DNA of 64,000 nt from an uncultured Selenomonadales bacterium. GTDB lineage: Bacteria > Bacillota > Negativicutes > Selenomonadales > Selenomonadaceae. A program made the position numbers and the translations under genes. Of this stretch, positions 1-64,000 are shown piece by piece. Within the stretch, counting starts at the first letter, position 1. The number at the start of each line of letters is the position of its first letter. Under the pieces are notes generated by a model. The model made no database searches and was not told the origin of the DNA. It saw nothing but the letters and a program-made list of their open reading frames with translations. The stretch is taken from contig CAMJRX010000007.1 in the NCBI GenBank assembly GCA_946408355.1, forward strand, positions 1 through 64,000, read 5' to 3'.

Positions 1-55
1 TTATTTTTGCAAACTCCTCGCGAATCATTTTTTCCGGCATAAGCAGATATGTCGC
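1..55. repeat. 55-bp direct repeat, copy 1
   Basis: Bases 1-55 and 268-322 read the same by eye. They encode the ImmA-like stretch TYLLMPEKMIREEFAK on the minus strand. The repeat marks a local duplication or recombination junction in a decayed regulator locus. Confidence 0.85.
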
Positions 56-109
56 CGGCGGTTTGCAAAGACATTTTTCAATCCAAAATTTTATTTCTTC
101 TAACGTCAT
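1..109 (-). CDS. Partial ORF sharing its tail with an ImmA-like C-terminus
   Basis: The frame starts at ATG 109 behind a GAGGTG Shine-Dalgarno and runs off the left edge of the window. The first 18 or so residues (MTLEEIKFWIEKC...) are unrecognised. The rest (LLMPEKMIREEF) is the segment that follows the zinc-binding region in ImmA/IrrE-type proteins. The same 55 bp (1-55) recur at 268-322 inside the broken ImmA-like gene next door, so this ORF may be a recombination chimera. Whether it is a working gene cannot be decided because it is cut by the window edge. Confidence 0.4.
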   Translation of the reverse strand, partial: MTLEEIKFWIEKCLCKPPATYLLMPEKMIREEFAKI

Positions 110-151
110 ATTAATCACCTCGTGGGCGATTAGTTACAGATTAAAAATTTT

Positions 152-543
152 TCAGAGCAATCGTAGTTGTCCTGCTTTTTGTTCCAAAAATTCTTCCTTG
201 CCCCGATAAATGTTGCCACCCTTATCAAAATAAATCAGTTTAAGTTCCCGTAGAGAAAACGACGGATTTATTTTTGCAAACTCCTCGCGAATCATTTTTT
301 CCGGCATAAGCAGATATGTCGCGAATATCTGAAGTTAGCATTAAGTTCCTCTGCGCGGGATTCATTTATATAAACTTTTTTCTCCGCGACTTTCAAGCCT
401 GCCAATTCATCATTGCCTAATTCAACGCAATCAGAATCTAAACCAAAATAAAATTCGGCGAGCATTTCTGGTTTAATAGGAGGACTTGAAATTTTTGCCT
501 CGCAAAGAATTTTATTGACTAACAGCTCAATATTTTGGCTCAA
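152..543 (-). pseudogene. ImmA/IrrE-like metallopeptidase remnant
   Basis: Family proteins cleave or antagonise a partner XRE repressor using an HExxH zinc site. Here a TTG start at 543 overlaps the stop of the upstream XRE gene. The N-terminal domain reads normally up to about residue 74 (NANFRYS). The frame then jumps directly to the post-catalytic segment (TYLLMPEKMIREEF, LRELKLIYFDKGG), which is in another frame and ends at TGA 152-154. The segment that should hold HExxH is deleted, so the product cannot be an active peptidase. In the original frame translation stops at 292. The family call rests on domain order and context rather than the missing motif. Confidence 0.6.
268..322. repeat. 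55-bp direct repeat, copy 2
   Basis: Second copy of the repeat at 1-55. It starts at the deletion junction of the ImmA-like remnant, which suggests recombination here created both structures. Confidence 0.85.
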
Positions 544-880
544 ATTTTCTCCTCCGCCTGTTTGATTATTATTTCCAATATACCGCGTTGATTTTTATCA
601 AGTTTTGGGAAGACACGCAGAAAATCTACCGCGAGTTTGTCCTCAACGATTGTATCTTGAAAATTTTGAGGAACTTTTTTCGCCAACAAAATCAATTTTT
701 CAGCGTCGGTCTCCAAAAACATTGCAAGTTTTTTTATCGTCGATTCGGCGGGCGGAGTCCTTTGTCGTTTTCAATTTTGCTTATATACGTAAAATCTACG
801 CCTACTGATTCAACTAGCTCCGATTGAGTAATTTTTTTCTCCTTGCGCAAACTTTTTATTTTTTGTCCGAATGTTTCCAT
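540..880 (-). pseudogene. XRE-family HTH regulator, frameshifted
   Basis: The gene starts at ATG 880 after a GAGGTGAT ribosome site. Residues 1-45 form a typical HTH_3 domain (FGQKIKSLRKEKKITQSEL, then YISKIEND). Near 750-757 the frame shifts: the original frame ends after RPPNRR at TAA 734-736, while another frame continues ESTIKKLAMFLETDAEKLI, the expected end of the domain, to TGA 540-542. The dimerisation half is therefore separated from the DNA-binding half. It pairs with the downstream ImmA-like remnant (4-nt TTGA overlap), an arrangement usual for mobile-element repressors and toxin-antitoxin-like modules. A sequencing error at one base would restore this gene, but not the partner. Confidence 0.7.
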
Positions 881-899
881 TATCAATCACCTCGATATA

Positions 900-928
900 A
901 AGATAATTTGCTTTGATTTATTTGTTAA
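900..928 (-). promoter_or_regulatory. Probable sigma70 promoter of the XRE/ImmA pair
   Basis: On the minus strand TTAACA (923-928) is followed after 17 nt by TATCTT (900-905), 20 nt before the XRE start codon at 880. Confidence 0.45.
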
Positions 929-1003
929 GCTAAAAATATCGCCAAACTTATTGAAATTTTTGGCAAGGCTACCGAATGATTTACGGCGAAAAAAAATTAA
1001 ACG

Positions 1004-1032
1004 TAGCAAACTTTATTTGTGTATGCTATAAT
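1004..1032 (+). promoter_or_regulatory. Extended -10 promoter of the hexokinase gene
   Basis: TATAAT at 1027-1032 is preceded by TGC (extended -10). The -35 region at 1004-1009 is weak. A purine-rich ribosome site (AAGGGGGA) follows before ATG 1074. Confidence 0.5.
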
Positions 1033-1073
1033 CGGCGCGTGGGAAAATTTTTGAGTGTTAAGGGGGAATTTTA

Positions 1074-2378
1074 ATGGCATTCAACGAGGAACAATTCAAG
1101 GAGATTATAGCGGAGTTTACAATCGGCGGCGAACGTTTGCACGAAATCGCAGCGTCTTTCCGTCAAGATTTGCAACTGGGACTGCGCGACGTGGAACTTT
1201 CGTCAATGCGCATGTTGAAATCTTACGTCGGACTGCCCAGCGGCAAAGAGACCGGCGATTATCTTGCTTTGGACTTCGGCGGCACAAATATTCGCGTGTT
1301 CAGGATTCGTTTGGACGGCGGCGGCAAATACGAAATTATTAAGCGCGTCGGACGCCCGCTGATTGTACCTGGCGAATACAACTACATTAGCAAGGACGCA
1401 ACCGCCGAGCAGATGTTTGACTTTATCGCCGAGCTTATTGACGAGGCGATTGACGGCGACCACGAGACTAAATATTATCTTGGTCACACGTTTTCTTTCC
1501 CGTCGACGCAGGATAACATTTACAATGCGCGGCTTATCATTTGGACTAAAGAATTTGCTACGCAGGGCGTCGAGGGCGAAGTTGCCAACGATTTACTTGT
1601 CGAGGCTCTCAAGCGTCGTGGCGCGGGCAATGTTGAACCCGTTGCAGTTCTAAACGATACAGTTGCAGTTTTGTTGAGCGCGGCTTACAAAACGCCCGAC
1701 ACTTTTATTGGCTCAATTTACGCCACTGGTCACAACACTTGCTATCTCGAACCGAGCATTCACGACCCGAACGGCTTCGGCGAGGGAGGCATGATTTTAA
1801 ATCTTGAGTGCGGTAACTTTATGAAACTCATGCCGAATCGTTTTGACCGCGAATACGACGAAGGCTCCGAAAAGCCCGGCGAACAGCGTTTTGAGAAAAT
1901 GGTTTCCGGTCGTTATATGGGCGAACTTTTAGGCATGGCGATTGCTGAACTTTTGGGCGAGAAGGGCAAGAAATACGGCTTAACCTCTGTCGATATGTCG
2001 ATGATGATTCTTGATGAGTCGTCGAATCTTATAAAAGCTAGCGATATTATTATGGCAAAAGTTGGACGCGAACTTGATTATGACGACGTTAAAAAAGTTC
2101 GGGAGCTTGCCTCTGCTATCGTAATTCGTTCAGCAAGATTGGTTGCCGCGTCGTTCGTAGCTATCGTTTGGCAACGCGCCGGCAAAGGCAAGATTGTTCG
2201 TCAGCATGTGGCAGTTGACGGTTCTGTCTACGAGAAAATGCCGCTTGCTAAGGAAAATATCACCAAAGCTTTAAGCGAACTTCTCGGCGAAGACGCAGGG
2301 CAAGTTGATACTATCCTCGACAATGGCGGCTCCGGACTTGGGGCGGCTATTGCGGCGGCTATGGTTAAAAGCAATTAA
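1074..2378 (+). CDS. Hexokinase of the eukaryotic type
   Basis: Phosphorylates glucose or related hexoses with ATP in the cytoplasm, feeding glycolysis. At 434 residues it is close to the single-unit yeast-type hexokinase, not to bacterial Glk or ROK kinases. Motifs in order: LALDFGGTNIRVF (phosphate-1, ~residue 65), HTFSFPST (sugar-binding loop), VAVLNDTVAVLLSAAY with the catalytic Asp, ATGHNTCYLEP, LNLECGNF, FEKMVSGRYMGEL, VDGSVYEKMP and DNGGSGLGAAIAAA (adenosine motif). All match hexokinase_1/hexokinase_2 signatures known mainly from eukaryotes. It stands alone, with its own promoter and a terminator behind it. Sugar specificity cannot be read from sequence. The sucrose PTS/GH32 locus at the other end of the window would release fructose that needs such a kinase, but that link is only inference. 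Confidence 0.92.
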   Translation: MAFNEEQFKEIIAEFTIGGERLHEIAASFRQDLQLGLRDVELSSMRMLKSYVGLPSGKETGDYLALDFGGTNIRVFRIRLDGGGKYEIIKRVGRPLIVPGEYNYISKDATAEQMFDFIAELIDEAIDGDHETKYYLGHTFSFPSTQDNIYNARLIIWTKEFATQGVEGEVANDLLVEALKRRGAGNVEPVAVLNDTVAVLLSAAYKTPDTFIGSIYATGHNTCYLEPSIHDPNGFGEGGMILNLECGNFMKLMPNRFDREYDEGSEKPGEQRFEKMVSGRYMGELLGMAIAELLGEKGKKYGLTSVDMSMMILDESSNLIKASDIIMAKVGRELDYDDVKKVRELASAIVIRSARLVAASFVAIVWQRAGKGKIVRQHVAVDGSVYEKMPLAKENITKALSELLGEDAGQVDTILDNGGSGLGAAIAAAMVKSN

Positions 2379-2398
2379 GAATTAGTAATTAGTAATAA

Positions 2399-2437
2399 AA
2401 AAAGAGCCGGTAATTTTTTATCGGCTCAATTTTTTTA
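2399..2437. terminator. Bidirectional intrinsic terminator
   Basis: GAGCCG (2404-2409) pairs with CGGCTC (2422-2427). The stem is flanked by an A-run on the left and a T-run on the right, so it can end both the hexokinase (+) and the DUF2156 gene (-). Confidence 0.75.
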
Positions 2438-3331
2438 TGCAAGCGTCGCGTTAAATTTCTCTATCATTTTAATTGGGCGATAAGATTTTTTAGCTTTGCG
2501 CAAGCCCTCAATGCCCATGTCCTCTTCGCGATTAATATAAATCATGTCCGACCACTCATGCTCAACGAAATTTTGATTAATCGCCGCGTAAATCCCGCGA
2601 ATATTTTGGTCAGCTTTCTCGACGTGAATAACAGCCGTGTCGGAATTTAATTTTTCGCCGAACGTGAACGCTACAACTTTTCCGTCAAGCAAAATCGCGC
2701 CGCCCTTGAGCTTAAACTTGTCGAAGTGGTCAAAAATCTCGTGAATCGCGGCTTGTTCGTAACAAATGAACGGATTGTCGGGATTTGCGCGTTTGTGCCG
2801 TTCCAACCAAATATTTAATTCCTCGCGACATTTCGGAATAATTTCTTCGGTTATCGTCAGATATTTTGCGTTCGGATATTCTTTGCGGAAGGCGTTGAGA
2901 TGATTTTTTTTGCCGTGAAATTTTCTGCCCGATAAATTTATCAAATCCTGCGTGAGGTAAACGTAATCGAAGCGGTCGCGCTCGGCGGTAATGTTAAATT
3001 TCGCATGAGGATAACGCGCCAACTCGTCGGCAAATATTTTCTCGACGGCGACAAACCTAAATTTTTTATCGCCGCAATTTTCTTCTACAACGCGCAAAAT
3101 TTTGGTTATCGCGTCCTGCATTTTCTCCTGCTCACAGATGGGTTGCCACGCCGCGAAATATTCTTCGTTGAAAGAAAAAATATAAAGTACGTCGTCTTCT
3201 ATTGCCCAGCGATAATCGCGCATCTTGCGCCACATAAAAAAATTAGTGAACGTATACCCCGAATTTTCGTAGTAACGCAACCTGAAAAATTTATCGAACG
3301 TCGGCTTATCTGTGCAAGTCAGTTTCTGCAA
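2435..3331 (-). CDS. DUF2156 / LPG-synthase-C-like protein
   Basis: A 298-residue GNAT-like protein resembling the C-terminal transferase domain of aminoacyl-phosphatidylglycerol synthases (DUF2156). Recognisable segments are YTFTNFFMWRKM near the N-terminus, the central LINLSGRKFHGKKNHLNAF and the C-terminal INREEDMGIEGLRKAK. There are no membrane segments, so a free-standing cytoplasmic acyl- or aminoacyl-transferase is plausible. The substrate is unknown. The apparent start is TTG at 3331 with an AGGAG about 15 nt upstream, which is longer than ideal. A decayed relative lies at 31764-32426. Confidence 0.75.
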   Translation of the reverse strand: MQKLTCTDKPTFDKFFRLRYYENSGYTFTNFFMWRKMRDYRWAIEDDVLYIFSFNEEYFAAWQPICEQEKMQDAITKILRVVEENCGDKKFRFVAVEKIFADELARYPHAKFNITAERDRFDYVYLTQDLINLSGRKFHGKKNHLNAFRKEYPNAKYLTITEEIIPKCREELNIWLERHKRANPDNPFICYEQAAIHEIFDHFDKFKLKGGAILLDGKVVAFTFGEKLNSDTAVIHVEKADQNIRGIYAAINQNFVEHEWSDMIYINREEDMGIEGLRKAKKSYRPIKMIEKFNATLA

Positions 3332-3424
3332 ATTAATAACGATCAGCTCCTAAAAATATTTAAGTTAACAATGCGCGGCGATTACGCTCGAATTTTTAAA
3401 CGGTTCGTCGCGACCGCTGTTCTC

Positions 3425-3441
3425 CCGCTTTTAAAGCGGGT
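3425..3441. repeat. Palindrome overlapping a stop codon
   Basis: CCCGCTTTTAAAGCGGG overlaps the stop of the Cys-rich gene at 3431. It has no T-run, so it may act as an RNA 3' end stabiliser rather than a terminator. A similar GCCGC/GCGGC hairpin occurs at 40556-40572. Confidence 0.5.
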
Positions 3442-4159
3442 CAGCTCCCTCGAATAACAGTTCGGCAAGGTGATAAACCTTTGCGCCGCCTAATTTTAAA
3501 CCTCGAATGCAATAATGACAATACGCTACAATTTTTTCCGTTTGAATTTGTGAGCAATGCTCTTGCATGAGCGATTTTTTTTGTTCGGGCGTGTGTTCTT
3601 GGAATAAACCTTGTGCACCGTATAAAAATCTTTTCGGAGCAAGTTTTGGATTGCGTGGCGGTTGTGGTTGATAAAGTGAATAGCCGCAAAACTTTGTTCG
3701 CTCGTGATTTTCGGGCAATTCTACGATTTTAAAGTTCATGCGCCGCAAAAGTTCTCGAACAGCTTCTTGCTCTGCGAAATTTTCTTTTTGCCGCCAACAA
3801 TCTTGAATCGTTATCGCCTCGCCGCCAAAATCCGCATAAGAAAAACTTTTATCGTCCCAAATAAATTCCCACAGCGATTTACGCAAAATTTCGGGGTGTC
3901 GTTCCTCGAAAATCGCCGCGCAGTTGTGACAAAGCGAAATCATCTCCGAACCAGCCGGAAATTTTTCAAAGTGTTTAATCGCTCGCCATTCGTCGCGATA
4001 AATTTCGGGCATACGCTGTTCAAACTCTGCGACTTTGTACTTGTCGACGCAACAACGGATTATCGGAACGGACTTTTTGCGCACATAATCACAGATTTTC
4101 TTGCTAAGCGCGGGATATTCTTCCGTAAAAACGCAACTCGCCACATAAAATTTATCCAA
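3431..4159 (-). CDS. Cys-rich protein, HdrB/CCG-domain-like
   Basis: About 242 residues. It starts at TTG 4159, chosen because GGAG lies 9 nt upstream inside the end of purL, giving an 8-nt overlap and translational coupling. Cysteines are arranged as SCVF, IRCCVDKYK, SLCHNCAA, IQDCWR, FCGYSL and AYCHYCIRGL, with a terminal GGAKVYHLAELLF. This pattern resembles the CCG-type cysteine-rich domain that binds noncubane Fe-S clusters in HdrB-like proteins. Function and partners are unknown; the overlap with purL links expression, not necessarily pathway. An upstream-extended start inside purL is possible but has no support. Confidence 0.55.
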   Translation of the reverse strand: MDKFYVASCVFTEEYPALSKKICDYVRKKSVPIIRCCVDKYKVAEFEQRMPEIYRDEWRAIKHFEKFPAGSEMISLCHNCAAIFEERHPEILRKSLWEFIWDDKSFSYADFGGEAITIQDCWRQKENFAEQEAVRELLRRMNFKIVELPENHERTKFCGYSLYQPQPPRNPKLAPKRFLYGAQGLFQEHTPEQKKSLMQEHCSQIQTEKIVAYCHYCIRGLKLGGAKVYHLAELLFEGADPL

Positions 4160-7100
4160 AATATTCAACTCCTGCCTCGAAAAGTTTCTGGTCTTTGTCG
4201 CCGTAAATATTTTTTGCAACGTATTCGCCGATTCGTTCGGAATGACCCATTTTACCGAAAATTTTTCCCCTCGCGTCGGTAATGCCTTCAATCGCCCATG
4301 CTGAACCGTTCGGATTAAAAGGTAATTCGTTCGTTGGCTCGTTTTTATCGTCAACATATTGCGTCGCTATTTGTCCGTTATCGGAAAGTTTTTTCAACCA
4401 AGCGTCGCTGGCAACAAAACGCCCCTCGCCGTGTGAAACTGGGATAGAATGCACGTCGCCAACTTTACTTTTTGACAACCAAATAGATAAATTGCTAGTT
4501 ACTCGCGTGCGAACGTATTGGCTGACGTGTCGACCTAATGAATTGTGCGTTAATGTCGGCGAGTCCTCTTCAAGCTCGCGAATTTCACCGTAAGGCAACA
4601 ATCCTAGCTTAATCAACGCTTGAAAGCCGTTACATATACCCAAAATTAATCCGTCACGCTCTTTTAAAAGTTTCATGACCTCTGTAGCGATTTTCGGATT
4701 TCTGAACGTCGCCGCAATAAATTTTCCGGAACCGTCCGGCTCGTCGCCGCCGCTAAAACCGCCAGGAATCATAATTATCTGCGCAGCACGGATTTTTTTT
4801 GCCATTTCAGCGATACTTTCCTCTACGGCTTGAGGCGTTAAGTTGCGAACGATAAAAATTTCGGGAATGCCGCCCGCTTTACTCCAAACTTTTGCGCTGT
4901 CGTATTCGCAATTCGTGCCGGGAAATACCGGAATAAAAATTCGCGGTTTTGCGATTTTAGCTGATAGCTTATAGCTGTTAACTGTTAGATTTTTAGTCTC
5001 GTTAGGAATTTTTTGTGCGGAAGTTTTAGTTTTTGTCGGGAAAATTTTCTCCAATGGCTCGGTAAGAACTTTTTTAATATCGTCGAGAGAAATTTTTTCA
5101 TCAGCGTAGATTATTATCGGTTCGGTAATGGTTTCGCCCAAAAGTTTGAAGTCAAGCTCTTCCGTCGCCTCAACGATAAGACTGCCGTAATTAATTCCTA
5201 ATTCGTCATTCCTAATTCCTAATTGCCGAAAGCCAATGTCGTTGCCAATCGCCATTTTAGCAATCGCCGCAGAAATTCCGCCCGCTTGCACACTTATCGC
5301 AGAAATTATTTTCCCCGCGCAGATTAATTCATGAACTTTAGCGAAATTTTTCTTGAGCACGTCAAAATCTGGTACGCCATCTTTATCTCGCGGACATTCG
5401 ACCAGATAAACTTTATTTCCAGCCGCTTTAAATTCGGGCGATATAACTTTTGCCGCGTCAACGACTGCAACCGCAAAACTTACAAGCGTTGGAGGCACAT
5501 GAATATTTTCAAACGTCCCGCTCATAGAATCTTTACCTCCGATAGCCGCAACTCCAAAATTTTTCTGCGCGATAAATGCTCCGAGCAATGCCGCCAAAGG
5601 TTTGCCCCATTTTTCAGGATTGTCGCCCAGTTTCTCGAAATATTCTTGGAACGTCAGATAAGCTTTGGAATAATCCGCGCCAATCGCAACTAATTTTGCC
5701 AGCGAACTCGTTACCGCGTCAATCGCTCCATGAAACGGACTACGCTCCGAAATTTCCGCGTCAAAACCGAATGTCATAGCCGTTGACGTAGAAGTTTCGC
5801 CCTCGCAAGGAATTTTTGCAACCATACCTTCAGCAGGCGTTAACTGATTTTTTCCTCCGAACGGCATTAAAACAGTTGCCGCTCCGATTGTCGAATCAAA
5901 TCGCTCAACTAAGCCTTTTTGAAGACAAATATTTAATCCGCGCAGATTTTCTAACCACGAAACTTTTTTAGACGTAGAAATTTTTTTGGGAACGGAAATT
6001 TTAGCCGTAATATGACGTTTAACGCCGTTGGTATCGAAAAATTTGCGGCTAATGCTAACAATTTCCTTGCCGCGCCAATTCATAACCATGCGCCCACTAT
6101 CTGTAACTTCTGCGACTTCATAAGCCTCTAAATTTTCCGCATCGGCTAGCGCAATAAATTTTTCCACGTCATTTTTATCCAAAACAACAGCCATACGCTC
6201 CTGCGATTCGCTGATTGCAAGTTCGGTACCGTCGAGACCGTCATATTTTTTGCGCACGGCGTCCAAATTTATATTCAAACCCGTCGCAAGCTCGCCGACT
6301 GCAACCGCAACGCCACCTGCGCCAAAATCATTGCAACGCTTAATCAATTTCGCCGCGTCCGGATTTCTGAACAGTCTTTGAATTTTACGTTCAGTTGGAG
6401 GATTACCTTTTTGCACTTCTGCGCCGCTTTTCGTTAATGATTCGGACGTATGAACTTTGCTTGAGCCAGTCGCACCGCCAATTCCGTCGCGTCCTGTGCG
6501 TCCACCGAGTAAAATCACTTTATCGCCAGCAATCGGACGACTTCTTACGACATTTTCAGCAGGAGCCGCCGCAATCACCGCGCCAATTTCCATACGCTTT
6601 GCAAGATAACCTTCGTGATAAATTTCGTGCACTTGTCCAGTCGCCAAACCAATTTGATTGCCGTATGAACTGTAGCCTTGCGCCGCGCCGCGAATAATTT
6701 TTTTCTGCGGAAGTTTACCTGGCAACGTTTCAGCGAATTTTTTATTAGGATTAGCGGCACCCGTCACGCGCATTGCTTGATAAACGTAACTGCGCCCGCT
6801 CAACGGGTCGCGAATTGCTCCGCCTAAACACGTCGCCGCGCCGCCAAATGGTTCAATTTCCGTTGGATGATTATGCGTCTCGTTTTTGAACATTACCAGC
6901 CAATCTTCGTCGTGCCCGTCAATCGTCGCCGTAATTTTTATACTGCAAGCGTTAATTTCCTCTGAAACGTCCAAATTCGTAGGCTTAACGATTTTCGCGC
7001 CGATTGTCCCCAAATCCATTAACGAAATATCTTTTGCGGGATTATGAACGGCAAGATACTCTTTAAAAGCGCGTTGAATAACATCGGATTCAATTTCAAC

Positions 7101-7805
7101 GCTGTCAATCGCAGTCGTGAACGTCGTATGTCGGCAATGGTCGCTCCAATATGTATCAATAACTTTTAATTCGGTAATCGTCGGAGGTCTTTGCTCTATA
7201 TCGCGGAAATATTTTTGGCAGAATTTCAAATCGTCGAGATTCATAGCTAAGCTACGCAGATTTAAGAAATTTTTAAGTTCAGCGTCGTTAAGGTTGTTAA
7301 AATTATTTAAAATCTCAACGTCGGGTGGAGTTTCTGTGGAAATTTTTAACGTCTTAGGCAAATCAAAACTTGCCTCGCGTGATTCAATGGCGTTTATCGA
7401 GTATGATTTAATTTTAGCGAAGTCATCAGCAGAAATATCGCCGATAAGCGAAATAATCCGCGCAGAATGAATAATCGGAAGTTCTTTACCGGTGATAAGC
7501 TGAACACATTGCGCGGCGGAGTCGGCTCTTTGGTCGAATTGTCCTGGCAAATATTCAATCGCGAAAGTTTTAGTTAAATCAATATCGGCAGGCAACTCGT
7601 AATAAAAATTATCAACATTTGGCTCACGAAAAACAATATCACGTACGCGCAAAAAATCTTCGTCGCTCAAATCTTCGACATCATAGCGCACGAAAAGCCT
7701 CAAACCGTCAATTTTAATGTCAAGCGTCTCTTTGAAGTCATCAAGCAAATGTTTAGCCGGCACATCAAATCCTTTGCGCTTTTCAACGTAAATTCTTTTA
7801 ATCAT
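4152..7805 (-). CDS. purL: Phosphoribosylformylglycinamidine synthase
   Basis: Converts FGAR plus glutamine and ATP to FGAM in purine synthesis. The 1,217-residue single chain joins the synthetase and the glutaminase, the long form found in Clostridia and Negativicutes. N-terminal FGAR-AT linker region (residues ~1-210), then ATP-binding halves with THNHPTEIEPFGGAATC and LGGAIRDPLSGR (~310-340) and FGGKNQLTPAEGM. The C-terminal glutaminase (~950-1217) shows FPGTNCEYDSAK, GGFSGGDEPDGSG, the nucleophile loop LGICNGFQALIKLG and HGEGRF. Start ATG 7805 follows a GGAGG site. A truncated copy of its first ~75 codons sits at 32779-33008. I saw no purine riboswitch in the 250-bp leader. Confidence 0.97.
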   Translation of the reverse strand: MIKRIYVEKRKGFDVPAKHLLDDFKETLDIKIDGLRLFVRYDVEDLSDEDFLRVRDIVFREPNVDNFYYELPADIDLTKTFAIEYLPGQFDQRADSAAQCVQLITGKELPIIHSARIISLIGDISADDFAKIKSYSINAIESREASFDLPKTLKISTETPPDVEILNNFNNLNDAELKNFLNLRSLAMNLDDLKFCQKYFRDIEQRPPTITELKVIDTYWSDHCRHTTFTTAIDSVEIESDVIQRAFKEYLAVHNPAKDISLMDLGTIGAKIVKPTNLDVSEEINACSIKITATIDGHDEDWLVMFKNETHNHPTEIEPFGGAATCLGGAIRDPLSGRSYVYQAMRVTGAANPNKKFAETLPGKLPQKKIIRGAAQGYSSYGNQIGLATGQVHEIYHEGYLAKRMEIGAVIAAAPAENVVRSRPIAGDKVILLGGRTGRDGIGGATGSSKVHTSESLTKSGAEVQKGNPPTERKIQRLFRNPDAAKLIKRCNDFGAGGVAVAVGELATGLNINLDAVRKKYDGLDGTELAISESQERMAVVLDKNDVEKFIALADAENLEAYEVAEVTDSGRMVMNWRGKEIVSISRKFFDTNGVKRHITAKISVPKKISTSKKVSWLENLRGLNICLQKGLVERFDSTIGAATVLMPFGGKNQLTPAEGMVAKIPCEGETSTSTAMTFGFDAEISERSPFHGAIDAVTSSLAKLVAIGADYSKAYLTFQEYFEKLGDNPEKWGKPLAALLGAFIAQKNFGVAAIGGKDSMSGTFENIHVPPTLVSFAVAVVDAAKVISPEFKAAGNKVYLVECPRDKDGVPDFDVLKKNFAKVHELICAGKIISAISVQAGGISAAIAKMAIGNDIGFRQLGIRNDELGINYGSLIVEATEELDFKLLGETITEPIIIYADEKISLDDIKKVLTEPLEKIFPTKTKTSAQKIPNETKNLTVNSYKLSAKIAKPRIFIPVFPGTNCEYDSAKVWSKAGGIPEIFIVRNLTPQAVEESIAEMAKKIRAAQIIMIPGGFSGGDEPDGSGKFIAATFRNPKIATEVMKLLKERDGLILGICNGFQALIKLGLLPYGEIRELEEDSPTLTHNSLGRHVSQYVRTRVTSNLSIWLSKSKVGDVHSIPVSHGEGRFVASDAWLKKLSDNGQIATQYVDDKNEPTNELPFNPNGSAWAIEGITDARGKIFGKMGHSERIGEYVAKNIYGDKDQKLFEAGVEYFG

Positions 7806-8006
7806 AGCAACCTCCTAAGCAATTTTTAATAATTTTATCACAGCGAGCGTAAATAAAAAAGGGCGATGTTTTTAGGGTCTATTGGTAACCTTAAGTAAAA
7901 GAAAAACATAAGCAAAGATAAAATGAATTTAAAAGAAAGGAAGTGAAAGACACGTTTCCTATTTTTCAATGCGCCAGTTCTGACGATTAAAAATAAATAA
8001 AGCGTC
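7806..8006. other. Intergenic region between purL and proB
   Basis: Holds the purL ribosome site and, at about 7936-7990, a 15-codon frame (GTG with AAGGAA upstream) that stops quickly. The stretch TTGGTAA...AAAATGAATTT loosely resembles the left end of the IS5-type element at 38508, but I could not establish an element. No aptamer-like structure was recognised. Confidence 0.3.
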
Positions 8007-8035
8007 TTGCACAAATCACTAAATGAATTTATAAT
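8007..8035 (+). promoter_or_regulatory. Sigma70 promoter of the proB operon
   Basis: TTGCAC (8007-8012), 17-nt spacer, TATAAT (8030-8035). It sits 24 nt before the proB start and probably drives the whole compact + strand run to 20239. Confidence 0.75.
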
Positions 8036-8059
8036 GAAAACAAAAAGGACGTGATTGAC

Positions 8060-8869
8060 ATGGGCACGGCAAGAGAAAGTTTAAAATCTGCGCGGCGAAT
8101 CGTCATAAAAGTCGGAACGAGTACGCTGGCGCATTCTGATACGGGAAAATTGAATTTGTACAGAATTGAACATTTGATTCGCGAGATAGCTGACTTACAC
8201 AACGCGGGTAAGGAAATAATTTTCGTGAGTTCGGGCGCAATCGCGGCGGGCATGAATAAACTTGGTATAAAAATTAAACCGCAGACAATCCCCGAAAATC
8301 AAGCGTTGGCGGCAGTCGGGCAAGGCGTCTTAATGCATATCTACGAAAAATTTTTTGCAGAATACGGACAAACTATAGGGCAAATTCTTTTAACTAAAGA
8401 AAACGCCGTTGACGAACACGCCCGCGAAAATTCCAAAAACTCCTTCCAAGCAATTCTCGCTATGGGCGCAATTCCCGTCGTTAACGAAAATGATGCGGTC
8501 GGCGTTGACGAAATTAGAATCGGCGATAACGATAACCTTTCCGCAATCGTCGCCGCAATGATTGACGCTGAAGTTTTAATTATCCTTAGCGATATTGACG
8601 GGCTTTACGACGGCAATCCGAAACTTGATAAATCTGCGCGGCTAATCGACGAGGTAGCAGAAATTAATTCCGATATTGAACGAATAGCCGGCGGCGCAGG
8701 GACTAAACTCGGTACGGGTGGCATGTTTACAAAAATTCAAGCCGCGAAGTTCGCAACTGCAAACGGCGTGACAATGTTAATCGTCAACGGCTCAACGAAC
8801 GGAAATTTGCGGCGAGCTTTGAACGGCGAATCAGTCGGGACAATTTTCCCAAGGAGGGAATCAACATGA
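8060..8869 (+). CDS. proB: Glutamate 5-kinase, PUA-less
   Basis: First step of proline synthesis: ATP-dependent phosphorylation of glutamate. The amino acid kinase fold is complete in 269 residues: IVIKVGTSTLA (P-site), FVSSGAIAAGM, AIPVVNENDAV, IGDNDNLSAIVA, LSDIDGLYDGNP and KLGTGGMFTKIQAA. The C-terminal PUA domain of the ~370-residue family form is missing; the gene stops at about residue 267 without sign of truncation, so this looks like a natural short form. ATG 8060 is preferred over GTG 8051 because AGGA is 10 nt upstream. Its stop overlaps the next small ORF (ATGA). proA lies 3.2 kb downstream in the same run. Confidence 0.93.
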   Translation: MGTARESLKSARRIVIKVGTSTLAHSDTGKLNLYRIEHLIREIADLHNAGKEIIFVSSGAIAAGMNKLGIKIKPQTIPENQALAAVGQGVLMHIYEKFFAEYGQTIGQILLTKENAVDEHARENSKNSFQAILAMGAIPVVNENDAVGVDEIRIGDNDNLSAIVAAMIDAEVLIILSDIDGLYDGNPKLDKSARLIDEVAEINSDIERIAGGAGTKLGTGGMFTKIQAAKFATANGVTMLIVNGSTNGNLRRALNGESVGTIFPRREST

Positions 8870-9015
8870 ACGGAAAATTTTTAGCATTAATCGTAGGCGG
8901 CTTGTTGACGTTCGGGAAAATTTTGGAGCTGTTCCTGACAATTACAATCGTGGCAAATGGCGGGGGTGCAGATACAATTCCCCTCGCAGAAAATCTTGAG
9001 GAGGAATTTGTATGA
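8866..9015 (+). CDS. Small single-TM protein (49 aa)
   Basis: ATG 8866 overlaps the proB stop as ATGA and has AAGGAGG upstream. Its own TGA overlaps the next start in the same way (ATGA at 9012). Residues 4-30 form one hydrophobic segment (LALIVGGLLTFGKILELFL). The tail is acidic (ENLEEEF). No family is recognised. The two start-stop overlaps and strong ribosome site argue that it is translated. A role as a membrane accessory to the neighbouring NlpC/P60 or MATE protein is only a guess. Confidence 0.65.
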   Translation: MNGKFLALIVGGLLTFGKILELFLTITIVANGGGADTIPLAENLEEEFV

Positions 9016-10337
9016 GAAAAAATTTTCTAATCTTGTTTGGCGTGATTCTTGCGTTCTTTTCAGCGACCGCGCAGGCGGCAGGAATCTCAATTCAAGATAA
9101 CCGAGCGACTGCAGATTATTGGACGGGCAAAAATAAACCTGGCGAGGCGGTTTTCGTTCCGACGGCTGATTTGGACATGCTTAACTTGCAAATTCAGCAG
9201 AAAAGCGCAAATACAATCGTTGACCTCGTAAAATATCCCGAAAAAGTTTACGTGCAGTGGATGACGAATAAAATTACCGCGGCAATGAAACTTGGCGGCT
9301 TTGATAAAGCAGAACTCCCGAAACTTTTTAAGGGCGGCACGGCATTAACTGAATTCAGCTACACGCAAGCTAGAAAAAATTGTGGACTTGAGGCATTGCC
9401 CGCCGTTTGTGTCGTTCGCTACGCCTTGACGGTTGACAGAACAAACCTTAGACTTTTGCCCGAAGCGGCGGGTTGGTTTGAAAGTGAAACCGATACGAAA
9501 TACGACTTACTGCAAGGAACTGCCATTGACCCCAACGAACCTGTTATTGTGCTGATTGACAGCCAAGATAAAGAATTCGTTTTTGTCGAAACAAGAACTT
9601 ATTCCGGCTGGGTTAAGCCCTCCTCGCTTGCTTTTACCGATAAAGTTACGTGGCTCAAATACGCCGATCCGCAAAGTTATCTGACGGTTATCGCGAGTCG
9701 CAAGACAATTCCTCAAGGCAAAGCTTTTTATCAAATGGGCGGTAGAGTTTTACTCCGCGCTCCCGATTTGCAAAAGGACGGTAGCTGGGCTATTAATGTT
9801 CCCGCCGCCGATGCCAACGGAATTTTGATTGAGCAGGGCTTGAATATTCCCAACGACAAAGCCGTCGTCAAAGGAACGCTTGCTTGCTCCGAAAATAATT
9901 TGATTCGTCAGGCGTTCAGGTTTTTGGGCGAAGGCTACGGCTGGGGCGGTCTTGAAAACAACGTTGACTGCTCAAGTTTTGCGCAAGATGTTTATCGCTC
10001 TGTAGGAATTGAATTGCCGCGCGACGCCAATAAGCAGGAAAAAGCTATGGCACGTTCAATTTCCCTTAATAACATGACACGCGAACAACGCCTTGAAATT
10101 ATCAAGAAGTCTAAGCCAGGCTCTTTGCTGTTTGCGCCGGGGCATGTTATGATATATTTGGGCACCGATGATAACGGCGAGCCGCTCATTATCCACGCGC
10201 TTAGCAGTTACTACACCTTCGACAACGGGCAAACTGCTAAACATTATGTAAGAAAAGTTTTGGTTAGCGATTTGCACTTCATGAACAAAGACAAAGTTGA
10301 GATGATTGACAGATTGACCAGCGTCGGGAATTTCTAA
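9012..10337 (+). CDS. Secreted SH3-NlpC/P60 peptidase
   Basis: Exported cell-wall hydrolase, probably cutting the D-Glu to diamino-acid bond of stem peptides. Signal peptide at residues 1-22 (ending TAQAAG). The N-terminal half holds SH3b-like segments, including GWFESETDTKYD and ETRTYSGWVKPSS. The C-terminal ~140 residues are the NlpC/P60 core: GYGWGGLENNVDCSSF carries the catalytic Cys, PGHVMIYLG the His, followed by IIHALSSYY. Length (441) and layout resemble SH3-C40 peptidases of Gram-negative Firmicutes. It follows the small membrane ORF with a 4-nt overlap and is followed after 1 nt by the MATE-HATPase gene. Confidence 0.88.
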   Translation: MRKNFLILFGVILAFFSATAQAAGISIQDNRATADYWTGKNKPGEAVFVPTADLDMLNLQIQQKSANTIVDLVKYPEKVYVQWMTNKITAAMKLGGFDKAELPKLFKGGTALTEFSYTQARKNCGLEALPAVCVVRYALTVDRTNLRLLPEAAGWFESETDTKYDLLQGTAIDPNEPVIVLIDSQDKEFVFVETRTYSGWVKPSSLAFTDKVTWLKYADPQSYLTVIASRKTIPQGKAFYQMGGRVLLRAPDLQKDGSWAINVPAADANGILIEQGLNIPNDKAVVKGTLACSENNLIRQAFRFLGEGYGWGGLENNVDCSSFAQDVYRSVGIELPRDANKQEKAMARSISLNNMTREQRLEIIKKSKPGSLLFAPGHVMIYLGTDDNGEPLIIHALSSYYTFDNGQTAKHYVRKVLVSDLHFMNKDKVEMIDRLTSVGNF

Positions 10338-10338
10338 A

Positions 10339-12105
10339 ATGGACGGCACGCAGGATAAATTAATTGCCCGATTGTTTAAGGATACGCTGATAATTTTCCT
10401 GTTGTCAATGTTCGTTTCGACAATCGGCTACGTAATCGACGGAATAATTACGGGAGAATTTCTCGGCATGGAGGCAATCGCTGCGTTCGGCTTGACAATG
10501 CCCTATCAAAAATTCGTTACGATTTTTCCAAGCGTTATCGTACTCGGAATGCAAGTCCTGTGTAGTAAATTTTTGGGCAAAGGCGAATTACGCGAGGCGA
10601 ACGGCATTTTTTCGTTGGCAACGGTGACGGCGTTAAGTATCACAATTTTCTTGACGGTAGGAACGATTTTGTTTACCAATCAAGTCGCGGATATTCTCGA
10701 CGCAAAAGAAGAACTTGGAGCGATTCGCCCCTTGACGATTGATTTTCTGCAAGCTTATTCGTTCGGCTTACCGGCAATCACAGCAGTTACGATTTTTACG
10801 CCGATAATGCAACTTGACAACGATAGACGGCAAGCGGTAATTTCGGCGGTAGTGTTGGCTATTTGTGACATTGCGGGCGATTTGATAAATGTTTTTGTAC
10901 TCGACGGCGGACTTTGGGGCATGGGCATTGCCACGACGATAAGTTATTGGATTGCGGCGGGCGTTCTGTTATTGCACTTCCTCAAGACGAATTCAAACTT
11001 TAAATTCCTGCCTGAAGTCGTGAGCTTAAAACATTTCCGCCAAATGATTTTAATCGGACTTCCTGTTATTTTGGGACGTGGCACGGCGGTTTTGCGTCTT
11101 GCGTTTTTTACGAGAATGTCAGTTGCATTGGCAAGCGGTGTCGGTGTTGCCGCATATGCCGCGATTGAAAATTTTTCGGGACTGTTGGAAATAATCCCAA
11201 AAGCTCTCGGCTCGTCAACGCAAATGATTGGCGGAATTTTAATCGGAGAACAAGATAAAAATTCAATCCTGCGCCTTATGAAACTTGCGCTGAAATATTC
11301 GCTGATAATTTCCTTGCTAATAACGGCAGCTGTATTTTTTGGAGCACCGATAATCGCAGACCTTTACACGCACGACGACGCAACGGCTTATCAGATGACG
11401 CTCGACGGAATTAAGTTAGCAATAGCGTTCTTGCCGTTGTGCGCAGTCGGAATAATTTTTACGTATTATTATCAAGCTTATGGACGATTCAAACTTGTAA
11501 GTAACTTGACAGTCGCGGGCAATGTCGGATTTATCGTGCCGATAGCTTTACTCTTGACGCCGCATTTCGGAATAAACGGACTGTGGTTATCCTTCCCGTT
11601 GAGTTATGCCGCGTTCCTGCTCGTGATATTTTTTATAACGTGTCGACACTGCGGACGAATAACTTTTCGGCTGGAAGATTATCTGATGTTGCCTGAAGAC
11701 TTCGACGTTTCCAAAGATAAGCAACTCAACATAACCGTCACGAACAAAGCGGAGGTTTTGGGGCTTTCGGAACGCACTCAAAACTTTTGTGAAGCGCAAG
11801 GCGTTGATGAACGGCGTAGTATGTTCGCAGGAATTTGTATCGAGGAGATGGCGGGAAATATCGTTGATTACGGATTTGATGACGGGGAAAAACATTTTGT
11901 CGACGTGCGAGTTATCGTAAAGGGCGAGCAAGTTATAATCCGACTTCGCGACGATTGCCGACCATTTGACCCGAAAAAATGGGCGGAAATTAATAATCCC
12001 GAAGATGCCGTCGCTCATATCGGGATAAGGCTTTGCAGAAAAATTTCTACCGAATTTGATTATGTTAACGTTTTAAAGCTGAACAATCTGATTGTAAAAA
12101 TTTAA
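10339..12105 (+). CDS. MATE-family transporter fused to an HATPase domain
   Basis: Residues ~1-445 form a 12-helix MATE/polysaccharide-exporter-like transporter (start TLIIFLLSMFVSTIGYVID, with VVLGMQVLCSKFLGKGE). Residues ~455-588 form a GHKL ATPase domain of the RsbW/anti-sigma type: CIEEMAGNIVDYGF matches the N box (E...N), RDDCRPFDP the degenerate G1 box, and GIRLCRKISTEFDY the G2 region. Each half is recognisable alone; the fusion suggests ATP-dependent signalling or gating tied to transport. The substrate is unknown. It starts 1 nt after the NlpC/P60 stop with only a weak ribosome site, so it is probably translationally coupled. Confidence 0.85.
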   Translation: MDGTQDKLIARLFKDTLIIFLLSMFVSTIGYVIDGIITGEFLGMEAIAAFGLTMPYQKFVTIFPSVIVLGMQVLCSKFLGKGELREANGIFSLATVTALSITIFLTVGTILFTNQVADILDAKEELGAIRPLTIDFLQAYSFGLPAITAVTIFTPIMQLDNDRRQAVISAVVLAICDIAGDLINVFVLDGGLWGMGIATTISYWIAAGVLLLHFLKTNSNFKFLPEVVSLKHFRQMILIGLPVILGRGTAVLRLAFFTRMSVALASGVGVAAYAAIENFSGLLEIIPKALGSSTQMIGGILIGEQDKNSILRLMKLALKYSLIISLLITAAVFFGAPIIADLYTHDDATAYQMTLDGIKLAIAFLPLCAVGIIFTYYYQAYGRFKLVSNLTVAGNVGFIVPIALLLTPHFGINGLWLSFPLSYAAFLLVIFFITCRHCGRITFRLEDYLMLPEDFDVSKDKQLNITVTNKAEVLGLSERTQNFCEAQGVDERRSMFAGICIEEMAGNIVDYGFDDGEKHFVDVRVIVKGEQVIIRLRDDCRPFDPKKWAEINNPEDAVAHIGIRLCRKISTEFDYVNVLKLNNLIVKI

Positions 12106-12121
12106 CAAAGGAAGGATCGTT

Positions 12122-13375
12122 ATGTTTATGAAAGACCACGTAACTAAACAGGCGCGACGGGCAAAAGAAGCGTCGCGAAAATTGGCGTGCATTCCCGAAG
12201 AAATTCGCAACACAGCACTTTTAGCAATGGCGTGGGATTTGGAAGCACGGCAAGACGAAATTTTAGAGGCGAACGCCAAAGAGGTCGCGGCGGCTAAGGA
12301 AAAAGCTACGCGGCTCAATATGATTGACAGATTAATTTTGACGCCCAAAAGAATTCACGACATGGCGGAGGGAATTCGTCAAGTTGTAAAGTTGCCTGAC
12401 CCGCTCGGTAAATTGGACTTTGAAGTTGTGCGCCCGAGCGGTTTAAAAATTCGTCGTGTACGCGTTCCGTTTGGCGTCGTTGGTATCGTTTACGAGGCGC
12501 GCCCAAATGTTACGGCAGATGCAATCGCGCTTTGCATTAAATCTGGCAATGCTTGCCTTCTGCGCGGTGGCTCGGAAGCTGTTCGTACCAATAAAAAAAT
12601 TTCTGATATACTTAAAGAGGCGGCGACGGCTAACGGCATTCCTTCTACGGCGATTGAATTTATCGGGATAATGGATCGCGACGCCGTTGTTGTCTTGTGC
12701 AGATTGCGCAAGCTTGTCGACGTGATTATTCCTCGTGGCGGCGCAGGATTGATTGCTCGCGTCGTTGAGCACAGCACCGTACCCGTTATCGAGACCGGAA
12801 CCGGCGTTTGTCACACATTTGTTGATAAGACTGCCGACCTTGACATGGCGATTAAAATTTGTATGAATGCAAAAACTTCGCGCCCGTCGGTTTGCAACGC
12901 TATGGAGACGCTTTTGATTCACAAAGACATTGCGGAAGAATTTTTACCTAAAATTGCGGCGGCTTTGATTGAGGCTAAAGTTGAGTTGCGCGGCGACGAG
13001 GCAAGCCGAAAAATTTTCCCCGACATGAAAGAGGCTGTCGAGGAAGATTGGACGACCGAATACAATGATTTGATTTTGTCAGTGAAATTTGTTGACGACG
13101 TGGACGCCGCGATTGAGCACATTAACAAATACAGTAGCCAACATTCCGACGCGATTATTACCCGCGACGCTGACAATGCCAAAAAGTTTGAACTTATGGT
13201 TGATTCGGCTGATGTTTACGTCAACGCCTCAACGCGCTTTACTGACGGATTTGAATTCGGATTCGGCGCGGAAATCGGTATCAGCACACAGAAACTTCAC
13301 GCTCGCGGACCTATGGGACTTGAGGCTTTAACCACGATGAAATATTTGATCGAAGGCGACGGGCAAATTAGGTAA
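12122..13375 (+). CDS. proA: Gamma-glutamyl phosphate reductase
   Basis: Second step of proline synthesis: NADPH reduction of glutamyl phosphate to glutamate semialdehyde. 417 residues, full length. ALDH-fold features include VPFGVVGIVYEARPNVT, LRGGSEAVRTN, IPRGGAGLI and the catalytic Cys in RPSVCNAMETLL, then the C-terminal HARGPMGLEALTT. AGGAAGG lies upstream; ATG 12122 and ATG 12128 are both possible. The stop overlaps the next small ORF (TAATG). It belongs to the same run as proB although four genes intervene or flank it. Confidence 0.96.
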   Translation: MFMKDHVTKQARRAKEASRKLACIPEEIRNTALLAMAWDLEARQDEILEANAKEVAAAKEKATRLNMIDRLILTPKRIHDMAEGIRQVVKLPDPLGKLDFEVVRPSGLKIRRVRVPFGVVGIVYEARPNVTADAIALCIKSGNACLLRGGSEAVRTNKKISDILKEAATANGIPSTAIEFIGIMDRDAVVVLCRLRKLVDVIIPRGGAGLIARVVEHSTVPVIETGTGVCHTFVDKTADLDMAIKICMNAKTSRPSVCNAMETLLIHKDIAEEFLPKIAAALIEAKVELRGDEASRKIFPDMKEAVEEDWTTEYNDLILSVKFVDDVDAAIEHINKYSSQHSDAIITRDADNAKKFELMVDSADVYVNASTRFTDGFEFGFGAEIGISTQKLHARGPMGLEALTTMKYLIEGDGQIR

Positions 13376-13515
13376 TGGGCTATCTTCACACGCTAAGAAA
13401 TTATTTACGCACTCCAAAAGCTCGCCACGACTTAAAAGACTTCGCCCGCGCAGGTTGCATAATTTTATTGACAGCATTTATAATTTTTCTAATAGTTTGG
13501 AGGTTGACGCTTTGA
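13375..13515 (+). CDS. Small single-TM protein (46 aa) before nadD
   Basis: ATG 13375 overlaps the proA stop (TAATG), and its TGA overlaps the TTG start of nadD. A basic N-terminal half (LRNYLRTPKARHDLKDFARAG) is followed by one transmembrane helix (residues ~28-42). No homology is recognised. Tight coupling on both sides suggests it is a real, translated membrane peptide. Confidence 0.6.
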   Translation: MGYLHTLRNYLRTPKARHDLKDFARAGCIILLTAFIIFLIVWRLTL

Positions 13516-14111
13516 AAATCGGGATAATGGGCGGAACCTTCGACCCAATACATTTGGGGCATTTGGCGACGGCGGAGGCTGTTCGCGAAAATTTTTCACT
13601 CGACGAAATTTTATTTATCCCCGCCGCTCGTCCGCCCCATAAGCTCGGCAAAAATATCACAGACGAAATTCACCGCTTGGAAATGACAATCCTCGCGACG
13701 CAATCAAATAAATTTTTCCGCGTATCAGATATGGAAATCAAACGAACGGGACTTTCCTACACGCTCGACACGATGAACGAACTGCATAAAACTTTTGGAC
13801 ACTCAACGGAATTATTTTTTATAATCGGCGCAGATTCGTTAGCAGATTTATCTAAGTGGCACGCGGCAAAAGAATTAGTCGCCAAATGTCATTTCATAGC
13901 GACGACGCGACAGGGCGTGGACGTAGATTTTTCAGCGGTAGAAAAATTTTTTGGCGCGGCGGCTGAAAAACATATTCACCGAGTGACGACGCCGGGACTT
14001 GAAATTTCCTCAACTGATATTCGCGAAAAAATTCGGCGCGGGCGTTCGATAAAATATCTTGTGCCTGAATCCGTCGAAGAATATATTTTGAGAGAGGAGC
14101 TTTACCTGTGA
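13512..14111 (+). CDS. nadD: Nicotinate-nucleotide adenylyltransferase
   Basis: Makes deamido-NAD from nicotinate mononucleotide and ATP. The 199-residue frame begins at TTG 13512 with GGAGG 8 nt upstream; the longer frame upstream belongs to the small ORF. Motifs: IGIMGGTFDPIHLGHL (nucleotide-binding), FIPAARPPHK, GADSLADLSKWH and the C-terminal EISSTDIREKIRRGRSI. In Firmicutes nadD is usually followed by yqeK and rsfS; here two GT61 genes have been inserted between nadD and yqeK. The last bases (GAGGAGCTTTACCTGTGACA) also carry the GTG start and ribosome site of the next gene, and this block is duplicated before the second GT61 copy. Confidence 0.95.
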   Translation: MKIGIMGGTFDPIHLGHLATAEAVRENFSLDEILFIPAARPPHKLGKNITDEIHRLEMTILATQSNKFFRVSDMEIKRTGLSYTLDTMNELHKTFGHSTELFFIIGADSLADLSKWHAAKELVAKCHFIATTRQGVDVDFSAVEKFFGAAAEKHIHRVTTPGLEISSTDIREKIRRGRSIKYLVPESVEEYILREELYL

Positions 14112-15739
14112 CAAATTTGGATTACCTTTACAATGCCAACCCCGTCAAAAAATCAGAAGTTTTCAATAGAAAATATTTTGTTGACAAAAAGTTGAGTTTC
14201 CGAACCATTGAACATGGTATGATTCTTCCGCATAGAGCTATTGGTGACGGCGGAGAAAAGAAATCTCTTGGCTACGGCGGTGTTGTCGACAACAATGGCG
14301 AATACATAAAAGAAAGTTTTATTCATTACGGGATTGGCGGGAAATATATCCCCCCAAGAATTAATTCAACATAGCTCTGAAACTGTCGTTTACATAGGAA
14401 CTTCTTGGCCTGTATGGGGACACGTAATCACTGACAATATTCGTGTTTGTGGTTCTTGACCAGCGAATATTTTAAGTCATTTAAAAATTGTCCACTCGTT
14501 TATATTATAACTGGGAATGATATTAAGCAACAAAAAAACTTCTGTAGATTGCTTGAAATTTTAGAAATTGATGTTGAAAAACTTCGCCCGATAACTCAAC
14601 CGACACAATTTGAAAAGATTATTCTTCCCGATGAATCATTTAATATACTCTCTAAACCAAACGGATTTACGGCGGAATATAAGGAGACTATTGACCGCGT
14701 AAGAGAATTTGCGCTGAAAAATTGTACGCCGACTTCAAGCAATAAAATCTACTATTTTCACGGCTTAAGAGCGCAGATTGGTGCGGAACGGCTTGCAGAA
14801 TATTTTAAAGCTAAAGGTTACGAAATTGTTCAACCTGAAAAACTAACGCTTGATGAACAACTCAATATCTTAATAAACTGCGAAAGCTTTGCCTCAACGG
14901 CTGGATCCTGCTCGCATAATTCTATGTTCCTTTATGACAAAACGGAATCAGTTTTCATTCCGCGTAATCCTAATAGATTTACAGCTTATCAGCCAGCAAT
15001 AGACGAACTTCGCTTTTTAGATGTAGCTTATGTCGATACGTCATTTTCTATATTTGGCAATTATGTGCTAGGTCCGTTTTATTACATGCTCAGCGAGCAG
15101 TTAAAGAGATTTTTTGGAGATGAATTTGACGGCTACGAAGAAGAGGACTTCAAAAGTTTTTTGGAATACGTGAAATATTCGCTGGATAATGGCTATCTTC
15201 TTAGTCAAAATTTTGTAGCTGGCTATGGTTCAACCTTGACTAACTTTATAGAACAGTTGCGACGGCGCAAAGATTTGATAGAAGATTTCGGAATGAGTTC
15301 GTTTGACTGGAATACATTTCAGCCGAAACTTAGTTATCAAACGCATGTCGCTGTTAGAGGTTGGAACGGTAGTTGGAAGGACAATGATCAGATCAGTAAT
15401 CCCCTCGACCAGAAATATGATGTTCAAGCGATTAAGATAAATTTACCCGTTTACAAAGTATATTATTCAGTCTACTACAATGAGCAAGAAGGCTGGTCGG
15501 AAGAAGTCGTATCTCCTGAAATGGCAGGCACTACTGGTAAATTTAAATCCATTTACGGCATTAAAATTTGGCTTGACGAAACGGGTGCAAAAAAATTTGA
15601 TATTCTCTACCGCGTGCATAAATTTGACGACACGTGGACTTCTTGGGCTAAGAACGGCGAAATAATTTATTCGAATGGCATTAAGTTAAACGCGATTCAA
15701 ATAAAATTAGAAACTAAATCAGAGGCGACAAAGACATAA
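14108..15739 (+). pseudogene. GT61-like glycosyltransferase, copy 1, frameshifted
   Basis: Close duplicate of the intact gene at 15774-17390. It starts at GTG 14108 overlapping the nadD stop. The frame is correct to about 14350, shifts at a C6 run (14350-14355), meets TAG at 14372-14374 and continues in another frame (QHSSETVVYIGTSWPVWGHV). It returns to the first frame by a 1-nt deletion near 14440 (CGTGTTTGTGG versus CGTCGCTTGTGG in copy 2). The rest, from WFLTSEYF onward, is open to 15739. The two indels cancel in frame, but the 90 nt between them are misread and contain stops. Either this copy is dead, or a contracted or expanded C-run could rescue only the first lesion. Confidence 0.8.
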
Positions 15740-15773
15740 AGGACTTTGCTCGCTGACAGGAGGAGCTTTACCT

Positions 15774-17390
15774 GTGACAAATTTGGATTATCTTTACAAT
15801 CCTGAATCCGCTAAAAAATCTCAAGTTTTCAATAGAAAGTATTTTGTCGACAAAAAGTTGAGTTTCCGAACCATTGAACACGGTATGATTCTCCCGCCTA
15901 GCCCTACCGACGATGACGGAAAAAGGAAATTTCTTGGCTACGGTGGCATTGTCGAAAACAATGGTGAATTTATAAAAGAAAGTTTTATTCATTATGAAAC
16001 CGGCGGAAAGTATACGCCTCCCTCCGAATCAATTCAGCATAGCAATAAAACTGTTATTTATCTAGGAACTTCTTGGCCTGTATGGGGGCACGTAATCACG
16101 GATAATCTTCGTCGCTTGTGGTTCTTGACCAGCGAATATTTTAAAGCGTTTAAAAATTGTCCACTCGTTTATATTGTAACTTGGAGTGATATTAAGCCGC
16201 AAAAAAACTTCTGTAGATTGCTTGAAATTTTAGGAGTCGATGTTGAAAAACTTCGCCCGATAACTCAACCGACACAGTTTGAAAAAATTATTCTTCCCGA
16301 TGAATCATTTAATATACTCTCTAAACCAAACGGATTTACGGCGGAATATAAAGATGCGATTGATCGCGTGAGAAACTTTGCGCTGAAAAATTATACGCCA
16401 ACTTCAATCAAAAAAATCTACTATTTTCACGACGCAAGAGCGCAAGTTGGCGCGGAACGGCTTGCAGAATATTTTAAAGCTAAAGGTTACGAAATTGTTC
16501 GCCCTGAAAGATTAACGCTTGATGATCAACTCAATCTTTTAATAAACTGCAAAAGCTTTGCCTCGACGCTCGGTTCCTGTTCGCATAATTCTATGTTCCT
16601 TCGTGATAAAACGGAATCAATTTTCATTCCGCGTAATCCTAATAGATTTACAGTTTATCAGCCGGTGATAGATGAACTCCGCGCTTTAAATGCAACTTAT
16701 GTTGATACGTCGTTGTCTATATGTGGCAATTCTTTGGTAGGTCCGTTTTATTACATGCTTAGCGAGCAGTTAAAGAAATTTTTTGGAGATAAATTTGACG
16801 GCTACGAAGAAGAGGACTTCAAAAATTTTTTGCAATACATCAAATATTCGCTGGATAGTGGCGACGACCTTAATCAAAATTTTGTAGCCGGTTATGGTTC
16901 AACCTTGACTGACTTTATAGAACAGTTACGACGGCGCAAAGATTTGATAGAAGATTTCGGAATGGATTCGTTTGACTGGAATAAATTTCGTCCGAAACTT
17001 AGTTATCAAACGCATGTCTCTGTTAGAGGTTGGAACGATGGGTTGAAGACCGAAAATCAACTTAGCAATCCTTTAACCAGAAATAATGATATTCAGGCGA
17101 TAAAAATAAATTTACCCGGTTACAAAGTATATTACTCCGTTTACTATAATGAGCAAGAAGGCTGGTCGGAAGAAGTCGTATCTCCTGAAATGACAGGCAC
17201 GACTGGCGAATCTAAATCCATTTACGGCATTAAAATTTGGCTTGATGAAACGGGCGCAAAGAAATTCGATATTCTCTACCGCGTGTACAAATATGACGGC
17301 AAGTGGACTTCTTGGGCTAGGAACGGCGAAATAATTTATTCGTATGGCATTAAGTTAAACGCGATTCAAATAAAATTGGAAACCAAATAA
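15774..17390 (+). CDS. Glycosyltransferase family 61 protein with ChW-like repeats
   Basis: 538 residues. The N-terminal ~390 residues resemble the GT61/DUF563 fold of glycan-assembly transferases: GTSWPVWGHVITDNLRRLWF, EIVRPERLTLDDQL, then STLGSCSHNSMFLRD followed by FIPRNPNRF. The C-terminal ~140 residues hold three ChW-like repeats: YQTHVSVRGW...IQAIKINL, YYNEQEGWSEEVV...GTTGE...IYGIKIWL and YRVYKYDGKWTSW...LNAIQIKL. ChW repeats are usually on secreted or surface proteins, so their attachment to a transferase is unusual. No signal peptide is seen. The GTG start follows AGGAGGAGC. Its closest relative is the broken copy just upstream. Donor and acceptor sugars are unknown. Confidence 0.7.
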   Translation: MTNLDYLYNPESAKKSQVFNRKYFVDKKLSFRTIEHGMILPPSPTDDDGKRKFLGYGGIVENNGEFIKESFIHYETGGKYTPPSESIQHSNKTVIYLGTSWPVWGHVITDNLRRLWFLTSEYFKAFKNCPLVYIVTWSDIKPQKNFCRLLEILGVDVEKLRPITQPTQFEKIILPDESFNILSKPNGFTAEYKDAIDRVRNFALKNYTPTSIKKIYYFHDARAQVGAERLAEYFKAKGYEIVRPERLTLDDQLNLLINCKSFASTLGSCSHNSMFLRDKTESIFIPRNPNRFTVYQPVIDELRALNATYVDTSLSICGNSLVGPFYYMLSEQLKKFFGDKFDGYEEEDFKNFLQYIKYSLDSGDDLNQNFVAGYGSTLTDFIEQLRRRKDLIEDFGMDSFDWNKFRPKLSYQTHVSVRGWNDGLKTENQLSNPLTRNNDIQAIKINLPGYKVYYSVYYNEQEGWSEEVVSPEMTGTTGESKSIYGIKIWLDETGAKKFDILYRVYKYDGKWTSWARNGEIIYSYGIKLNAIQIKLETK

Positions 17391-17412
17391 AATTTGACTA
17401 TGGAGATTATGT

Positions 17413-17979
17413 ATGACTATTGACGAAATGCGACGCGAACTTCAACGTCGGCTGAAGAAAAGCAGATTCGCGCATTCAATCGGCGTGGCAAATACGGCAG
17501 TCAAGTTGGCAAAAAGATTCGGCGTCGACGAAACCAAAGCTTATATCGCCGGATTGCTCCACGATTGCGCCAGAGAATTTGAAAATGACGAATTGCCCGC
17601 ACAGGCAGAAATTCGCGGGATAAAAATTGGCGAGGTCGAACGTGCAATGCCTCTACTACTGCACCCTTATATTGGCGCGAAGATGATTAAGGAAATTTAC
17701 GGCGTGGACGATGCGGAAATTGCTCAAGCGATTTATCGGCACACGGTCGGCGCGAGGGATATGACTAAGCTTGACAAAATTATTTACTTCGCGGATATGA
17801 TTGAGCCGAATAGAAATTATCCAGGCGTAGAAAAACTTCGCGCCCTTGCCGAGACTGCCGAACTTGACGAAATTTTATTGACGGCGTTCAGCGAGTCGAT
17901 TATCTTCGTCGTGCAAAAAAATTCTCTTGTGCACCCCGACACCGTCGCCGCCCGAAATTATTTGTTACTATGTAAATAA
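17413..17979 (+). CDS. yqeK: YqeK-type HD-domain hydrolase
   Basis: Symmetrical dinucleoside tetraphosphatase (Ap4A to 2 ADP) of the HD superfamily. 188 residues, with metal ligands in RFAHSIGV, LLHDCAR (HD), HPYIGA, YRHTVG and DKIIYFADMIEPNR (D). The usual Firmicute order is nadD-yqeK-(LCP)-rsfS, as here apart from the inserted GT61 pair. ATG 17413 follows GGAGATT. Confidence 0.9.
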   Translation: MTIDEMRRELQRRLKKSRFAHSIGVANTAVKLAKRFGVDETKAYIAGLLHDCAREFENDELPAQAEIRGIKIGEVERAMPLLLHPYIGAKMIKEIYGVDDAEIAQAIYRHTVGARDMTKLDKIIYFADMIEPNRNYPGVEKLRALAETAELDEILLTAFSESIIFVVQKNSLVHPDTVAARNYLLLCK

Positions 17980-17997
17980 AAAGTGAGCGGAACCTTT

Positions 17998-19017
17998 ATG
18001 GCTAACGAAACCAAAGACAACATAGAAAAGAAACGCAAAAGCATGAGGCGTAGGCGCAGAATTAAAGCCTTCCGCCTGATTTTTGCGTTGGTAATTTTGT
18101 GCTTGATTGGTTCCGCATTTTTATTTGTCGGCTACAGTATATACAATGCGGGGATTCGCGTTTATAATGAGTTCACGGACATGTATCAAGGCTACACTGA
18201 CCGCAGAACGGCGCGTATGGGCTCGACGGATCCAAAGTTTGAAGGCTACACAAATATTTTGATACTGGGCGTGGACGACAGCGAACGCCAAGAGGCTGAT
18301 ACGATTTTGGTTTTAAGTTTTTCAAACGACACGGGCAAAAGTCGGATTATCGGCATTCCCCGCGACACGTGGATAACTTCGCGCAGTCATTCCGGCAAAA
18401 TCGGCATGCTTTACAGCTGGGGCGGCGCAAATGTCCTTGTCCGCGAAGTTTCCAAACTTTTGGGCGTTCCGATTCATCAATACATAATTATCGATATGAA
18501 GACTTTCGCGGATTTGATTGACATTTTGGGCGGGCTTGATATTTACGTCGAGGAAAATATGGATTATGACGACGAAGTTGCAGGTTTGTCGATTCATATT
18601 CCGCAAGGCTATCAGCATTTATCGGGCGAGGAAGTTCAAAAATATTTGCGATATAAGGGCGAAAAACTCGGCGACGTTGGACGAGTTCAGCGGCAACAGA
18701 AATTTATCAAGGCACTTTACGCAAAAGTTTTGCAACTCGACACGATACCGAAGTTACCCGCCATTGCCGATATTTTCCGCAATAGAATGGAGACCAGCGC
18801 GGAAATTTTTGACTCGGCGCATTTGGCGAACGTGTTAAGAAAAATGAGTTCAGACCCGCCAACAACGCTTATGTTGCCAGGCTCGGAAAACGTAGACGGC
18901 GCATGGGTTCCCAATGTTGCTGAAGTCGAAGTGAGAATGAGTGAACTTTTCCCGTTACGTGATATAATGCCGCAGTCAGTCGAAGGCGACGCAGACAGCG
19001 AAACAATAGGCGAATAA
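17998..19017 (+). CDS. LytR-CpsA-Psr family glycopolymer transferase
   Basis: LCP proteins move undecaprenyl-linked glycopolymers onto peptidoglycan. About 339 residues: basic cytoplasmic tail, one membrane helix (residues ~20-45, IFALVILCLIGSAFLFVGYS), then the extracytoplasmic LCP domain with LGVDDSERQEADTIL, IIGIPRDTWI, FADLIDILGGLDIYV and HLSGEEVQKYLRYK. ATG 17998 is chosen because GCGGA lies upstream; GTG 17983 has no ribosome site. Together with the GT61 enzymes upstream it suggests attachment of a surface glycan, though LCP also occurs here in organisms without GT61 neighbours. Confidence 0.9.
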   Translation: MANETKDNIEKKRKSMRRRRRIKAFRLIFALVILCLIGSAFLFVGYSIYNAGIRVYNEFTDMYQGYTDRRTARMGSTDPKFEGYTNILILGVDDSERQEADTILVLSFSNDTGKSRIIGIPRDTWITSRSHSGKIGMLYSWGGANVLVREVSKLLGVPIHQYIIIDMKTFADLIDILGGLDIYVEENMDYDDEVAGLSIHIPQGYQHLSGEEVQKYLRYKGEKLGDVGRVQRQQKFIKALYAKVLQLDTIPKLPAIADIFRNRMETSAEIFDSAHLANVLRKMSSDPPTTLMLPGSENVDGAWVPNVAEVEVRMSELFPLRDIMPQSVEGDADSETIGE

Positions 19018-19038
19018 AAATTTTTGGAGGTATGTGAT

Positions 19039-19383
19039 TTGAAAACTTTTGATTTAGCGAAGAAAATTTGCAAGGCGGCGAGCGACAAAAAGGCAAGCGA
19101 AGTCATAACAATGGACATGCGCAAAGTAATGTTCTCGACGGATTATTTTGTCGTGTGTTCGGCGCAAACGGCAACTCAAGTGCGGGCGATTGCCGACAAC
19201 ATTGAAGAGGAGCTTGACAAGGAAGGAATTCATTTCAGCCACCGCGAAGGCTATCACGAGGGCGAATGGATTTTGCTTGATTATGGCGATGTAGTTGCGC
19301 ACATTTTTAAAGAAGAAAATCGCCAATACTACGCGCTCGAACAGCTCTGGAGCGAGGCTAAGATAAAACTCTATGAAGAATAA
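19039..19383 (+). CDS. rsfS: Ribosomal silencing factor RsfS
   Basis: Iojap/RsfS family: binds uL14 and blocks subunit joining in stationary phase. 114 residues from TTG 19039, which has GGAGG 8 nt upstream. Family core: EVITMDMRKVMFSTDYFVV, ATQVRAIADNIEEEL, EGEWILLDYGDVVAHIF and YALEQLW. Conserved partner of nadD/yqeK. Confidence 0.93.
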   Translation: MKTFDLAKKICKAASDKKASEVITMDMRKVMFSTDYFVVCSAQTATQVRAIADNIEEELDKEGIHFSHREGYHEGEWILLDYGDVVAHIFKEENRQYYALEQLWSEAKIKLYEE

Positions 19384-20239
19384 ATTACAGCTCAAGCCCA
19401 TGACTGTTGCCACGCTTAAAGTTGTCCGTATGAGCGATATGGGAGCTTTCCTCGACGCGGGCACCGGCAAAACTACCGACGATATACTTTTGCATAAAGC
19501 ACAGCAAACGGCGGAAGTTAAAATCGGCGACGTCGTGAAAGTTTTTCTTTACCTCGACCCGAAAAAAAGATTGACGGCGAGTATGAGAGTTCCGAAAATG
19601 CGCGAAGGTCAAATTGCGCGTCTGGAAATTATTAACGTTACTAAGGACGGCGCATTTGTTGACGTGGGAGCCGAACGCGGAATTTTTATGCCGTTTGCTG
19701 AAATGCGCGGGCGTCCCAAAGTCGGCGAGATTGTTTGGGCTAAACTTTACAGCGATAAATCGGGGCGGCTTGCGGCGTCTATGAAAGTTTCTGATGAAAT
19801 TCGTCGCGCCTCCAAGCCCGCAGAAAATATCAAGCGTGGCGATAAAGTTAAGGGCGCAGTTTTTAATATCATTGACGCGGGGGCGTTTGTCTTCAGCGAG
19901 GAACGTTATATCGTCTTCATTGCGCGAAAAGAAATGCCGCGTGAATTGAGGATAGGCGAAGTCGTCGAGACGCGTGTAACTTTTTTGCGCGAAGATGGAC
20001 GCCTTGACGCTTCCTTGCGCGAGATAAAAGAAAATGCCCTTGAGCGCGACGCCGAAAAAATTTTTGCCTTTATGCAGAAAAACGGCGGCACAATGAATTT
20101 CCATGACAAAACCGCGCCACAAAAAATTCAAGCCGTGTTCAAAATCAGCAAGGCGGCGTTTAAGCGAGCAGTCGGACATCTTTATTACGAACGGCGAATA
20201 GAAAAAATTGACGGCGGCTTCAAAATCGTAGATAAATAA
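19373..20239 (+). CDS. CvfB-like S1 RNA-binding protein
   Basis: 288 residues. Several S1-like OB-fold segments (VVRMSDMGAFLDAG at ~20, IINVTKDGAFVDVG at ~85, IIDAGAFVFSEE at ~165) and a C-terminal winged-helix region (FKISKAAFKRAVGHLYYERRI) match the CvfB/YitL layout, known for virulence-factor regulation in Staphylococcus. It overlaps the end of rsfS by 11 nt. It is the last gene of the + strand run and is followed by a strong terminator. Confidence 0.88.
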   Translation: MKNKLQLKPMTVATLKVVRMSDMGAFLDAGTGKTTDDILLHKAQQTAEVKIGDVVKVFLYLDPKKRLTASMRVPKMREGQIARLEIINVTKDGAFVDVGAERGIFMPFAEMRGRPKVGEIVWAKLYSDKSGRLAASMKVSDEIRRASKPAENIKRGDKVKGAVFNIIDAGAFVFSEERYIVFIARKEMPRELRIGEVVETRVTFLREDGRLDASLREIKENALERDAEKIFAFMQKNGGTMNFHDKTAPQKIQAVFKISKAAFKRAVGHLYYERRIEKIDGGFKIVDK

Positions 20240-20282
20240 AAAAAGAGCGTCGGGAGAAAATCCTGACGCTTAATTTTTTACA
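20239..20282. terminator. Strong bidirectional terminator
   Basis: A 10-bp stem (20246-20255 with 20261-20270, one G-U pair) and a GAAAA loop, flanked by A and T runs. It separates the + strand run from the minus-strand carbonic anhydrase gene. Confidence 0.85.
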
Positions 20283-20303
20283 ATAAATTATTTATCAAAT
20301 CGA

Positions 20304-20846
20304 TTATTTATCTAACCAATCACTCATGCCCAAATGTACAACATATTCTTTAGCACATTCGTAATAATGCATAGCTGAAGTCCTTAACGCAACAATTTCG
20401 TCCTCGCGAAGGGCACGCATAATCTTAGCGGGATTGCCGAAAACCAACGAATTATTCGGGATTTTTTTATACTGCGTAATGACCGTGCCCGCGCCGATAA
20501 TGCAGTTGTTGCCAATCTCCGAATAGCCGAGAATTATCGAGCCCATACCGATTAAACAGTCGTCGCCGATTGAGCGGCAATGAATAATCGCGTTGTGCCC
20601 GACAGTTACGTAATTGCCAATTTCGGTCGGCGTGTCGCCCATGACGTGAACGGTGCAGTTGTCTTGAATGTTCGTGTAGTTGCCAATCCTCACGGGTTGA
20701 AAATCGCCGCGAACCGTGACACCAAACCAAATGCTTGAGCCTGCGCCAATCACCACGTCGCCGACAACAGACGCACTCGGCGCAACAAAAACGTCTTTAG
20801 CGATTTTCGGTTGCTTGCCCTTATAAGGCAGAATGACGGGTTCCAT
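20304..20846 (-). CDS. Gamma-class carbonic anhydrase-like protein
   Basis: 180-residue left-handed beta-helix protein with hexapeptide repeats (VVGDVVIGAGSSIWFGVTVR, IGNYTNIQDNCTVHV, VTVGHNAIIHC). The three His ligands of the gamma-CA zinc site are present in TVHV and GHNAIIHC. The family also includes PaaY/YrdA-type acyltransferase-like proteins, so carbonic anhydrase activity is likely but not certain. It sits 27 nt downstream of the giant glycosyltransferase gene and may be cotranscribed with it. Confidence 0.85.
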   Translation of the reverse strand: MEPVILPYKGKQPKIAKDVFVAPSASVVGDVVIGAGSSIWFGVTVRGDFQPVRIGNYTNIQDNCTVHVMGDTPTEIGNYVTVGHNAIIHCRSIGDDCLIGMGSIILGYSEIGNNCIIGAGTVITQYKKIPNNSLVFGNPAKIMRALREDEIVALRTSAMHYYECAKEYVVHLGMSDWLDK

Positions 20847-20873
20847 TCAATCAATCCTCCTTTAAAACTTAGT

Positions 20874-21269
20874 TCAAGTGTCGCTTCTGTGCGGGAGCCA
20901 CTCCACTTGAATTTTAATTTCTTCGTCAGCTTTTGCGTCTATGCTGTGGTTGTAGGGCTTATCGTGCCAAGCAGGCGTAATTTTGTCAATTATCGACTTG
21001 CCGTTAATCGTCAGCTTCGTGTAATCAATCCAATTAGGAACGCGTTTAGAATTATCTTTCGGGTCGCGGACATCCATTCCCAAAAGATTAACGTTAATTT
21101 TACCGTCTGCAGTGGCTTTAGCGATAAATTCCATTTTGCCAGCGTAGGATTGAATCTGATAACCGATGCCGCCTTTTTGCAACCAAGTAGGTTTGATAAC
21201 TTCAGCTTGATTATCCGACATGGAAAGAATTTGGAAATCGCCCTTTGTCGATTGCAGTTTAATGTCCAT
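20874..21269 (-). repeat. 154-residue module g (C-terminal)
   Basis: Ends the protein at EWLPHRSDT. The same ending occurs in the module of the asparagine-synthase-like protein at 47430-47842. Confidence 0.85.
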
Positions 21270-24200
21270 TCTGCTGGTAACATATGGCGGGAATTTATCA
21301 ACAGTCGGCTTTTCTACAATTTTATCCGGTAAAATGTCCTCTCTGTGCGGGAGCCATTCAAACTTTACTTTAATTTCTTCGTTGGCTTTTGTTTCCATAG
21401 TGTAAACATAAGGTTGGTCGTGCCAAGCAGGCGTAATTTTGTCGAATATTGTCTTGCCGTTTACCGCCAATTTAGTGTAGTCAATCCAGTAAGGAATTAA
21501 TTTAGATTTGTTCTCAGGGTCTTGAACCCACATTCCCCTAAGTTCAAAACGAACTTGACCGTTTGCAGTAGCTTTAGCGACGAATTCAACTTTGCCCGCT
21601 TGAGACATAATTACGTAGCCGACGCCACCCTTTTGGAACCAATCAGGCTTGAGAACTTCTGCGCTATCGTCGGACACGGAAAGGAGTTGGAAATCGCCCT
21701 CTGTCGACCAGAATTTGAAATCCACTCTGCCGGTAATGTAATTTCTGAATTTACTGATTGCCGACGAGTTTTTCTCTTTGAAAAGAGCCGAGCACAACGC
21801 AGAAATCGGAACATCAAAATCTCCGAGCCGTTCGCTAAATTCGCTTTTTATCGTCTCGTAAACTTCGTCTACAGAAAGTTGTGCTGCATCGTTAAAGCCC
21901 GCGGTTATCGTGTCATTAAAGAATCTTTTTAATATAGCATAACGTTTTTGCGGGTTTGTCTTGAAAAATTCATGCTTAGCCATCAAGTTATCAAGACTTT
22001 TTAAACCTAGCAGGAAAGGATTTAAATGAAAATTCATCGCTTGTTTCGGTGATTTTTTAATACCCGTTATCGAATCGTCTCTCATGCGGCGAATGTATAT
22101 AATGTTCGGCACACGTAAGAACTTTTTGGCAAAAAAAATTAATCCGTAGGACCAAATATCATCGTCGCCAATCGTTAAACCTGGGAAAAATATTTTATTT
22201 TTTAATAATAAGTTACGTTTAACTAATTTATCCCAAGGCACAACCCAAAATCTTCTGTTCAATATTTTTTCTACTCGTTCAGATAAATCCTCCGTTTCAA
22301 GTGTCGGCTTGTCAACAAAGGGCGGTGGTTGCATTTCTTTGTTAGCAAGATAAATATTTTTGATGAATTCTTCGCCGTAGCCCGTTGACATGAAATATTT
22401 TTCGCAATAAACAACATCGGCATCATATTTTTTTGCGAGTGTATAGAGTTCTTCAAGTGCAGTCTTTGTAAGTGTGTCGTCGTTATCCATGTTGTAAACA
22501 TATTCGCCGCTTGCATGAATGAGTCCCTTGTTTCTTGCAAGCGCGCCACTACCGAAATTTTTATCTGTAGAATAAAGTTTCAAGTGCCCGTCAAATTTAG
22601 ATGTATAGCTTTCAACAATTTTGACGCTGTTGTCGGTGGAGCAGTCGTCAACCACGATAACTTCAAAGTCTTTAAACGTTTGCGCTAAAAGACTGTCTAA
22701 ACATTCGGCGATATATTTCTCAGCATTGTACATCGGAATAATAACTGAGATAGCCGTAAGATTCTCCGTGATGGGTATAGGAGTTAATTCCTTCTGGTCA
22801 AGTTCGTGTTCAGTCGAAAAATCTTTATCAATATCAGCAATATGTGGAAGCCATTCAACTTGAATTTTAATTTCCTCATTGGCTTTGGCGTCCATGCCGT
22901 AATAATAGGCTTTATCGTGCCAAGCGGGGGTGCGCTTGTCAATTATCGACTTGCCGTTAATCGTCAGCTTTGTGTAGTCAATCCAATAGGGTATACGTTT
23001 GGAATTGTCCTTCGGGTCGGGAACATCTAATCCCCTAAGATCCAAATTAATTTTTCCGTCCGCAGTGGCTTTAGCGACGAACTCCATTTTGCCAGCGTAG
23101 GATTGAATCGTATAGCCAATGCCGCCTCTTTGTAACCAAGCGGGCTTGAGAACTTCGGCGTTATCATCAGATACGGAAAGGATTTGGAAATCGCCATCTG
23201 TCGACTGCAATTTAACGTCTAATCTGCCGGTAACATAGGGCAGGAATTTATCAACAAGCGATTTTTCCTCTGGTTTAGAAACTTCTGGTAAAATGTCGTC
23301 TCTGTGCGGGAGCCATTCGACTTGAAATTTAATTTCCTCGCCGGCTTTTGCGTCCATGCTGTGATTGTAGGGTTTATCATGCCAAGCGGGCGTAATTTTG
23401 TCAATTATCGTTTTGCCGTTAATCGTCAGCTTTGTATAGTCAATCCAGTTAGGAACGCGCTTAGAATTGTCTTTCGGGTCGCGGACATCCATTCCCATAA
23501 GATTAACGTTAATTTTACCGTCTGCAGTGGCTTTAGCGACAAACTCCATTTTGCCAGCGTAGGATTGAATAGTATAGCCAATGCCATTCTTCTGCAACCA
23601 AGTAGGTTTCTGCACGCTAGCATTATCGTCAGACATAGAAAGAATTTGGAAATCGCCCTTTGTCGACTCCAGTTTAACGTCCATTCTGCTGGTAACATAT
23701 GGCGGGAATTTATCAACGGGCGGTTTTTCCTCCGTTTTAGAAACTTCTGGCAAAATGTCGTCTCTGTGCGGGAGCCATTCGACTTGAATTTTAATTTCCT
23801 CGTTGGCTTTTGCGTCTATGTTGTGACGGTAAGCTTTATCATGCCAAGCGGGCGTAATTTTGTCAATTATCAACTTGCCGTTCACCGTCAGCTTTGTGTA
23901 GTCAATCCAATAGGGTATACGTTTAGAATTGTCCTTCGGGTCGGGAACATCTAAACCTCTAAGAGCCAAATCAATTTTACCATCCGCAGTAGTTTTAGCG
24001 ACGAATTCCATTTTGCCAGCGTAGGATTGAATAGTATAGCCAATGCCATTCTTCTGCAACCAAGTAGGTTTCTGCACGCTAGCATTATCGTCAGACATAG
24101 AAAGAATTTGGAAATCGCCCTTTGTCGACTCCAGTTTAACGTCCATTCTGCTGGTAACATATGGCGGGAATTTATCAACGGGCGGTTTTTCCTCCGTTTT

Positions 24201-27170
24201 AGAAACTTCTGGCAAAATGTCGTCTCTGTGCGGGAGCCATTCGACTTGAATTTTAATTTCCTCGTTGGCTTTTGCGTCTATGTTGTGACGGTAAGCTTTA
24301 TCATGCCAAGCGGGCGTAATTTTGTCAATTATCAACTTGCCGTTCACCGTCAGCTTTGTGTAGTCAATCCAATAGGGTATACGTTTAGAATTGTCCTTCG
24401 GGTCGGGAACATCTAAACCTCTAAGAGCCAAATCAATTTTACCATCCGCAGTAGTTTTAGCGACGAATTCCATTTTGCCAGCGTAGGATTGAATAGTATA
24501 GCCAATGCCATTCTTCTGCAACCAAGTAGGTTTCTGCACGCTAGCATTATCGTCAGACATAGAAAGAATTTGGAAATCGCCCTTTGTCGACTCCAGTTTA
24601 ACGTCCATTCTGCTGGTAACATATGGCGGGAATTTATCAACGGGCGGTTTTTCCTCCGTTTTAGAAACTTCTGGCAAAATGTCGCCTCTGTGCGGGAGCC
24701 ATTCAAACTGAACCTTGATTTCCTCGTTAGCTTTTGCTTCCATAGTGTAAAAATAAGGTTGGTCGTGCCAAGCAGGTGTAATTTTGTCGAATATAATCTG
24801 CCCGTTTACTATCAGCTTCGTGTAGTCAATCCAATAAGGAATTAATTTAGTTTTATCCTCAGGGTCTTGAACCCACATTCCTCTAAAATCAAAATTAACT
24901 CGACCGTTTGCAGTGGCTTTGACAACGAATTCTACTTTTCCCGTGTGGGACATAATTACATAGCCAATGCCGCCCTTTTGGAACCAATCGGGTTTGAGGA
25001 CTTCTGCTCTATCGTCGGACACGGAAAGGAGTTGGAAATCGCCCTCTGTCGACCAAAATTTGAAATCTACTCTACCGGTAAAAAAGCGACTTAATTTATG
25101 CATAATCTGTGCTTCAGCATTAATTTTTGAGAAATCTTCTAATGCATAGAAAAAGAATTCCGTCAAAATTGTTTGGTCGTCGTCGGTAAATATTTTTCTT
25201 AAAACTTTGTTGCGCTCAGGGGTAGGGACTTCATGATAAATTTTTCGTATATACAGTTCCCATATTTCCTTTAAATAGGTGCAGAGTGCTATACGTTTGG
25301 TTTCGAGATTTTTTTGGAAGAAGTCTCTTTTGCTCAAAAATTCATCTAAATACTTAAATCCAAATTTTAACGAACTTAAATACATTTCAAGTTGCTGTAA
25401 GGGTTTGCGTTTTTGGTGATATAAAGAACTTTCGCGCACTCGATAAAAATTAACTGCATATGGCACGCGGACAAATTTTTTTGCGGTGTAAGCCATGCAA
25501 CAAGTCGCTACAAAATCTTGAATAATATTCTTCGTGAAACGTATTTCGTTTTCTATTAAGAAATCACGACGAATTAATTTAGTCCACAATTCCCATAAGA
25601 ATTTGCGCCCGTAACAATCCTGCACACGTTGCGGAATATTAAAAGGTAATAAAGTCGGTTCCGACACAGGACCGCCCTGTTGATAGCCATGCGGTTTAAG
25701 ATTCTTTCTAAATTCGGCGTCATTCCAAGACTTTTCGGGCACCCAATAATATTTATCGCAAGCGACAACATCAGCATCATATTTTTTTGCGGTGGTGTAA
25801 AGTTTTTCGAGCGCGTCGGGTGTGACGGCGTCGTCATTGTCCATTATGAACAAATATTCGCCACGCGATAAAGATACTCCTAGATTACCTGGCTCTCCTG
25901 GGCTGCCCGTATTTTCGTCTGTTTTTATAAGTTTGAGCCGCCCGTTAAATCTCGTCCCGTAACCGTTAACAACTTGAATGCTGTTGTCAGTTGAACAATC
26001 ATCGACCACGATAACCTCAAAATCTTGAAAAGTCTGATCAAGGAGGCTGTCAAGGCAATCTCCGATATATTTTTCGGCATTATACATCGGAATAATTACA
26101 GAGATACGTTTTTGATTCACGGCCGATTTGAGTCGGTAGGTATTGTTAAACAAAAACGCCGTAAACGCGCTGTTGTCGTCTAATTCTTTCCTTAAAAGTT
26201 CATCAATATCGTATGGAGAGAATTCATCATAGGCCTTTTTGAGAAGATATATAATTTCATTCATAAAAGCATTGAATAAAACATATTTTAAATTGGGTCT
26301 ATGCGAAAAAAATTCACGAGTACTTAAAAATTTGTCAAGGTAATTTATTCCGTTCTTTAAAGTTAATACGTACTTGTGAATTATTTCTTTCACACTAAGA
26401 TTTACGTGACCTTTTATTGATGAGTCCTTCCTTAAACGATATAGATAAAAAGTATTAGGCATAACGAGATAATTTTTCGCGCAACAGATTTCACACATTG
26501 TAAAAATCATATCTTCGGCGTAAACATTTGTAAAGCGAATTTCATTTTCAAACATAAAATCCCGGCGAATCATTTGTAAGCAAACGCTCCATGTTAGCCA
26601 TCTTTTTTGACAGAAATCTTTAACTCGCTTTTCAATATCATTCGTCAAAAGTGTAGGCTGCGTTGTAAAAATTCTTTCTCCCGACGGGTGAACAGTGGGA
26701 GTCATATTTTTTCTGTATTCGGCGTCGTTATAAAATTCGTCGAGAATACCATACCATTTTTCACAGTGAACGACATCGGCCTCGAATTTTTTCGCAGCGT
26801 TATACATCTCTTTAAGCGTGTTCGGCATAATCGTATCGTCTGGGTCAATAAAGGATATATATTCGCCGGTAGAAAGTTCAATGCCGATATTACGTGGTTC
26901 ACCTGCTCCGCCGGAATTTTTTTCTGTTTGGGCAATAGTGAGCCGCCCGCTAAATTTCGATTCATAGCTCTTGACGATTTCGCGGCTGTTGTCAGTTGAG
27001 CAATCGTCTACAACTATAACATCAAAATCTTGAAAAGTTTGAGCTAAAAGGCTGTCAAGACATTCGCCGACATATTTGTCCACGTTGTACATGGGAATAA
27101 CCACGGAAACCGCAAAGGCAGGTAGTAGGGGGGGGGGATTATCAATAGGTGATTTGACTACATTTTCCAT
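20874..27170 (-). CDS. Giant triple-GT2 glycosyltransferase with seven repeat modules
   Basis: 2,098 residues. Three GT-A (family 2) domains begin SVVIPMYN or SVIIPMYN and carry VVDDCSTDNS: residues ~20-350, ~352-700 and ~1465-1815. Between GT2-2 and GT2-3 are five modules of ~154 residues, and two more follow GT2-3. Each reads from GDFQ(I/L)LS(V/M)SD through YWIDYTKL or NWIDYTKL and TPAWHD to EWLPH. No signal peptide or TM helix is seen, so it probably acts in the cytoplasm on a lipid-linked glycan. A run of ten C (coding strand, 27128-27137) covers codons 12-14, just after the start, and would switch translation off if its length changed. Start ATG 27170 follows AAGGACGG. The module may bind glycan or a shared scaffold; this is inference. 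Confidence 0.85.
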   Translation of the reverse strand: MENVVKSPIDNPPPLLPAFAVSVVIPMYNVDKYVGECLDSLLAQTFQDFDVIVVDDCSTDNSREIVKSYESKFSGRLTIAQTEKNSGGAGEPRNIGIELSTGEYISFIDPDDTIMPNTLKEMYNAAKKFEADVVHCEKWYGILDEFYNDAEYRKNMTPTVHPSGERIFTTQPTLLTNDIEKRVKDFCQKRWLTWSVCLQMIRRDFMFENEIRFTNVYAEDMIFTMCEICCAKNYLVMPNTFYLYRLRKDSSIKGHVNLSVKEIIHKYVLTLKNGINYLDKFLSTREFFSHRPNLKYVLFNAFMNEIIYLLKKAYDEFSPYDIDELLRKELDDNSAFTAFLFNNTYRLKSAVNQKRISVIIPMYNAEKYIGDCLDSLLDQTFQDFEVIVVDDCSTDNSIQVVNGYGTRFNGRLKLIKTDENTGSPGEPGNLGVSLSRGEYLFIMDNDDAVTPDALEKLYTTAKKYDADVVACDKYYWVPEKSWNDAEFRKNLKPHGYQQGGPVSEPTLLPFNIPQRVQDCYGRKFLWELWTKLIRRDFLIENEIRFTKNIIQDFVATCCMAYTAKKFVRVPYAVNFYRVRESSLYHQKRKPLQQLEMYLSSLKFGFKYLDEFLSKRDFFQKNLETKRIALCTYLKEIWELYIRKIYHEVPTPERNKVLRKIFTDDDQTILTEFFFYALEDFSKINAEAQIMHKLSRFFTGRVDFKFWSTEGDFQLLSVSDDRAEVLKPDWFQKGGIGYVIMSHTGKVEFVVKATANGRVNFDFRGMWVQDPEDKTKLIPYWIDYTKLIVNGQIIFDKITPAWHDQPYFYTMEAKANEEIKVQFEWLPHRGDILPEVSKTEEKPPVDKFPPYVTSRMDVKLESTKGDFQILSMSDDNASVQKPTWLQKNGIGYTIQSYAGKMEFVAKTTADGKIDLALRGLDVPDPKDNSKRIPYWIDYTKLTVNGKLIIDKITPAWHDKAYRHNIDAKANEEIKIQVEWLPHRDDILPEVSKTEEKPPVDKFPPYVTSRMDVKLESTKGDFQILSMSDDNASVQKPTWLQKNGIGYTIQSYAGKMEFVAKTTADGKIDLALRGLDVPDPKDNSKRIPYWIDYTKLTVNGKLIIDKITPAWHDKAYRHNIDAKANEEIKIQVEWLPHRDDILPEVSKTEEKPPVDKFPPYVTSRMDVKLESTKGDFQILSMSDDNASVQKPTWLQKNGIGYTIQSYAGKMEFVAKATADGKINVNLMGMDVRDPKDNSKRVPNWIDYTKLTINGKTIIDKITPAWHDKPYNHSMDAKAGEEIKFQVEWLPHRDDILPEVSKPEEKSLVDKFLPYVTGRLDVKLQSTDGDFQILSVSDDNAEVLKPAWLQRGGIGYTIQSYAGKMEFVAKATADGKINLDLRGLDVPDPKDNSKRIPYWIDYTKLTINGKSIIDKRTPAWHDKAYYYGMDAKANEEIKIQVEWLPHIADIDKDFSTEHELDQKELTPIPITENLTAISVIIPMYNAEKYIAECLDSLLAQTFKDFEVIVVDDCSTDNSVKIVESYTSKFDGHLKLYSTDKNFGSGALARNKGLIHASGEYVYNMDNDDTLTKTALEELYTLAKKYDADVVYCEKYFMSTGYGEEFIKNIYLANKEMQPPPFVDKPTLETEDLSERVEKILNRRFWVVPWDKLVKRNLLLKNKIFFPGLTIGDDDIWSYGLIFFAKKFLRVPNIIYIRRMRDDSITGIKKSPKQAMNFHLNPFLLGLKSLDNLMAKHEFFKTNPQKRYAILKRFFNDTITAGFNDAAQLSVDEVYETIKSEFSERLGDFDVPISALCSALFKEKNSSAISKFRNYITGRVDFKFWSTEGDFQLLSVSDDSAEVLKPDWFQKGGVGYVIMSQAGKVEFVAKATANGQVRFELRGMWVQDPENKSKLIPYWIDYTKLAVNGKTIFDKITPAWHDQPYVYTMETKANEEIKVKFEWLPHREDILPDKIVEKPTVDKFPPYVTSRMDIKLQSTKGDFQILSMSDNQAEVIKPTWLQKGGIGYQIQSYAGKMEFIAKATADGKINVNLLGMDVRDPKDNSKRVPNWIDYTKLTINGKSIIDKITPAWHDKPYNHSIDAKADEEIKIQVEWLPHRSDT
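21270..21725 (-). repeat. 154-residue module f
   Basis: First module after GT2-3. It is of the divergent FWSTEGDFQLLS type, like module a, so each GT2 domain is followed by this type first. Confidence 0.8.
22835..23222 (-). repeat. 154-residue module e
   Basis: Last module before GT2-3, reading from DVKLQSTDGDFQ to EWLPHIADID. A short linker rich in Glu and Pro leads into GT2-3. Confidence 0.8.
23223..23684 (-). repeat. 154-residue module d
   Basis: Its N-terminal half is nearly identical to b and c. The C-terminal half (MDVRDPKDNSKRVPNWIDY) switches to the type seen in module g, suggesting mosaic exchange. Confidence 0.85.
23685..24146 (-). repeat. 154-residue module c (identical to b)
   Basis: 462-bp tandem copy of module b. 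Identity at DNA level implies recent duplication or gene conversion. Confidence 0.9.
24147..24608 (-). repeat. 154-residue module b (identical to c)
   Basis: 462 bp from the Met of TSRMDVKL to the same Met in the next copy. By eye it is identical to module c base for base. Confidence 0.9.
24609..25070 (-). repeat. 154-residue module a
   Basis: First of the five modules after GT2-2. It is a divergent type (FWSTEGDFQLLSVSDDRAEV, MWVQDPEDKTK) that is closest to module f. Confidence 0.85.
27128..27137. repeat. G10 homopolymer in the giant GT gene
   Basis: Ten consecutive G on the + strand encode codons Asn-Pro-Pro-Pro-Leu near the N-terminus. In this sequence the gene is in frame. Slipped-strand change by one base would end translation early, the classic signature of a contingency locus. 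Confidence 0.95.
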
Positions 27171-27185
27171 TTAATCCGTCCTTTC

Positions 27186-27560
27186 TCAAAAATTGGTTAT
27201 GACTTCAAAGGCATTTTCAATGTGATTAATTTGCTCGACTTGCTCGTCGCGCAGATAAACTTCCACAACGTCAAAGCGACAGGCGCAATCGCAATACTTT
27301 TCGTCTTGTAAAAAAACGCCCGCCGCTTCGATAATTTTTTTCTGCTTACGAAGATTAACCGCCTCGACGGGCAAGCCGTGACGAATATTCGACCGCGCCT
27401 TTACTTCGACGAAGACAATTACGTTATTAAGTTGCGCGATTATGTCAATCTCCGCTGAACGTATCCGAAAATTTCTAGCGACGATTGTATAACCCGCCGC
27501 CTCAAGAAATTTAGCCGCGCAGTCCTCACCGAACTTGCCTAAATTTTTTTGCATGCTCAC
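27186..27560 (-). CDS. YraN/UPF0102 endonuclease-like protein
   Basis: 124 residues with the Holliday-junction-resolvase-like fold of UPF0102: GEDCAAKFLEAAGYTIVARNFR, then EIDIIAQ and VFVEVKARS (predicted D/E-x-K metal site). The function is unproven in the family. GTG 27560 overlaps the nitroreductase stop; ATG 27554 is an alternative start. Confidence 0.88.
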   Translation of the reverse strand: MSMQKNLGKFGEDCAAKFLEAAGYTIVARNFRIRSAEIDIIAQLNNVIVFVEVKARSNIRHGLPVEAVNLRKQKKIIEAAGVFLQDEKYCDCACRFDVVEVYLRDEQVEQINHIENAFEVITNF

Positions 27561-28069
27561 AGCTCTACGACGACTTCTTTAAGCGGGCGGCGGTCTTCGT
27601 GACGGACATGCGGTTTGGCACCTTCAGCGGGATAGCCCACAGGGAAAATCGCGATTAATTCATAACCATGCATTTCGGGGAAAAGTTCCTGCATTTTGGG
27701 CGCGTCAAACCAACCAACCCATGTTGTGCCAAGTCCTTCGTCTTGAATGGCAAGCATTAAATGAGTTGCGACAATCGCCGCGTCGATTTCTGAAAAATTT
27801 TTGTTGTCGAACGGGCGGTCAAATGCTCCGTCCTTTTGTGCACCGACGACAAATGCCAATGCTGAACCGAACGTGTAAGGCGTCGCCTGCTTGAGCTTGT
27901 CGAAAGCTTCGGGCGATTTGATTGCCCAAATGGTATAGCGTTGAGCATTTTTAGCTGTGGGAGCCGCAATCGCCGCTTGCAATATACGTTCGATTTTTTC
28001 CGGCTCAATCGCCGCGTCCGTCAACTTCCGGCACGAATAACGCGCCTTTGCCAATTCATAAAAACTCAT
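27557..28069 (-). CDS. Nitroreductase family flavoprotein
   Basis: 170 residues from ATG 28069, which has GAGGAG upstream. FMN-dependent NAD(P)H oxidoreductase fold: KARYSCRKLTD (FMN phosphate contact), APTAKNAQRYTIW, ATHLMLAIQDEGLGTTWVGWF and IFPVGYPAEGAKP. The substrate is unknown. It overlaps yraN by 4 nt. Confidence 0.88.
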   Translation of the reverse strand: MSFYELAKARYSCRKLTDAAIEPEKIERILQAAIAAPTAKNAQRYTIWAIKSPEAFDKLKQATPYTFGSALAFVVGAQKDGAFDRPFDNKNFSEIDAAIVATHLMLAIQDEGLGTTWVGWFDAPKMQELFPEMHGYELIAIFPVGYPAEGAKPHVRHEDRRPLKEVVVEL

Positions 28070-28091
28070 GAAAAAATCTCCTCTCAAAAAT

Positions 28092-28236
28092 TTATTTAAT
28101 ATAATCTCCGCGAATATCTTTCGTTAGCGGGGCAATGGGATAATCACCGCTAAAACACACCGTGCAAATCGGACGCCCGTCATTTCGCTAAGATATTCAA
28201 CGGCAGATAACCTAATGAACCTGCACCGAAAAATTT
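28092..28236 (-). pseudogene. Duplicate remnant of the purF 3' end
   Basis: Reads GRPICTVCFSGDYPIAP and DIRGDYIK then stop, the same C-terminus as purF immediately upstream on the minus strand, with ~10-15% base differences. It ends where purF's own stop codon region begins. It is a decayed tandem duplication of about 145 bp. Confidence 0.85.
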
Positions 28237-29662
28237 ATTTGATATAATCACCGCGAATATCTTCCGTTGGTGGGGCAATCGGATAATCGCCAGTAAAACA
28301 CGCCGTGCAAATCGGACGCCCGCTCGTCATCTCGCTAAGACATTCAATCGGTAGATAGCCTAATGAATCCGCACCGAGAATTTTACAAATTTCCTCGACG
28401 CTTCGATTGTGCGCGATAAGTTGCTCGCGACTCGGAATATCAATCCCAAAATAGCACGGATGACAAAACGGCGGACTTGAAACGCGCACATGAACTTCAG
28501 CCGCACCCGCCTCCCTGAGCATAGAAATAATTCGTCTACCTGTCGTGCCGCGAACAATCGAATCATCAATCATAACAATGCGCTTGCCTCTAACAACTTC
28601 GCGCAAGACGTTTAATTTAACCTTGACGCTTTGCATACGGCTGGATTGTTGTGGCTTAATAAAAGTTCTGCCGACGTAAGTATTTTTCGTAAAGGCAATG
28701 CCATAAGGTATTCCCGACTCCATAGAATAGCCGACTGCCGCCATATTTCCCGATTCGGGAACGCCGACGACTAAATCAGCTTCGACGGGATGAGCACGCG
28801 CCAAAAGTTTACCGGCAATAATTCGCGATTGTGTAACACTCATTCCGTCAAAAGTTGTATCGGGGCGGCAAAAATAAATATACTCGAAAACACACCGCGC
28901 AGATTTTTCTTTGGGCAGGGCAAGTTCCATATTGGATTCAATCCTGCCGGTATGAAAAATCGTGACGACTTCGCCAGGCTCTACGTCGCGAATAAATTCT
29001 GCGTCGATAGTTTCCAGCGCACATGTCTCCGAAGTAATTATATAAGCATTGTCGAGTTTGCCAATAACCAGCGGGCGAAATCCCCACGGGTCACGTGCTC
29101 CGATTAATTTTCTTGGACTTGCAATTACTAATGAATACGAGCCTTGAACTTTCTTTAAGGCGCGAACAGTCGCCTCTTGTACGGAACGACTTTTGACACG
29201 TTCGCGGGCAATGTGATAGGCAATAGTTTCAGTGTCAATCGTCGTTTGGAAAATTGCTCCGCCCGCTGCAAGTTCGCGCCTAAGTCGCGGAGCATTAACC
29301 AAATTTCCGTTGTGAGCGAGCATAAGCGTTCCTTTGATGTAAGCCAAAACGAGCGGTTGAGAATTTTCGGGAGTGGACGCGCCCGCCGTTGAATAGCGCA
29401 CATGACCAACGCCCAAATTGCCGTCGAGCGCGGCGATATTTTCCGCGTTGAAAACTTCATTGACGCGCCCTAAATCTTTGTGGCAGAAAACTTTATCGCG
29501 CCTAATCGCCGTGTCAGTCACTGCAATACCTGCGCTTTCTTGCCCGCGATGTTGCAGAGCATAAAGCCCGTAATAAATTGTAGTTGCCACGTCACCGCCG
29601 TCAAGGTCGTACATGCCGAACACGCCGCACGATTCACCCGCTGAAGTCATTCCGAAATCCAT
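28235..29662 (-). CDS. purF: Amidophosphoribosyltransferase
   Basis: Committed step of purine synthesis: PRPP plus glutamine to phosphoribosylamine. About 475 residues from ATG 29662 (AAAGGGG upstream; GTG 29671 is less likely). A short propeptide precedes the catalytic Cys (ESCGVFGMYDLDG), followed by the Ntn glutaminase (RGQESAGIAV, HVRYSTAG, LAHNGNLVN). The PRTase part has the PRPP loop VMIDDSIVRGTT and the C-terminal Cys (PFCHPCYFGID, ICTACF) of the Fe-S-containing Bacillus-type enzyme. A perfect consensus promoter lies upstream. Confidence 0.97.
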   Translation of the reverse strand: MDFGMTSAGESCGVFGMYDLDGGDVATTIYYGLYALQHRGQESAGIAVTDTAIRRDKVFCHKDLGRVNEVFNAENIAALDGNLGVGHVRYSTAGASTPENSQPLVLAYIKGTLMLAHNGNLVNAPRLRRELAAGGAIFQTTIDTETIAYHIARERVKSRSVQEATVRALKKVQGSYSLVIASPRKLIGARDPWGFRPLVIGKLDNAYIITSETCALETIDAEFIRDVEPGEVVTIFHTGRIESNMELALPKEKSARCVFEYIYFCRPDTTFDGMSVTQSRIIAGKLLARAHPVEADLVVGVPESGNMAAVGYSMESGIPYGIAFTKNTYVGRTFIKPQQSSRMQSVKVKLNVLREVVRGKRIVMIDDSIVRGTTGRRIISMLREAGAAEVHVRVSSPPFCHPCYFGIDIPSREQLIAHNRSVEEICKILGADSLGYLPIECLSEMTSGRPICTACFTGDYPIAPPTEDIRGDYIK

Positions 29663-29720
29663 TGCCGCCACCCCTTTGCAAAGTTGTTAAGTCTTAGTGC
29701 TAAAATTTATTTGCGTGTCA

Positions 29721-29749
29721 ATTATATTCAAGTGATTTGTCTTTGTCAA
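29721..29749 (-). promoter_or_regulatory. Consensus sigma70 promoter of purF
   Basis: TTGACA (29744-29749 on the minus strand), 17-nt spacer, TATAAT (29721-29726). Both hexamers are perfect matches. No PurR-like operator was recognised. Confidence 0.85.
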
Positions 29750-29813
29750 AAAAGTTTATAGCGGTGTTATCTCCTTGACTTTGAAAATTAAGCGAATAAG
29801 TAACATTTGATTA

Positions 29814-29850
29814 ATAAAAAAACACGCCTTAAAATTTGCGTGCTTTTTTA
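29814..29850 (-). terminator. Terminator of the yidD-yidC-jag transcript
   Basis: GCACGC...GCGTGT hairpin followed by TTTTTTT on the minus strand, 15 nt after the jag stop. Confidence 0.7.
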
Positions 29851-29864
29851 ACTAATTAAACGTT

Positions 29865-30656
29865 CTATCTTTTGCCACGTTTAGGAGAAACGACTATATA
29901 ACGATAAGGCTCCTCACCCGCGCTGTGTGTTTCGACTCGGTTATTGTCTTGTAAAACTGTGTGAATAATTTTCCGCTCGTGACGATTCATCGGCTCAAGT
30001 GTAACCTCACGACGAGTTTTAATCACACGTTCAGCAACACTCTTAGCAAGCTTGATTAGAGTTTGTTCGCGGCGGCGGCGATAATCCTCAACGTCAAGCA
30101 CGAAGTGAACTTTTTCGTCCGCGTGCTTGCGATTAACCGCCAAATTCAGCAAATACTGCAAAGCATCAAGAGCTTGCCCACGTCTACCGATTAAAATTCC
30201 TAAACCTTTGCCGCTAAGCTCTATTAAGCAACCTTCCTCGTCGTTATCTTCGACTTTCATGATGACTTCCAATTTCATTGCCGCGAAAACTTCCTGCAAA
30301 AAATCTTCTGCCGCATCAATGACTTTATCTCTATCGAAAGGCTCAACTGTATCCTCGACGGGCGACGGCTCCAATATTGGCTCGAATTTTTCTGCCGGCT
30401 CCTCAGCTGAAATTTCTTCCTCAAGCCGCGCAGGTTCCTCAACGACTACCGGTTTTTCATTCCTAATCATTTCGGGCGGCTCTTTAACTGTTGCGCGAAT
30501 TTTGGCGGGCGTCTCGCCGAACAACCCGAAAAGCCTTTTAGTCGGCGTCTCCAAAATTTCAATGTCAAGTTCGTCTTTATCTACGCCCAGCTCTTCGGCC
30601 GCCGCTACTATTGCTTCATCAATCGTTTTGCCGGTTCTTTCAATTACATTCGCCAT
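29865..30656 (-). CDS. jag: Jag/KhpB RNA-binding protein
   Basis: 263 residues. Jag_N domain (residues 1-50, GKTIDEAIVAAAEELGV and KRLFGLFGETPAKI), a long acidic linker (~65-105), a KH-II domain with GLGILIGRRGQALDALQYLL (~150-170) and a C-terminal R3H domain (EPMNRHERKIIHTVLQ). Binds RNA as part of the KhpA/KhpB pair. ATG 30656 abuts the yidC stop. Confidence 0.94.
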   Translation of the reverse strand: MANVIERTGKTIDEAIVAAAEELGVDKDELDIEILETPTKRLFGLFGETPAKIRATVKEPPEMIRNEKPVVVEEPARLEEEISAEEPAEKFEPILEPSPVEDTVEPFDRDKVIDAAEDFLQEVFAAMKLEVIMKVEDNDEEGCLIELSGKGLGILIGRRGQALDALQYLLNLAVNRKHADEKVHFVLDVEDYRRRREQTLIKLAKSVAERVIKTRREVTLEPMNRHERKIIHTVLQDNNRVETHSAGEEPYRYIVVSPKRGKR

Positions 30657-31334
30657 CTAAGCAGCCTCCTTGTTATCGTCCTGCCTATTCGTCCACCACT
30701 GTTGAACAATCTGCACGACATTCATCGTCACCCAATAGAGCACCAGCCCCGCCGGGAATTGTAAACTTATCCAGCCGATAAACAACGGCATTACTACCAT
30801 CATTGCGCGCATTTGCGTATTTGCTTCGCTCGTGTTGGACATCATTTTTTGCTGAAGAAAAGTCGTAGCCGCCGAAAGGAACGGCAACGCATAAGTCGGA
30901 TCAGTCTCTGATAAACTCGGCAACCACAGGAACGACGGAGCCGCGCCGCCATAATCGAAACTGTACAGCGTGTAATACATACCCATTAAAATTGGCATTT
31001 GAATCAGCATGGGCAAGCAACCCGACATTGGATTTGCGCCCTCTTTTTGATACAGCTCCATTAATTTTTTCTGCATAACTTGCGGGTTGTCCTTGTATTT
31101 ATCCTGCAATTTTTTCATTTGCGGCTGAATGCGTTGCATTGCTTTCATTGATTGGAGTTGTTTTTTCGTCAATGGGTAAACCAAAATTTTTATAAGTATA
31201 GTTAGCAAAATTATTGCCAAACCGTAACTGGGCACGCCAAGCATTTCAGTTAGTGAATAGAGCACAGTTAAAACGGCGGTCATGAGTTTTTCTATTGGCT
31301 CGAATACAGCGCCAAAAAATCCAGGTTCTTCCAA
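30657..31334 (-). CDS. yidC: YidC/Oxa1 membrane protein insertase
   Basis: 225-residue short Gram-positive-like YidC with five TM segments, without the large periplasmic domain of proteobacterial YidC. Signature parts: YGLAIILLTILIKILVYPLT, KKLQDKYKDNPQ and ANPMSGCLPMLIQMPI. TTG 31334 is the start (AAGGAAGTGA upstream). Its partners yidD and jag flank it. Confidence 0.95.
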   Translation of the reverse strand: MEEPGFFGAVFEPIEKLMTAVLTVLYSLTEMLGVPSYGLAIILLTILIKILVYPLTKKQLQSMKAMQRIQPQMKKLQDKYKDNPQVMQKKLMELYQKEGANPMSGCLPMLIQMPILMGMYYTLYSFDYGGAAPSFLWLPSLSETDPTYALPFLSAATTFLQQKMMSNTSEANTQMRAMMVVMPLFIGWISLQFPAGLVLYWVTMNVVQIVQQWWTNRQDDNKEAA

Positions 31335-31354
31335 AAAATCACTTCCTTTAGGGA

Positions 31355-31564
31355 TTAAGGGACAGGATCATAGCCGCCTTTGCTGAAGGGATTGCAACGC
31401 AGAATTCTTTTAATCGTTAAGAATCCCCCGCGAATCCAGCCGTATTTTTTCAATGCTTCGACGGCATAAGTTGAGCACGTCGGAACGAAACGGCAACATG
31501 GAGCTTTGAGCGGCGATAGCCATTTTCGATAAAAATTTATTAAGGCTATTAAAATTTTCGTCAT
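31355..31564 (-). CDS. yidD: YidD membrane insertion efficiency factor
   Basis: 69 residues from ATG 31564. Signature Cys-rich core [18 protein letters not shown] and [20 protein letters not shown] longer upstream reading frame exists, but its N-terminal residues do not match the family. rnpA and rpmH, normally just upstream, are not present. Confidence 0.93.
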
Positions 31565-31763
31565 GATTTTATGTTGTATACTCTTTTGCTTGTCGTGAAA
31601 AAAAAGCCACCTCAATTTGGGTGCGATCACGCTATTGATTGCTAAAGAAAATCTTTGATAAAAATGTGTCTTCGTTCACTAGTAAGTTTAAAATTCGACG
31701 TTAGTTTAAGTTATTAAGCGAGCAAAGTCAAGGAAATTTTAAAGCCACCTTACACTTTTGTAA

Positions 31764-32426
31764 TTATATATCCTGCGTTAATATATGCCGATTATAATTT
31801 TGCCTCGTCAAATAGCTCCTCAACGTCTCACTACCCTCTAAAAAGCTGTATATAAAAAAATTTTGGAAGGAATTAATCGTTTCGTCCGTTAAATCAAAGT
31901 GTTTGCCGTTGTATAAATCTGTTAAGCAAATTTCTTTTGGATTTAAAATTTTTGCCGGAAAATCTAGCTAAATCTTCCCTTTTATAAACATAATCGCTAT
32001 CGCCGTCAAAAGAATTCCAATCGACAGAAATAATTTTATTAATTTCGGCTCGTTGCTCTTCATCGAAAGACAAAATCTCAAATTTTCTCCGCGTTCCGTC
32101 GAATCTTCAGCAAGAATTCGGATTGCCTTGTTTAAATCAAAAATATTTGCAGAAAGTGGAAAACTATAGCCGCGCCGATTGATATTCGAGCCGTTATAGC
32201 GTCGAAAAAGTACTCCGTTGGATTCCGCAACTTCGATATTATATTTTTTCCTCAAAAGATAGATATTTACTGGCGAAGTGTCGCTTCCTAAAGAAAAATT
32301 CAAGAAATTTTGAAAATATTTCCCCATGCGAAAAATCCCATATGCTGAATTTTTCATTTTAGCTGTTAAAATCCATTTCAAACGCACAAAATTTGTTTCA
32401 TGTGCTATAATCATTGAAATTTTCAC
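31764..32426 (-). pseudogene. Decayed DUF2156-like gene
   Basis: The frame holds a segment typical of the DUF2156 N-terminal half (SPVNIYLLRKKYNIEVA, LFRRYNGSNINRRGYSFPL) followed by a hydrophobic helix. TAG at 31968-31970 interrupts it. The same frame then stays open for ~67 codons (LTDLYNGKHFDLTDETI) to TAA 31764-31766, with no DUF2156 catalytic half. No ribosome site is evident at GTG 32426 or ATG 32357. Probably a fusion of fragments. Confidence 0.5.
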
Positions 32427-32444
32427 TTCAAAGGAGGTTTCACC

Positions 32445-32686
32445 GTGTTTTTCGACTACGAACGCACTCTATGTACTGGTTGAAAGATAATATATTCATT
32501 AACGAGCTTAAACTCATCGAAGAATCCGATTTCATGGTTAAACCTTATATTTTTATGAATGGCGGCAACCGCGACGCCCGAATTAAGGAATGATGGACAC
32601 GTCGCATTAGGCTCAATGACGCCAGAATCAATAAAAATTGCGAACTTAGACGCCGCCGCGAACTAAAAAAACAATCTCGACAATAA
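32445..32686 (+). pseudogene. Small basic ORF, broken
   Basis: GTG 32445 after AAGGAGG begins a frame that stops at 13 codons. A shifted frame from ATG 32471 reads MYWLKDNIFINELKLIEESD and has TGA at 32591-32593, then continues as a very basic tail to TAA 32686. At least one frameshift and one nonsense codon would need repair. An extended -10 (TGCTATAAT, 32403-32411) lies upstream. Function unknown. Confidence 0.45.
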
Positions 32687-32689
32687 AAA

Positions 32690-32735
32690 TCGGGCTAAAA
32701 CCCGTTTCAGGGGCTTAACCCTTTTTTATTTCCGC
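32690..32735 (+). terminator. Possible terminator after the small broken ORF
   Basis: Two short GC stems (CGGGCTAAAACCCG and AGGGGCTTAACCCT) end in TTTTTT. The second, close to the T-run, is the more likely terminator. Confidence 0.45.
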
Positions 32736-32778
32736 CAGCTGTGCTAAAATCATTAAAAATTTCTGCGCAAGGACGCTT

Positions 32779-33008
32779 ATGGTTAAAAGAATTTACGTTG
32801 AAAAGCGTTCCGGCTTCGATGTGCCCACTAAACAGCTTCTCGACGACTTCAAAGAGACGCTTGACATTAAAATTGACGGCTTGAGGCTGTTCGTGCGCTA
32901 CGATGTCGAAAATTTGAGTGACGAAGATTTTTTGCGTGTCCGGGATATTGTTTTTCGTGAACCTAATGTTGATAATTTTTTACGAGTTGCCCGCCGATAT
33001 GTAGGAAA
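32779..33008 (+). pseudogene. purL 5' fragment
   Basis: ATG 32779 begins about 67 codons nearly identical to the PurL N-terminus (KRIYVEKRSGFDVPTKQLL, IDGLRLFVRYDVE, FREPNVDNF). Relative to purL two bases are missing near 32980. The shifted frame (ELPAD) still matches to 33000, where similarity ends at a TAG. It is a truncated, frameshifted duplicate with no coding value. Confidence 0.92.
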
Positions 33009-33017
33009 AAATCTTTT

Positions 33018-33059
33018 TTAGGATTTGTGACTTAGGATTTGTGACTTAGGATTTGTGAC
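33018..33059. repeat. Three 14-bp tandem repeats
   Basis: TTAGGATTTGTGAC occurs three times head to tail directly after the end of the purL fragment. It may mark the duplication breakpoint. Confidence 0.9.
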
Positions 33060-33060
33060 G

Positions 33061-33562
33061 TATAAATTTTTATTGCTATCAAGCTATTAAAGTATTGCTT
33101 GTAACATTTCTATCGGATTCATTTCAAGACCGGCTTTTGTCGAAACAAAAAAGCACGTGACTAACTGGAGACAAAGTGGACAACCTCCTAAAGTCTTGCA
33201 AAGCAATTAATATTTCGCCAATCAATTCAAAGTCGACATTGCATCTATGCAAAAATACGCTAATTCTAGCACGTTTTTGAATACATCTTCTAAAGCAAAA
33301 GTCTGAAGGCATTAGGCAAAAATTCTTTAAGCATGGAGTTGTTACAGATTTTATAAATGAGAATGGCATTCTGTCAGGCAATGGCAAATCGGTGGCACGT
33401 CCGCAGTGAACACCCTACGCAAGTAAAAGCGCGAAAAAATCGTTAGGTAGTTTACGTTTTAATTGCAGTTGTTTATGCTTTTGCTAATTGTAATTCTTCG
33501 TTGCTGAAAATGATTTCTTGTGTTACATTAGAAAAAACAATACTTACAAAGGAAAGATTCTA
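33061..33562. other. Decayed intergenic stretch
   Basis: About 500 bp with no intact gene. Short coding-like tails are visible on both strands: on + KQKSEGIRQKFFKHGVVTDF ending at TGA near 33408, and on - a short STKAGLEMNPIEMLQAIL tail ending near 33092. I recognise neither. The last ~80 bp hold the start region of the DeoR remnant. Confidence 0.4.
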
Positions 33563-34318
33563 ATGCGCGAACGTCAAATACAAATTTTAGATATACTCGG
33601 CGAAAAAAAACGAGTACCGGTTTTGGAATTGTCGGAGCTGTTAAAAGTTTCGGACGTGACGATAAGAAAAGATTTGGCTACTTTGGAGGACAAAGGGCTT
33701 TTGAAACGAGAACACGGCTTTGCAACGTTACCGGAGAGCGATGATGTTAGTACGCGACTTCTTTTCAACTACGAGATTAAACGCCGAATTGCGAAGAAAG
33801 CCCTTGAATCCGTAAAAGATTACGAAATAATTATGATTGAGTCGGGGGCTTGTTGTGCGCTTTTGGCTGAAGAACTCATTTTGAATAGGCGCGGCGTTAC
33901 AATTATAACTAATTCGGTTTTCATAGCGACTTTTTTGCGCGATAAGGTCGGCGTGCGGATAATTTTGCTCGGCGGAGAATTTCAACCTGAAGCCCAAGTA
34001 ATGGTCGGACCGTTAATAAAAAAATGCGCAGAAAATTTTCACGTCGATAAATTGTTTGTCGGGACGGATGGTTTCAATGAAACGTGAGCAATGGCGGGGG
34101 ATTTAATGCATGCAGAAGCTGTTCGCAACATGGCTCAATCAGCGCGCCGGACAATGATTCTGACTGAATCGAAAAAATTTTCTCAAGTCGGTGTTGTTCC
34201 GCTTTTGTCGTACAATGAACTCGATACCATTTACACTGATGATAAAATTTCCGACGAGGCGAAAAAAAAATTGGAAGCCGTCAACGTTCAAATTGTTTTG
34301 GCAACTCCAGCAGAATAA
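33563..34318 (+). pseudogene. DeoR/GlpR-type regulator with a nonsense codon
   Basis: The full-length frame of ~251 codons is interrupted only by TGA at 34085-34087. HTH_DeoR domain at residues 1-57 (RERQIQILDILGEKKRV, SDVTIRKDLATLEDKGLL), then the sugar-phosphate sensor domain (VTIITNSVFIA, FVGTDGFNET-stop-AMAGDLMHAEAVRNMA). In the family the residue at the stop is usually Gly, so GGA to TGA is likely. It lies next to an FSA/glycyl radical locus that DeoR-type proteins commonly control. Confidence 0.88.
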
Positions 34319-34333
34319 TTTTTGACCTGGAAA

Positions 34334-34372
34334 TAAAAAAGTCCCTCTTCGAGAGGGGCTTAAATTTTTGTT
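34334..34372. terminator. UUCG-loop terminator
   Basis: CCCTC-TTCGA-GAGGG stem-loop (34343-34357) with an A-run before and TTTTT after. It can end the DeoR remnant (+) and the FSA/GRE operon (-). Confidence 0.75.
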
Positions 34373-34406
34373 CAGTCGATTTCTTGTTTACTACTAAGAT
34401 TAAAAA

Positions 34407-34661
34407 CTACGCCGGTAATTTGCCGAGTTCGGCTTGGATACGGTGCGCGTCGTCAACCATGCCTTCAACGGAGCGTGCGACAACTTGAACATGAAGTTCA
34501 GCGTCCGCGCCGATAAATTCGCGGATTTCCTTCAAAACCTCGTAAGGCGGGCGACCGGCTCGCGCCAAAATCGTCGGGTTGGAAGTCACGCCGTCCACAG
34601 GGTACGATTTGTAAATCTTTTTAATTTTGTCAATGTGCACGTCGTCAATAATAAGTTTCAT
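34407..34661 (-). pseudogene. Fructose-6-phosphate aldolase-like fragment
   Basis: 84 codons from ATG 34661 (GGAGGA upstream). They match the first third of FSA/TalC-type transaldolases: MKLIIDDVHIDKI, PVDGVTSNPTILAR, LHVQVVARSVEGMVDDAHRI. Family members have ~215-220 residues. The Schiff-base Lys strand is absent because the frame ends in TAG right after AELGKLPA. The gene lies 36 nt after the glycyl radical enzyme remnant, a pairing also known in Escherichia coli (pflF with fsaA). Confidence 0.85.
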
Positions 34662-34697
34662 TTTAAAAATCCTCCTTAAAATGTTTGTTCGGTTCTG

Positions 34698-36255
34698 TCA
34701 ATGATATTCGTCCTGCGTAGCTTTTGAAAGCGCGTTGAAAAATGCACTGTAGCCCGCCACGCGAACGATTAAATCTTTGTGCTTTTCGGGGTGAAGTTGC
34801 GCGTCGATTAAAGTTTCACGCGAGACAATGTTACATTGAACGTGATAGCCGTGAAGACGATTAAAGAACGTCCGAATCAACATGATTAATTTCTGTTTGT
34901 TTTCTTCCTTAGCGAGTATTTGTGGAGTCATTTTTTGATTGAGCAGAACGCCGTCAGTAATTCTTTCTGTCGTGAGCTTTGCAACGGATTTGAAAACGGC
35001 AGTCGGACCGTTTTTGTCAGCGTTATGAGTGGGCGAGCAACCTTTAGCGAGCGCTTCACGAGCTTTGCGGCCGTTAGGGTCGCCATAGTGCCCATACCTT
35101 GTCCGACATTCGCGCTGATTGAAGACGAGCCGCCGTAACGAATTCCGCCAATCGGACCGCGCTTATAACGAGTGTTCGGATATTTTTTAATTTCGTCAAG
35201 ATAAGAATCATAAGCCTCAATAATCAGCTCGTCGACGTAATCAATATCGTTTCCGTATTTAGGCGCGTCGTTAATCAGCATGTCTTGAATCCGTTGACTT
35301 TCCGGCGAGGTGAAGTTATATAAAATCGCGTCCCAAAGTTCTGCGGGCGTTATTTTTTCTCCTCGAAGACGAGCTTCTTAATTTCCGCGAGCGAATCCGC
35401 TATATCAGCAATCCCGACTTGCAAGCCGCTAATGAAATCGTAAACCGCGCCGCCTTCTTTAATCGTTTTGCCGCGACCAATGCAATCGTCAGTTAAAGCC
35501 GAGCACAAATACGGGAAATTTCTTCGAGTTTGGCTTTGCGTTTGGCGTCGGTTTCCTTAGTGGCAAGTTCGGCGGAGAGTTTCGAGTAACGGAGCGTGAA
35601 GTTACGAACGGAATCGAGAGCAATTAAAACTGCCTTGTAGAAAATATTTTTGTCGATTGAGTCGGGTTGAGTGAGGTCGAGTTTAGCTTTGAGGTCGCGA
35701 ACGCGATTTTCATAGCCGAGCAAACCTTCCGTTATGACTTTCTGATAATTAACGGCAAGATGCGCGTCGCCCGCATTGAGTTTGCCTTCCATGCCCAAAG
35801 ACGGTAGCACGTCCATAACTTCTTCGGGCAAAAGAGCCATACCGCGATCGTGCAAGCAATTATTTTTCCAAAACGGCTCAATGTCGCGAAGTTTTTGTTT
35901 CGTTTCTTCGGTAATGTAGAAAACATCGCCGTCGCGCTTCTCGAACTTGTCAAGCTCGGCGATAACAAAACCCATAGTGTATTCGGGGAAAATCGGCGCG
36001 TTGCAATTTTTTGTTGACTGATTGTCAACCACGAGCGTTTTATCCTCAATGTAATCGTCATTTTTTCAAGGATATTTTTCAAGCCAAGTGAGCACTTCAT
36101 GACTGGCGGCTGATTCAAATTCGCCTTGTAAGCCTCCGTCACGAGACAGCGCGTTCGGCGTCGACGTAAGGTTTTTGGTCTGGATTTTCTTCGCGGAACG
36201 CTTGCATTCTGTCCGTCAACGCTCCGAAGTGTTCTCTGTTCTCCATAAACTTCAT
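34698..36255 (-). pseudogene. PFL-like glycyl radical enzyme, deleted and frameshifted
   Basis: Starts at ATG 36255 (MENREHFGALTDRMQAF). It is broken by frameshifts near 36140 and 36060, then open as FPEYTMGFVIAELDKFEKRD...KLEEISRICAR to ~35500. It then jumps straight to GRGKTIKEGGAVYDFISGLQ, missing an estimated ~300 residues including the active-site cysteine loop. A further shift lies near 35370 (SLAEIKKLVFEEKK). It continues RGPIGGIRYGGSSSISANVG, shifts again, and ends with the glycyl radical loop VRVAGYSAFF and TGA 34698-34700. Intact enzymes have ~790-810 residues. The substrate class (PFL, glycerol or other) cannot be assigned from what remains. Confidence 0.9.
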
Positions 36256-36345
36256 TCCTTATAAATCTTTGTACACAAATAATATATCGTGCGTTTTATT
36301 TTGTTAAGAAATTGTTTTTGTTCGGAACTAGATATTTTCTGTAAG

Positions 36346-36970
36346 TCAACAATGCAACGCCTCGATTAAATTTGCATCGCTGTAAAATTTGCTCGTAACA
36401 ACTTGAGCTTGCGGGAGTTTGAAAGGGCATTCAGTATAAAGTTTTTCAAGATTTCTATGCAGATATTCCATAAACGCGGGATATTTCGCTGGCTCGCGCC
36501 GATTGAAAATTTCTCAACGTCAAGCACCGTTTGAATATTAAAAATCCTCGCGGCGATTTCTTCCGTGTACCACTGCAAGCACGCGACCGCTTCAGTTTCT
36601 TCCTTCTGCACCGCGTCAAAAATCGTCAGCAAATCAACTGTCTCAATGTTCATGTTTTTAGCTACAGAATAACGCTGTAAAAATTTCGTAACTCCAAAGT
36701 TCCTGCCTCAAAGATTTTCGTCGTCGAGCTTTTTGCCGCTATTTAGAATTATGTAGGAAACTTCACCTGTTGCAAAATGTTTGCCTTTATAAATTTTGTG
36801 GTTGCGAATGTAGCCGCCGCCTATCATCGTGCTGAATATCAAAACAAAGCCGTTCTCGTCGTACATGAGACTGCCGACCGCCGCTTCTGCCATTGCCGCG
36901 CATTTGGCGTTGTTCTCAACGTGAATTTTAGTCTTGCGGCGTAAAAATTTTCCCGCGACGCTCAATTTTC
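36346..36970 (-). pseudogene. ROK-family sugar kinase/regulator, 5'-truncated
   Basis: The piece at 36708-36965 has the ROK core (KIHVENNAKCAAMAEA, FSTMIGGGYIRNHKIYKG). The piece at 36366-36653 holds the C-terminal part (FNIQTVLDVEKFSIG) and shifts frame at about 36490 into HRNLEKLYTE...KFYSDANLIEALHC, ending at 36346. The N-terminal ~110 residues with the ATP-binding DxGGT motif are missing, and the zinc Cys cluster is not seen. Not functional. Confidence 0.85.
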
Positions 36971-37101
36971 ATGATAACCTCCGTTTTCCCTGTATGATAT
37001 TAAGTATTTAAAAGCAAATCAATTCTTTTCTTAAAATTTTTATTTACATTTACTGAATCATATAGTATTCTCTGAAAAACTTTAGTGACGGAGGAAATTT
37101 T

Positions 37102-38017
37102 ATGAGTAACTACGGCATGATTTTTAACATTCAAAAGTTTAGCATAAACGACGGTCCAGGCATTCGGACTGTAGTTTTTTTCAAAGGCGGTCCTCTCAAA
37201 TGTACTTGGTGCGCCAATCCTGAAAGCCAAGAACCGCGCTTGCAAATTCTCTGGGACGAAAAAAATGTTTGCATTGCGATACTTGCGTTATGAGTTTTCC
37301 GACTCTTGCCGTAAAAAAAATCGACGGCAAAATTATCGTCGACTACAAAAAATGCTCCGGCGCGGGCATTTGTTCTGAACACGGCATTTGCATTGAGAAA
37401 TATCCTGCACACGCGCTCAAGCCCGAAGGCGAACGCAAAACCGTCGCTGAAATTATGGAATTCGTCATGCAGGATTTGCTTTTCTACGAAGAAAGCGGCG
37501 GCGGCGTTACATTTTCGGGCGGAGAAGCTACCATGCAACCCGATTTTGTTATCGAACTTTTAAAAGCTCTCAAGGAAAAAAATTTCACACGGCAATTGAA
37601 ATAACCAGCTTTGCTTCGCTCGCCATTTTCCGCCGCGTCATAGAATATCTTGACTTGCTTCTTTTCGACATCAAGCATGGGGACGAATCCAAGCACAAGG
37701 AAAAAACTTTCGTATCGAACACGCAGATTTTGCAAAACATGAAATACGCTATCGACATAGGCAAGGAAGTTCTGCCGCGTCTGCCCTTTATACCAAATTA
37801 TAACAACTCCCTCGACGACGCAAAAGGTTTCGTTCAGAGACTTAAACAAGTCGGCGCGAAAAAAGTTCAACTTCTGCCTTTCCACCAGTTCGGCGAAAAT
37901 AAATATAACATGCTCGGTCGCGATTATGAATTTTCCCATACAAAGGCTTTGCACCCCGAAGATTTGCAAGACTTCCAAAAAGTTTTTATTGACGCGGGAA
38001 TTGACGCTTTCTTTTAA
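37102..38017 (+). pseudogene. Glycyl radical enzyme activase, frameshifted, Cys lost
   Basis: Radical SAM activase for the enzyme at 34698-36255. ATG 37102 follows GGAGG. The N-terminal motif reads FFKGGPLKCTWCANPES; family members have Cys at the second Gly, so the first Cys of CX3CX2C is gone. The frame shifts near 37270 (into HCDTCVMSFPTLAVKK, ferredoxin-like insert with YKKCSGAGICSEHGIC). It is open through VTFSGGEATMQPDF and shifts again near 37600. It then runs LDLLLFDIKHGDESKHKEKT...LLPFHQFGENKYNMLG to TAA 38017. Two frameshifts plus the Cys loss make it dead. Confidence 0.92.
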
Positions 38018-38071
38018 AGTTCGCATATAATTTTTTAGCGTAAGAATTCGTCCTTATATTTAAATACTTGA

Positions 38072-38113
38072 AAAAATAGCAAGTGGTTCTTTAAAAATAG
38101 CAAGTGGTTCTTT
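38072..38113. repeat. 21-bp tandem repeat, two copies
   Basis: AAAAATAGCAAGTGGTTCTTT occurs twice in a row in the noncoding stretch after the activase remnant. Confidence 0.9.
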
Positions 38114-38173
38114 TTTTCCACGTAGTCAATCAATTGTTCGGAAAACATTTGGCTTACATGTTGACTTTGAAAT

Positions 38174-38507
38174 TTAATTGGAAAATACTAGAAAATTTCT
38201 ATCGTAGAGTTCGATTTCAATTTTTATGATGTCGTAAATTCCGCGTCGAATGAAATTAATTATGGCAGAATCGAATCCGATAGCGTCGTTTAGTGTATAG
38301 CCCGCTGTCGCTAATAAGTCTTGGGTTTCTTGCAAAGAAAGTTTTAACGCGAGTGCATAAGCGATAGCTGTCTTTTTAAGAGGCTGATAATTTTTTTGTT
38401 GCGTATGTCGGAAAAAACTTTTGCAGTAGAATTCGCCGCCCTGTAAACTTGTGGTGGCGTTAATTTTTTTTTGCTCGATGAGTTCAAAAAGAGAGTCGTG
38501 AAAACTA
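38174..38507 (-). pseudogene. HTH-type regulator remnant cut by an IS
   Basis: Reads SLFELIEQKKI, then in a shifted frame QVYRAANSTAKVFSDIRNKK, then back to NYQPLKKTAIAYALALKLSL and ETQDLLATAGYTLNDAIGFD. This resembles a small helix-turn-helix family common in Firmicutes genomes. Two frameshifts are needed, and the 5' end is replaced by the inverted repeat of the IS5-type element at 38508. Confidence 0.6.
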
Positions 38508-39283
38508 GAGAGTGTTGGTAAAGTGCAAAAATAAAATACAAGCAAAATCTTTGGTAAAATGAATTTGAAAAATTCTCCAAAGGAAAGTGCTTATGTCAAA
38601 CTCATTTTACCACGAACGCTACTGCCTTACAAAAGCGCAACGAGAAATAATCGAACCACTGTTACCGGCTCCCAAGTCGACAGGGCCACCAGGATTAAAT
38701 CCCTTGATGGTCTTTAACGCAATCTTATGGATATTGTCTTCAGGAGCCGCATAGCGCGACTTGCCACCCCAATTTGGCAATTGGAACAGCATTTATCACA
38801 AATTCCGAAAATGGTGCGCTGACGACGTTTTCGATAACATCTTACAAGTGTTGGCATCCGACACGGAAAAATACTTGCTCGTTGAAATTAATTCAACCTT
38901 CTGCAAGGTGCATCAGCACGCCGCCGGGACTCTGAAAAAACATGGCAATCAAGCAATAGGAGTGTAGCGCGGCGGCAAGTTTTGAATGTGGTATTGACCG
39001 GCGGGCAGATTCATGATTGTCAATGCGCAACCGAACTTTTGAGTAAAGTCAAACTGGAGGGCAAAACGGTTTTGGGCGACAAAGCTTTTTTTTCGGCTCG
39101 TATTGGCGATTTTATTAAAGAGCAAGGCGGCATTGTTAGTATCCCCGACAAAGCCAACTCGCGAACATTATATGAGAATAGTCGCCGCATAGCCACTCGT
39201 TATGACAAATTAGCTGTCTGCTTTCTCAATTTTATCTTTCTTGCTGTACTTTTGATTAAACTTTAGCGTTTACCAACACGCTC
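38508..39283 (+). mobile_element. Decayed IS5-type insertion sequence
   Basis: Imperfect terminal inverted repeats GAGAGTGTTGGTAAA (38508-38522) and TTTACCAACACGCTC (39269-39283) bound a broken transposase. A TA lies directly outside each end, a possible target duplication. About 776 bp. It inserted at the 5' end of an HTH gene. Confidence 0.8.
38594..39266 (+). pseudogene. IS5-family transposase remnant
   Basis: ATG 38594 after AAAGGAAAG starts FYHERYCLTKAQREIIEPLL and GLNPLMVFNAILWILSSGAA, then meets TAG. It continues in frame RDLPPQFGNWNSIYHKFRKW and VEINSTFCKVHQHAAG, where the first catalytic Asp appears to be Asn. TAG and TGA follow, and a shifted frame holds VVLTGGQIHDCQCATELL, LGDKAFFSARI and RRIATRYDKLA. 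The region between the second Asp and the Glu motif is shortened. Inactive. Confidence 0.85.
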
Positions 39284-39398
39284 TAATATACCCTAATAAA
39301 AGTTGTATGCTTGATTACGCAAAAAATTTTTAAAATCCAAATTCCAGTTTGCAATTCCGCCGCCGCTGTTATATCATAAATAAAACTCAATTGAGCGG

Positions 39399-40172
39399 GT
39401 GATTTTTTTGGTTTATCTTTTGAAGTTCGGAGCAAGTTGGATTTTGCCGCCAGGGATTTTTATAATCTTGTCGCTTGCACTTTGCGCAAAGCTCTTTAAA
39501 ATCAGCAGGAAACTTTCAGCTGTGGTTTTGTGCGTCACGTTAATTTTTTATCTGCTATGCACAAGTTTAGTTGCAGAAAGGCTAATGGGTTGGCTGGAAG
39601 AAATGCACACGCCGCCCGCGCAGGTTGAAACTTCCGGCGCAGATGTAATTGTATTGCTCGGAGGCGGCGCGATTAGTCAAGTGCCAGATGTCGACGGCGT
39701 AGGGGCATTGTGCGCCAGCCCTGCTAATAGACTTTTAACGGCGGTTAGATTGCAAAAAATGTTAAACGTGCCAATTTTGGTTAGCGGCGGACAAGTTTAC
39801 AGCGATTCGGGGCCGGAGGCTGAAATTTCTGCCAGAGTTTTAAAATCGCTCGGCGTGCCCGAAGATAAAATTTTAACTGAAACAAAAAGCATAAACACTT
39901 CGCAGAACGCCCGCTATACTGCCGTTATTTTACGCGAAAAAAATTTTACTAAGCCGCTACTCGTGACTAGTGCCTTTCATATGAACCGCGCCATGTTGAA
40001 TTTCAACTTGCAAAGATTTAAGCCAATAGCTTATCCAACAGATTTTACCGTCGCGCATAATCCGACTTTTCACTACACGAAATTACGCCCGCAAGCTGAA
40101 GCTCTTTTCTTAAACGTGACAGTTTTGCAGGAATTGTTGCGGACTTGTGTCACTGAAATTCTTGGTATCTGA
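39399..40172 (+). CDS. YdcF/ElyC-type DUF218 membrane protein
   Basis: 257 residues. Two N-terminal TM helices, then a DUF218 domain (SGADVIVLLGGGAI, ANRLLTAVRLQ, ILVSGGQ, TETKSINTSQNARY, LLVTSAFHMNRAM). ElyC in E. coli affects undecaprenyl-phosphate metabolism and envelope integrity; the biochemical role of the family is unsettled. The start is GTG 39399 or TTG 39408 (GGGTGA upstream). Followed by a small secreted protein 9 nt later. Confidence 0.85.
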   Translation: MIFLVYLLKFGASWILPPGIFIILSLALCAKLFKISRKLSAVVLCVTLIFYLLCTSLVAERLMGWLEEMHTPPAQVETSGADVIVLLGGGAISQVPDVDGVGALCASPANRLLTAVRLQKMLNVPILVSGGQVYSDSGPEAEISARVLKSLGVPEDKILTETKSINTSQNARYTAVILREKNFTKPLLVTSAFHMNRAMLNFNLQRFKPIAYPTDFTVAHNPTFHYTKLRPQAEALFLNVTVLQELLRTCVTEILGI

Positions 40173-40181
40173 GGCGATGAC

Positions 40182-40550
40182 ATGAAAAAATTTTTATTAA
40201 TATTGGCGATGATTTTTATGAGTTGCTCAACCTGCGCGGCTGAAAACTTGAAATTTATAGACGCAATGGACGATACCGGTTATTACTACGACGCAGACAG
40301 CGTGCAAACGGAAAGTAGTAGCGTCTTCAAAGTAAAAATGGCGGTCATCAAGGCAAATTTTAATCGCATGTATACCTACGACGTTCGCATAACTCACACG
40401 AGCCGTACTTATGAAATTTTATCGTCGCAAATTCTTTCCTACGACACACGAGCCATTTTGGAAGTTAACAATTCACGACGCCCGCCTCAACGATATTCTG
40501 ATAAGTCAGAAATGGGGCAAATGGTTAGATTAATACTTTATGGCGAATAA
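40182..40550 (+). CDS. Small secreted protein of unknown function
   Basis: 122 residues with a signal peptide (residues ~1-19, ending STCAAEN). The mature part (FIDAMDDTGYYYDADSVQ, VFKVKMAVIKANFN, SRTYEILSSQI) has the alternating pattern of a small beta-rich domain seen in short exported proteins of Negativicutes. No catalytic motif is seen. ATG 40182 follows GAGGCGATGAC. Confidence 0.65.
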   Translation: MKKFLLILAMIFMSCSTCAAENLKFIDAMDDTGYYYDADSVQTESSSVFKVKMAVIKANFNRMYTYDVRITHTSRTYEILSSQILSYDTRAILEVNNSRRPPQRYSDKSEMGQMVRLILYGE

Positions 40551-40677
40551 AAAAAGCCGCTTTAAAAGCGGCGGAACAGCTGTCGCGATTAGCTACTTAA
40601 AATTTTCAGCTCGTCGCCGCGCCTTTAAAATTACAAAAAAAACTCCCCTACAAATTTCGCAGGGGATTTTATTTTTG
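40551..40677. terminator. Two hairpin terminators in a convergent gap
   Basis: GCCGC-TTTAAAA-GCGGC (40556-40572) has a T7 run on its minus-strand side. CCCCT/AGGGG (40645-40649 with 40661-40665) is flanked by A8 and a T-rich tail. Together they end the + gene at 40550 and the minus-strand operon ending at 40688. Confidence 0.75.
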
Positions 40678-40687
40678 TCGTGTGAAA

Positions 40688-41350
40688 TTATTTTTTGCGA
40701 ACCATATCGACTTTATCTTTACCAGTCTTGTAAGTCACCTTTTCGACATGACGTTTGTAAATTCGCGCCGCCTTTTGTTTTTCCTCAAGTAAGCGTCTTT
40801 CTTCCTTGCTCAAATTTTTCTTGGCGGTCTCGTCTAATTGTTTGAAGAAATCCTCAGCCGCCTTGCCGTAATCTTTGGCAGTCTTGTCGAGGACGTTGCT
40901 TTGAATGCTGTAGGTGTACATGAGCTTAGAATCAGTAGCGTTGTAGAGATAGAAGAACAGCCACGGACGCTTTGAATTGTTGGTTACAGTCGTTATAACG
41001 TAAGTATCGGCGTAGCGACCAATATTTTGATTGTAAACTTTTTCCGCCTCAACCACGTCCAAAGAGTGAATGTCAACGCCGGTGTCACGACGAATGGCAG
41101 AAGCAACGTCTTCATACGAGACAATCTCGCGGCTTGAAGTAAATCTGCCTGCGTTGTAAATGTCTTTTACCAAGTCGTAAATGTCAGGTTCGGCATCTTC
41201 TATCTTGTAGTAATTCGGGAAGGCGATCGCAATTTTTTTTACGGCTCCCAAGTTAGCGTCGTCCTCAATATTTTCCTCGTAAGCCGCCAGCGCAATCGAC
41301 GAAGTGACAAACACAGCCAACATTGCCAGCGCGGCTAAAAATTTTTTCAT
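40688..41350 (-). CDS. Exported protein of unknown function
   Basis: 220 residues with a signal peptide (residues 1-22, ending IALAAY). The mature part begins acidic, has LGAVKKIAIAFPNYYKIED and DTYVITTVTNNSKRPWLFF, and ends in a highly basic, charged helix (KKNLSKEERRLLEEKQKAA). No family is recognised. It follows the 76-residue ORF by 12 nt and is the last gene of the M16-dapA transcript. Confidence 0.65.
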   Translation of the reverse strand: MKKFLAALAMLAVFVTSSIALAAYEENIEDDANLGAVKKIAIAFPNYYKIEDAEPDIYDLVKDIYNAGRFTSSREIVSYEDVASAIRRDTGVDIHSLDVVEAEKVYNQNIGRYADTYVITTVTNNSKRPWLFFYLYNATDSKLMYTYSIQSNVLDKTAKDYGKAAEDFFKQLDETAKKNLSKEERRLLEEKQKAARIYKRHVEKVTYKTGKDKVDMVRKK

Positions 41351-41362
41351 GGTAAGTCTCCT

Positions 41363-41593
41363 TTAATTCCTACTTTTAAACTCGTCGGGGTTGACGCGCA
41401 CGGCTTTACCTTCCTCAAGCAACTTGTAAAAAGTTTTCGTGTACATTCTCTTGCGCTTATATTCGCCGTCTAAAAAGTAAGCCAGCCCGCCTGCTACGCC
41501 CTCGTACAAAATGTAAACAAGATATTTCCCATCCTCGTTGCATGCTACGCTGTATTTTTCAAATTTTAGCATGTCTTTTTCGTATCTAGTCAT
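41363..41593 (-). CDS. Small conserved-looking cytoplasmic protein (76 aa)
   Basis: Starts at ATG 41593 overlapping the dapA stop by 4 nt. Rich in Lys and Tyr (YEKDMLKFEKYSVACNEDGK, FLDGEYKRKRMYTKTFYKLL), without TM helices or motifs I recognise. The overlap argues that it is real. Confidence 0.6.
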   Translation of the reverse strand: MTRYEKDMLKFEKYSVACNEDGKYLVYILYEGVAGGLAYFLDGEYKRKRMYTKTFYKLLEEGKAVRVNPDEFKSRN

Positions 41594-42477
41594 TTTAATA
41601 ACCCGTGCGCTTTGAGTGCAGTTTTAATTTGTTCGAGGTGTTTAGGTTCAGGCTCGCACAGCGGCATACGCAATTCGCCAACATTCCAGCCCATAAGCCG
41701 CATTGCAACTTTGACAGGAATCGGATTGACTTCGCAGAAGAGCGCGTCGATTAAATCGCAATAATCAACCTGCATGCGCGACGCTTCCTCAACTTTGCCG
41801 TCGAAATAATTTTGGCAAATCATATGCGTATCATTCGGCGCGACGTTCGCGAGGACGGAAATAACGCCACTGCCGCCGAGCGCAAGAATCGGAACAATTT
41901 GGTCGTCGTTGCCAGAGTAAATCGCTAAATCATCACCGCAAAGTTTGCGCGTCCGAAGAATACCTGTAAAATCTCCGCTGGCTTCCTTAGCGGCAACAAT
42001 GCGCGGGTGCTTGGAAAGTTTAAAATAACTGTCCGGCGAAATGTTGACGCCTGTACGTCCCGGTACGTTGTAGAGAATGACGGGAATGTTAATGCTATCA
42101 GCGATTTTCAAGTAGTGCGCGACGAGTCCGGTTTGCGTGCACTTGTTGTAGTAAGGCGTGACTAAAAGGACAGCTTGAACTCCGACTTCTTCCGCGTATT
42201 TGGAAAGTTCAATGGAATAAGCCGTATCGTTGGAGCCGGTGCCCGCGATTACAGGAACGCGCCCCGCTACGTGTTCGACGGTGAATTTAATCGCGGCTTG
42301 GTGTTCTTCATCATTCATGGTAGCCGCCTCGCCCGTCGTCCCCGTTATACAAATGGCGTCCGTGTGATTTTTAATTTGGTCGTCAATCATGCGTCCGAGT
42401 TCAGCAAAATTTATGCCCGTCTCGTTAAACGGTGTGACAATCGCTACACACGAGCCTTTAAATGGAATTTGTTTCAT
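41590..42477 (-). CDS. dapA: 4-hydroxy-tetrahydrodipicolinate synthase
   Basis: Condenses pyruvate with aspartate semialdehyde in lysine/diaminopimelate synthesis. 295 residues, TIM barrel. Motifs: CITGTTGEAATM (substrate loop), PYYNKCTQ, ILYNVPGRTGVNI with the catalytic Tyr, VAAKEASGDF with the Schiff-base Lys and IYSGNDDQIV. Start ATG 42477 after GGAGGGCTGATA. It lies 18 nt after the M16 peptidase gene. Peptidoglycan of this type needs meso-DAP, consistent with the NlpC/P60 and D,D-carboxypeptidase genes in the window. Confidence 0.96.
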   Translation of the reverse strand: MKQIPFKGSCVAIVTPFNETGINFAELGRMIDDQIKNHTDAICITGTTGEAATMNDEEHQAAIKFTVEHVAGRVPVIAGTGSNDTAYSIELSKYAEEVGVQAVLLVTPYYNKCTQTGLVAHYLKIADSINIPVILYNVPGRTGVNISPDSYFKLSKHPRIVAAKEASGDFTGILRTRKLCGDDLAIYSGNDDQIVPILALGGSGVISVLANVAPNDTHMICQNYFDGKVEEASRMQVDYCDLIDALFCEVNPIPVKVAMRLMGWNVGELRMPLCEPEPKHLEQIKTALKAHGLLK

Positions 42478-42495
42478 TATCAGCCCTCCAATTTT

Positions 42496-45420
42496 TTATT
42501 CCAATGCCTGTTTGACTTCGCCGAAAATTTCTGCGTTATCCTTAAGAACAGTTTCATTGCCGAAGACACACAAGCAATTTTGATTCATACAGTCAGCAAC
42601 TAATTTCGATAAGGCGCGAATATCTTCCTGCCGCGCAGAGAGAATTTCATTGCGGGATTTTTGGCGGTCGGCGTAGGTGACATTTCTCAAGCAAAGGTCA
42701 GCGGCAAGTTGTCCCTTAATCGACGGCGTCAACGGCTTGTCAGTTTTGCTAAGCGTACCGATTATGTACTTGTCCATTTCCCTATTGCTAACGTCGAAGT
42801 TTTTAAGGAAATCTGCCGTCCCGTTGAAAGTTTCCAAAGTCTTAGCTAAGTTTGGATCACGATACGAGCCAAAGAATAATTTGCCTTCGCGGGTGAAACT
42901 TGAGAAAGCTCCATATGCGCCGCCCTGCACGCGAATTTTTGTCCAGAAGTATTCGTAGCGCAAAATCGTTTCCAAAATTAACAATGCGCCCGTGTATTTG
43001 TGTCCAAGTTCGATAAAGTTCGCACCCTTGCCAACGTATTGCACGCGGCTTTGAGAGTATAAGCCCTCGTTTTTCGGCTTGCATGGGAAAGAATAATGTT
43101 CGCGCTTGAATTCGTCAATAGTCATGCTCTTCAACAGCTTAGACAAATGCGGCGTGAATTCTTTATAAAGTTCGTCGGGAGCCGTCACGCCGATAATCAG
43201 CCCGTTACGATTTATAAGGCGGTCGCGAACGTCGTTTAAGTCAGCAACGAGTTCATCAAATTTATTATCAAAGTCAGCAAGCAAATCTTTTAAAAATTTG
43301 TTGTAAGGCATATAAGCGGCGGCGTTGTAAGCACCAGATTTAGTTTGATAAGCGGCGAGTTGCGCGGAAATTATCGTCGGAGCCATATTTTGTAAATTGA
43401 GTTCAAAACCGATTTGGTCTTGCTCAATCAATTCGCGCAGACGTTTCTTGTTAGTAAAAATCGTATCGTTAAAAATTTCGGCAAGAATATCCGACATTTC
43501 GGCGAGCTTAGACTTGAGAGCTTTGACGTGAACGCGGAGGCGCGGCGCGAAAGAATGAGGTTTAGCATTTTCCGTATCAGCGCGGAGATTCACACCAAAG
43601 CCGCCGATATTCAAGTTGGTTAGAATCGCGAGTTCCGCGTAAGAATGTTTTTTCGTGTCGACGTCGCCCAAAAGGCTTGACAGTAAATAAGCGTGGAAAA
43701 GTTTATCTTGCGGAACTTTCAGCGCGTCGAGGTAGAAAGTCAAGTAAATTATCCCGTGCGTGTCGATATTGCTGAACAAAATTTTCGTGCCGTCGAGGTC
43801 GCGGAATTTCAGCGGAAAATGTTCAGCCTCTTTGCGCAAGTCTTCGCGTTTCAAAATCGGAATTGTTTTCAAAGCTTCGGGCGAGTCTGGAGCTTGTTGA
43901 CGGAATTTTAACTTTTGCGTCGTCGAAATAATTTCCTCAACCTGCGCGGGCGTCAACGTAGCTTTAATTTCGGCGAGCTTTGCGGCTTGAGCGTCGTCGC
44001 GTTTTTGGGCAAAAGTTTTATCGGGCGCGAGCGTCATCAAAACTTTATGCGGATTGTCAAGGAAATATTTCTTAACAATGCCCTCAAAATAATTTTCATC
44101 AAGCCCGCGTTTAATCGCCGCTAGGTCGTCTTCATAGCGCAGATAAGCATTTGGGTCGCCGCCGTAAAGCCACGTTTTAAGAAGTCTTAAGCCGTAAATC
44201 AAACCTTTTGGCGCAAGTCCGAAATCAGCCTCGCGAAGTTTAAATTCCGTCAAGTTAATCGACGCCTGCAACAAAGTTTTATCAATGCCATTGTCGACGA
44301 GCTTTTGGAGTTCAGAAGTCAGCAGGGAATAAAATTTTTCTACGCGGTCAATTTCGGAACCGGTCATCGTTACTGTAAAAGTCGGCTGGCGCAAATCGTC
44401 CTCAAGTCCGGCATCAATGTCCTTGCCCAAACACGAATCAATCAAAGCTTTGCGAACGGGTGCTGCGGGACTGCTGAACAAAGCGTGTGTCAAAATTTCC
44501 AAAGCAAGATTAGTGCGCGTGTCGAAAGTATCACCGACAACTAAGTTAAGCGACAAGAAACTTTTATCAGAGGAATTTTCTCCCTCGCCAATCGGATAAA
44601 CTTCAGTGACGCGCTTCATTTCGGTAAACGCGGGGTGGAAGTCAACCGCCGAATCAACATCAATCTTTTCAAACTTGCTAAGATATTCGCGGTCGAGATA
44701 TTCTAACTGCTCGGCAATGTCCACGTCGCCATAAAGATAAATGTAACTATTCGACGGGTGATAAAATTTTTTGTGGAAGGCGATAAAATTTTCCTGCGTC
44801 AAAGTCGGAATGGCTTCAGGTTCGCCGCCCGATTGATAGCTGTAACAATTTTGCGGAAAAGTTTCGCGCAAAAGTTTACTGCCCAAAATGTCGTCGGGCG
44901 AGGAGAGCGCGCCTTTCATCTCGTTGTAAACGACGCCGCTATAAGTCAAGGGCGCGTCAGCAGAATCAATTTCATAGTGCCAACCTTCCTGCATTAAAAT
45001 TTCGGGCGTGGTAATCATTGCGGGATTGAAAACTGCGTCGAGGTAAACGTCCTGCAAATTGCGGAAATCTTTTGCATTGCGACTTGCGACGGGATAAACC
45101 GTTTTGTCGGGATAAGTCATCGCGTTCAGGAAAGTATTCAGCGAACCTTTAACCAACTCGACAAACGGTTCCTTAAGCGGATATTTTTTTGAGCCGCACA
45201 AAACAGAATGTTCGACAATGTGCGCAACGCCCGTATCATCTTTGGGCGGCGTGCGGAATCCGATATAAAAAACTTTGTTGTCGTCGTCAGTGGCAACGTA
45301 GAAAAGTTTTGCACCGGTTTTAATGTGCTCAAACTCGTAAGTCTTCGCGCCAATTTCTTCGACTGTGGAAAAATTTTTCAGGCAAAAGCCGTTGAGTTTT
45401 TCGCCAATTTTTAAATTCAT
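42496..45420 (-). CDS. M16C insulinase-family metallopeptidase
   Basis: 974 residues, the presequence-protease (PreP/Cym1) type with four M16 domains. Zinc motif HIVEHSVLCGSKKYP (HxxEH, residues ~67-71) with the downstream E in the VYNEMKGALSS region. C-terminal half carries RVQGGAYGAFSSF. No signal peptide, so cytoplasmic peptide degradation is likely. ATG 45420 after AAGGAGCGA. First gene of a transcript that includes dapA. Confidence 0.93.
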   Translation of the reverse strand: MNLKIGEKLNGFCLKNFSTVEEIGAKTYEFEHIKTGAKLFYVATDDDNKVFYIGFRTPPKDDTGVAHIVEHSVLCGSKKYPLKEPFVELVKGSLNTFLNAMTYPDKTVYPVASRNAKDFRNLQDVYLDAVFNPAMITTPEILMQEGWHYEIDSADAPLTYSGVVYNEMKGALSSPDDILGSKLLRETFPQNCYSYQSGGEPEAIPTLTQENFIAFHKKFYHPSNSYIYLYGDVDIAEQLEYLDREYLSKFEKIDVDSAVDFHPAFTEMKRVTEVYPIGEGENSSDKSFLSLNLVVGDTFDTRTNLALEILTHALFSSPAAPVRKALIDSCLGKDIDAGLEDDLRQPTFTVTMTGSEIDRVEKFYSLLTSELQKLVDNGIDKTLLQASINLTEFKLREADFGLAPKGLIYGLRLLKTWLYGGDPNAYLRYEDDLAAIKRGLDENYFEGIVKKYFLDNPHKVLMTLAPDKTFAQKRDDAQAAKLAEIKATLTPAQVEEIISTTQKLKFRQQAPDSPEALKTIPILKREDLRKEAEHFPLKFRDLDGTKILFSNIDTHGIIYLTFYLDALKVPQDKLFHAYLLSSLLGDVDTKKHSYAELAILTNLNIGGFGVNLRADTENAKPHSFAPRLRVHVKALKSKLAEMSDILAEIFNDTIFTNKKRLRELIEQDQIGFELNLQNMAPTIISAQLAAYQTKSGAYNAAAYMPYNKFLKDLLADFDNKFDELVADLNDVRDRLINRNGLIIGVTAPDELYKEFTPHLSKLLKSMTIDEFKREHYSFPCKPKNEGLYSQSRVQYVGKGANFIELGHKYTGALLILETILRYEYFWTKIRVQGGAYGAFSSFTREGKLFFGSYRDPNLAKTLETFNGTADFLKNFDVSNREMDKYIIGTLSKTDKPLTPSIKGQLAADLCLRNVTYADRQKSRNEILSARQEDIRALSKLVADCMNQNCLCVFGNETVLKDNAEIFGEVKQALE

Positions 45421-45527
45421 ACAATCGCTCCTTAAAAATAATTTCCTTTATGTGTTGGAAAATATTTTATTCGTTTAACTTCGCGCCGTCAACTAAAAAT
45501 CAGATTATAAGTTATACTACTATACTA

Positions 45528-45556
45528 TTGACATGAAGATTACCGTTTGATATAAA
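45528..45556 (+). promoter_or_regulatory. Sigma70 promoter of the Asn-synthase-like gene
   Basis: TTGACA (45528-45533), 17-nt spacer, TATAAA (45551-45556), followed by AGGAGG 9 nt before ATG 45578. Confidence 0.85.
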
Positions 45557-45577
45557 CTGCTTAGGAGGTTGATGCGT

Positions 45578-47842
45578 ATGATAAACGCTGACGAACACAA
45601 GAAATTATTGGCGCAGATCACGGAGCTTGAAAAAAATAGCGTCAATTATTTCGATGTCGAGAAAGAATTTTTCCTTATCGACTCTAACAATTTATCCCAA
45701 GTTCGTCCTCGCCTTTATGGCTACTCAATTCAGCGCAGTGGCATTTATGAGGACGATGACCTTACACCCGAAGCAATCGCAGGCTTAGACGGGCGCGGGT
45801 GCTATATTTATGTCGACGTTAAAGGCGGCGAAATAACGATTAAGCAAGACTTGAACGGTTGCTGGGGTATTTATCTTTTCCGTCACGGCGATTATTTCGC
45901 GTTGAGCAATTCTTTTTTCCGCTTGCTCGACCACATCAAATTTAAATATCCGCTGACGATTAACCGCGATTTTTGTAATTATCTGATGGCTAATTTAGTA
46001 TCAATTTCGCAAACTGTTGTCAATGAAATTCAGCTTGTAGAGCGAAATGCGGTTATACATGTAGATATTGCAAAGAAAAACCTTCAAATTGAGCTGATTG
46101 ATTACAAAGAACATAGCGTTCCTTTAGATTCTAAAGAAGGTGTAGCGATTTTAGATCGTTGGGTTGAATTCTGGAGCGGTATATTGCGTGGCGTGGCTCA
46201 ACATACAAAATTTCTTTCAGCCGATTTGACGGGTGGATTTGATACTCGAATTTATTTTGTGCCTTTGTTACATTCAGGGATAGATTTAAATAAAATTCTA
46301 GTTAATTCTATCAAGGACGATTCAAATCCCATTTTTAAGGAAGATTATGCTATTGCCTCTCAAATTGCAGAGAATTATTGTTTTAAATTGAATCAACCTC
46401 TACCTGCACGGCAATTTTTTAATTACAGCTTGAAAGATACATGGAATGCCGATTTATATTCTCAACAGACATTTCGCGGTTTACCTACTTTATCTTATGG
46501 AGGAAAAGCTATAGAAAAACGTTATCATCTACCAGGTAATTCCGGCGAAGTATTCCGTAAAACTTGGCAGGGGCTTCCTCAAAAATTTATAGATGACGAA
46601 TGTTCATCAACTAGGCGTTATTCTTCTTCCTTAGCTAAAGAATTAGATAATTCAATACAAACAATTATTAAATCCACTTTTAATGATGTTCGCAATAAAT
46701 ATCGAATCAAGGATCCAAATTCTATAGATATTCCGCAGTATTTTTATTATGAAACAAGAAGTAGAAATCACTGTGGCAAGGCGATTGTATCTACTTACTT
46801 AAGAAATTCAGTGGAGATTGTCCCTGCTTATGATCCAGAAATGCAAACTTTGCAACTTAAAACCTCAAAATGTCCAGATTACCATTTGTTAATGATACTG
46901 TTATTTACTCGATATGCGCCCGATTTATTAAAAATTCGCTTTGATAAATTTCATGAAGCTCCCGACTTTGAAAACCTTATTCCAGAAGCAAAAAAAATAA
47001 ATGAACGCTTCCCACTCGTCAAGAAAGATAAAGCAAGTATATCGGGGGGGGGGATTTTTCATCTGCAGTCGCGTGACACGCAAGCGGAAAAAATCTTTTC
47101 GTCTGGTCGCAACAATCCCAGCATTCCGCAGGAATTGCCGGAAGTTTGCTTGAAAGCGACTTTTGATTCTAGCAAAACTTACGGGCTGTTTACCGCTCAC
47201 TTTGACGAAGAATTTTATAATTATGCAAAGAATTATTATGATACGCATACTTTCGGTCGTGAAAGACCCATGTATGCTATTGTAGGAATCACGCAGGTTT
47301 TGGAGAGCGTGGAAATTAGCCAACGCAATTATCCGAAGTATCAAGACATGAAACGTTTCCTCGAACAGGACTTTGCTACAATTCACGATGACGCAAAAAT
47401 AATTAGTAAATTCAGCCGCTATTTTACCTCTAGAATAGATATTAAATTTATACCTAAAACAGCTGAAGGTAATTTTCAAATTCTTTCCGTATCTGATGAC
47501 AAGGCTGCAGTATGGAAACCAACTTGGTTCCAAAAAGGCGGCATTGGCTATCAGATTCAATCCTACACTGGAAAATTGGAACTCGTCACCAAAGCCACTG
47601 CGGACGGAAAAATTAATTTGTCTCTTTTGGGATTGGATGTCCGCGACCCTAAAGACAACTCTAAACGCATTCCTTATTGGATTGATTACACTAAGCTGAC
47701 GGTGAACGGGAAAGTTATATTCGACAGCATTACACCCGCTTGGCACAATAAACTTTATCGTTACAATATGGACGTGAAAGCTGGAGAGGAAATCAAAATA
47801 CAAGTCGAATGGCTCCCGCACAGGAGCGATACTGGAACTTAA
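45578..47842 (+). CDS. Asparagine-synthase-like protein with a shared C-terminal module
   Basis: 754 residues from ATG 45578. The N-terminal ~190 residues resemble an Ntn-type glutaminase-like domain (DLNGCWGIYLFRHGDYF) but lack an N-terminal catalytic Cys. Residues ~214-224 carry FLSADLTGGFDTRIYF, a PP-loop (SGGxDS-like) ATP-binding motif of the asparagine synthase fold, followed by ~200 residues of that domain. A G10 run (47044-47053) encodes SGGG at about residue 490, in the linker. Residues ~618-754 are the same module as in the giant GT (GNFQILSVSDDKAAV, IPYWIDYTKLTVNG, EWLPHRSDT). Possible role: amide or amino modification of a glycan, as in asparagine-synthase-like proteins of polysaccharide loci. 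The stop overlaps that of the convergent sugar transferase. Confidence 0.75.
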   Translation: MINADEHKKLLAQITELEKNSVNYFDVEKEFFLIDSNNLSQVRPRLYGYSIQRSGIYEDDDLTPEAIAGLDGRGCYIYVDVKGGEITIKQDLNGCWGIYLFRHGDYFALSNSFFRLLDHIKFKYPLTINRDFCNYLMANLVSISQTVVNEIQLVERNAVIHVDIAKKNLQIELIDYKEHSVPLDSKEGVAILDRWVEFWSGILRGVAQHTKFLSADLTGGFDTRIYFVPLLHSGIDLNKILVNSIKDDSNPIFKEDYAIASQIAENYCFKLNQPLPARQFFNYSLKDTWNADLYSQQTFRGLPTLSYGGKAIEKRYHLPGNSGEVFRKTWQGLPQKFIDDECSSTRRYSSSLAKELDNSIQTIIKSTFNDVRNKYRIKDPNSIDIPQYFYYETRSRNHCGKAIVSTYLRNSVEIVPAYDPEMQTLQLKTSKCPDYHLLMILLFTRYAPDLLKIRFDKFHEAPDFENLIPEAKKINERFPLVKKDKASISGGGIFHLQSRDTQAEKIFSSGRNNPSIPQELPEVCLKATFDSSKTYGLFTAHFDEEFYNYAKNYYDTHTFGRERPMYAIVGITQVLESVEISQRNYPKYQDMKRFLEQDFATIHDDAKIISKFSRYFTSRIDIKFIPKTAEGNFQILSVSDDKAAVWKPTWFQKGGIGYQIQSYTGKLELVTKATADGKINLSLLGLDVRDPKDNSKRIPYWIDYTKLTVNGKVIFDSITPAWHNKLYRYNMDVKAGEEIKIQVEWLPHRSDTGT
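47044..47053. repeat. G10 homopolymer in the Asn-synthase-like gene
   Basis: Ten consecutive G in the coding strand, codons Ser-Gly-Gly-Gly. The present length is in frame. One base more or less would cut off the C-terminal ~265 residues, including the shared module. Confidence 0.95.
47430..47842 (+). repeat. Shared 154-residue module (eighth copy)
   Basis: Encodes the same module as the seven in the giant GT gene on the opposite strand 20 kb away. The sequence from GGIGYQIQSY onward closely follows module g. Confidence 0.85.
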
Positions 47843-49275
47843 TAAGCACCTTTGCCGGTAAAGACGGCTTTGACAGTTTTAAAAAGATACATTAAATCAA
47901 TCCAAACCGACCAGTTGCGCACGTACCAAGTATCCATAGCGACGCGCTCCGGATAAGTTGTGTCACTCCTGCCGCTGACTTGCCACATGCCCGTTATACC
48001 CGGCAAAACCATGTAATATTCGCGAATATTTTTACCGTAGCGCGGAACTTCAGCTTGAACAATCGGGCGCGGACCAACTAAACTCATTTCGCCGCGAATC
48101 ACGTTCCAAAGTTGCGGCAATTCGTCCAAACTCGTCCGACGCAAAAAATTTCCAAGTTTCGTAACACGCGGGTCATTCGTCAATTTAAAAGTTTCGTTCC
48201 ATTCTCGTTGAGCCTCCGGGTTTTCAGCGAGATATTTTTTTAGCTTAGCTTCGGCGTCGGGTACCATAGTTTGAAATTTGTAGCACGGAAATTTTTTACC
48301 CGCCGCACCAACTCTCTTGTGAGCAAAAATTATTCGCCCGCGGTTGTCAATGCCAACGGCAATCGCAATCAACAATAGAAACGGCGAAATCATCAGTCCG
48401 CCAATAATCGTCAACGTCAAATCGAAAATTCTTTTTATGACGCGATTATACGGGCGCGAAAGATTGTTGCGCAGGTTTAACATTAAAATTTTTTCGCTGA
48501 ATAAAATTGCTGGCTCTACGCTCGACATCGGCGTACCAATTAAATCCGGCACAAACGAAATATTTTTGACGTGCGGTTGAATTTCGCTGATTAAGGCTTG
48601 AAGTTTTTCCTTATTAAGCCCAGGCGCGGCTATCACGACCGTTTTGACATTTGCCGCCCGAATTATTCGCCTCGCCGCGTCGAATCCGCCCAATATTGGA
48701 AAATTTTTCGGTAAGATCTCGGAAATCGGGTGGTCATCAATCAATCCGACGATTTTATAGCGATAACCTAAATCCTCTTGCCAAAATTTTATCAATTTCT
48801 CCGCTGTTAGCCCTGCTCCAATTAAAATTATCGGCTCGCAAAAGAAATTGCGCCGTTTTAAAAATTTTAACACGCCGTATCGAATTAAACAGACATTTAC
48901 AAGAACGAACAACCCGAATAAAATTATGAACAGCCGCGATGATTGATTACTCGCCTTGAGGAAGTAAATTAAAATGATTGACGCAATCCAACCAGCGAAA
49001 ACTGATTGAAAAATATCTCGCATGGTGTCGACGACTGGTTTCATTTGCCGATAGGAGCGCGATTGCCCAAGAAAAATTAAAAATAACAGCGGCACCCAAC
49101 CATAAATGTATGCGTCGCCGTAAAGATACGTAACGCGGTTCCAAAAATCTGCGAAATCGCGCAAAATAAATGCAAGGTGTTCACTTAAAACGACACCAAC
49201 ATAATCGAATAATAAAAATAAAATCGGCGGCGCAAAAGTGCTTAGTGTCGTCGAATTTTTTTCTGTAGCAAGCAT
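47839..49275 (-). CDS. WbaP-like undecaprenyl-phosphate sugar phosphotransferase
   Basis: Starts glycan assembly by moving a sugar-1-phosphate onto undecaprenyl phosphate. About 478 residues (ATG 49275; TTG 49290 is possible). Five N-terminal TM helices, a cytoplasmic Rossmann-like domain ([17 protein letters not shown]), then the catalytic sugar transferase domain: [52 protein letters not shown] and [12 protein letters not shown]. Long form of the WbaP/exopolysaccharide type. The sugar (Gal, Glc or other) cannot be assigned. It converges on the Asn-synthase-like gene with a 4-nt overlap. Confidence 0.92.
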
Positions 49276-49293
49276 AATACTTTCTCTCAACGC

Positions 49294-50886
49294 TCAATCT
49301 AAAAGATAATCTTCGTAAACGCCGCGCAGAATTGCCAAATTGTAGACGTTTAAATCCTTGTGGCATGTCCACGCCTTAGAATTTATTTCCATAGTCTCGC
49401 GGTCGTCAACTTTGTATTTTTTCCACGTCGGAATTAAATCGTTGTTGGGATTGCCGCTCGCCGCGAACGAACACCACGCCGCTTGCACCTGCTTAACTAA
49501 ATTTGCGTCGGGATTCGGCTCAAGTTCCTCGTTAGGGTTGCTGAAGACAAACGGCAAATCAATCGCATGACACGAGCCAAAACCTTCAATGGGCGATTTT
49601 TGGCTGAATAAATAAAAATACACGTCGTTGAACGCTGATTGATATTCCGCCGCCAGCTCCTGTCCAACGCGCCAGTCCAACTGGTTGGCGAACTCCAAAT
49701 AACGGTCAAGCTCTTCACCTTCCAAATGATTTTGCTCCCACGCTTGATAAAGTTCCTTAGCCATTAAAAATTTGCCTTCATAGAATATCGGTGTAAGTAG
49801 TTCGTGAAAGCCTTGCATTTCTTCCAAAAGCCCCTCAAAGTAAAACGCCCAATAGCGATACTCCTCTGCAGTTGTGCCCGTCAAAAGTTTAATGTCACGA
49901 GCCGCGCCGTCTTTTAATGCTCGGAACGGGTGTGCGGGCAAATATTTTCCGTCGCATGTCGGGAAGTAATCAATCTCCGTCTCAATCTTTCGTTCCTCAA
50001 TAAATTTTACGTAAATCGCGTTGAGGTTTTTGGCGGGCGTCTTCATAAGCTCTGACATATTTTTATAGCCGCCAAAGTTCATGAACTCTTCGGCAAGGTT
50101 CTTTGAGACTTCCGGCACATGATAAAACGCTAAATGCCCCGATTGCGCGATAATTTTATTGAACAAACCTTTAGCGGCAGGCGTGACCATTAAAAGTGAC
50201 GCAGAAATTGAGCCGGCACTTTCGCCAAAAATTGTCACGTTGTCGGGGTCGCCGCCAAATTCGGAAATATTTTCTTTAACCCACGTCAACGCCGCAACTT
50301 GATCCTTAATTCCAAGATAACCCGTGTCCTCGAACGCCGAATCAATGCTTGCAAAGTTCATAAAGCCAAAAATGTTCAGCCGATAATTAATCGTGACAAC
50401 AATAACATCGTGACTTGCCGCGAGATTTGCGCCGTTATAAAGTGGGTCGCCACTGCCTCCGTTAACAAAGCCGCCGCCCGGAATAAAAAACATTACAGGC
50501 TGATTCTTTTTTGAACTGCGTCGCCAAATATTGAGCGTCAAACAATCTTCACTTTGTTTAAGCATGGAGGCAGACTCAACGGGGTCTCGGTCTTGCAAGG
50601 GCGAGGCTCCAAATTTTTTGGCGTTGAATTCTTTATTGCTTGGCTCCAAAGGTTCGGGCGCGTGCCAACGTAAATTCCCGACGGGAGGTTTAGCGTAGGG
50701 AATACCTAACCACGTTTGAACGCCTCGTTTGTCAATAAATCCGTTGTAAATTCCTTGTCGCGTCTGAATTTGGCAAGATTCAGCGGCTTGAACGTCTTTA
50801 ATAAAAAAATTCGTCGCAGTAAGTGCAAAAGCGGCGGCTGAAGTCTTCTTTATAAAATCTCTGCGTAAAAATTTTTCATCAGACAA
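49294..50886 (-). CDS. Type B carboxylesterase with Tat-like signal
   Basis: 530 residues. N-terminal twin-arginine-type signal (FLRRDFIKKTSAAAFALTA). Alpha/beta hydrolase of the carboxylesterase B family: VQTWLGIPYAKPPVGNLRW, EDCLTLNIWR, oxyanion FIPGGGFVNGGS and nucleophile TIFGESAGSISASLL. An acidic residue around EYRYW and the catalytic His (GSCHAIDLPFVF) complete the triad. TTG 50886 start with GGGGGAGA upstream. Probably exported folded; substrate unknown, glycan O-ester removal is possible given its neighbour. Ends 4 nt before the upstream end of the sugar transferase frame, so the two may be cotranscribed. Confidence 0.9.
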   Translation of the reverse strand: MSDEKFLRRDFIKKTSAAAFALTATNFFIKDVQAAESCQIQTRQGIYNGFIDKRGVQTWLGIPYAKPPVGNLRWHAPEPLEPSNKEFNAKKFGASPLQDRDPVESASMLKQSEDCLTLNIWRRSSKKNQPVMFFIPGGGFVNGGSGDPLYNGANLAASHDVIVVTINYRLNIFGFMNFASIDSAFEDTGYLGIKDQVAALTWVKENISEFGGDPDNVTIFGESAGSISASLLMVTPAAKGLFNKIIAQSGHLAFYHVPEVSKNLAEEFMNFGGYKNMSELMKTPAKNLNAIYVKFIEERKIETEIDYFPTCDGKYLPAHPFRALKDGAARDIKLLTGTTAEEYRYWAFYFEGLLEEMQGFHELLTPIFYEGKFLMAKELYQAWEQNHLEGEELDRYLEFANQLDWRVGQELAAEYQSAFNDVYFYLFSQKSPIEGFGSCHAIDLPFVFSNPNEELEPNPDANLVKQVQAAWCSFAASGNPNNDLIPTWKKYKVDDRETMEINSKAWTCHKDLNVYNLAILRGVYEDYLLD

Positions 50887-51184
50887 AGTTAATCTCCCCC
50901 TCTGAAAAGTTTTGACTGAATTTTAAATCAAAATTTCCCAAAAGTCTATGCTGGCAGTATTATTTCTTTGTTTGAATAGTTTTTTATGCGAATCCGTAAC
51001 GCAAAAATATATTGTACGTCCAATTTCTTCTCAATCGCCGTTGACAACTCTAATTGCCTGTGATAAATTCCTACTGACAAAAAAATAAGCGTCAACAGAC
51101 GCCTGAACTTGATTAAAGCGGTTTTACCCCCGTAATATATAAGTTATACTGCGAAGGTTTTGGTCAGTCAAGCTCCGTCAAAGC
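50887..51184. other. Intergenic region upstream of the esterase
   Basis: About 300 bp, AT-rich, no gene seen. It contains a minus-strand terminator at 51079-51102 (GCGTC-TGTT-GACGC then TTATTTTTTT), placed to end the small peptide transcript that starts further right. Confidence 0.5.
51079..51102 (-). terminator. Terminator of the small peptide gene
   Basis: GCGTC (51089-51093) pairs with GACGC (51098-51102). The minus strand continues TTATTTTTTT. Confidence 0.65.
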
Positions 51185-51259
51185 TTAGCTGGCCGTTTTC
51201 GTTAATGCTAACAGGATTGCACCCGTCAAGACAATAACTCTGATGATAATTTTAACCAT
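51185..51259 (-). CDS. 24-residue hydrophobic peptide
   Basis: ATG 51259 to TAA 51185: VKIIIRVIVLTGAILLALTK then TAS. One membrane-spanning segment flanked by basic residues. The ribosome site (GGGGGGAAAAGTG) overlaps a CCCCC/GGGGG hairpin, and a terminator follows. The arrangement resembles a small stand-alone transcript. No family is recognised and the coding evidence is weak. Confidence 0.35.
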   Translation of the reverse strand: MVKIIIRVIVLTGAILLALTKTAS

Positions 51260-51313
51260 CACTTTTCCCCCCTTTTCGGGGGTTGATTAAACCGCTCCGC
51301 CCATCGTTTCCGA

Positions 51314-51342
51314 TTGCGCAAGTTCAATGCAAAAAATATATC
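51314..51342 (+). promoter_or_regulatory. Probable promoter of the flavoprotein gene
   Basis: TTGCGC (51314-51319), 17-nt spacer, TATATC (51337-51342), 50 nt before ATG 51392. Confidence 0.5.
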
Positions 51343-51391
51343 ACACGCCAAAAAGCTTTTCAACATAAAAAATTTTAGGAGATGTAGAATT

Positions 51392-51955
51392 ATGAGCAGA
51401 AAAATTGTTGTACTTAACGGTAGCCCGCGCCCTAAAGGCAATACGTCGGCTTTGGTCGAAGAATTTGCACGCGGCGCACGCGAAAACGGTTGCGAGGTCG
51501 AAATTTTCTTACTCGACAAGATGAATATTCACGGTTGCAAAGGTTGTTTCGGCGGCGGAAAAAATCCGGAGCACCCCTGCGTTCAGCGCGACGACATGGA
51601 CAAGATTTATCCCGTCTACAAAGCCGCTGACGTTGTAGTTTTGGCGACGCCGCTATATTATTGGACTTTCAGCGGTCAACTTCGCACTGCTTTTGATAGA
51701 TTGTTCGCCGTTGCTGAATGTAATTCAAATTACGCCAATCCGAAGAAAGAATCCGTGCTTTTAATGGCGGCTGAAGGTTACGGCTTTGATGACGCGCTCC
51801 AATATTATCAAAATCTCATGAAACATCTTGGCTGGACGGAACGCGGTCACGTTTTGGCGGGCGGCGTTTTCAAAGTCGGCGACATTAAAGGTCATAAAGA
51901 ACTTAACGAGGCTTATGAACTCGGAAAAACTATTGCAAAAGACAATGGACTTTGA
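51392..51955 (+). CDS. NADPH-dependent FMN reductase-like flavoprotein
   Basis: 187 residues from ATG 51392 (AGGAG upstream; the longer frame has no ribosome site). Flavodoxin-like fold: VVLNGSPRPKGNTSALVEEF (FMN phosphate loop), a Cys cluster HGCKGCFGG...HPCVQRDDM near residues 50-65, and VVLATPLYYWTFSGQL. The Cys pattern recalls iron-sulfur flavoproteins but a cluster is not certain. Probably a cytoplasmic electron carrier or quinone/aromatic reductase. Confidence 0.85.
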   Translation: MSRKIVVLNGSPRPKGNTSALVEEFARGARENGCEVEIFLLDKMNIHGCKGCFGGGKNPEHPCVQRDDMDKIYPVYKAADVVVLATPLYYWTFSGQLRTAFDRLFAVAECNSNYANPKKESVLLMAAEGYGFDDALQYYQNLMKHLGWTERGHVLAGGVFKVGDIKGHKELNEAYELGKTIAKDNGL

Positions 51956-52029
51956 AGGGAACTTATCGCAACGTTTGAACGCTACAAGTTTTTAATCGGA
52001 TACGCGGTAAGTTCATTACAGCGAAGATT

Positions 52030-52072
52030 TTTTTAAAATTCTTCGGGTCGACGACTCGGAGGATTTTTTGTT
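52030..52072 (+). terminator. Terminator after the flavoprotein gene
   Basis: Long imperfect stem (TTCTTCGGGTC / GACTCGGAGGA, with G-U pairs) followed by TTTTTT. Confidence 0.65.
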
Positions 52073-52094
52073 ATCATAGCGGCGAGGTGATTTT

Positions 52095-53144
52095 ATGAAA
52101 AAATTTTTAGATTGTACATTGCTGATTCTGTTTTTCGCCGCACTAGCCAGTAATTTCACGTCTTCAACAACTCATCAGATTATCGGATTCGCTTTTTTGG
52201 CTCTCGTCGTCGCTCACAACGTCTTAAATCGTAATTTCTACAAAAATTATCTGCGCGGTAACTTCAATCGTCGTCGTATCATCAATCACACAACTATTTT
52301 TCTGTTCGCTATCGGTATTTTGGCTTTGACGGTCTCCGGTGCCGCTCTTGCCGATTATTTTAACGCTCCACAAGCTAATTGGCGGTCGATTCATCTCGGC
52401 GCGGCAATTTTTACTACCGTTTTGCTCTTCGTACATATTTTGATTCACGCTAGCCGCTATGTTAAAGGCAAAATTTTTTATGCCACAACTATTTTAACGT
52501 TCGTGCTTGCCGTTAGCGCGATTTTCGTACTCCCTTACGTCGACCGCTGGTTTCATACCGTTAAAATTAATCAAAACGTCCTGCGCGGCGAAAAATTAAA
52601 TCTCGACGGCAAAATTTTAATCGTTTACTTCAGCCGCGTCGGAAATACTAACTTCCCAGATAAAGTCGACGCCGTATCTGGTGCCTCGCTCATGCTTGAC
52701 GACAAAAAAATTATCGGCAACTCCCAAATGATTGCCGATTTGGTTCAAAGTATTATTGGCGGCGATATTTTTGCCATTCAAACCGAAAAAATTTATCACG
52801 CCGATTATGGAGAAACCGTTCAAATTGCAAAGCAAGAATTTTCTAGCGGTGAACTTCCTAAACTTAAAAATCTTCCCAACGTCGACGCTTACGACAAAAT
52901 TTTTCTGATTTATCCGCTGTGGTGGCACACTTTGCCTAAACCGGTTGAAAATTTCTTGCTTAATACCAACTTAACGGGCAAAAAAATTTATCCGATTGTT
53001 ACTCACGGCGGCGGCGGGTTCGGCGAAAGTATCGACGCTATTAAAAATTCTACTCAAGCTGAAATTTCCGCGCCACTAGATATTTATTCCAGTGATATTC
53101 CAGCCTCGCGTGAAATTATCCTTAATTGGCAAAAAAATTCTTGA
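52095..53144 (+). CDS. Membrane DUF4405-like/flavodoxin fusion
   Basis: 349 residues. The N-terminal ~155 residues form four TM helices with conserved His (FLALVVAHNVLNR, SIHLGAAIFTTVLLFVHILIH), matching the DUF4405-type putative heme-b domain. Residues ~170-349 form a flavodoxin-like domain (KILIVYFSRVGNTNFPD, FLIYPLWWHTLPKPV, THGGGGFGESI). The fusion suggests membrane electron transfer between quinone or heme and a flavin. The 3' end overlaps the convergent lipase gene by 23 nt. Confidence 0.8.
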   Translation: MKKFLDCTLLILFFAALASNFTSSTTHQIIGFAFLALVVAHNVLNRNFYKNYLRGNFNRRRIINHTTIFLFAIGILALTVSGAALADYFNAPQANWRSIHLGAAIFTTVLLFVHILIHASRYVKGKIFYATTILTFVLAVSAIFVLPYVDRWFHTVKINQNVLRGEKLNLDGKILIVYFSRVGNTNFPDKVDAVSGASLMLDDKKIIGNSQMIADLVQSIIGGDIFAIQTEKIYHADYGETVQIAKQEFSSGELPKLKNLPNVDAYDKIFLIYPLWWHTLPKPVENFLLNTNLTGKKIYPIVTHGGGGFGESIDAIKNSTQAEISAPLDIYSSDIPASREIILNWQKNS

Positions 53145-54405
53145 GATTGTCCTTTAAATTCTCTTGTACTGCGATTGCTGCCTCAAATATCGTCAATTCT
53201 TCCGTCGACTCACCTGACGTTTGCATTGACAGCGGAATCCCGTTTTTATCTAAAATTATTTCCTCCAACGTGACGAATCTTCTTCCATCTTGCGCGTCGC
53301 GTATTTTTTTTGCCCGAATTATTCTAACCAACGTATATTTACAACCTAAATTTTTGCCTTCCGTAGCAAATTCGTCAAAGTCCTCGTCTAAAATTTTTTT
53401 TTCGTTTATTTTTATGCTCTGAATCGGCGCGAACGTCAAATTGCTGAAATCATTCCTTAAACTGTCGTCAAGTGCGCTCAAAATTAATTTCTCGTCTTCA
53501 GAATTAAAATCGCCCTTAACTAAATGAATCGGCGCAATGTAAATCGGCGTGGCAATTTTATCATTGTTTTCGTAGCGCAATGTGCCGCCCGCTTTTAAAT
53601 AATTGCGAATCGCACAGTCCAAATACACCGACATTTTATGTTCCATGTGGTCGCTACTCGAACTCTGCTTATATTCCAAAGTTTCGCCGAATTGAACGTA
53701 GCCTAGCACACGCAACGATCTTTTTATAACATCGCCGCGCATGACAACGCGAGTTAAGTCGATTTTATCAGAATAATTTTTTGCTAGCATACGCGAACCG
53801 ACTGCCGGCGCACCAAACGTTATAACTTTTAAATTTTTAGTCGAAATACCAGAATCAGCCAGACGAATCGCCGCAATCGTCGCAACTGCGCCGCCTAAAC
53901 TGTGTCCAGTCAAGTAAATTATTTCGTTCGGATTATTTGCAACGGAATTTTTAAGCCGTTCAGCAAGTCCGTCGCTCAAAACCACGTCGGCATAATCGCG
54001 GAATCCTCTGTGCACGAAAAATTTATCGCTAACGTCTTCTTCATACGGATTAAGCGTCGTATTATCGTTTAAATGCACACGTCCGACGCGGAAATTAACT
54101 TCGACATCCTTTAAATTTTCCGTACCGGCGATTGCGAGCACTTTTACATTATTTTTGCTAACAAGATAAGCTCTAGCGTCGGCGCGATTATTTTTTTGCG
54201 CAATTTTTTCAATCGTCCAGCCGCGTTCGTTGAGCATGGAGCGCATAAGATAACTTTCGTCGTCGCTGTACGCTCCCATTGAACAAATCGCACAAACTAG
54301 CCGTATTTCCTCCGTTTCAAGATCCTCTTCCGCTGAAACTTTTGCCGCATTCGTAAAAAAAATCAGCATCGCCAATAAGCAATGCATAATCAATAAATTT
54401 TTCAT
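53122..54405 (-). CDS. Exported class 3 lipase-like protein
   Basis: About 427 residues from ATG 54405. Signal peptide (NLLIMHCLLAMLIFFTNAAK). Lipase_3 alpha/beta hydrolase: VLAIAGTENLKDVEVNF, FVHRGFRDYADVVL and the nucleophile elbow IIYLTGHSLGGAVATIAA, then VITFGAPAVG. The catalytic Asp/His are likely in ...RVVMRGDVIKR... and the DHMEHKM region. The C-terminal ~130 residues are unassigned. Probably periplasmic or secreted; substrate unknown. Confidence 0.85.
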   Translation of the reverse strand: MKNLLIMHCLLAMLIFFTNAAKVSAEEDLETEEIRLVCAICSMGAYSDDESYLMRSMLNERGWTIEKIAQKNNRADARAYLVSKNNVKVLAIAGTENLKDVEVNFRVGRVHLNDNTTLNPYEEDVSDKFFVHRGFRDYADVVLSDGLAERLKNSVANNPNEIIYLTGHSLGGAVATIAAIRLADSGISTKNLKVITFGAPAVGSRMLAKNYSDKIDLTRVVMRGDVIKRSLRVLGYVQFGETLEYKQSSSSDHMEHKMSVYLDCAIRNYLKAGGTLRYENNDKIATPIYIAPIHLVKGDFNSEDEKLILSALDDSLRNDFSNLTFAPIQSIKINEKKILDEDFDEFATEGKNLGCKYTLVRIIRAKKIRDAQDGRRFVTLEEIILDKNGIPLSMQTSGESTEELTIFEAAIAVQENLKDNLKNFFAN

Positions 54406-54420
54406 TTCCAACACCTATTT

Positions 54421-54825
54421 TTAGTTAAATTGTTCTTCGACGACTTCGACGCCGTGTTTAATGCAATCTGGGCATGAACAAATCATTTTGCCGGTATCGA
54501 CGCCCTTAAGTTCACGGCAAATCAACGCGCCGCTCTTTTCGCGAAAACTATTCAGCATAGCTTTAGAAATTTTCATCGTTAACGGCTTAGATTTTGGCGA
54601 AATTAAATTGCCGGTGCTATTTTTCAAGCCAGCAATTAAAAGTCCGCCCGTCAACGCGCCGCAAACGCCGTCCATAGTGCCCATACCCGCGCCAAAACCT
54701 TCCGTAGCTTTAAATAAAATTTCCTTAGGAACGTCGACCAAGTCCGCGCAGGCGACTGCAACCGATTGCGAACAACTAAAACCTTTGCGGTGCAATTCGT
54801 CAGCCAATTTAATTCTTTCGCTCAT
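54421..54825 (-). CDS. C_GCAxxG_C_C family redox protein
   Basis: 134 residues. Conserved Cys set: GFSCSQSVAVACADLV, GVCGALTGGLLIAGL, ICRELKG and MICSCPDCIKHG. This matches the C_GCAxxG_C_C family, small proteins thought to bind a metal or Fe-S centre and often found near oxidoreductases. The biochemical function is unknown. ATG 54825 after AGGAGAG; precedes the lipase gene on the same strand by 15 nt. Confidence 0.9.
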   Translation of the reverse strand: MSERIKLADELHRKGFSCSQSVAVACADLVDVPKEILFKATEGFGAGMGTMDGVCGALTGGLLIAGLKNSTGNLISPKSKPLTMKISKAMLNSFREKSGALICRELKGVDTGKMICSCPDCIKHGVEVVEEQFN

Positions 54826-54840
54826 ATCAAACTCTCCTTT

Positions 54841-56121
54841 TTATGCAAAAAAGCTTTTAATCTTATCAATAATCAATCGGAAGAAAGATTTTTGCTCAAC
54901 GTCAACAGTTGTAACGACATCAACAGACGCCGCCTCCCTACCGTCGGGTAAAACCACGCGAATTTTTCCAATCGTTTCGCCGGAAGTTATTGGAGCCGTC
55001 AAAGCGTCGGGCAAGTCGTAAACAATTTCATAAGCGTTATCATCGCCCTCGAAAACGGGCATAATAATTTCGCCAGCGGTTTTTACTTGCATAGATTTGC
55101 GACGCCCGGAAATTATCGGCAAAGTTTTAACGACTTCATTAGGTTTAATCAAAGTTTGCGACGACACGCGCCCAAAACCATAATCAAGCAAGAAAATTGA
55201 ATCATTCCAAATATAAAGGCTGTCCAAAACTACCGCGATAAGCTGAACGCCATTTTGTTTAGCGGAAGTTACCAAACAACGCCCCGCCGCGTCAGTGTAG
55301 CCAGTTTTAATTCCATTACAGCCGCGATAAAGCCACAACATTTGATTTTCGTTGCGCAAAAGTTTAGTTTCGTCGTGAATCCAGTTAAAAGAAATTTCTT
55401 TGGTGGAGCAAATTTCCTCGAAATGCGGAACTGTGAATCCATGCGCCGCCATAATTGCTAAATCGCGGGCTGTAGTGTAATGATTTGGATCGGGCAAGCC
55501 GTTTGCGTTGGTAAAATTAGTATTAACCGCGCCCCATTCGTGAGCGTAAGCAGTCATTTTAGCGGCGAAGTCAGGAACGGTGCCGCCGCAGTGTTCAGCA
55601 ATGGCAATCGCGCCGTCGTTGCCGGAAATTAACATCATGCCATATAAAAGTTCGCCGAGAGGAATTTTTTCGCCGACATCGAGCCATAAAGTTGAGCCTT
55701 CCGCATTATAAGCACCCGGACCGACAGTAACAATCTCGTCTAGCTTATTATTTTTAAGCGCGGTGATTAATGTCATCATTTTAGTCGTACTTGCAGGGAA
55801 CATTCGCTGATCAGGGTTGCGTTCGTAGAGAACATGTCCGGTTGAAGCCTCGATAACGATAGCGGCAGTCGCAGTAACGTTAGGCAAGGCGTCATTTGGA
55901 GCAACAGGTCGCGTATTTTGAATTGGCGTAACAGAATATCCAGGATTTAGCCCCGAATTTTCGGAGGTTAAGGTTTGCATAGGACGGGAAATTTCGCCAC
56001 GCGGAGCCTCTTCAAGCCGTGTAAGTTCGGAAGCGGGCATTCTTCCTTCTGGAGCCGCCTCTACACCGACGAAAATTATTGCGATTACAGTTAATGTCGC
56101 CCAAAATTTTTTCAAGTTCAA
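54841..56121 (-). CDS. D-alanyl-D-alanine carboxypeptidase (S11)
   Basis: Trims the terminal D-Ala of peptidoglycan stem peptides outside the membrane. 426 residues, TTG 56121 after AGGAGA. Signal peptide, a ~60-residue Pro-rich linker, then the transpeptidase fold: SxxK in PASTTKMMTLI, SxN in MLISGNDGAIAI and KTG in NGIKTGYTDAAGR. A C-terminal PBP5-C-like beta domain and a final amphipathic helix (FFRLIIDKIKSFFA) anchor it to the membrane. DacA/DacF-type. Confidence 0.94.
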   Translation of the reverse strand: MNLKKFWATLTVIAIIFVGVEAAPEGRMPASELTRLEEAPRGEISRPMQTLTSENSGLNPGYSVTPIQNTRPVAPNDALPNVTATAAIVIEASTGHVLYERNPDQRMFPASTTKMMTLITALKNNKLDEIVTVGPGAYNAEGSTLWLDVGEKIPLGELLYGMMLISGNDGAIAIAEHCGGTVPDFAAKMTAYAHEWGAVNTNFTNANGLPDPNHYTTARDLAIMAAHGFTVPHFEEICSTKEISFNWIHDETKLLRNENQMLWLYRGCNGIKTGYTDAAGRCLVTSAKQNGVQLIAVVLDSLYIWNDSIFLLDYGFGRVSSQTLIKPNEVVKTLPIISGRRKSMQVKTAGEIIMPVFEGDDNAYEIVYDLPDALTAPITSGETIGKIRVVLPDGREAASVDVVTTVDVEQKSFFRLIIDKIKSFFA

Positions 56122-56247
56122 GTTTATCTCTCCTTAGCAAGGAAATTCTGCTTGATTATAAATTTGTAGCGTCATAATGTCAAAAAAATTTGTTGTTGCC
56201 TTTAAGATGACAGATTAACAAACGTTAAGTAAAAATTCCAATAAAAA

Positions 56248-56276
56248 ATGCCCCTCGAATTGAGAGGCGATTTTTT
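56248..56276 (-). terminator. Terminator of the mot-acpS-nnr transcript
   Basis: GCCTC...GAGGGGC hairpin followed by ATTTTTT on the minus strand, immediately after the nnr stop. Confidence 0.6.
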
Positions 56277-57832
56277 TATGAATTTTGATAGCCGATAGCG
56301 CGAAGTTTTTTTATAGCGGCGGGCAAATTATTCATCACGTCGGAGGCGATTAAACCCTCTGCATTTTCCTGCGTGGCGAAATTTCCTGCAGTGCCGTGTA
56401 GCCAAACGCCCGTTAAAGGCGCAAATGGTGTTTGTTTCATGAGACCGGCAATCGCGCCCGCTAAAACATCTCCACAACCGCCCGACGCCATAGAACTATT
56501 GCCCAACGGTGAGATAAAGATTTCCCCGTTTGGATAGCCGACGATTGTCACTTCGCACTTGGCAACGATTATTGCGCGATATTCCTGCGCGGCGCGTCTA
56601 ACTTCAGGAACGAGGGCGGGACGCAATTTTTCTACGGGAATATCTAATAGCGCGGATAATTCTCCTAAATGCGGCGTGAGTATTGGAATTTGTTTGCAAG
56701 CTTTGAGTTCGTCCGCTTTACCATTGAACGGATAAATTGCGTCGGCGTCGAGTATCAGCGGCTTGTCGACTTCTGAAACGATTTTCCTAACTAAAGCTTG
56801 AGTTTCACGCTCGCGACCAAGTCCACAGCCCATTAAAATTGCGTCAGCTTTTTCCGCTAAGTCCAAAATTTTTTCAGAGGCTTTATCGCCGCCGATTATG
56901 CCCTGCTTAACCTCGTCGAGCGGTGCCGTTATGACTTCTGTTAATTTCGTTTCGTAAATCGGATTGAGGCTTTCAGGCGTCGCCAGCGTAACTAATCCTG
57001 CGCCGACTTTCATCGCGCTCATTGCCGCTAAACATGCCGCGCCCGTCATGCCACGCGAGCCGGCTACAATTAAAATTTTCCCGCAAGTGCCTTTGTGCGA
57101 ATCTTTAGGGCGTTCAGGCAAAAACGTTAGCGCAAGTTCATCGTCAACTAAAGTTTGATGAATTTCGTCGCTTAAAAGTTCGGCGGGCAATCCGATATTA
57201 TCAATTAAAAGTTTACCGACATAAGACGCGCCGGGACAGATATAATGTCCGACTTTTGGCAAACCGAGTGCGACGGTACAATTTGCTTGCATAGCCGCTT
57301 CGCCGACTGCGCCGGTGTCAGCCTCCACGCCAGACGGAATATCAATCGCGACGGTGATTTTTTTTGCGGCGTTGACCAAACGAATCAAGCGCAATGCTCC
57401 AGGTCGAAGTTGACCGCTAAAGCCCGTACCCAAAAGCCCGTCGACAACCGCGTCCGAAAATCTTAACGTGACTTGCAAGCGTTCCCAAGCTCTGTCGCTT
57501 TCCAGCTGTTGAAGTTCGACGCCCATACCACGCAGAATTCGCATTTGAACGTTAAGCGATTGCGTGCGGTGGTCTTTATCGCCGAGCAAAAAAATTTTTA
57601 CACGTGAGCCCGCGTTTGATAAATATCTTGCCGCCGTCAAAGCGTCGCCGCCATTATTGCCACTACCCGCCAATATGCAAATACTTTTTTTGCTAACGCC
57701 GCCTAAAACATTTTTTAACGCCTCGAAAACACGATGTCCCGCGCTTTCCATTAGCGACAATTCGGGCAAGCCGTATTCTTCGACCGCGCTCCTGTCTATT
57801 TCGTGCATTTGTTTTGCCAATGCCACTTTCAT
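56276..57832 (-). CDS. nnr: Bifunctional NAD(P)H-hydrate epimerase/dehydratase
   Basis: Repairs hydrated NAD(P)H: the N-terminal domain epimerises S/R-NADHX and the C-terminal domain dehydrates it with ADP. 518 residues from ATG 57832. N-terminal YjeF_N: LMESAGHRVFEAL, CILAGSGNNGGDAL, VDGLLGTGFSG, AIDIPSGVEADTG. C-terminal carbohydrate-kinase-like part: IVAGSRGMTGAACLAAMSA, ILTPHLGELSALL, GNSSMASGGCGDVLAG. It lies 19 nt after acpS, a common pairing. Confidence 0.95.
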   Translation of the reverse strand: MKVALAKQMHEIDRSAVEEYGLPELSLMESAGHRVFEALKNVLGGVSKKSICILAGSGNNGGDALTAARYLSNAGSRVKIFLLGDKDHRTQSLNVQMRILRGMGVELQQLESDRAWERLQVTLRFSDAVVDGLLGTGFSGQLRPGALRLIRLVNAAKKITVAIDIPSGVEADTGAVGEAAMQANCTVALGLPKVGHYICPGASYVGKLLIDNIGLPAELLSDEIHQTLVDDELALTFLPERPKDSHKGTCGKILIVAGSRGMTGAACLAAMSAMKVGAGLVTLATPESLNPIYETKLTEVITAPLDEVKQGIIGGDKASEKILDLAEKADAILMGCGLGRERETQALVRKIVSEVDKPLILDADAIYPFNGKADELKACKQIPILTPHLGELSALLDIPVEKLRPALVPEVRRAAQEYRAIIVAKCEVTIVGYPNGEIFISPLGNSSMASGGCGDVLAGAIAGLMKQTPFAPLTGVWLHGTAGNFATQENAEGLIASDVMNNLPAAIKKLRAIGYQNS

Positions 57833-57851
57833 ACAAAAATCCTCCAAAAAT

Positions 57852-58217
57852 TTATTCGATTATACAAGTTGCCGTTGCGAAGTCCCGCGAATGACTTAGG
57901 CTGATAAAAATTTTCTCAACACCTTTTAATTCGGCTAAAGTTTTCGCCTTGCCGCGCAGATTTATCGTCGGAGCACCGCGCTCGTCGTTAACAATTTCAA
58001 CGTCTGTTAACTGCGTTATAATCCCCGTGCCCAACGCCTTAAAAAAAGCCTCCTTAGCGGCAAATCTTGCGGCATAAGAGGCAGCGGAATTTTTCCCGCG
58101 ACTTTCACAATAACTTTGTTCAATTTCTGTAAATACTTTGTTTCTAAAATTTTCCTTGCCTACAGCCTTTCGCACGCGCTCAATCTCGATAATATCCGTG
58201 CCAAGTCCGATAATCAT
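57852..58217 (-). CDS. acpS: Holo-[acyl-carrier-protein] synthase
   Basis: Transfers 4'-phosphopantetheine from CoA to ACP. 121 residues: IIGLGTDIIEIERVRKAV with the metal-binding Asp, RFAAKEAFFKALGTG and FISLSHSRDFA. ATG 58217 overlaps the motB stop (ATGA). Confidence 0.95.
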   Translation of the reverse strand: MIIGLGTDIIEIERVRKAVGKENFRNKVFTEIEQSYCESRGKNSAASYAARFAAKEAFFKALGTGIITQLTDVEIVNDERGAPTINLRGKAKTLAELKGVEKIFISLSHSRDFATATCIIE

Positions 58218-59008
58218 TTTGCTACTAAGTCTACGTCGCTTTGTCTATGAAAGCCTTCGTTGGGATTAAACGACAGAGTTCTCGCAATCAAAATTTCTAC
58301 GCGACGATTTTTCTGCTTATTTTCCGCCGTATCGTTCATGGCAATCGGGCGGTATTCACCGTAACCAATCGCGGAAAATCTAGCGGGATTGAGATTTTGA
58401 TTAATCGACAGCAAATATTTCATGAAAGTCATTGCGCGCACCGAGCTAAGTTCCCAGTTCGAGGGGAATTGCGCAGTATTAATCGGGTCGGTGTCAGTGT
58501 GTCCAGAAATTAAAACACGTTCAGGAACCTGCGCTAAAAGTCCTGCGACAATCGGACCGATTCGCTGTGATTCGGGAACTAAATCCGCTGAACCCGACGG
58601 AAACAACGCACGCTCTTTTATGCGAATCATTAAGCCCTCTTCTTCAAGTTGCGTAGACAGCTCATCTTGCAAATTGTTTTCACGTATATATTCTTCCAGT
58701 TGCTGTTGCAAATCTTGGAGCTGTTGATTTTCCTGCAAATAAGCGGAGTTGCCTGCGTCTTCGGCACTGATAATTTCGCGTTGCATACTGTTGCTAGGTC
58801 CAGCCTTGTCGAAGAATGAGGGACCGCCCATATTAAAAGCCGCCGTGAACGCTTGCGCCATTTGTACGAGTTTAGTTTGGTCAGTCTGCGAAATCGCGAA
58901 CAGGCAGATAAATAACGCTAAAAGCAACGTCATCAAGTCGGAGTAAGGAAGGAGCCAAGCCTCGCTGGCTTCTTCTTCGTGTTTCTTCGCGTGTTTTTTT
59001 CGCGCCAA
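58214..59008 (-). CDS. motB: Flagellar motor protein MotB
   Basis: Stator subunit that anchors to peptidoglycan. 264 residues, TTG 59008 after GGGGTGA. Basic N-terminus, one TM helix with the proton-path Asp (WLLPYSDLMTLLLALFICLF). Linker with a Q-rich coiled coil (~95-120) and a C-terminal OmpA-like domain (RVLISGHTDTDPINTAQF, NWELSSVRAMTF). No other flagellar genes are in the window, but a motile flagellated cell is implied. Confidence 0.95.
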   Translation of the reverse strand: MARKKHAKKHEEEASEAWLLPYSDLMTLLLALFICLFAISQTDQTKLVQMAQAFTAAFNMGGPSFFDKAGPSNSMQREIISAEDAGNSAYLQENQQLQDLQQQLEEYIRENNLQDELSTQLEEEGLMIRIKERALFPSGSADLVPESQRIGPIVAGLLAQVPERVLISGHTDTDPINTAQFPSNWELSSVRAMTFMKYLLSINQNLNPARFSAIGYGEYRPIAMNDTAENKQKNRRVEILIARTLSFNPNEGFHRQSDVDLVAK

Positions 59009-59013
59009 TTAAA

Positions 59014-59790
59014 TCACCCCTTACTACTAATGCCTTCGCGTTCGCCCTGCGGAATGTAAATCATGAGTTTGGATTCAATTTGCGTAGGAGAATCGCCCGC
59101 CTGCAACGAGAGGATACCTTCCATAATCATGCGCTTGTGGCTGACTTCATTTTCCGATTTAATTTTAAGTTTGTTAGCAAATGGGAGCCACAGCACGTAA
59201 CCGGTAAAAATACCCAAAATAGTTGCAACGAACGCCGCCGCGATTGAGTGACCGAGCTTGTCAATATCATTCAAGTTGCCCAATGCCGCGATAAGACCGA
59301 CGACCGCGCCCAAAACGCCCAGCGTTGGTGCATAAGTTCCCGCTTGAGAAAATATCGAGCGCATTTCGGCATGACGTTGTTCCATGATTGTAAGTTCCGC
59401 GTCCAAAACGTCACCGACAAATTCGGGATCCATGCCGTCGATAACCATACTTAAGCCATTGCGGAAGAACGGGTCTTGAATTTCTTCGACGCGGCTTTCC
59501 AATGCCAGAATACCTTCACGGCGGGCAAGCTGGCTCAGCTCAACAAAAGTTTGCACGAGTTCGCCCTTGCTCTGCTCTTCGCTACCTTGAATCAAGAGCT
59601 TAAAGAGCGTTGGCACCTTTGATATTTGCTCCATTGTGAAGGCGTTAAATATGCAGGCGACCGTTCCGCCAATGATGATAAGGAACGCGGCAGGGTTGTT
59701 AAGTGCGGTGAGCGGTGCGCCCTTTAGAATCATACCGACGAAGACTGAAATTATTCCGCCGATTAGCCCTATTACTGTAGATTTTTCCAA
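59014..59790 (-). CDS. motA: Flagellar motor protein MotA
   Basis: Four-TM stator subunit. About 258 residues from TTG 59790, chosen because AGGAGGAGG lies 9 nt upstream; the longer frame would read through the ribosome site. Signature: STVIGLIGGIISVFVGMIL, PAAFLIIIGGTVACIFNAF and TYAPTLGVLGAVVGLIAALG. motB follows after 5 nt. Confidence 0.95.
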   Translation of the reverse strand: MEKSTVIGLIGGIISVFVGMILKGAPLTALNNPAAFLIIIGGTVACIFNAFTMEQISKVPTLFKLLIQGSEEQSKGELVQTFVELSQLARREGILALESRVEEIQDPFFRNGLSMVIDGMDPEFVGDVLDAELTIMEQRHAEMRSIFSQAGTYAPTLGVLGAVVGLIAALGNLNDIDKLGHSIAAAFVATILGIFTGYVLWLPFANKLKIKSENEVSHKRMIMEGILSLQAGDSPTQIESKLMIYIPQGEREGISSKG

Positions 59791-59874
59791 AACAAGTAGC
59801 CTCCTCCTCAAGCTAAAAACTTATGCAATAAAAGAATTTAGATAATGCCGAATTATTAAGTTCCTGTTCAATGC

Positions 59875-59926
59875 AAAAAAAAAAAATCCTGCCACCAAAA
59901 AAAATTTTAAAATCTGGAGCGCAGGA
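59875..59926 (-). terminator. Terminator of the methyltransferase remnant
   Basis: On the minus strand TCCTGC...GCAGGA forms a stem followed by a T12 run (59875-59886). Confidence 0.6.
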
Positions 59927-59990
59927 AGTAATAATGACGTAATAGTATTTTTTATCTATATCGAAAAGTTTTTGACGTTACAAATTTTTT

Positions 59991-60693
59991 TCAGTGCGAA
60001 TGTTTCCGAAAAATGCCACGAGGATCTTTAGGAGAAGAAAGTCTTTCAAAATTTGGGTCATTGCTCAAGAAAAGCTCCTGTACACGAAAAATTTGGTGAT
60101 CTTTCACTTGCTCTTCTGGAAAATATTCTAAACCAGCTTTCTGCATTCTAGGGGATACATTATATGACCAAAATAAATCATCTAAAATCAAAAATCCACC
60201 GTCTTTGATAAGCTCTTTAAGTAAGCAAACTGCCAATCCGTCGTGCAAAAGAGTATGGGCTCCGTCCAGATAAACCGCGTCGAAAATTCCTACTTCATTT
60301 TTTTTACGCATCTCGAAAATCATATTGCTCAAATTCCAGTTGTAAGAGTCAAATCGCTTATTGGAATTACCTTTTGTCACTACTTGACACTTTATGCCAA
60401 AATCACGTGCTATTACCTTCAAATCTTCTTACAGAGCTTTAACCCTGTAATCAAAATCAAAAGCGTAGTATACGTCGTCCGAGTCAAGCATCTTTAACGC
60501 TGACAAAGTAGTTGCGCCAACACCAATGCCAATTTCAGCTACTATAATGTTTCGGGGGGAGATGATATTGTTTTTAATTTTTTCATAGCAGATAAAAACT
60601 CAATGGCAGACAAGGCTCAGAAATGGAAGGCGTTTTTTTGATTTCTGAAAAAAGCTTAAGCCCATCAAAATTATAGTTGTCATAAAGCCCCAT
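59991..60693 (-). pseudogene. SAM-dependent methyltransferase, broken
   Basis: ATG 60693 (GGAGG upstream) begins GLYDNYNFDGLKLFSEIKK. A frameshift near 60610 and another at a C6 run (60554-60559 on the + strand as G6) separate it from NIIVAEIGIGVGATTLSALK, the SAM-binding motif. TAA at about 60427-60429 then interrupts DYRVKAL-stop-EDLKVIARDF. The last 143 codons (DAVYLDGAHTLLHDGLAVCL, GGFLILDDLFWSYN) are open to TGA/TAA at 59991. The fold is of the Methyltransf_24/FkbM-like type. One extra C in the C6 run would join the second and third parts. The in-frame TAA means this gene would still be off. Confidence 0.75.
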
Positions 60694-60871
60694 AACTTTT
60701 TCCTCCTTATTTTATTAGTCAAAACGATTATACAACAATAAAACTCTTTGCTCGCGCTGTATGCTTTAACGCTATTAATTGTCTAATTCCATTCAATGCA
60801 AAAAAATCCTACTGATTTTTCTCCAAAGTTAATAGGTTATCCTGCTAAATTCCGTGTAAAATTTTTCCGCA
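60693..60871. other. Intergenic region
   Basis: About 180 bp, AT-rich, with the leader of the methyltransferase remnant on its left. No further gene seen. Confidence 0.5.
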
Positions 60872-60906
60872 AAAAAAAAACGCCTCCAAAATTTTTAGAG
60901 GCGGCT
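60872..60906 (-). terminator. Terminator of the sucrose operon
   Basis: CGCCTC (60882-60887) pairs with GAGGCG (60899-60904). The minus strand ends in a T10 run. Confidence 0.8.
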
Positions 60907-60928
60907 AAAAATTTTTATAACGATAATT

Positions 60929-62482
60929 TTATTTGTACGTGAATGAGCCAAGCTCCCAAACTTTACCGGAAATTCTCTGGAGCGGTTTATCGCCGGAGAC
61001 TTCAAGGATCGGGGCAACGTCTTCTTCCGGATAAACGAGGAGACTGCAAGCTTCTTCGCCGTCTTGGAGGAACAGTTCGATAACGGATTTGTCGACGAAG
61101 AGACGGAAATTGAGTTCCAAATTCGTGAAGAGCTTAAACTTGCGAGTACCTATATTGACGTCGGTGTTCTTGCCATCACTAAACGGACGAATACCTTTGC
61201 CACCGAGTTTCATGCCCTCGCGGTCGAGCATCAAAATTTGTTTATCGCGGTCATATTTAATGACGAATTTTTCCTCGCCCCATTTAACAGCGACTTCCGC
61301 CTTGCGAGCCGCGCCGAAGGTAAGGGTAAGTTCGGTTTCGGAGCCTTCCGGCAGTTTGACGACAGTACCTTGCGCGTTGGAAACGTCAACATCTATGCGT
61401 TCACCGCGAAGGGCTTTCATTTCTTCAACGGGCTGACTGCGGACTTTACCTTGATGAATAGTAAGTTCACGCGGCATAGTCAAAGAATAGAGCCAACCGT
61501 CTGCGGCGGATTCAACTGTGTCGGTAAGGTCGGGCATACCAACCCAGCCAATCATGATGTGGCGAGCTTCATTAGCAATGACTTGCGGAGAATAGAAGTC
61601 AAAGCCTTTGTCGAGTTCGTGGAATTTGCCGTGAATCATATCGAGACTGTCAACGGAGAAATGCCCGATAAAATAGCCGGCGAGGCAGTGATTTTGATAT
61701 TTAAGTTCTTCATGCTTAACGCCTTGCGGGCAGACAATTAAAACGTCCATATCTTCAAACTGCAACAGGTTGGGGCATTCCCACATGTAACCGAAATCAT
61801 AGTAATCGGTCTTAACTTCGCCGAGAAGTTCCCAGCCGCCCTCTGGTTTTTCCTTATAAATAAGAACTGCGCCATTAGTCGGACGAGAACTTTTAGCGGG
61901 ATCACTCATGCGTTGTGCCGCCATTGCGAAGTAACGGACGCCATTGCGATAGAAGAAGTTAGGATCTCTGAAATGCGCGGTGTAGCCTTCGGGGTTGCCG
62001 TAAAGTTGAATTTCATCCAGTTGGATAGAGCCGTCTTCTTGAAGAGTGCCGAAACGTTGCGCAACGGTGCGAACATAATTTTCATCACGGGCATTGCAGG
62101 TATAGAAAACGCGAACTTTACCATCTTCAACGAAACCACAACCGCTGTGGCAACCGTCTTTGTCGTGTTCGTCGCGCGGCCAAAGCGAAAGTTCGGGCAT
62201 AGTGTAGTTGATAAAATCTTTCGTCACGGTGTGCATCCACGATTTATTTTTGTGCCACTGCTGATTTTCGGGAACGGGATTCCATTGGCAGAAAATGTGA
62301 TAGACGCCGTTACAGCAGCACAAGCCGTTGGGGTCGCTTATAAGCGAATGCGGCGCGTCAATATGAAAACGATTATGCCAGCGGGTTGTGTAGGGAATTT
62401 CGCCACGTACGCGCTCGTCAACTGCTTGCTTGTTGAACTTAGCCTTGATAGCCTCCAAAGTTTCGCCGGACTTCTTTGCCAT
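60929..62482 (-). CDS. scrB: Sucrose-6-phosphate hydrolase (GH32)
   Basis: Splits PTS-imported sucrose-6-phosphate into glucose-6-phosphate and fructose. 517 residues, cytoplasmic (no signal peptide). GH32 five-bladed propeller: HSLISDPNGLCCCNG (nucleophile Asp), FCQWNPVP, FRDPNFFYRNG (transition-state Asp), MWECPNLL (acid/base Glu), then a C-terminal beta-sandwich (LFVDKSVIELFLQDGEEA). ATG 62482 after AAGGAGGAG. The PTS gene in the same operon supports a sucrose role. Other fructosides are possible. Confidence 0.93.
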   Translation of the reverse strand: MAKKSGETLEAIKAKFNKQAVDERVRGEIPYTTRWHNRFHIDAPHSLISDPNGLCCCNGVYHIFCQWNPVPENQQWHKNKSWMHTVTKDFINYTMPELSLWPRDEHDKDGCHSGCGFVEDGKVRVFYTCNARDENYVRTVAQRFGTLQEDGSIQLDEIQLYGNPEGYTAHFRDPNFFYRNGVRYFAMAAQRMSDPAKSSRPTNGAVLIYKEKPEGGWELLGEVKTDYYDFGYMWECPNLLQFEDMDVLIVCPQGVKHEELKYQNHCLAGYFIGHFSVDSLDMIHGKFHELDKGFDFYSPQVIANEARHIMIGWVGMPDLTDTVESAADGWLYSLTMPRELTIHQGKVRSQPVEEMKALRGERIDVDVSNAQGTVVKLPEGSETELTLTFGAARKAEVAVKWGEEKFVIKYDRDKQILMLDREGMKLGGKGIRPFSDGKNTDVNIGTRKFKLFTNLELNFRLFVDKSVIELFLQDGEEACSLLVYPEEDVAPILEVSGDKPLQRISGKVWELGSFTYK

Positions 62483-62494
62483 AAAAACTCCTCC

Positions 62495-62788
62495 TTAACT
62501 TTTAAGAATAGAAATAATAACGGTGACGACCATCACGCCGATTGCCGCCATTGAAGTAATTGCCAAATTGCGGACGTGTTTTCCCATGCCATCAAGACCT
62601 GTACGAATCTCATTACGAAGGTCGCGAATTTCTGCCGCACGTTGATTGTCGCGGTCGCGCATTTCTGCTTTAAAGTCGCGCAACTCCGCAATTAAATTGT
62701 TCATATTTGTAGTTGTTTCACTGACTTGTCGTTCAAGACTGGTAACACGTTCGTCGAGGTTATCAACTCTTGTTTCTAAATCTGCCAT
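62495..62788 (-). CDS. Coiled-coil protein with C-terminal TM helix
   Basis: 97 residues from ATG 62788 (GGAGG 8 nt upstream). Residues 3-70 form a heptad-rich coiled coil (LETRVDNLDERVTSLERQV, IAELRDFKAEMRDRD), then a TM helix at ~75-95 (LAITSMAAIGVMVVTVIISI). No family is assigned. Located between PTS and GH32 genes; it may associate with the membrane but a link to sucrose uptake is unproven. Confidence 0.75.
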   Translation of the reverse strand: MADLETRVDNLDERVTSLERQVSETTTNMNNLIAELRDFKAEMRDRDNQRAAEIRDLRNEIRTGLDGMGKHVRNLAITSMAAIGVMVVTVIISILKS

Positions 62789-62813
62789 TTTAAACACCTC
62801 CAAATTTATTTAA

Positions 62814-62865
62814 AAAGAGCCGCGCCCGCATGAATTTTTCTAAGCAAACGAGCGCGGCTACCTTT
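62814..62865 (-). terminator. Attenuating terminator after the PTS gene
   Basis: AGCCGCGC...GCGCGGCT stem with a ~30-nt loop, followed by CTTTTTA on the minus strand. It would reduce read-through into the coiled-coil and GH32 genes. Confidence 0.65.
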
Positions 62866-62890
62866 TCAATCAAGAGGCGCATAAAAAAGT

Positions 62891-64000
62891 TTATTCTTCG
62901 TGTTTAAAGAGCACGTAAGTTAACGCGAAACCTACAGCAAATGCAATCGCATTAACAATAATGTACTGGACAATTTGACCGTTCATGTACAGGAGCATAC
63001 CAGGCAGAACCGTGATACCCATACCAGTACCAGCTAAACCTAAGAAACTGGAAATTGCACCGCCAGCCGCGCCGCCGACGCAACCAAAGACGAACGGTTT
63101 CATCAAACGGAGGTTAATACCGAAAATAGCCGGTTCGGTGATACCCAAGAACGCCGGAACTGTCGAGGAAATGTACAGAGCGCGTTTACGCGGGTCTTGA
63201 GTTTTGAGAGAAACTGCCAATGCCGCGCCACCTTGAGCAATCGTCGCGCAAGTGATAATCGCGTTGAAGGGGTCGGAACCTTGCGTCGAGAGCAAATAGA
63301 TTTCCAACGCGCTGAAGACGTGGTGGACACCGAAGATAACGATAACCTGTTGCAAGCCGCCTATAATCAAGCCGCCAACGACCGGAATCGTCAAGAAATT
63401 TTGAACCGCACCGAAGACGAGAGACTCCAAACCGTGCATGATAGGACCAACAACGAGGAAACCGAGAGCCATCGATACAGTCAAAGTTAGGAACGGAGTA
63501 ACGATAAGGTCAATCATATCAGGGATAAAAGTTTTCAAGAATTGCTGGAATTTAGCTGCGAAGATACCGAGAACAAGTGCAGGAAGAACCGAGCCTTGAT
63601 AGCCGACGAGCGGAATCGTCACGAAGCCCAAATCGAGCGGGATAGGAGTTTTTCCTGCGTATTCGGGCAGGGCGGATGCCTCAACCCATGTGAGACCTTT
63701 TTCTGCAATTTCGGCCGCCGCGCCGCCGACGACGTACGCGTTAGGCAAGCCGGGGAAGACGAGCATCAAACCTAAGACGATACCGATAACTGCTGTGCCG
63801 CCGAACTTGTTCATAGTCGACCAGCAAACCAATGCGGGCAAGAATGCAAATGCCGTATCAGTCAAAACTTGCGTCATCAAAAGGAAGTTGGGATCCCATT
63901 CGCTGCCCATTGAGAGTATTGCGCCGCGGCAGCCCATGAAAAGACCTGTTGCAACGAGGACGGGGATAATCGGAACGAAGACGTCGCCCAAGGTACGCGA
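62891..64000 (-). CDS. PTS sucrose-type EIIC (partial)
   Basis: The reading frame continues past the right edge (RTLGDVFVPIIPVLVATG follows an open upstream frame), so the N-terminal part, probably an EIIB domain, is outside the window. The visible ~366 residues are the membrane EIIC domain of the sucrose/beta-glucoside family: about ten TM helices, VYGVHH-like motif (VIFGVHHVFSALE) and the sugar-gate motif GITEPAIFGINLRLMKPF. There is no EIIA domain at the C-terminus. Uptake and phosphorylation of sucrose is the likely role, given scrB downstream. Confidence 0.9.
   Translation of the reverse strand, partial: SRTLGDVFVPIIPVLVATGLFMGCRGAILSMGSEWDPNFLLMTQVLTDTAFAFLPALVCWSTMNKFGGTAVIGIVLGLMLVFPGLPNAYVVGGAAAEIAEKGLTWVEASALPEYAGKTPIPLDLGFVTIPLVGYQGSVLPALVLGIFAAKFQQFLKTFIPDMIDLIVTPFLTLTVSMALGFLVVGPIMHGLESLVFGAVQNFLTIPVVGGLIIGGLQQVIVIFGVHHVFSALEIYLLSTQGSDPFNAIITCATIAQGGAALAVSLKTQDPRKRALYISSTVPAFLGITEPAIFGINLRLMKPFVFGCVGGAAGGAISSFLGLAGTGMGITVLPGMLLYMNGQIVQYIIVNAIAFAVGFALTYVLFKHEE

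Follow-up and report, generated by a model that had tools for sequence, protein, structure and literature searches.

A C10/G10 tract at the start of a giant glycosyltransferase gene is a candidate phase-variation switch in the rumen genus Quinella

The 64-kb stretch of DNA analysed here (the window) carries on its minus strand a 2098-aa open reading frame (27170..20874) that encodes three GT2 glycosyltransferase domains and seven beta-sandwich repeats of about 133 aa. Near the start of this gene, at nt 34-43, lies a homopolymer of ten C (27128..27137, minus strand), a proposed slipped-strand switch that is now ON. The coding strand opens ATG GAA AAT GTA GTC AAA TCA CCT ATT GAT AAT CCC CCC CCC CTA, and the tract spans codons 12-14 together with the first base of codon 15. 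The first-pass annotation had reported a run of exactly ten G/C at codons 12-14 of a gene currently in frame: the length (G10 at 27128-27137 on the plus strand) and the frame (the 2098-aa ORF is open) are confirmed, and the codons were given correctly except for that last base. The annotated start looks right, because AAAGGA lies 8 nt ahead of the ATG and both start and leader are preserved in a sister species (G017). The homopolymer is longer than chance, sits inside a reading frame, and would abolish the full product if changed by one base. Computed products are 37 aa for a tract two bases shorter, 41 aa for one base shorter, 38 aa for one base longer and 42 aa for two bases longer. Translation would thus end some 22-28 codons past the tract, later than the "few codons" of the earlier annotation. 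A putative restart exists for the +1 change, since a TTG two codons ahead of the tract would then open the frame again; this could leave some expression of the gene and so counts against a strict switch, and no ribosome-binding site for the TTG is evident.

The product had been described as a giant glycosyltransferase, and its domains agree: PF00535 matches it at 1.7e-107 over three stretches, each of the three GT2 domains bears a D-x-D-D motif, and the first matches 3bcv (9e-28) among solved family-2 glycosyltransferases. Judging from the GT2 family and from the other genes that bear tracts, the enzyme probably acts on a surface glycan. Alignments delimit the seven repeats, five of which fall within a 462-bp tandem array of 4.8 copies (22849..25053, minus strand) that encodes the repeat domain. 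The repeat belongs to no named family in Pfam or NCBIfam. Its AlphaFold model, a confident one (pLDDT 92.7), is a beta-sandwich, whose PDB matches are weak (Foldseek E at least 0.02, VIA-align Z no higher than 6.5) and spread over beta-sandwiches, among them CBM35, CBM51 and glycosidase accessory domains. The modelled fold is thus that of a beta-sandwich, possibly a carbohydrate-binding one; a more specific name was rejected because the structural matches are weak and scattered, and odd Pfam matches that fall within the repeats, GH127 and PRD1 spike among them, were disregarded because no stretch passes on its own. The G017 orthologue is 164 aa shorter and has fewer recognisable repeats, and repeat number may thus vary as well.

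A second G10 tract (47044..47053, plus strand) lies near codon 491 in an ORF of 757 aa (45569..47842, plus strand) and is likewise ON. The encoded protein joins an unnamed N-terminal family to one copy of the ~133-aa repeat domain, which follows the tract. Its N-terminal 491 aa have no match in Pfam, NCBIfam or PDB sequences, and an asparagine-synthase-like identity for this part was supported by no test. The place of this tract is kept in six relatives, with lengths of 8, 8, 10, 11, 11 and 14, and 3/7 of the genes that share it are ON; some relatives of the gene have no tract at that place.

Chance does not account for the G/C tracts of this genome. Under a first-order model fitted to the 64-kb window and scaled to the 2.45-Mb genome, 0.27 G/C runs of at least 10 are expected and nine are observed (seven of length 10, one of 11 and one of 12; Poisson P about 2e-11). 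The excess holds for runs of at least 9 (16 vs 1.4) and at least 8 (22 vs 7.6), whereas runs of exactly 7 are depleted (9 vs 32 expected), so that 7s are scarce and lengths of 8-10 are piled up. Beside its two G10 tracts, the window itself lacks any G/C run of 7-9.

A genome search placed the relatives with the same repeat domain in the same genus as the window; their loci occur in metagenome-assembled genomes (MAGs) that carry the names Quinella sp. 1Q5 or Selenomonadaceae bacterium and come from goat, sheep, roe deer and water buffalo. The host genus is Quinella, of the rumen Selenomonadaceae. G10 runs are present in 36/37 genomes of this genus and, within the class, are confined to Quinella and a few others. 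Two genomes from one other genus in another family of the class (G038 and G058) have several G10 matches each, and another Negativicutes lineage may therefore have such tracts too. The roe deer genome G003 has 88 G/C tracts of at least 9 in 2.4 Mb, far above its relatives (e.g. L112-L117, L126-L137); these are up to 16 long and mostly have a C directly before them.

Pfam tallies show that tract genes with a nameable family mostly encode polysaccharide enzymes; many tract genes have no family. The transferases among them include GT2, GT8, GT11, GT61, CDP-glycerol glycerophosphotransferase and acyltransferases, and further targets are FkbM and TylF methyltransferases, WcbI, DUF1919, UDP-glucose dehydrogenase, a nucleotide-sugar epimerase, TupA ATP-grasp and PGA_cap. 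RTX-repeat proteins, a flagellin and a LytTR response regulator are also represented. Targets in surface structures are usual, though not strictly defining, for contingency loci, and for the named families the tallies agree with this. A primase-like protein (G017) and a citrate lyase ligase (G003) lie off this theme. At the LytTR gene, a G11 run (L015 9363-9373; G000 contig C9:35362) separates a short receiver-like ORF from the ATG of the regulator, and is 9 bases long in the sister species; it may serve as ribosome-binding site or join the two frames.

Several non-coding G tracts sit between TTGACA and TATAAT-like boxes. A search with the pattern TTGACA-N(0-14)-G8-N(0-6)-ATANT returned 42 sites, all in the genus Quinella (among them L023 6217, L026 5782 and L028 6043 on G000 contigs C14, C23 and C26, and L138-L167); the 22 genomes that represent other families lacked such sites, and the reversed pattern had no match. 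The spacing is 19 in 20/42 sites and 14-27 overall. Downstream starts are mostly 23-100 bp away, and on visual inspection of their first 45 residues the products include RTX-repeat proteins and a flagellin. Because they resemble the arrangement at porA of Neisseria meningitidis (PMC3639595), these predicted promoter-spacer tracts should be sites of transcriptional phase variation. The switch-like tracts extend beyond a single gene and include these spacers as well as reading frames.

If tract length sets the frame at random, about two thirds of the tracts inside ORFs are expected to be out of frame. Surroundings were sampled for every tract of at least 8 in the genome of the window (22) and in G017 (41), and for roughly half of the G003 tracts; these loci were chosen for holding tracts, and A/T runs and short G/C runs from the same neighbourhoods served as controls. 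A strict rule demanded a minimum of 40 codons to either side of the tract, and a tract was scored OFF when a one-base change in its length would yield a longer ORF. G/C tracts of at least 8 inside ORFs were 45 OFF and 26 ON across the three genomes (63% OFF, close to the 2/3 of random phase). In these stretches, A/T runs of 8-12 were 11 OFF:110 ON (9%; Fisher 2e-15 vs tracts), and G/C runs of 5-6 were 7 OFF:55 ON (Fisher 4e-10 vs tracts).

Comparison between species, with one genome per species, points to sites that persist while their lengths change. Eleven tract sites of the genome match G017 on both flanks. Lengths (own/G017) differ at six (10/9, 11/9, 12/10, 10/9, 8/9 and 9/10) and are equal at four (8/8, 9/9, 9/9 and 8/8), and at the remaining site G017 has three tandem copies, whose tracts are 10, 8 and 13 long. 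Three sites are OFF here and ON in G017 (L019/L099, L020/L092 and L022/L093). The first-pass annotation had proposed a comparison with other strains; between species, the answer is divided: lengths and states differ at other tracts and within the gene family, whereas the closest orthologue of the 2098-aa gene itself (G017, 86% identity) has the same start and reads CCCCCCGGG at the tract place. This is C6, and a gene with that sequence could not switch by tract slippage. In other GT2-plus-repeat genes a start-adjacent tract just before the GT2 domain is shared in position and differs in length and state (L058, C9 ON; L068, C11 OFF; L073, C8 OFF). Further GT2 genes carry tracts of C10 (L034), C9 (L035) and C8 (L037), and one neighbouring GT8/GT2 paralogue pair (L049) combines a C9 that is ON with a C10 that is OFF. 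The C6 of G017 and the start-adjacent tracts in GT2 genes of other species together indicate that gain and loss of tracts in these genes is dynamic, with the start-adjacent position apparently recurring.

These observations make it highly probable that the C10 tract works as a translational switch of the phase-variation (contingency) type, as had been suggested from its layout: the enrichment, the genus-wide occurrence, the conserved positions with differing lengths, the ON/OFF reversals and the near-random frame without a parallel in A/T runs all argue for it. During replication the poly-C/poly-G run would slip and gain or lose a base, presumably at high frequency. Cells with 10 C, or with 10 plus or minus 3, would make the 2098-aa glycosyltransferase, and other tract lengths would yield only a peptide of 37-42 aa. 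Single cells would then differ randomly, and presumably reversibly, in a glycan that is probably a surface one; the benefit could perhaps be evasion of phages, protozoa or host factors. Besides the possible TTG restart, three points weigh against such a switch: the G017 orthologue has only C6, mismatch repair genes are present (see below), and the length differences between species could partly be ordinary slow indel evolution.

Out-of-frame states in over half of the ORF tracts would also be seen if the OFF genes were pseudogenes decaying at slippery sites, with the tracts being mutational hot spots that have no selected function, and some tract genes indeed lack a link to the surface. Decay of this kind is hard to square with downstream frames that stay open for hundreds of codons, orthologues that are ON in the sister species, tract positions that are kept while lengths vary, and runs of 7 that are depleted and not enriched, and we regard it as improbable. 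Those long open frames downstream of many OFF alleles would suit a different account, in which ribosomal or transcriptional slippage makes both frames from one DNA length and tract length is no on/off switch. Long homopolymers can promote slippage of either kind. Yet this account predicts neither the variation in DNA length among orthologues nor the promoter-spacer class, and it is the least probable of the alternatives. Sequencing or assembly artefact, finally, deserves attention given that all the genomes concerned are short-read MAG consensus sequences: poly-G miscalls, such as those of two-colour Illumina chemistry, or wrong homopolymer lengths, would create both tracts and frameshifts, and a few G runs do stand at contig ends (G056, G036). 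Against this, the tracts are internal, their flanks are conserved in genomes from other studies, and they occupy the same codon position in several species; outside Quinella few members of the class have them, A/T runs of comparable length are seldom out of frame, and the promoter tracts sit between two boxes. We consider artefact very improbable as a general explanation, a little more so than gene decay, although single tract lengths may still be miscalled by one base. A phase-variation switch remains the best explanation for the C10 tract.

In Campylobacter and Helicobacter, poly-G contingency loci are surface-glycan genes with G/C homopolymers of about 8-12 in glycosyltransferase frames. 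The Quinella tracts are like these in lying in glycosyltransferase frames, in the mix of ON and OFF states over the genome and in the short peptide that follows a frameshift; they differ in the host, a Negativicute with mutS and mutL, in the giant multi-GT2 target with its genus-typical repeat domain, and in the added promoter class. The phasome of Neisseria meningitidis includes the poly-G promoter spacer of porA (PMC3639595, PMC5084427), and there too homopolymer switches are found both in frames and between the -35 and -10 boxes of surface-protein genes. Unlike in N. meningitidis, the predicted promoters here repeat one layout (TTGACA-N-Gn-ATAAT, spacing mostly 19) ahead of RTX-repeat and flagellin genes. 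Homopolymers at the 5' end of prokaryotic genes are also known from inlA of Listeria and swrA of Bacillus (Orsi et al. 2010, PMC2831843), which share the location within the first codons and the very short frameshifted peptide; those are A tracts in single genes, whereas a genome-wide set of G/C tracts is seen here.

The earlier remark that such switches are little described in Negativicutes fits the open-access literature, in which we found no description of phase variation in Quinella or of homopolymeric phase variation in Negativicutes; the word homopolymer is absent from the Quinella genome paper (PMC9585023). The mechanism is already known, and it is the lineage and the genome-wide scale that appear to be undescribed. 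We favour, with some reserve, the broader view of a genus-wide Quinella phasome, with some 20 poly-G tracts to a genome and close to 90 in one case, that acts in the reading frames of glycan enzymes and a LytTR response regulator and through a recurring promoter cassette in which the G run forms the -35/-10 spacer (RTX-repeat proteins, flagellin), despite apparently intact mismatch repair. To our knowledge, most large poly-G phasomes on record come from host-adapted bacteria that are not Firmicutes. Quinella, a genus that is abundant in the rumen and uncultured, has been linked with low-methane sheep. The tracts suggest that, much like Campylobacter and Neisseria, these gut commensals vary their surface at random, and do so across an entire genus. 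Consensus sequences of tract genes in Quinella bins may then be snapshots of a mixture, and genes annotated as broken may simply be switched off. By electron microscopy, Quinella cells are granular or smooth, with or without an electron-dense layer, a heterogeneity for which the authors suggest growth stage or species differences (PMC9585023). Phase variation could explain this mixture, although the species in that study need not be the same, and the cell-surface heterogeneity gains a testable genetic explanation.

Absence of MutS1/MutL accompanies hypermutability of the Campylobacter/Helicobacter kind and does not define contingency loci. In the genome of the window and nearly all its relatives, MutS (with an intact F-x-E site) and MutL are present; the tracts are therefore not explained by lost repair genes, and loss of mismatch repair was rejected as the source of instability. 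Domain I of MutS has a 5-residue loop deletion in G000, G017, G028 and G004 (mutS at L118, L119, L123 and L124), which lies off the F-x-E site and is absent from the tract-richest genome (G003) and from other families.
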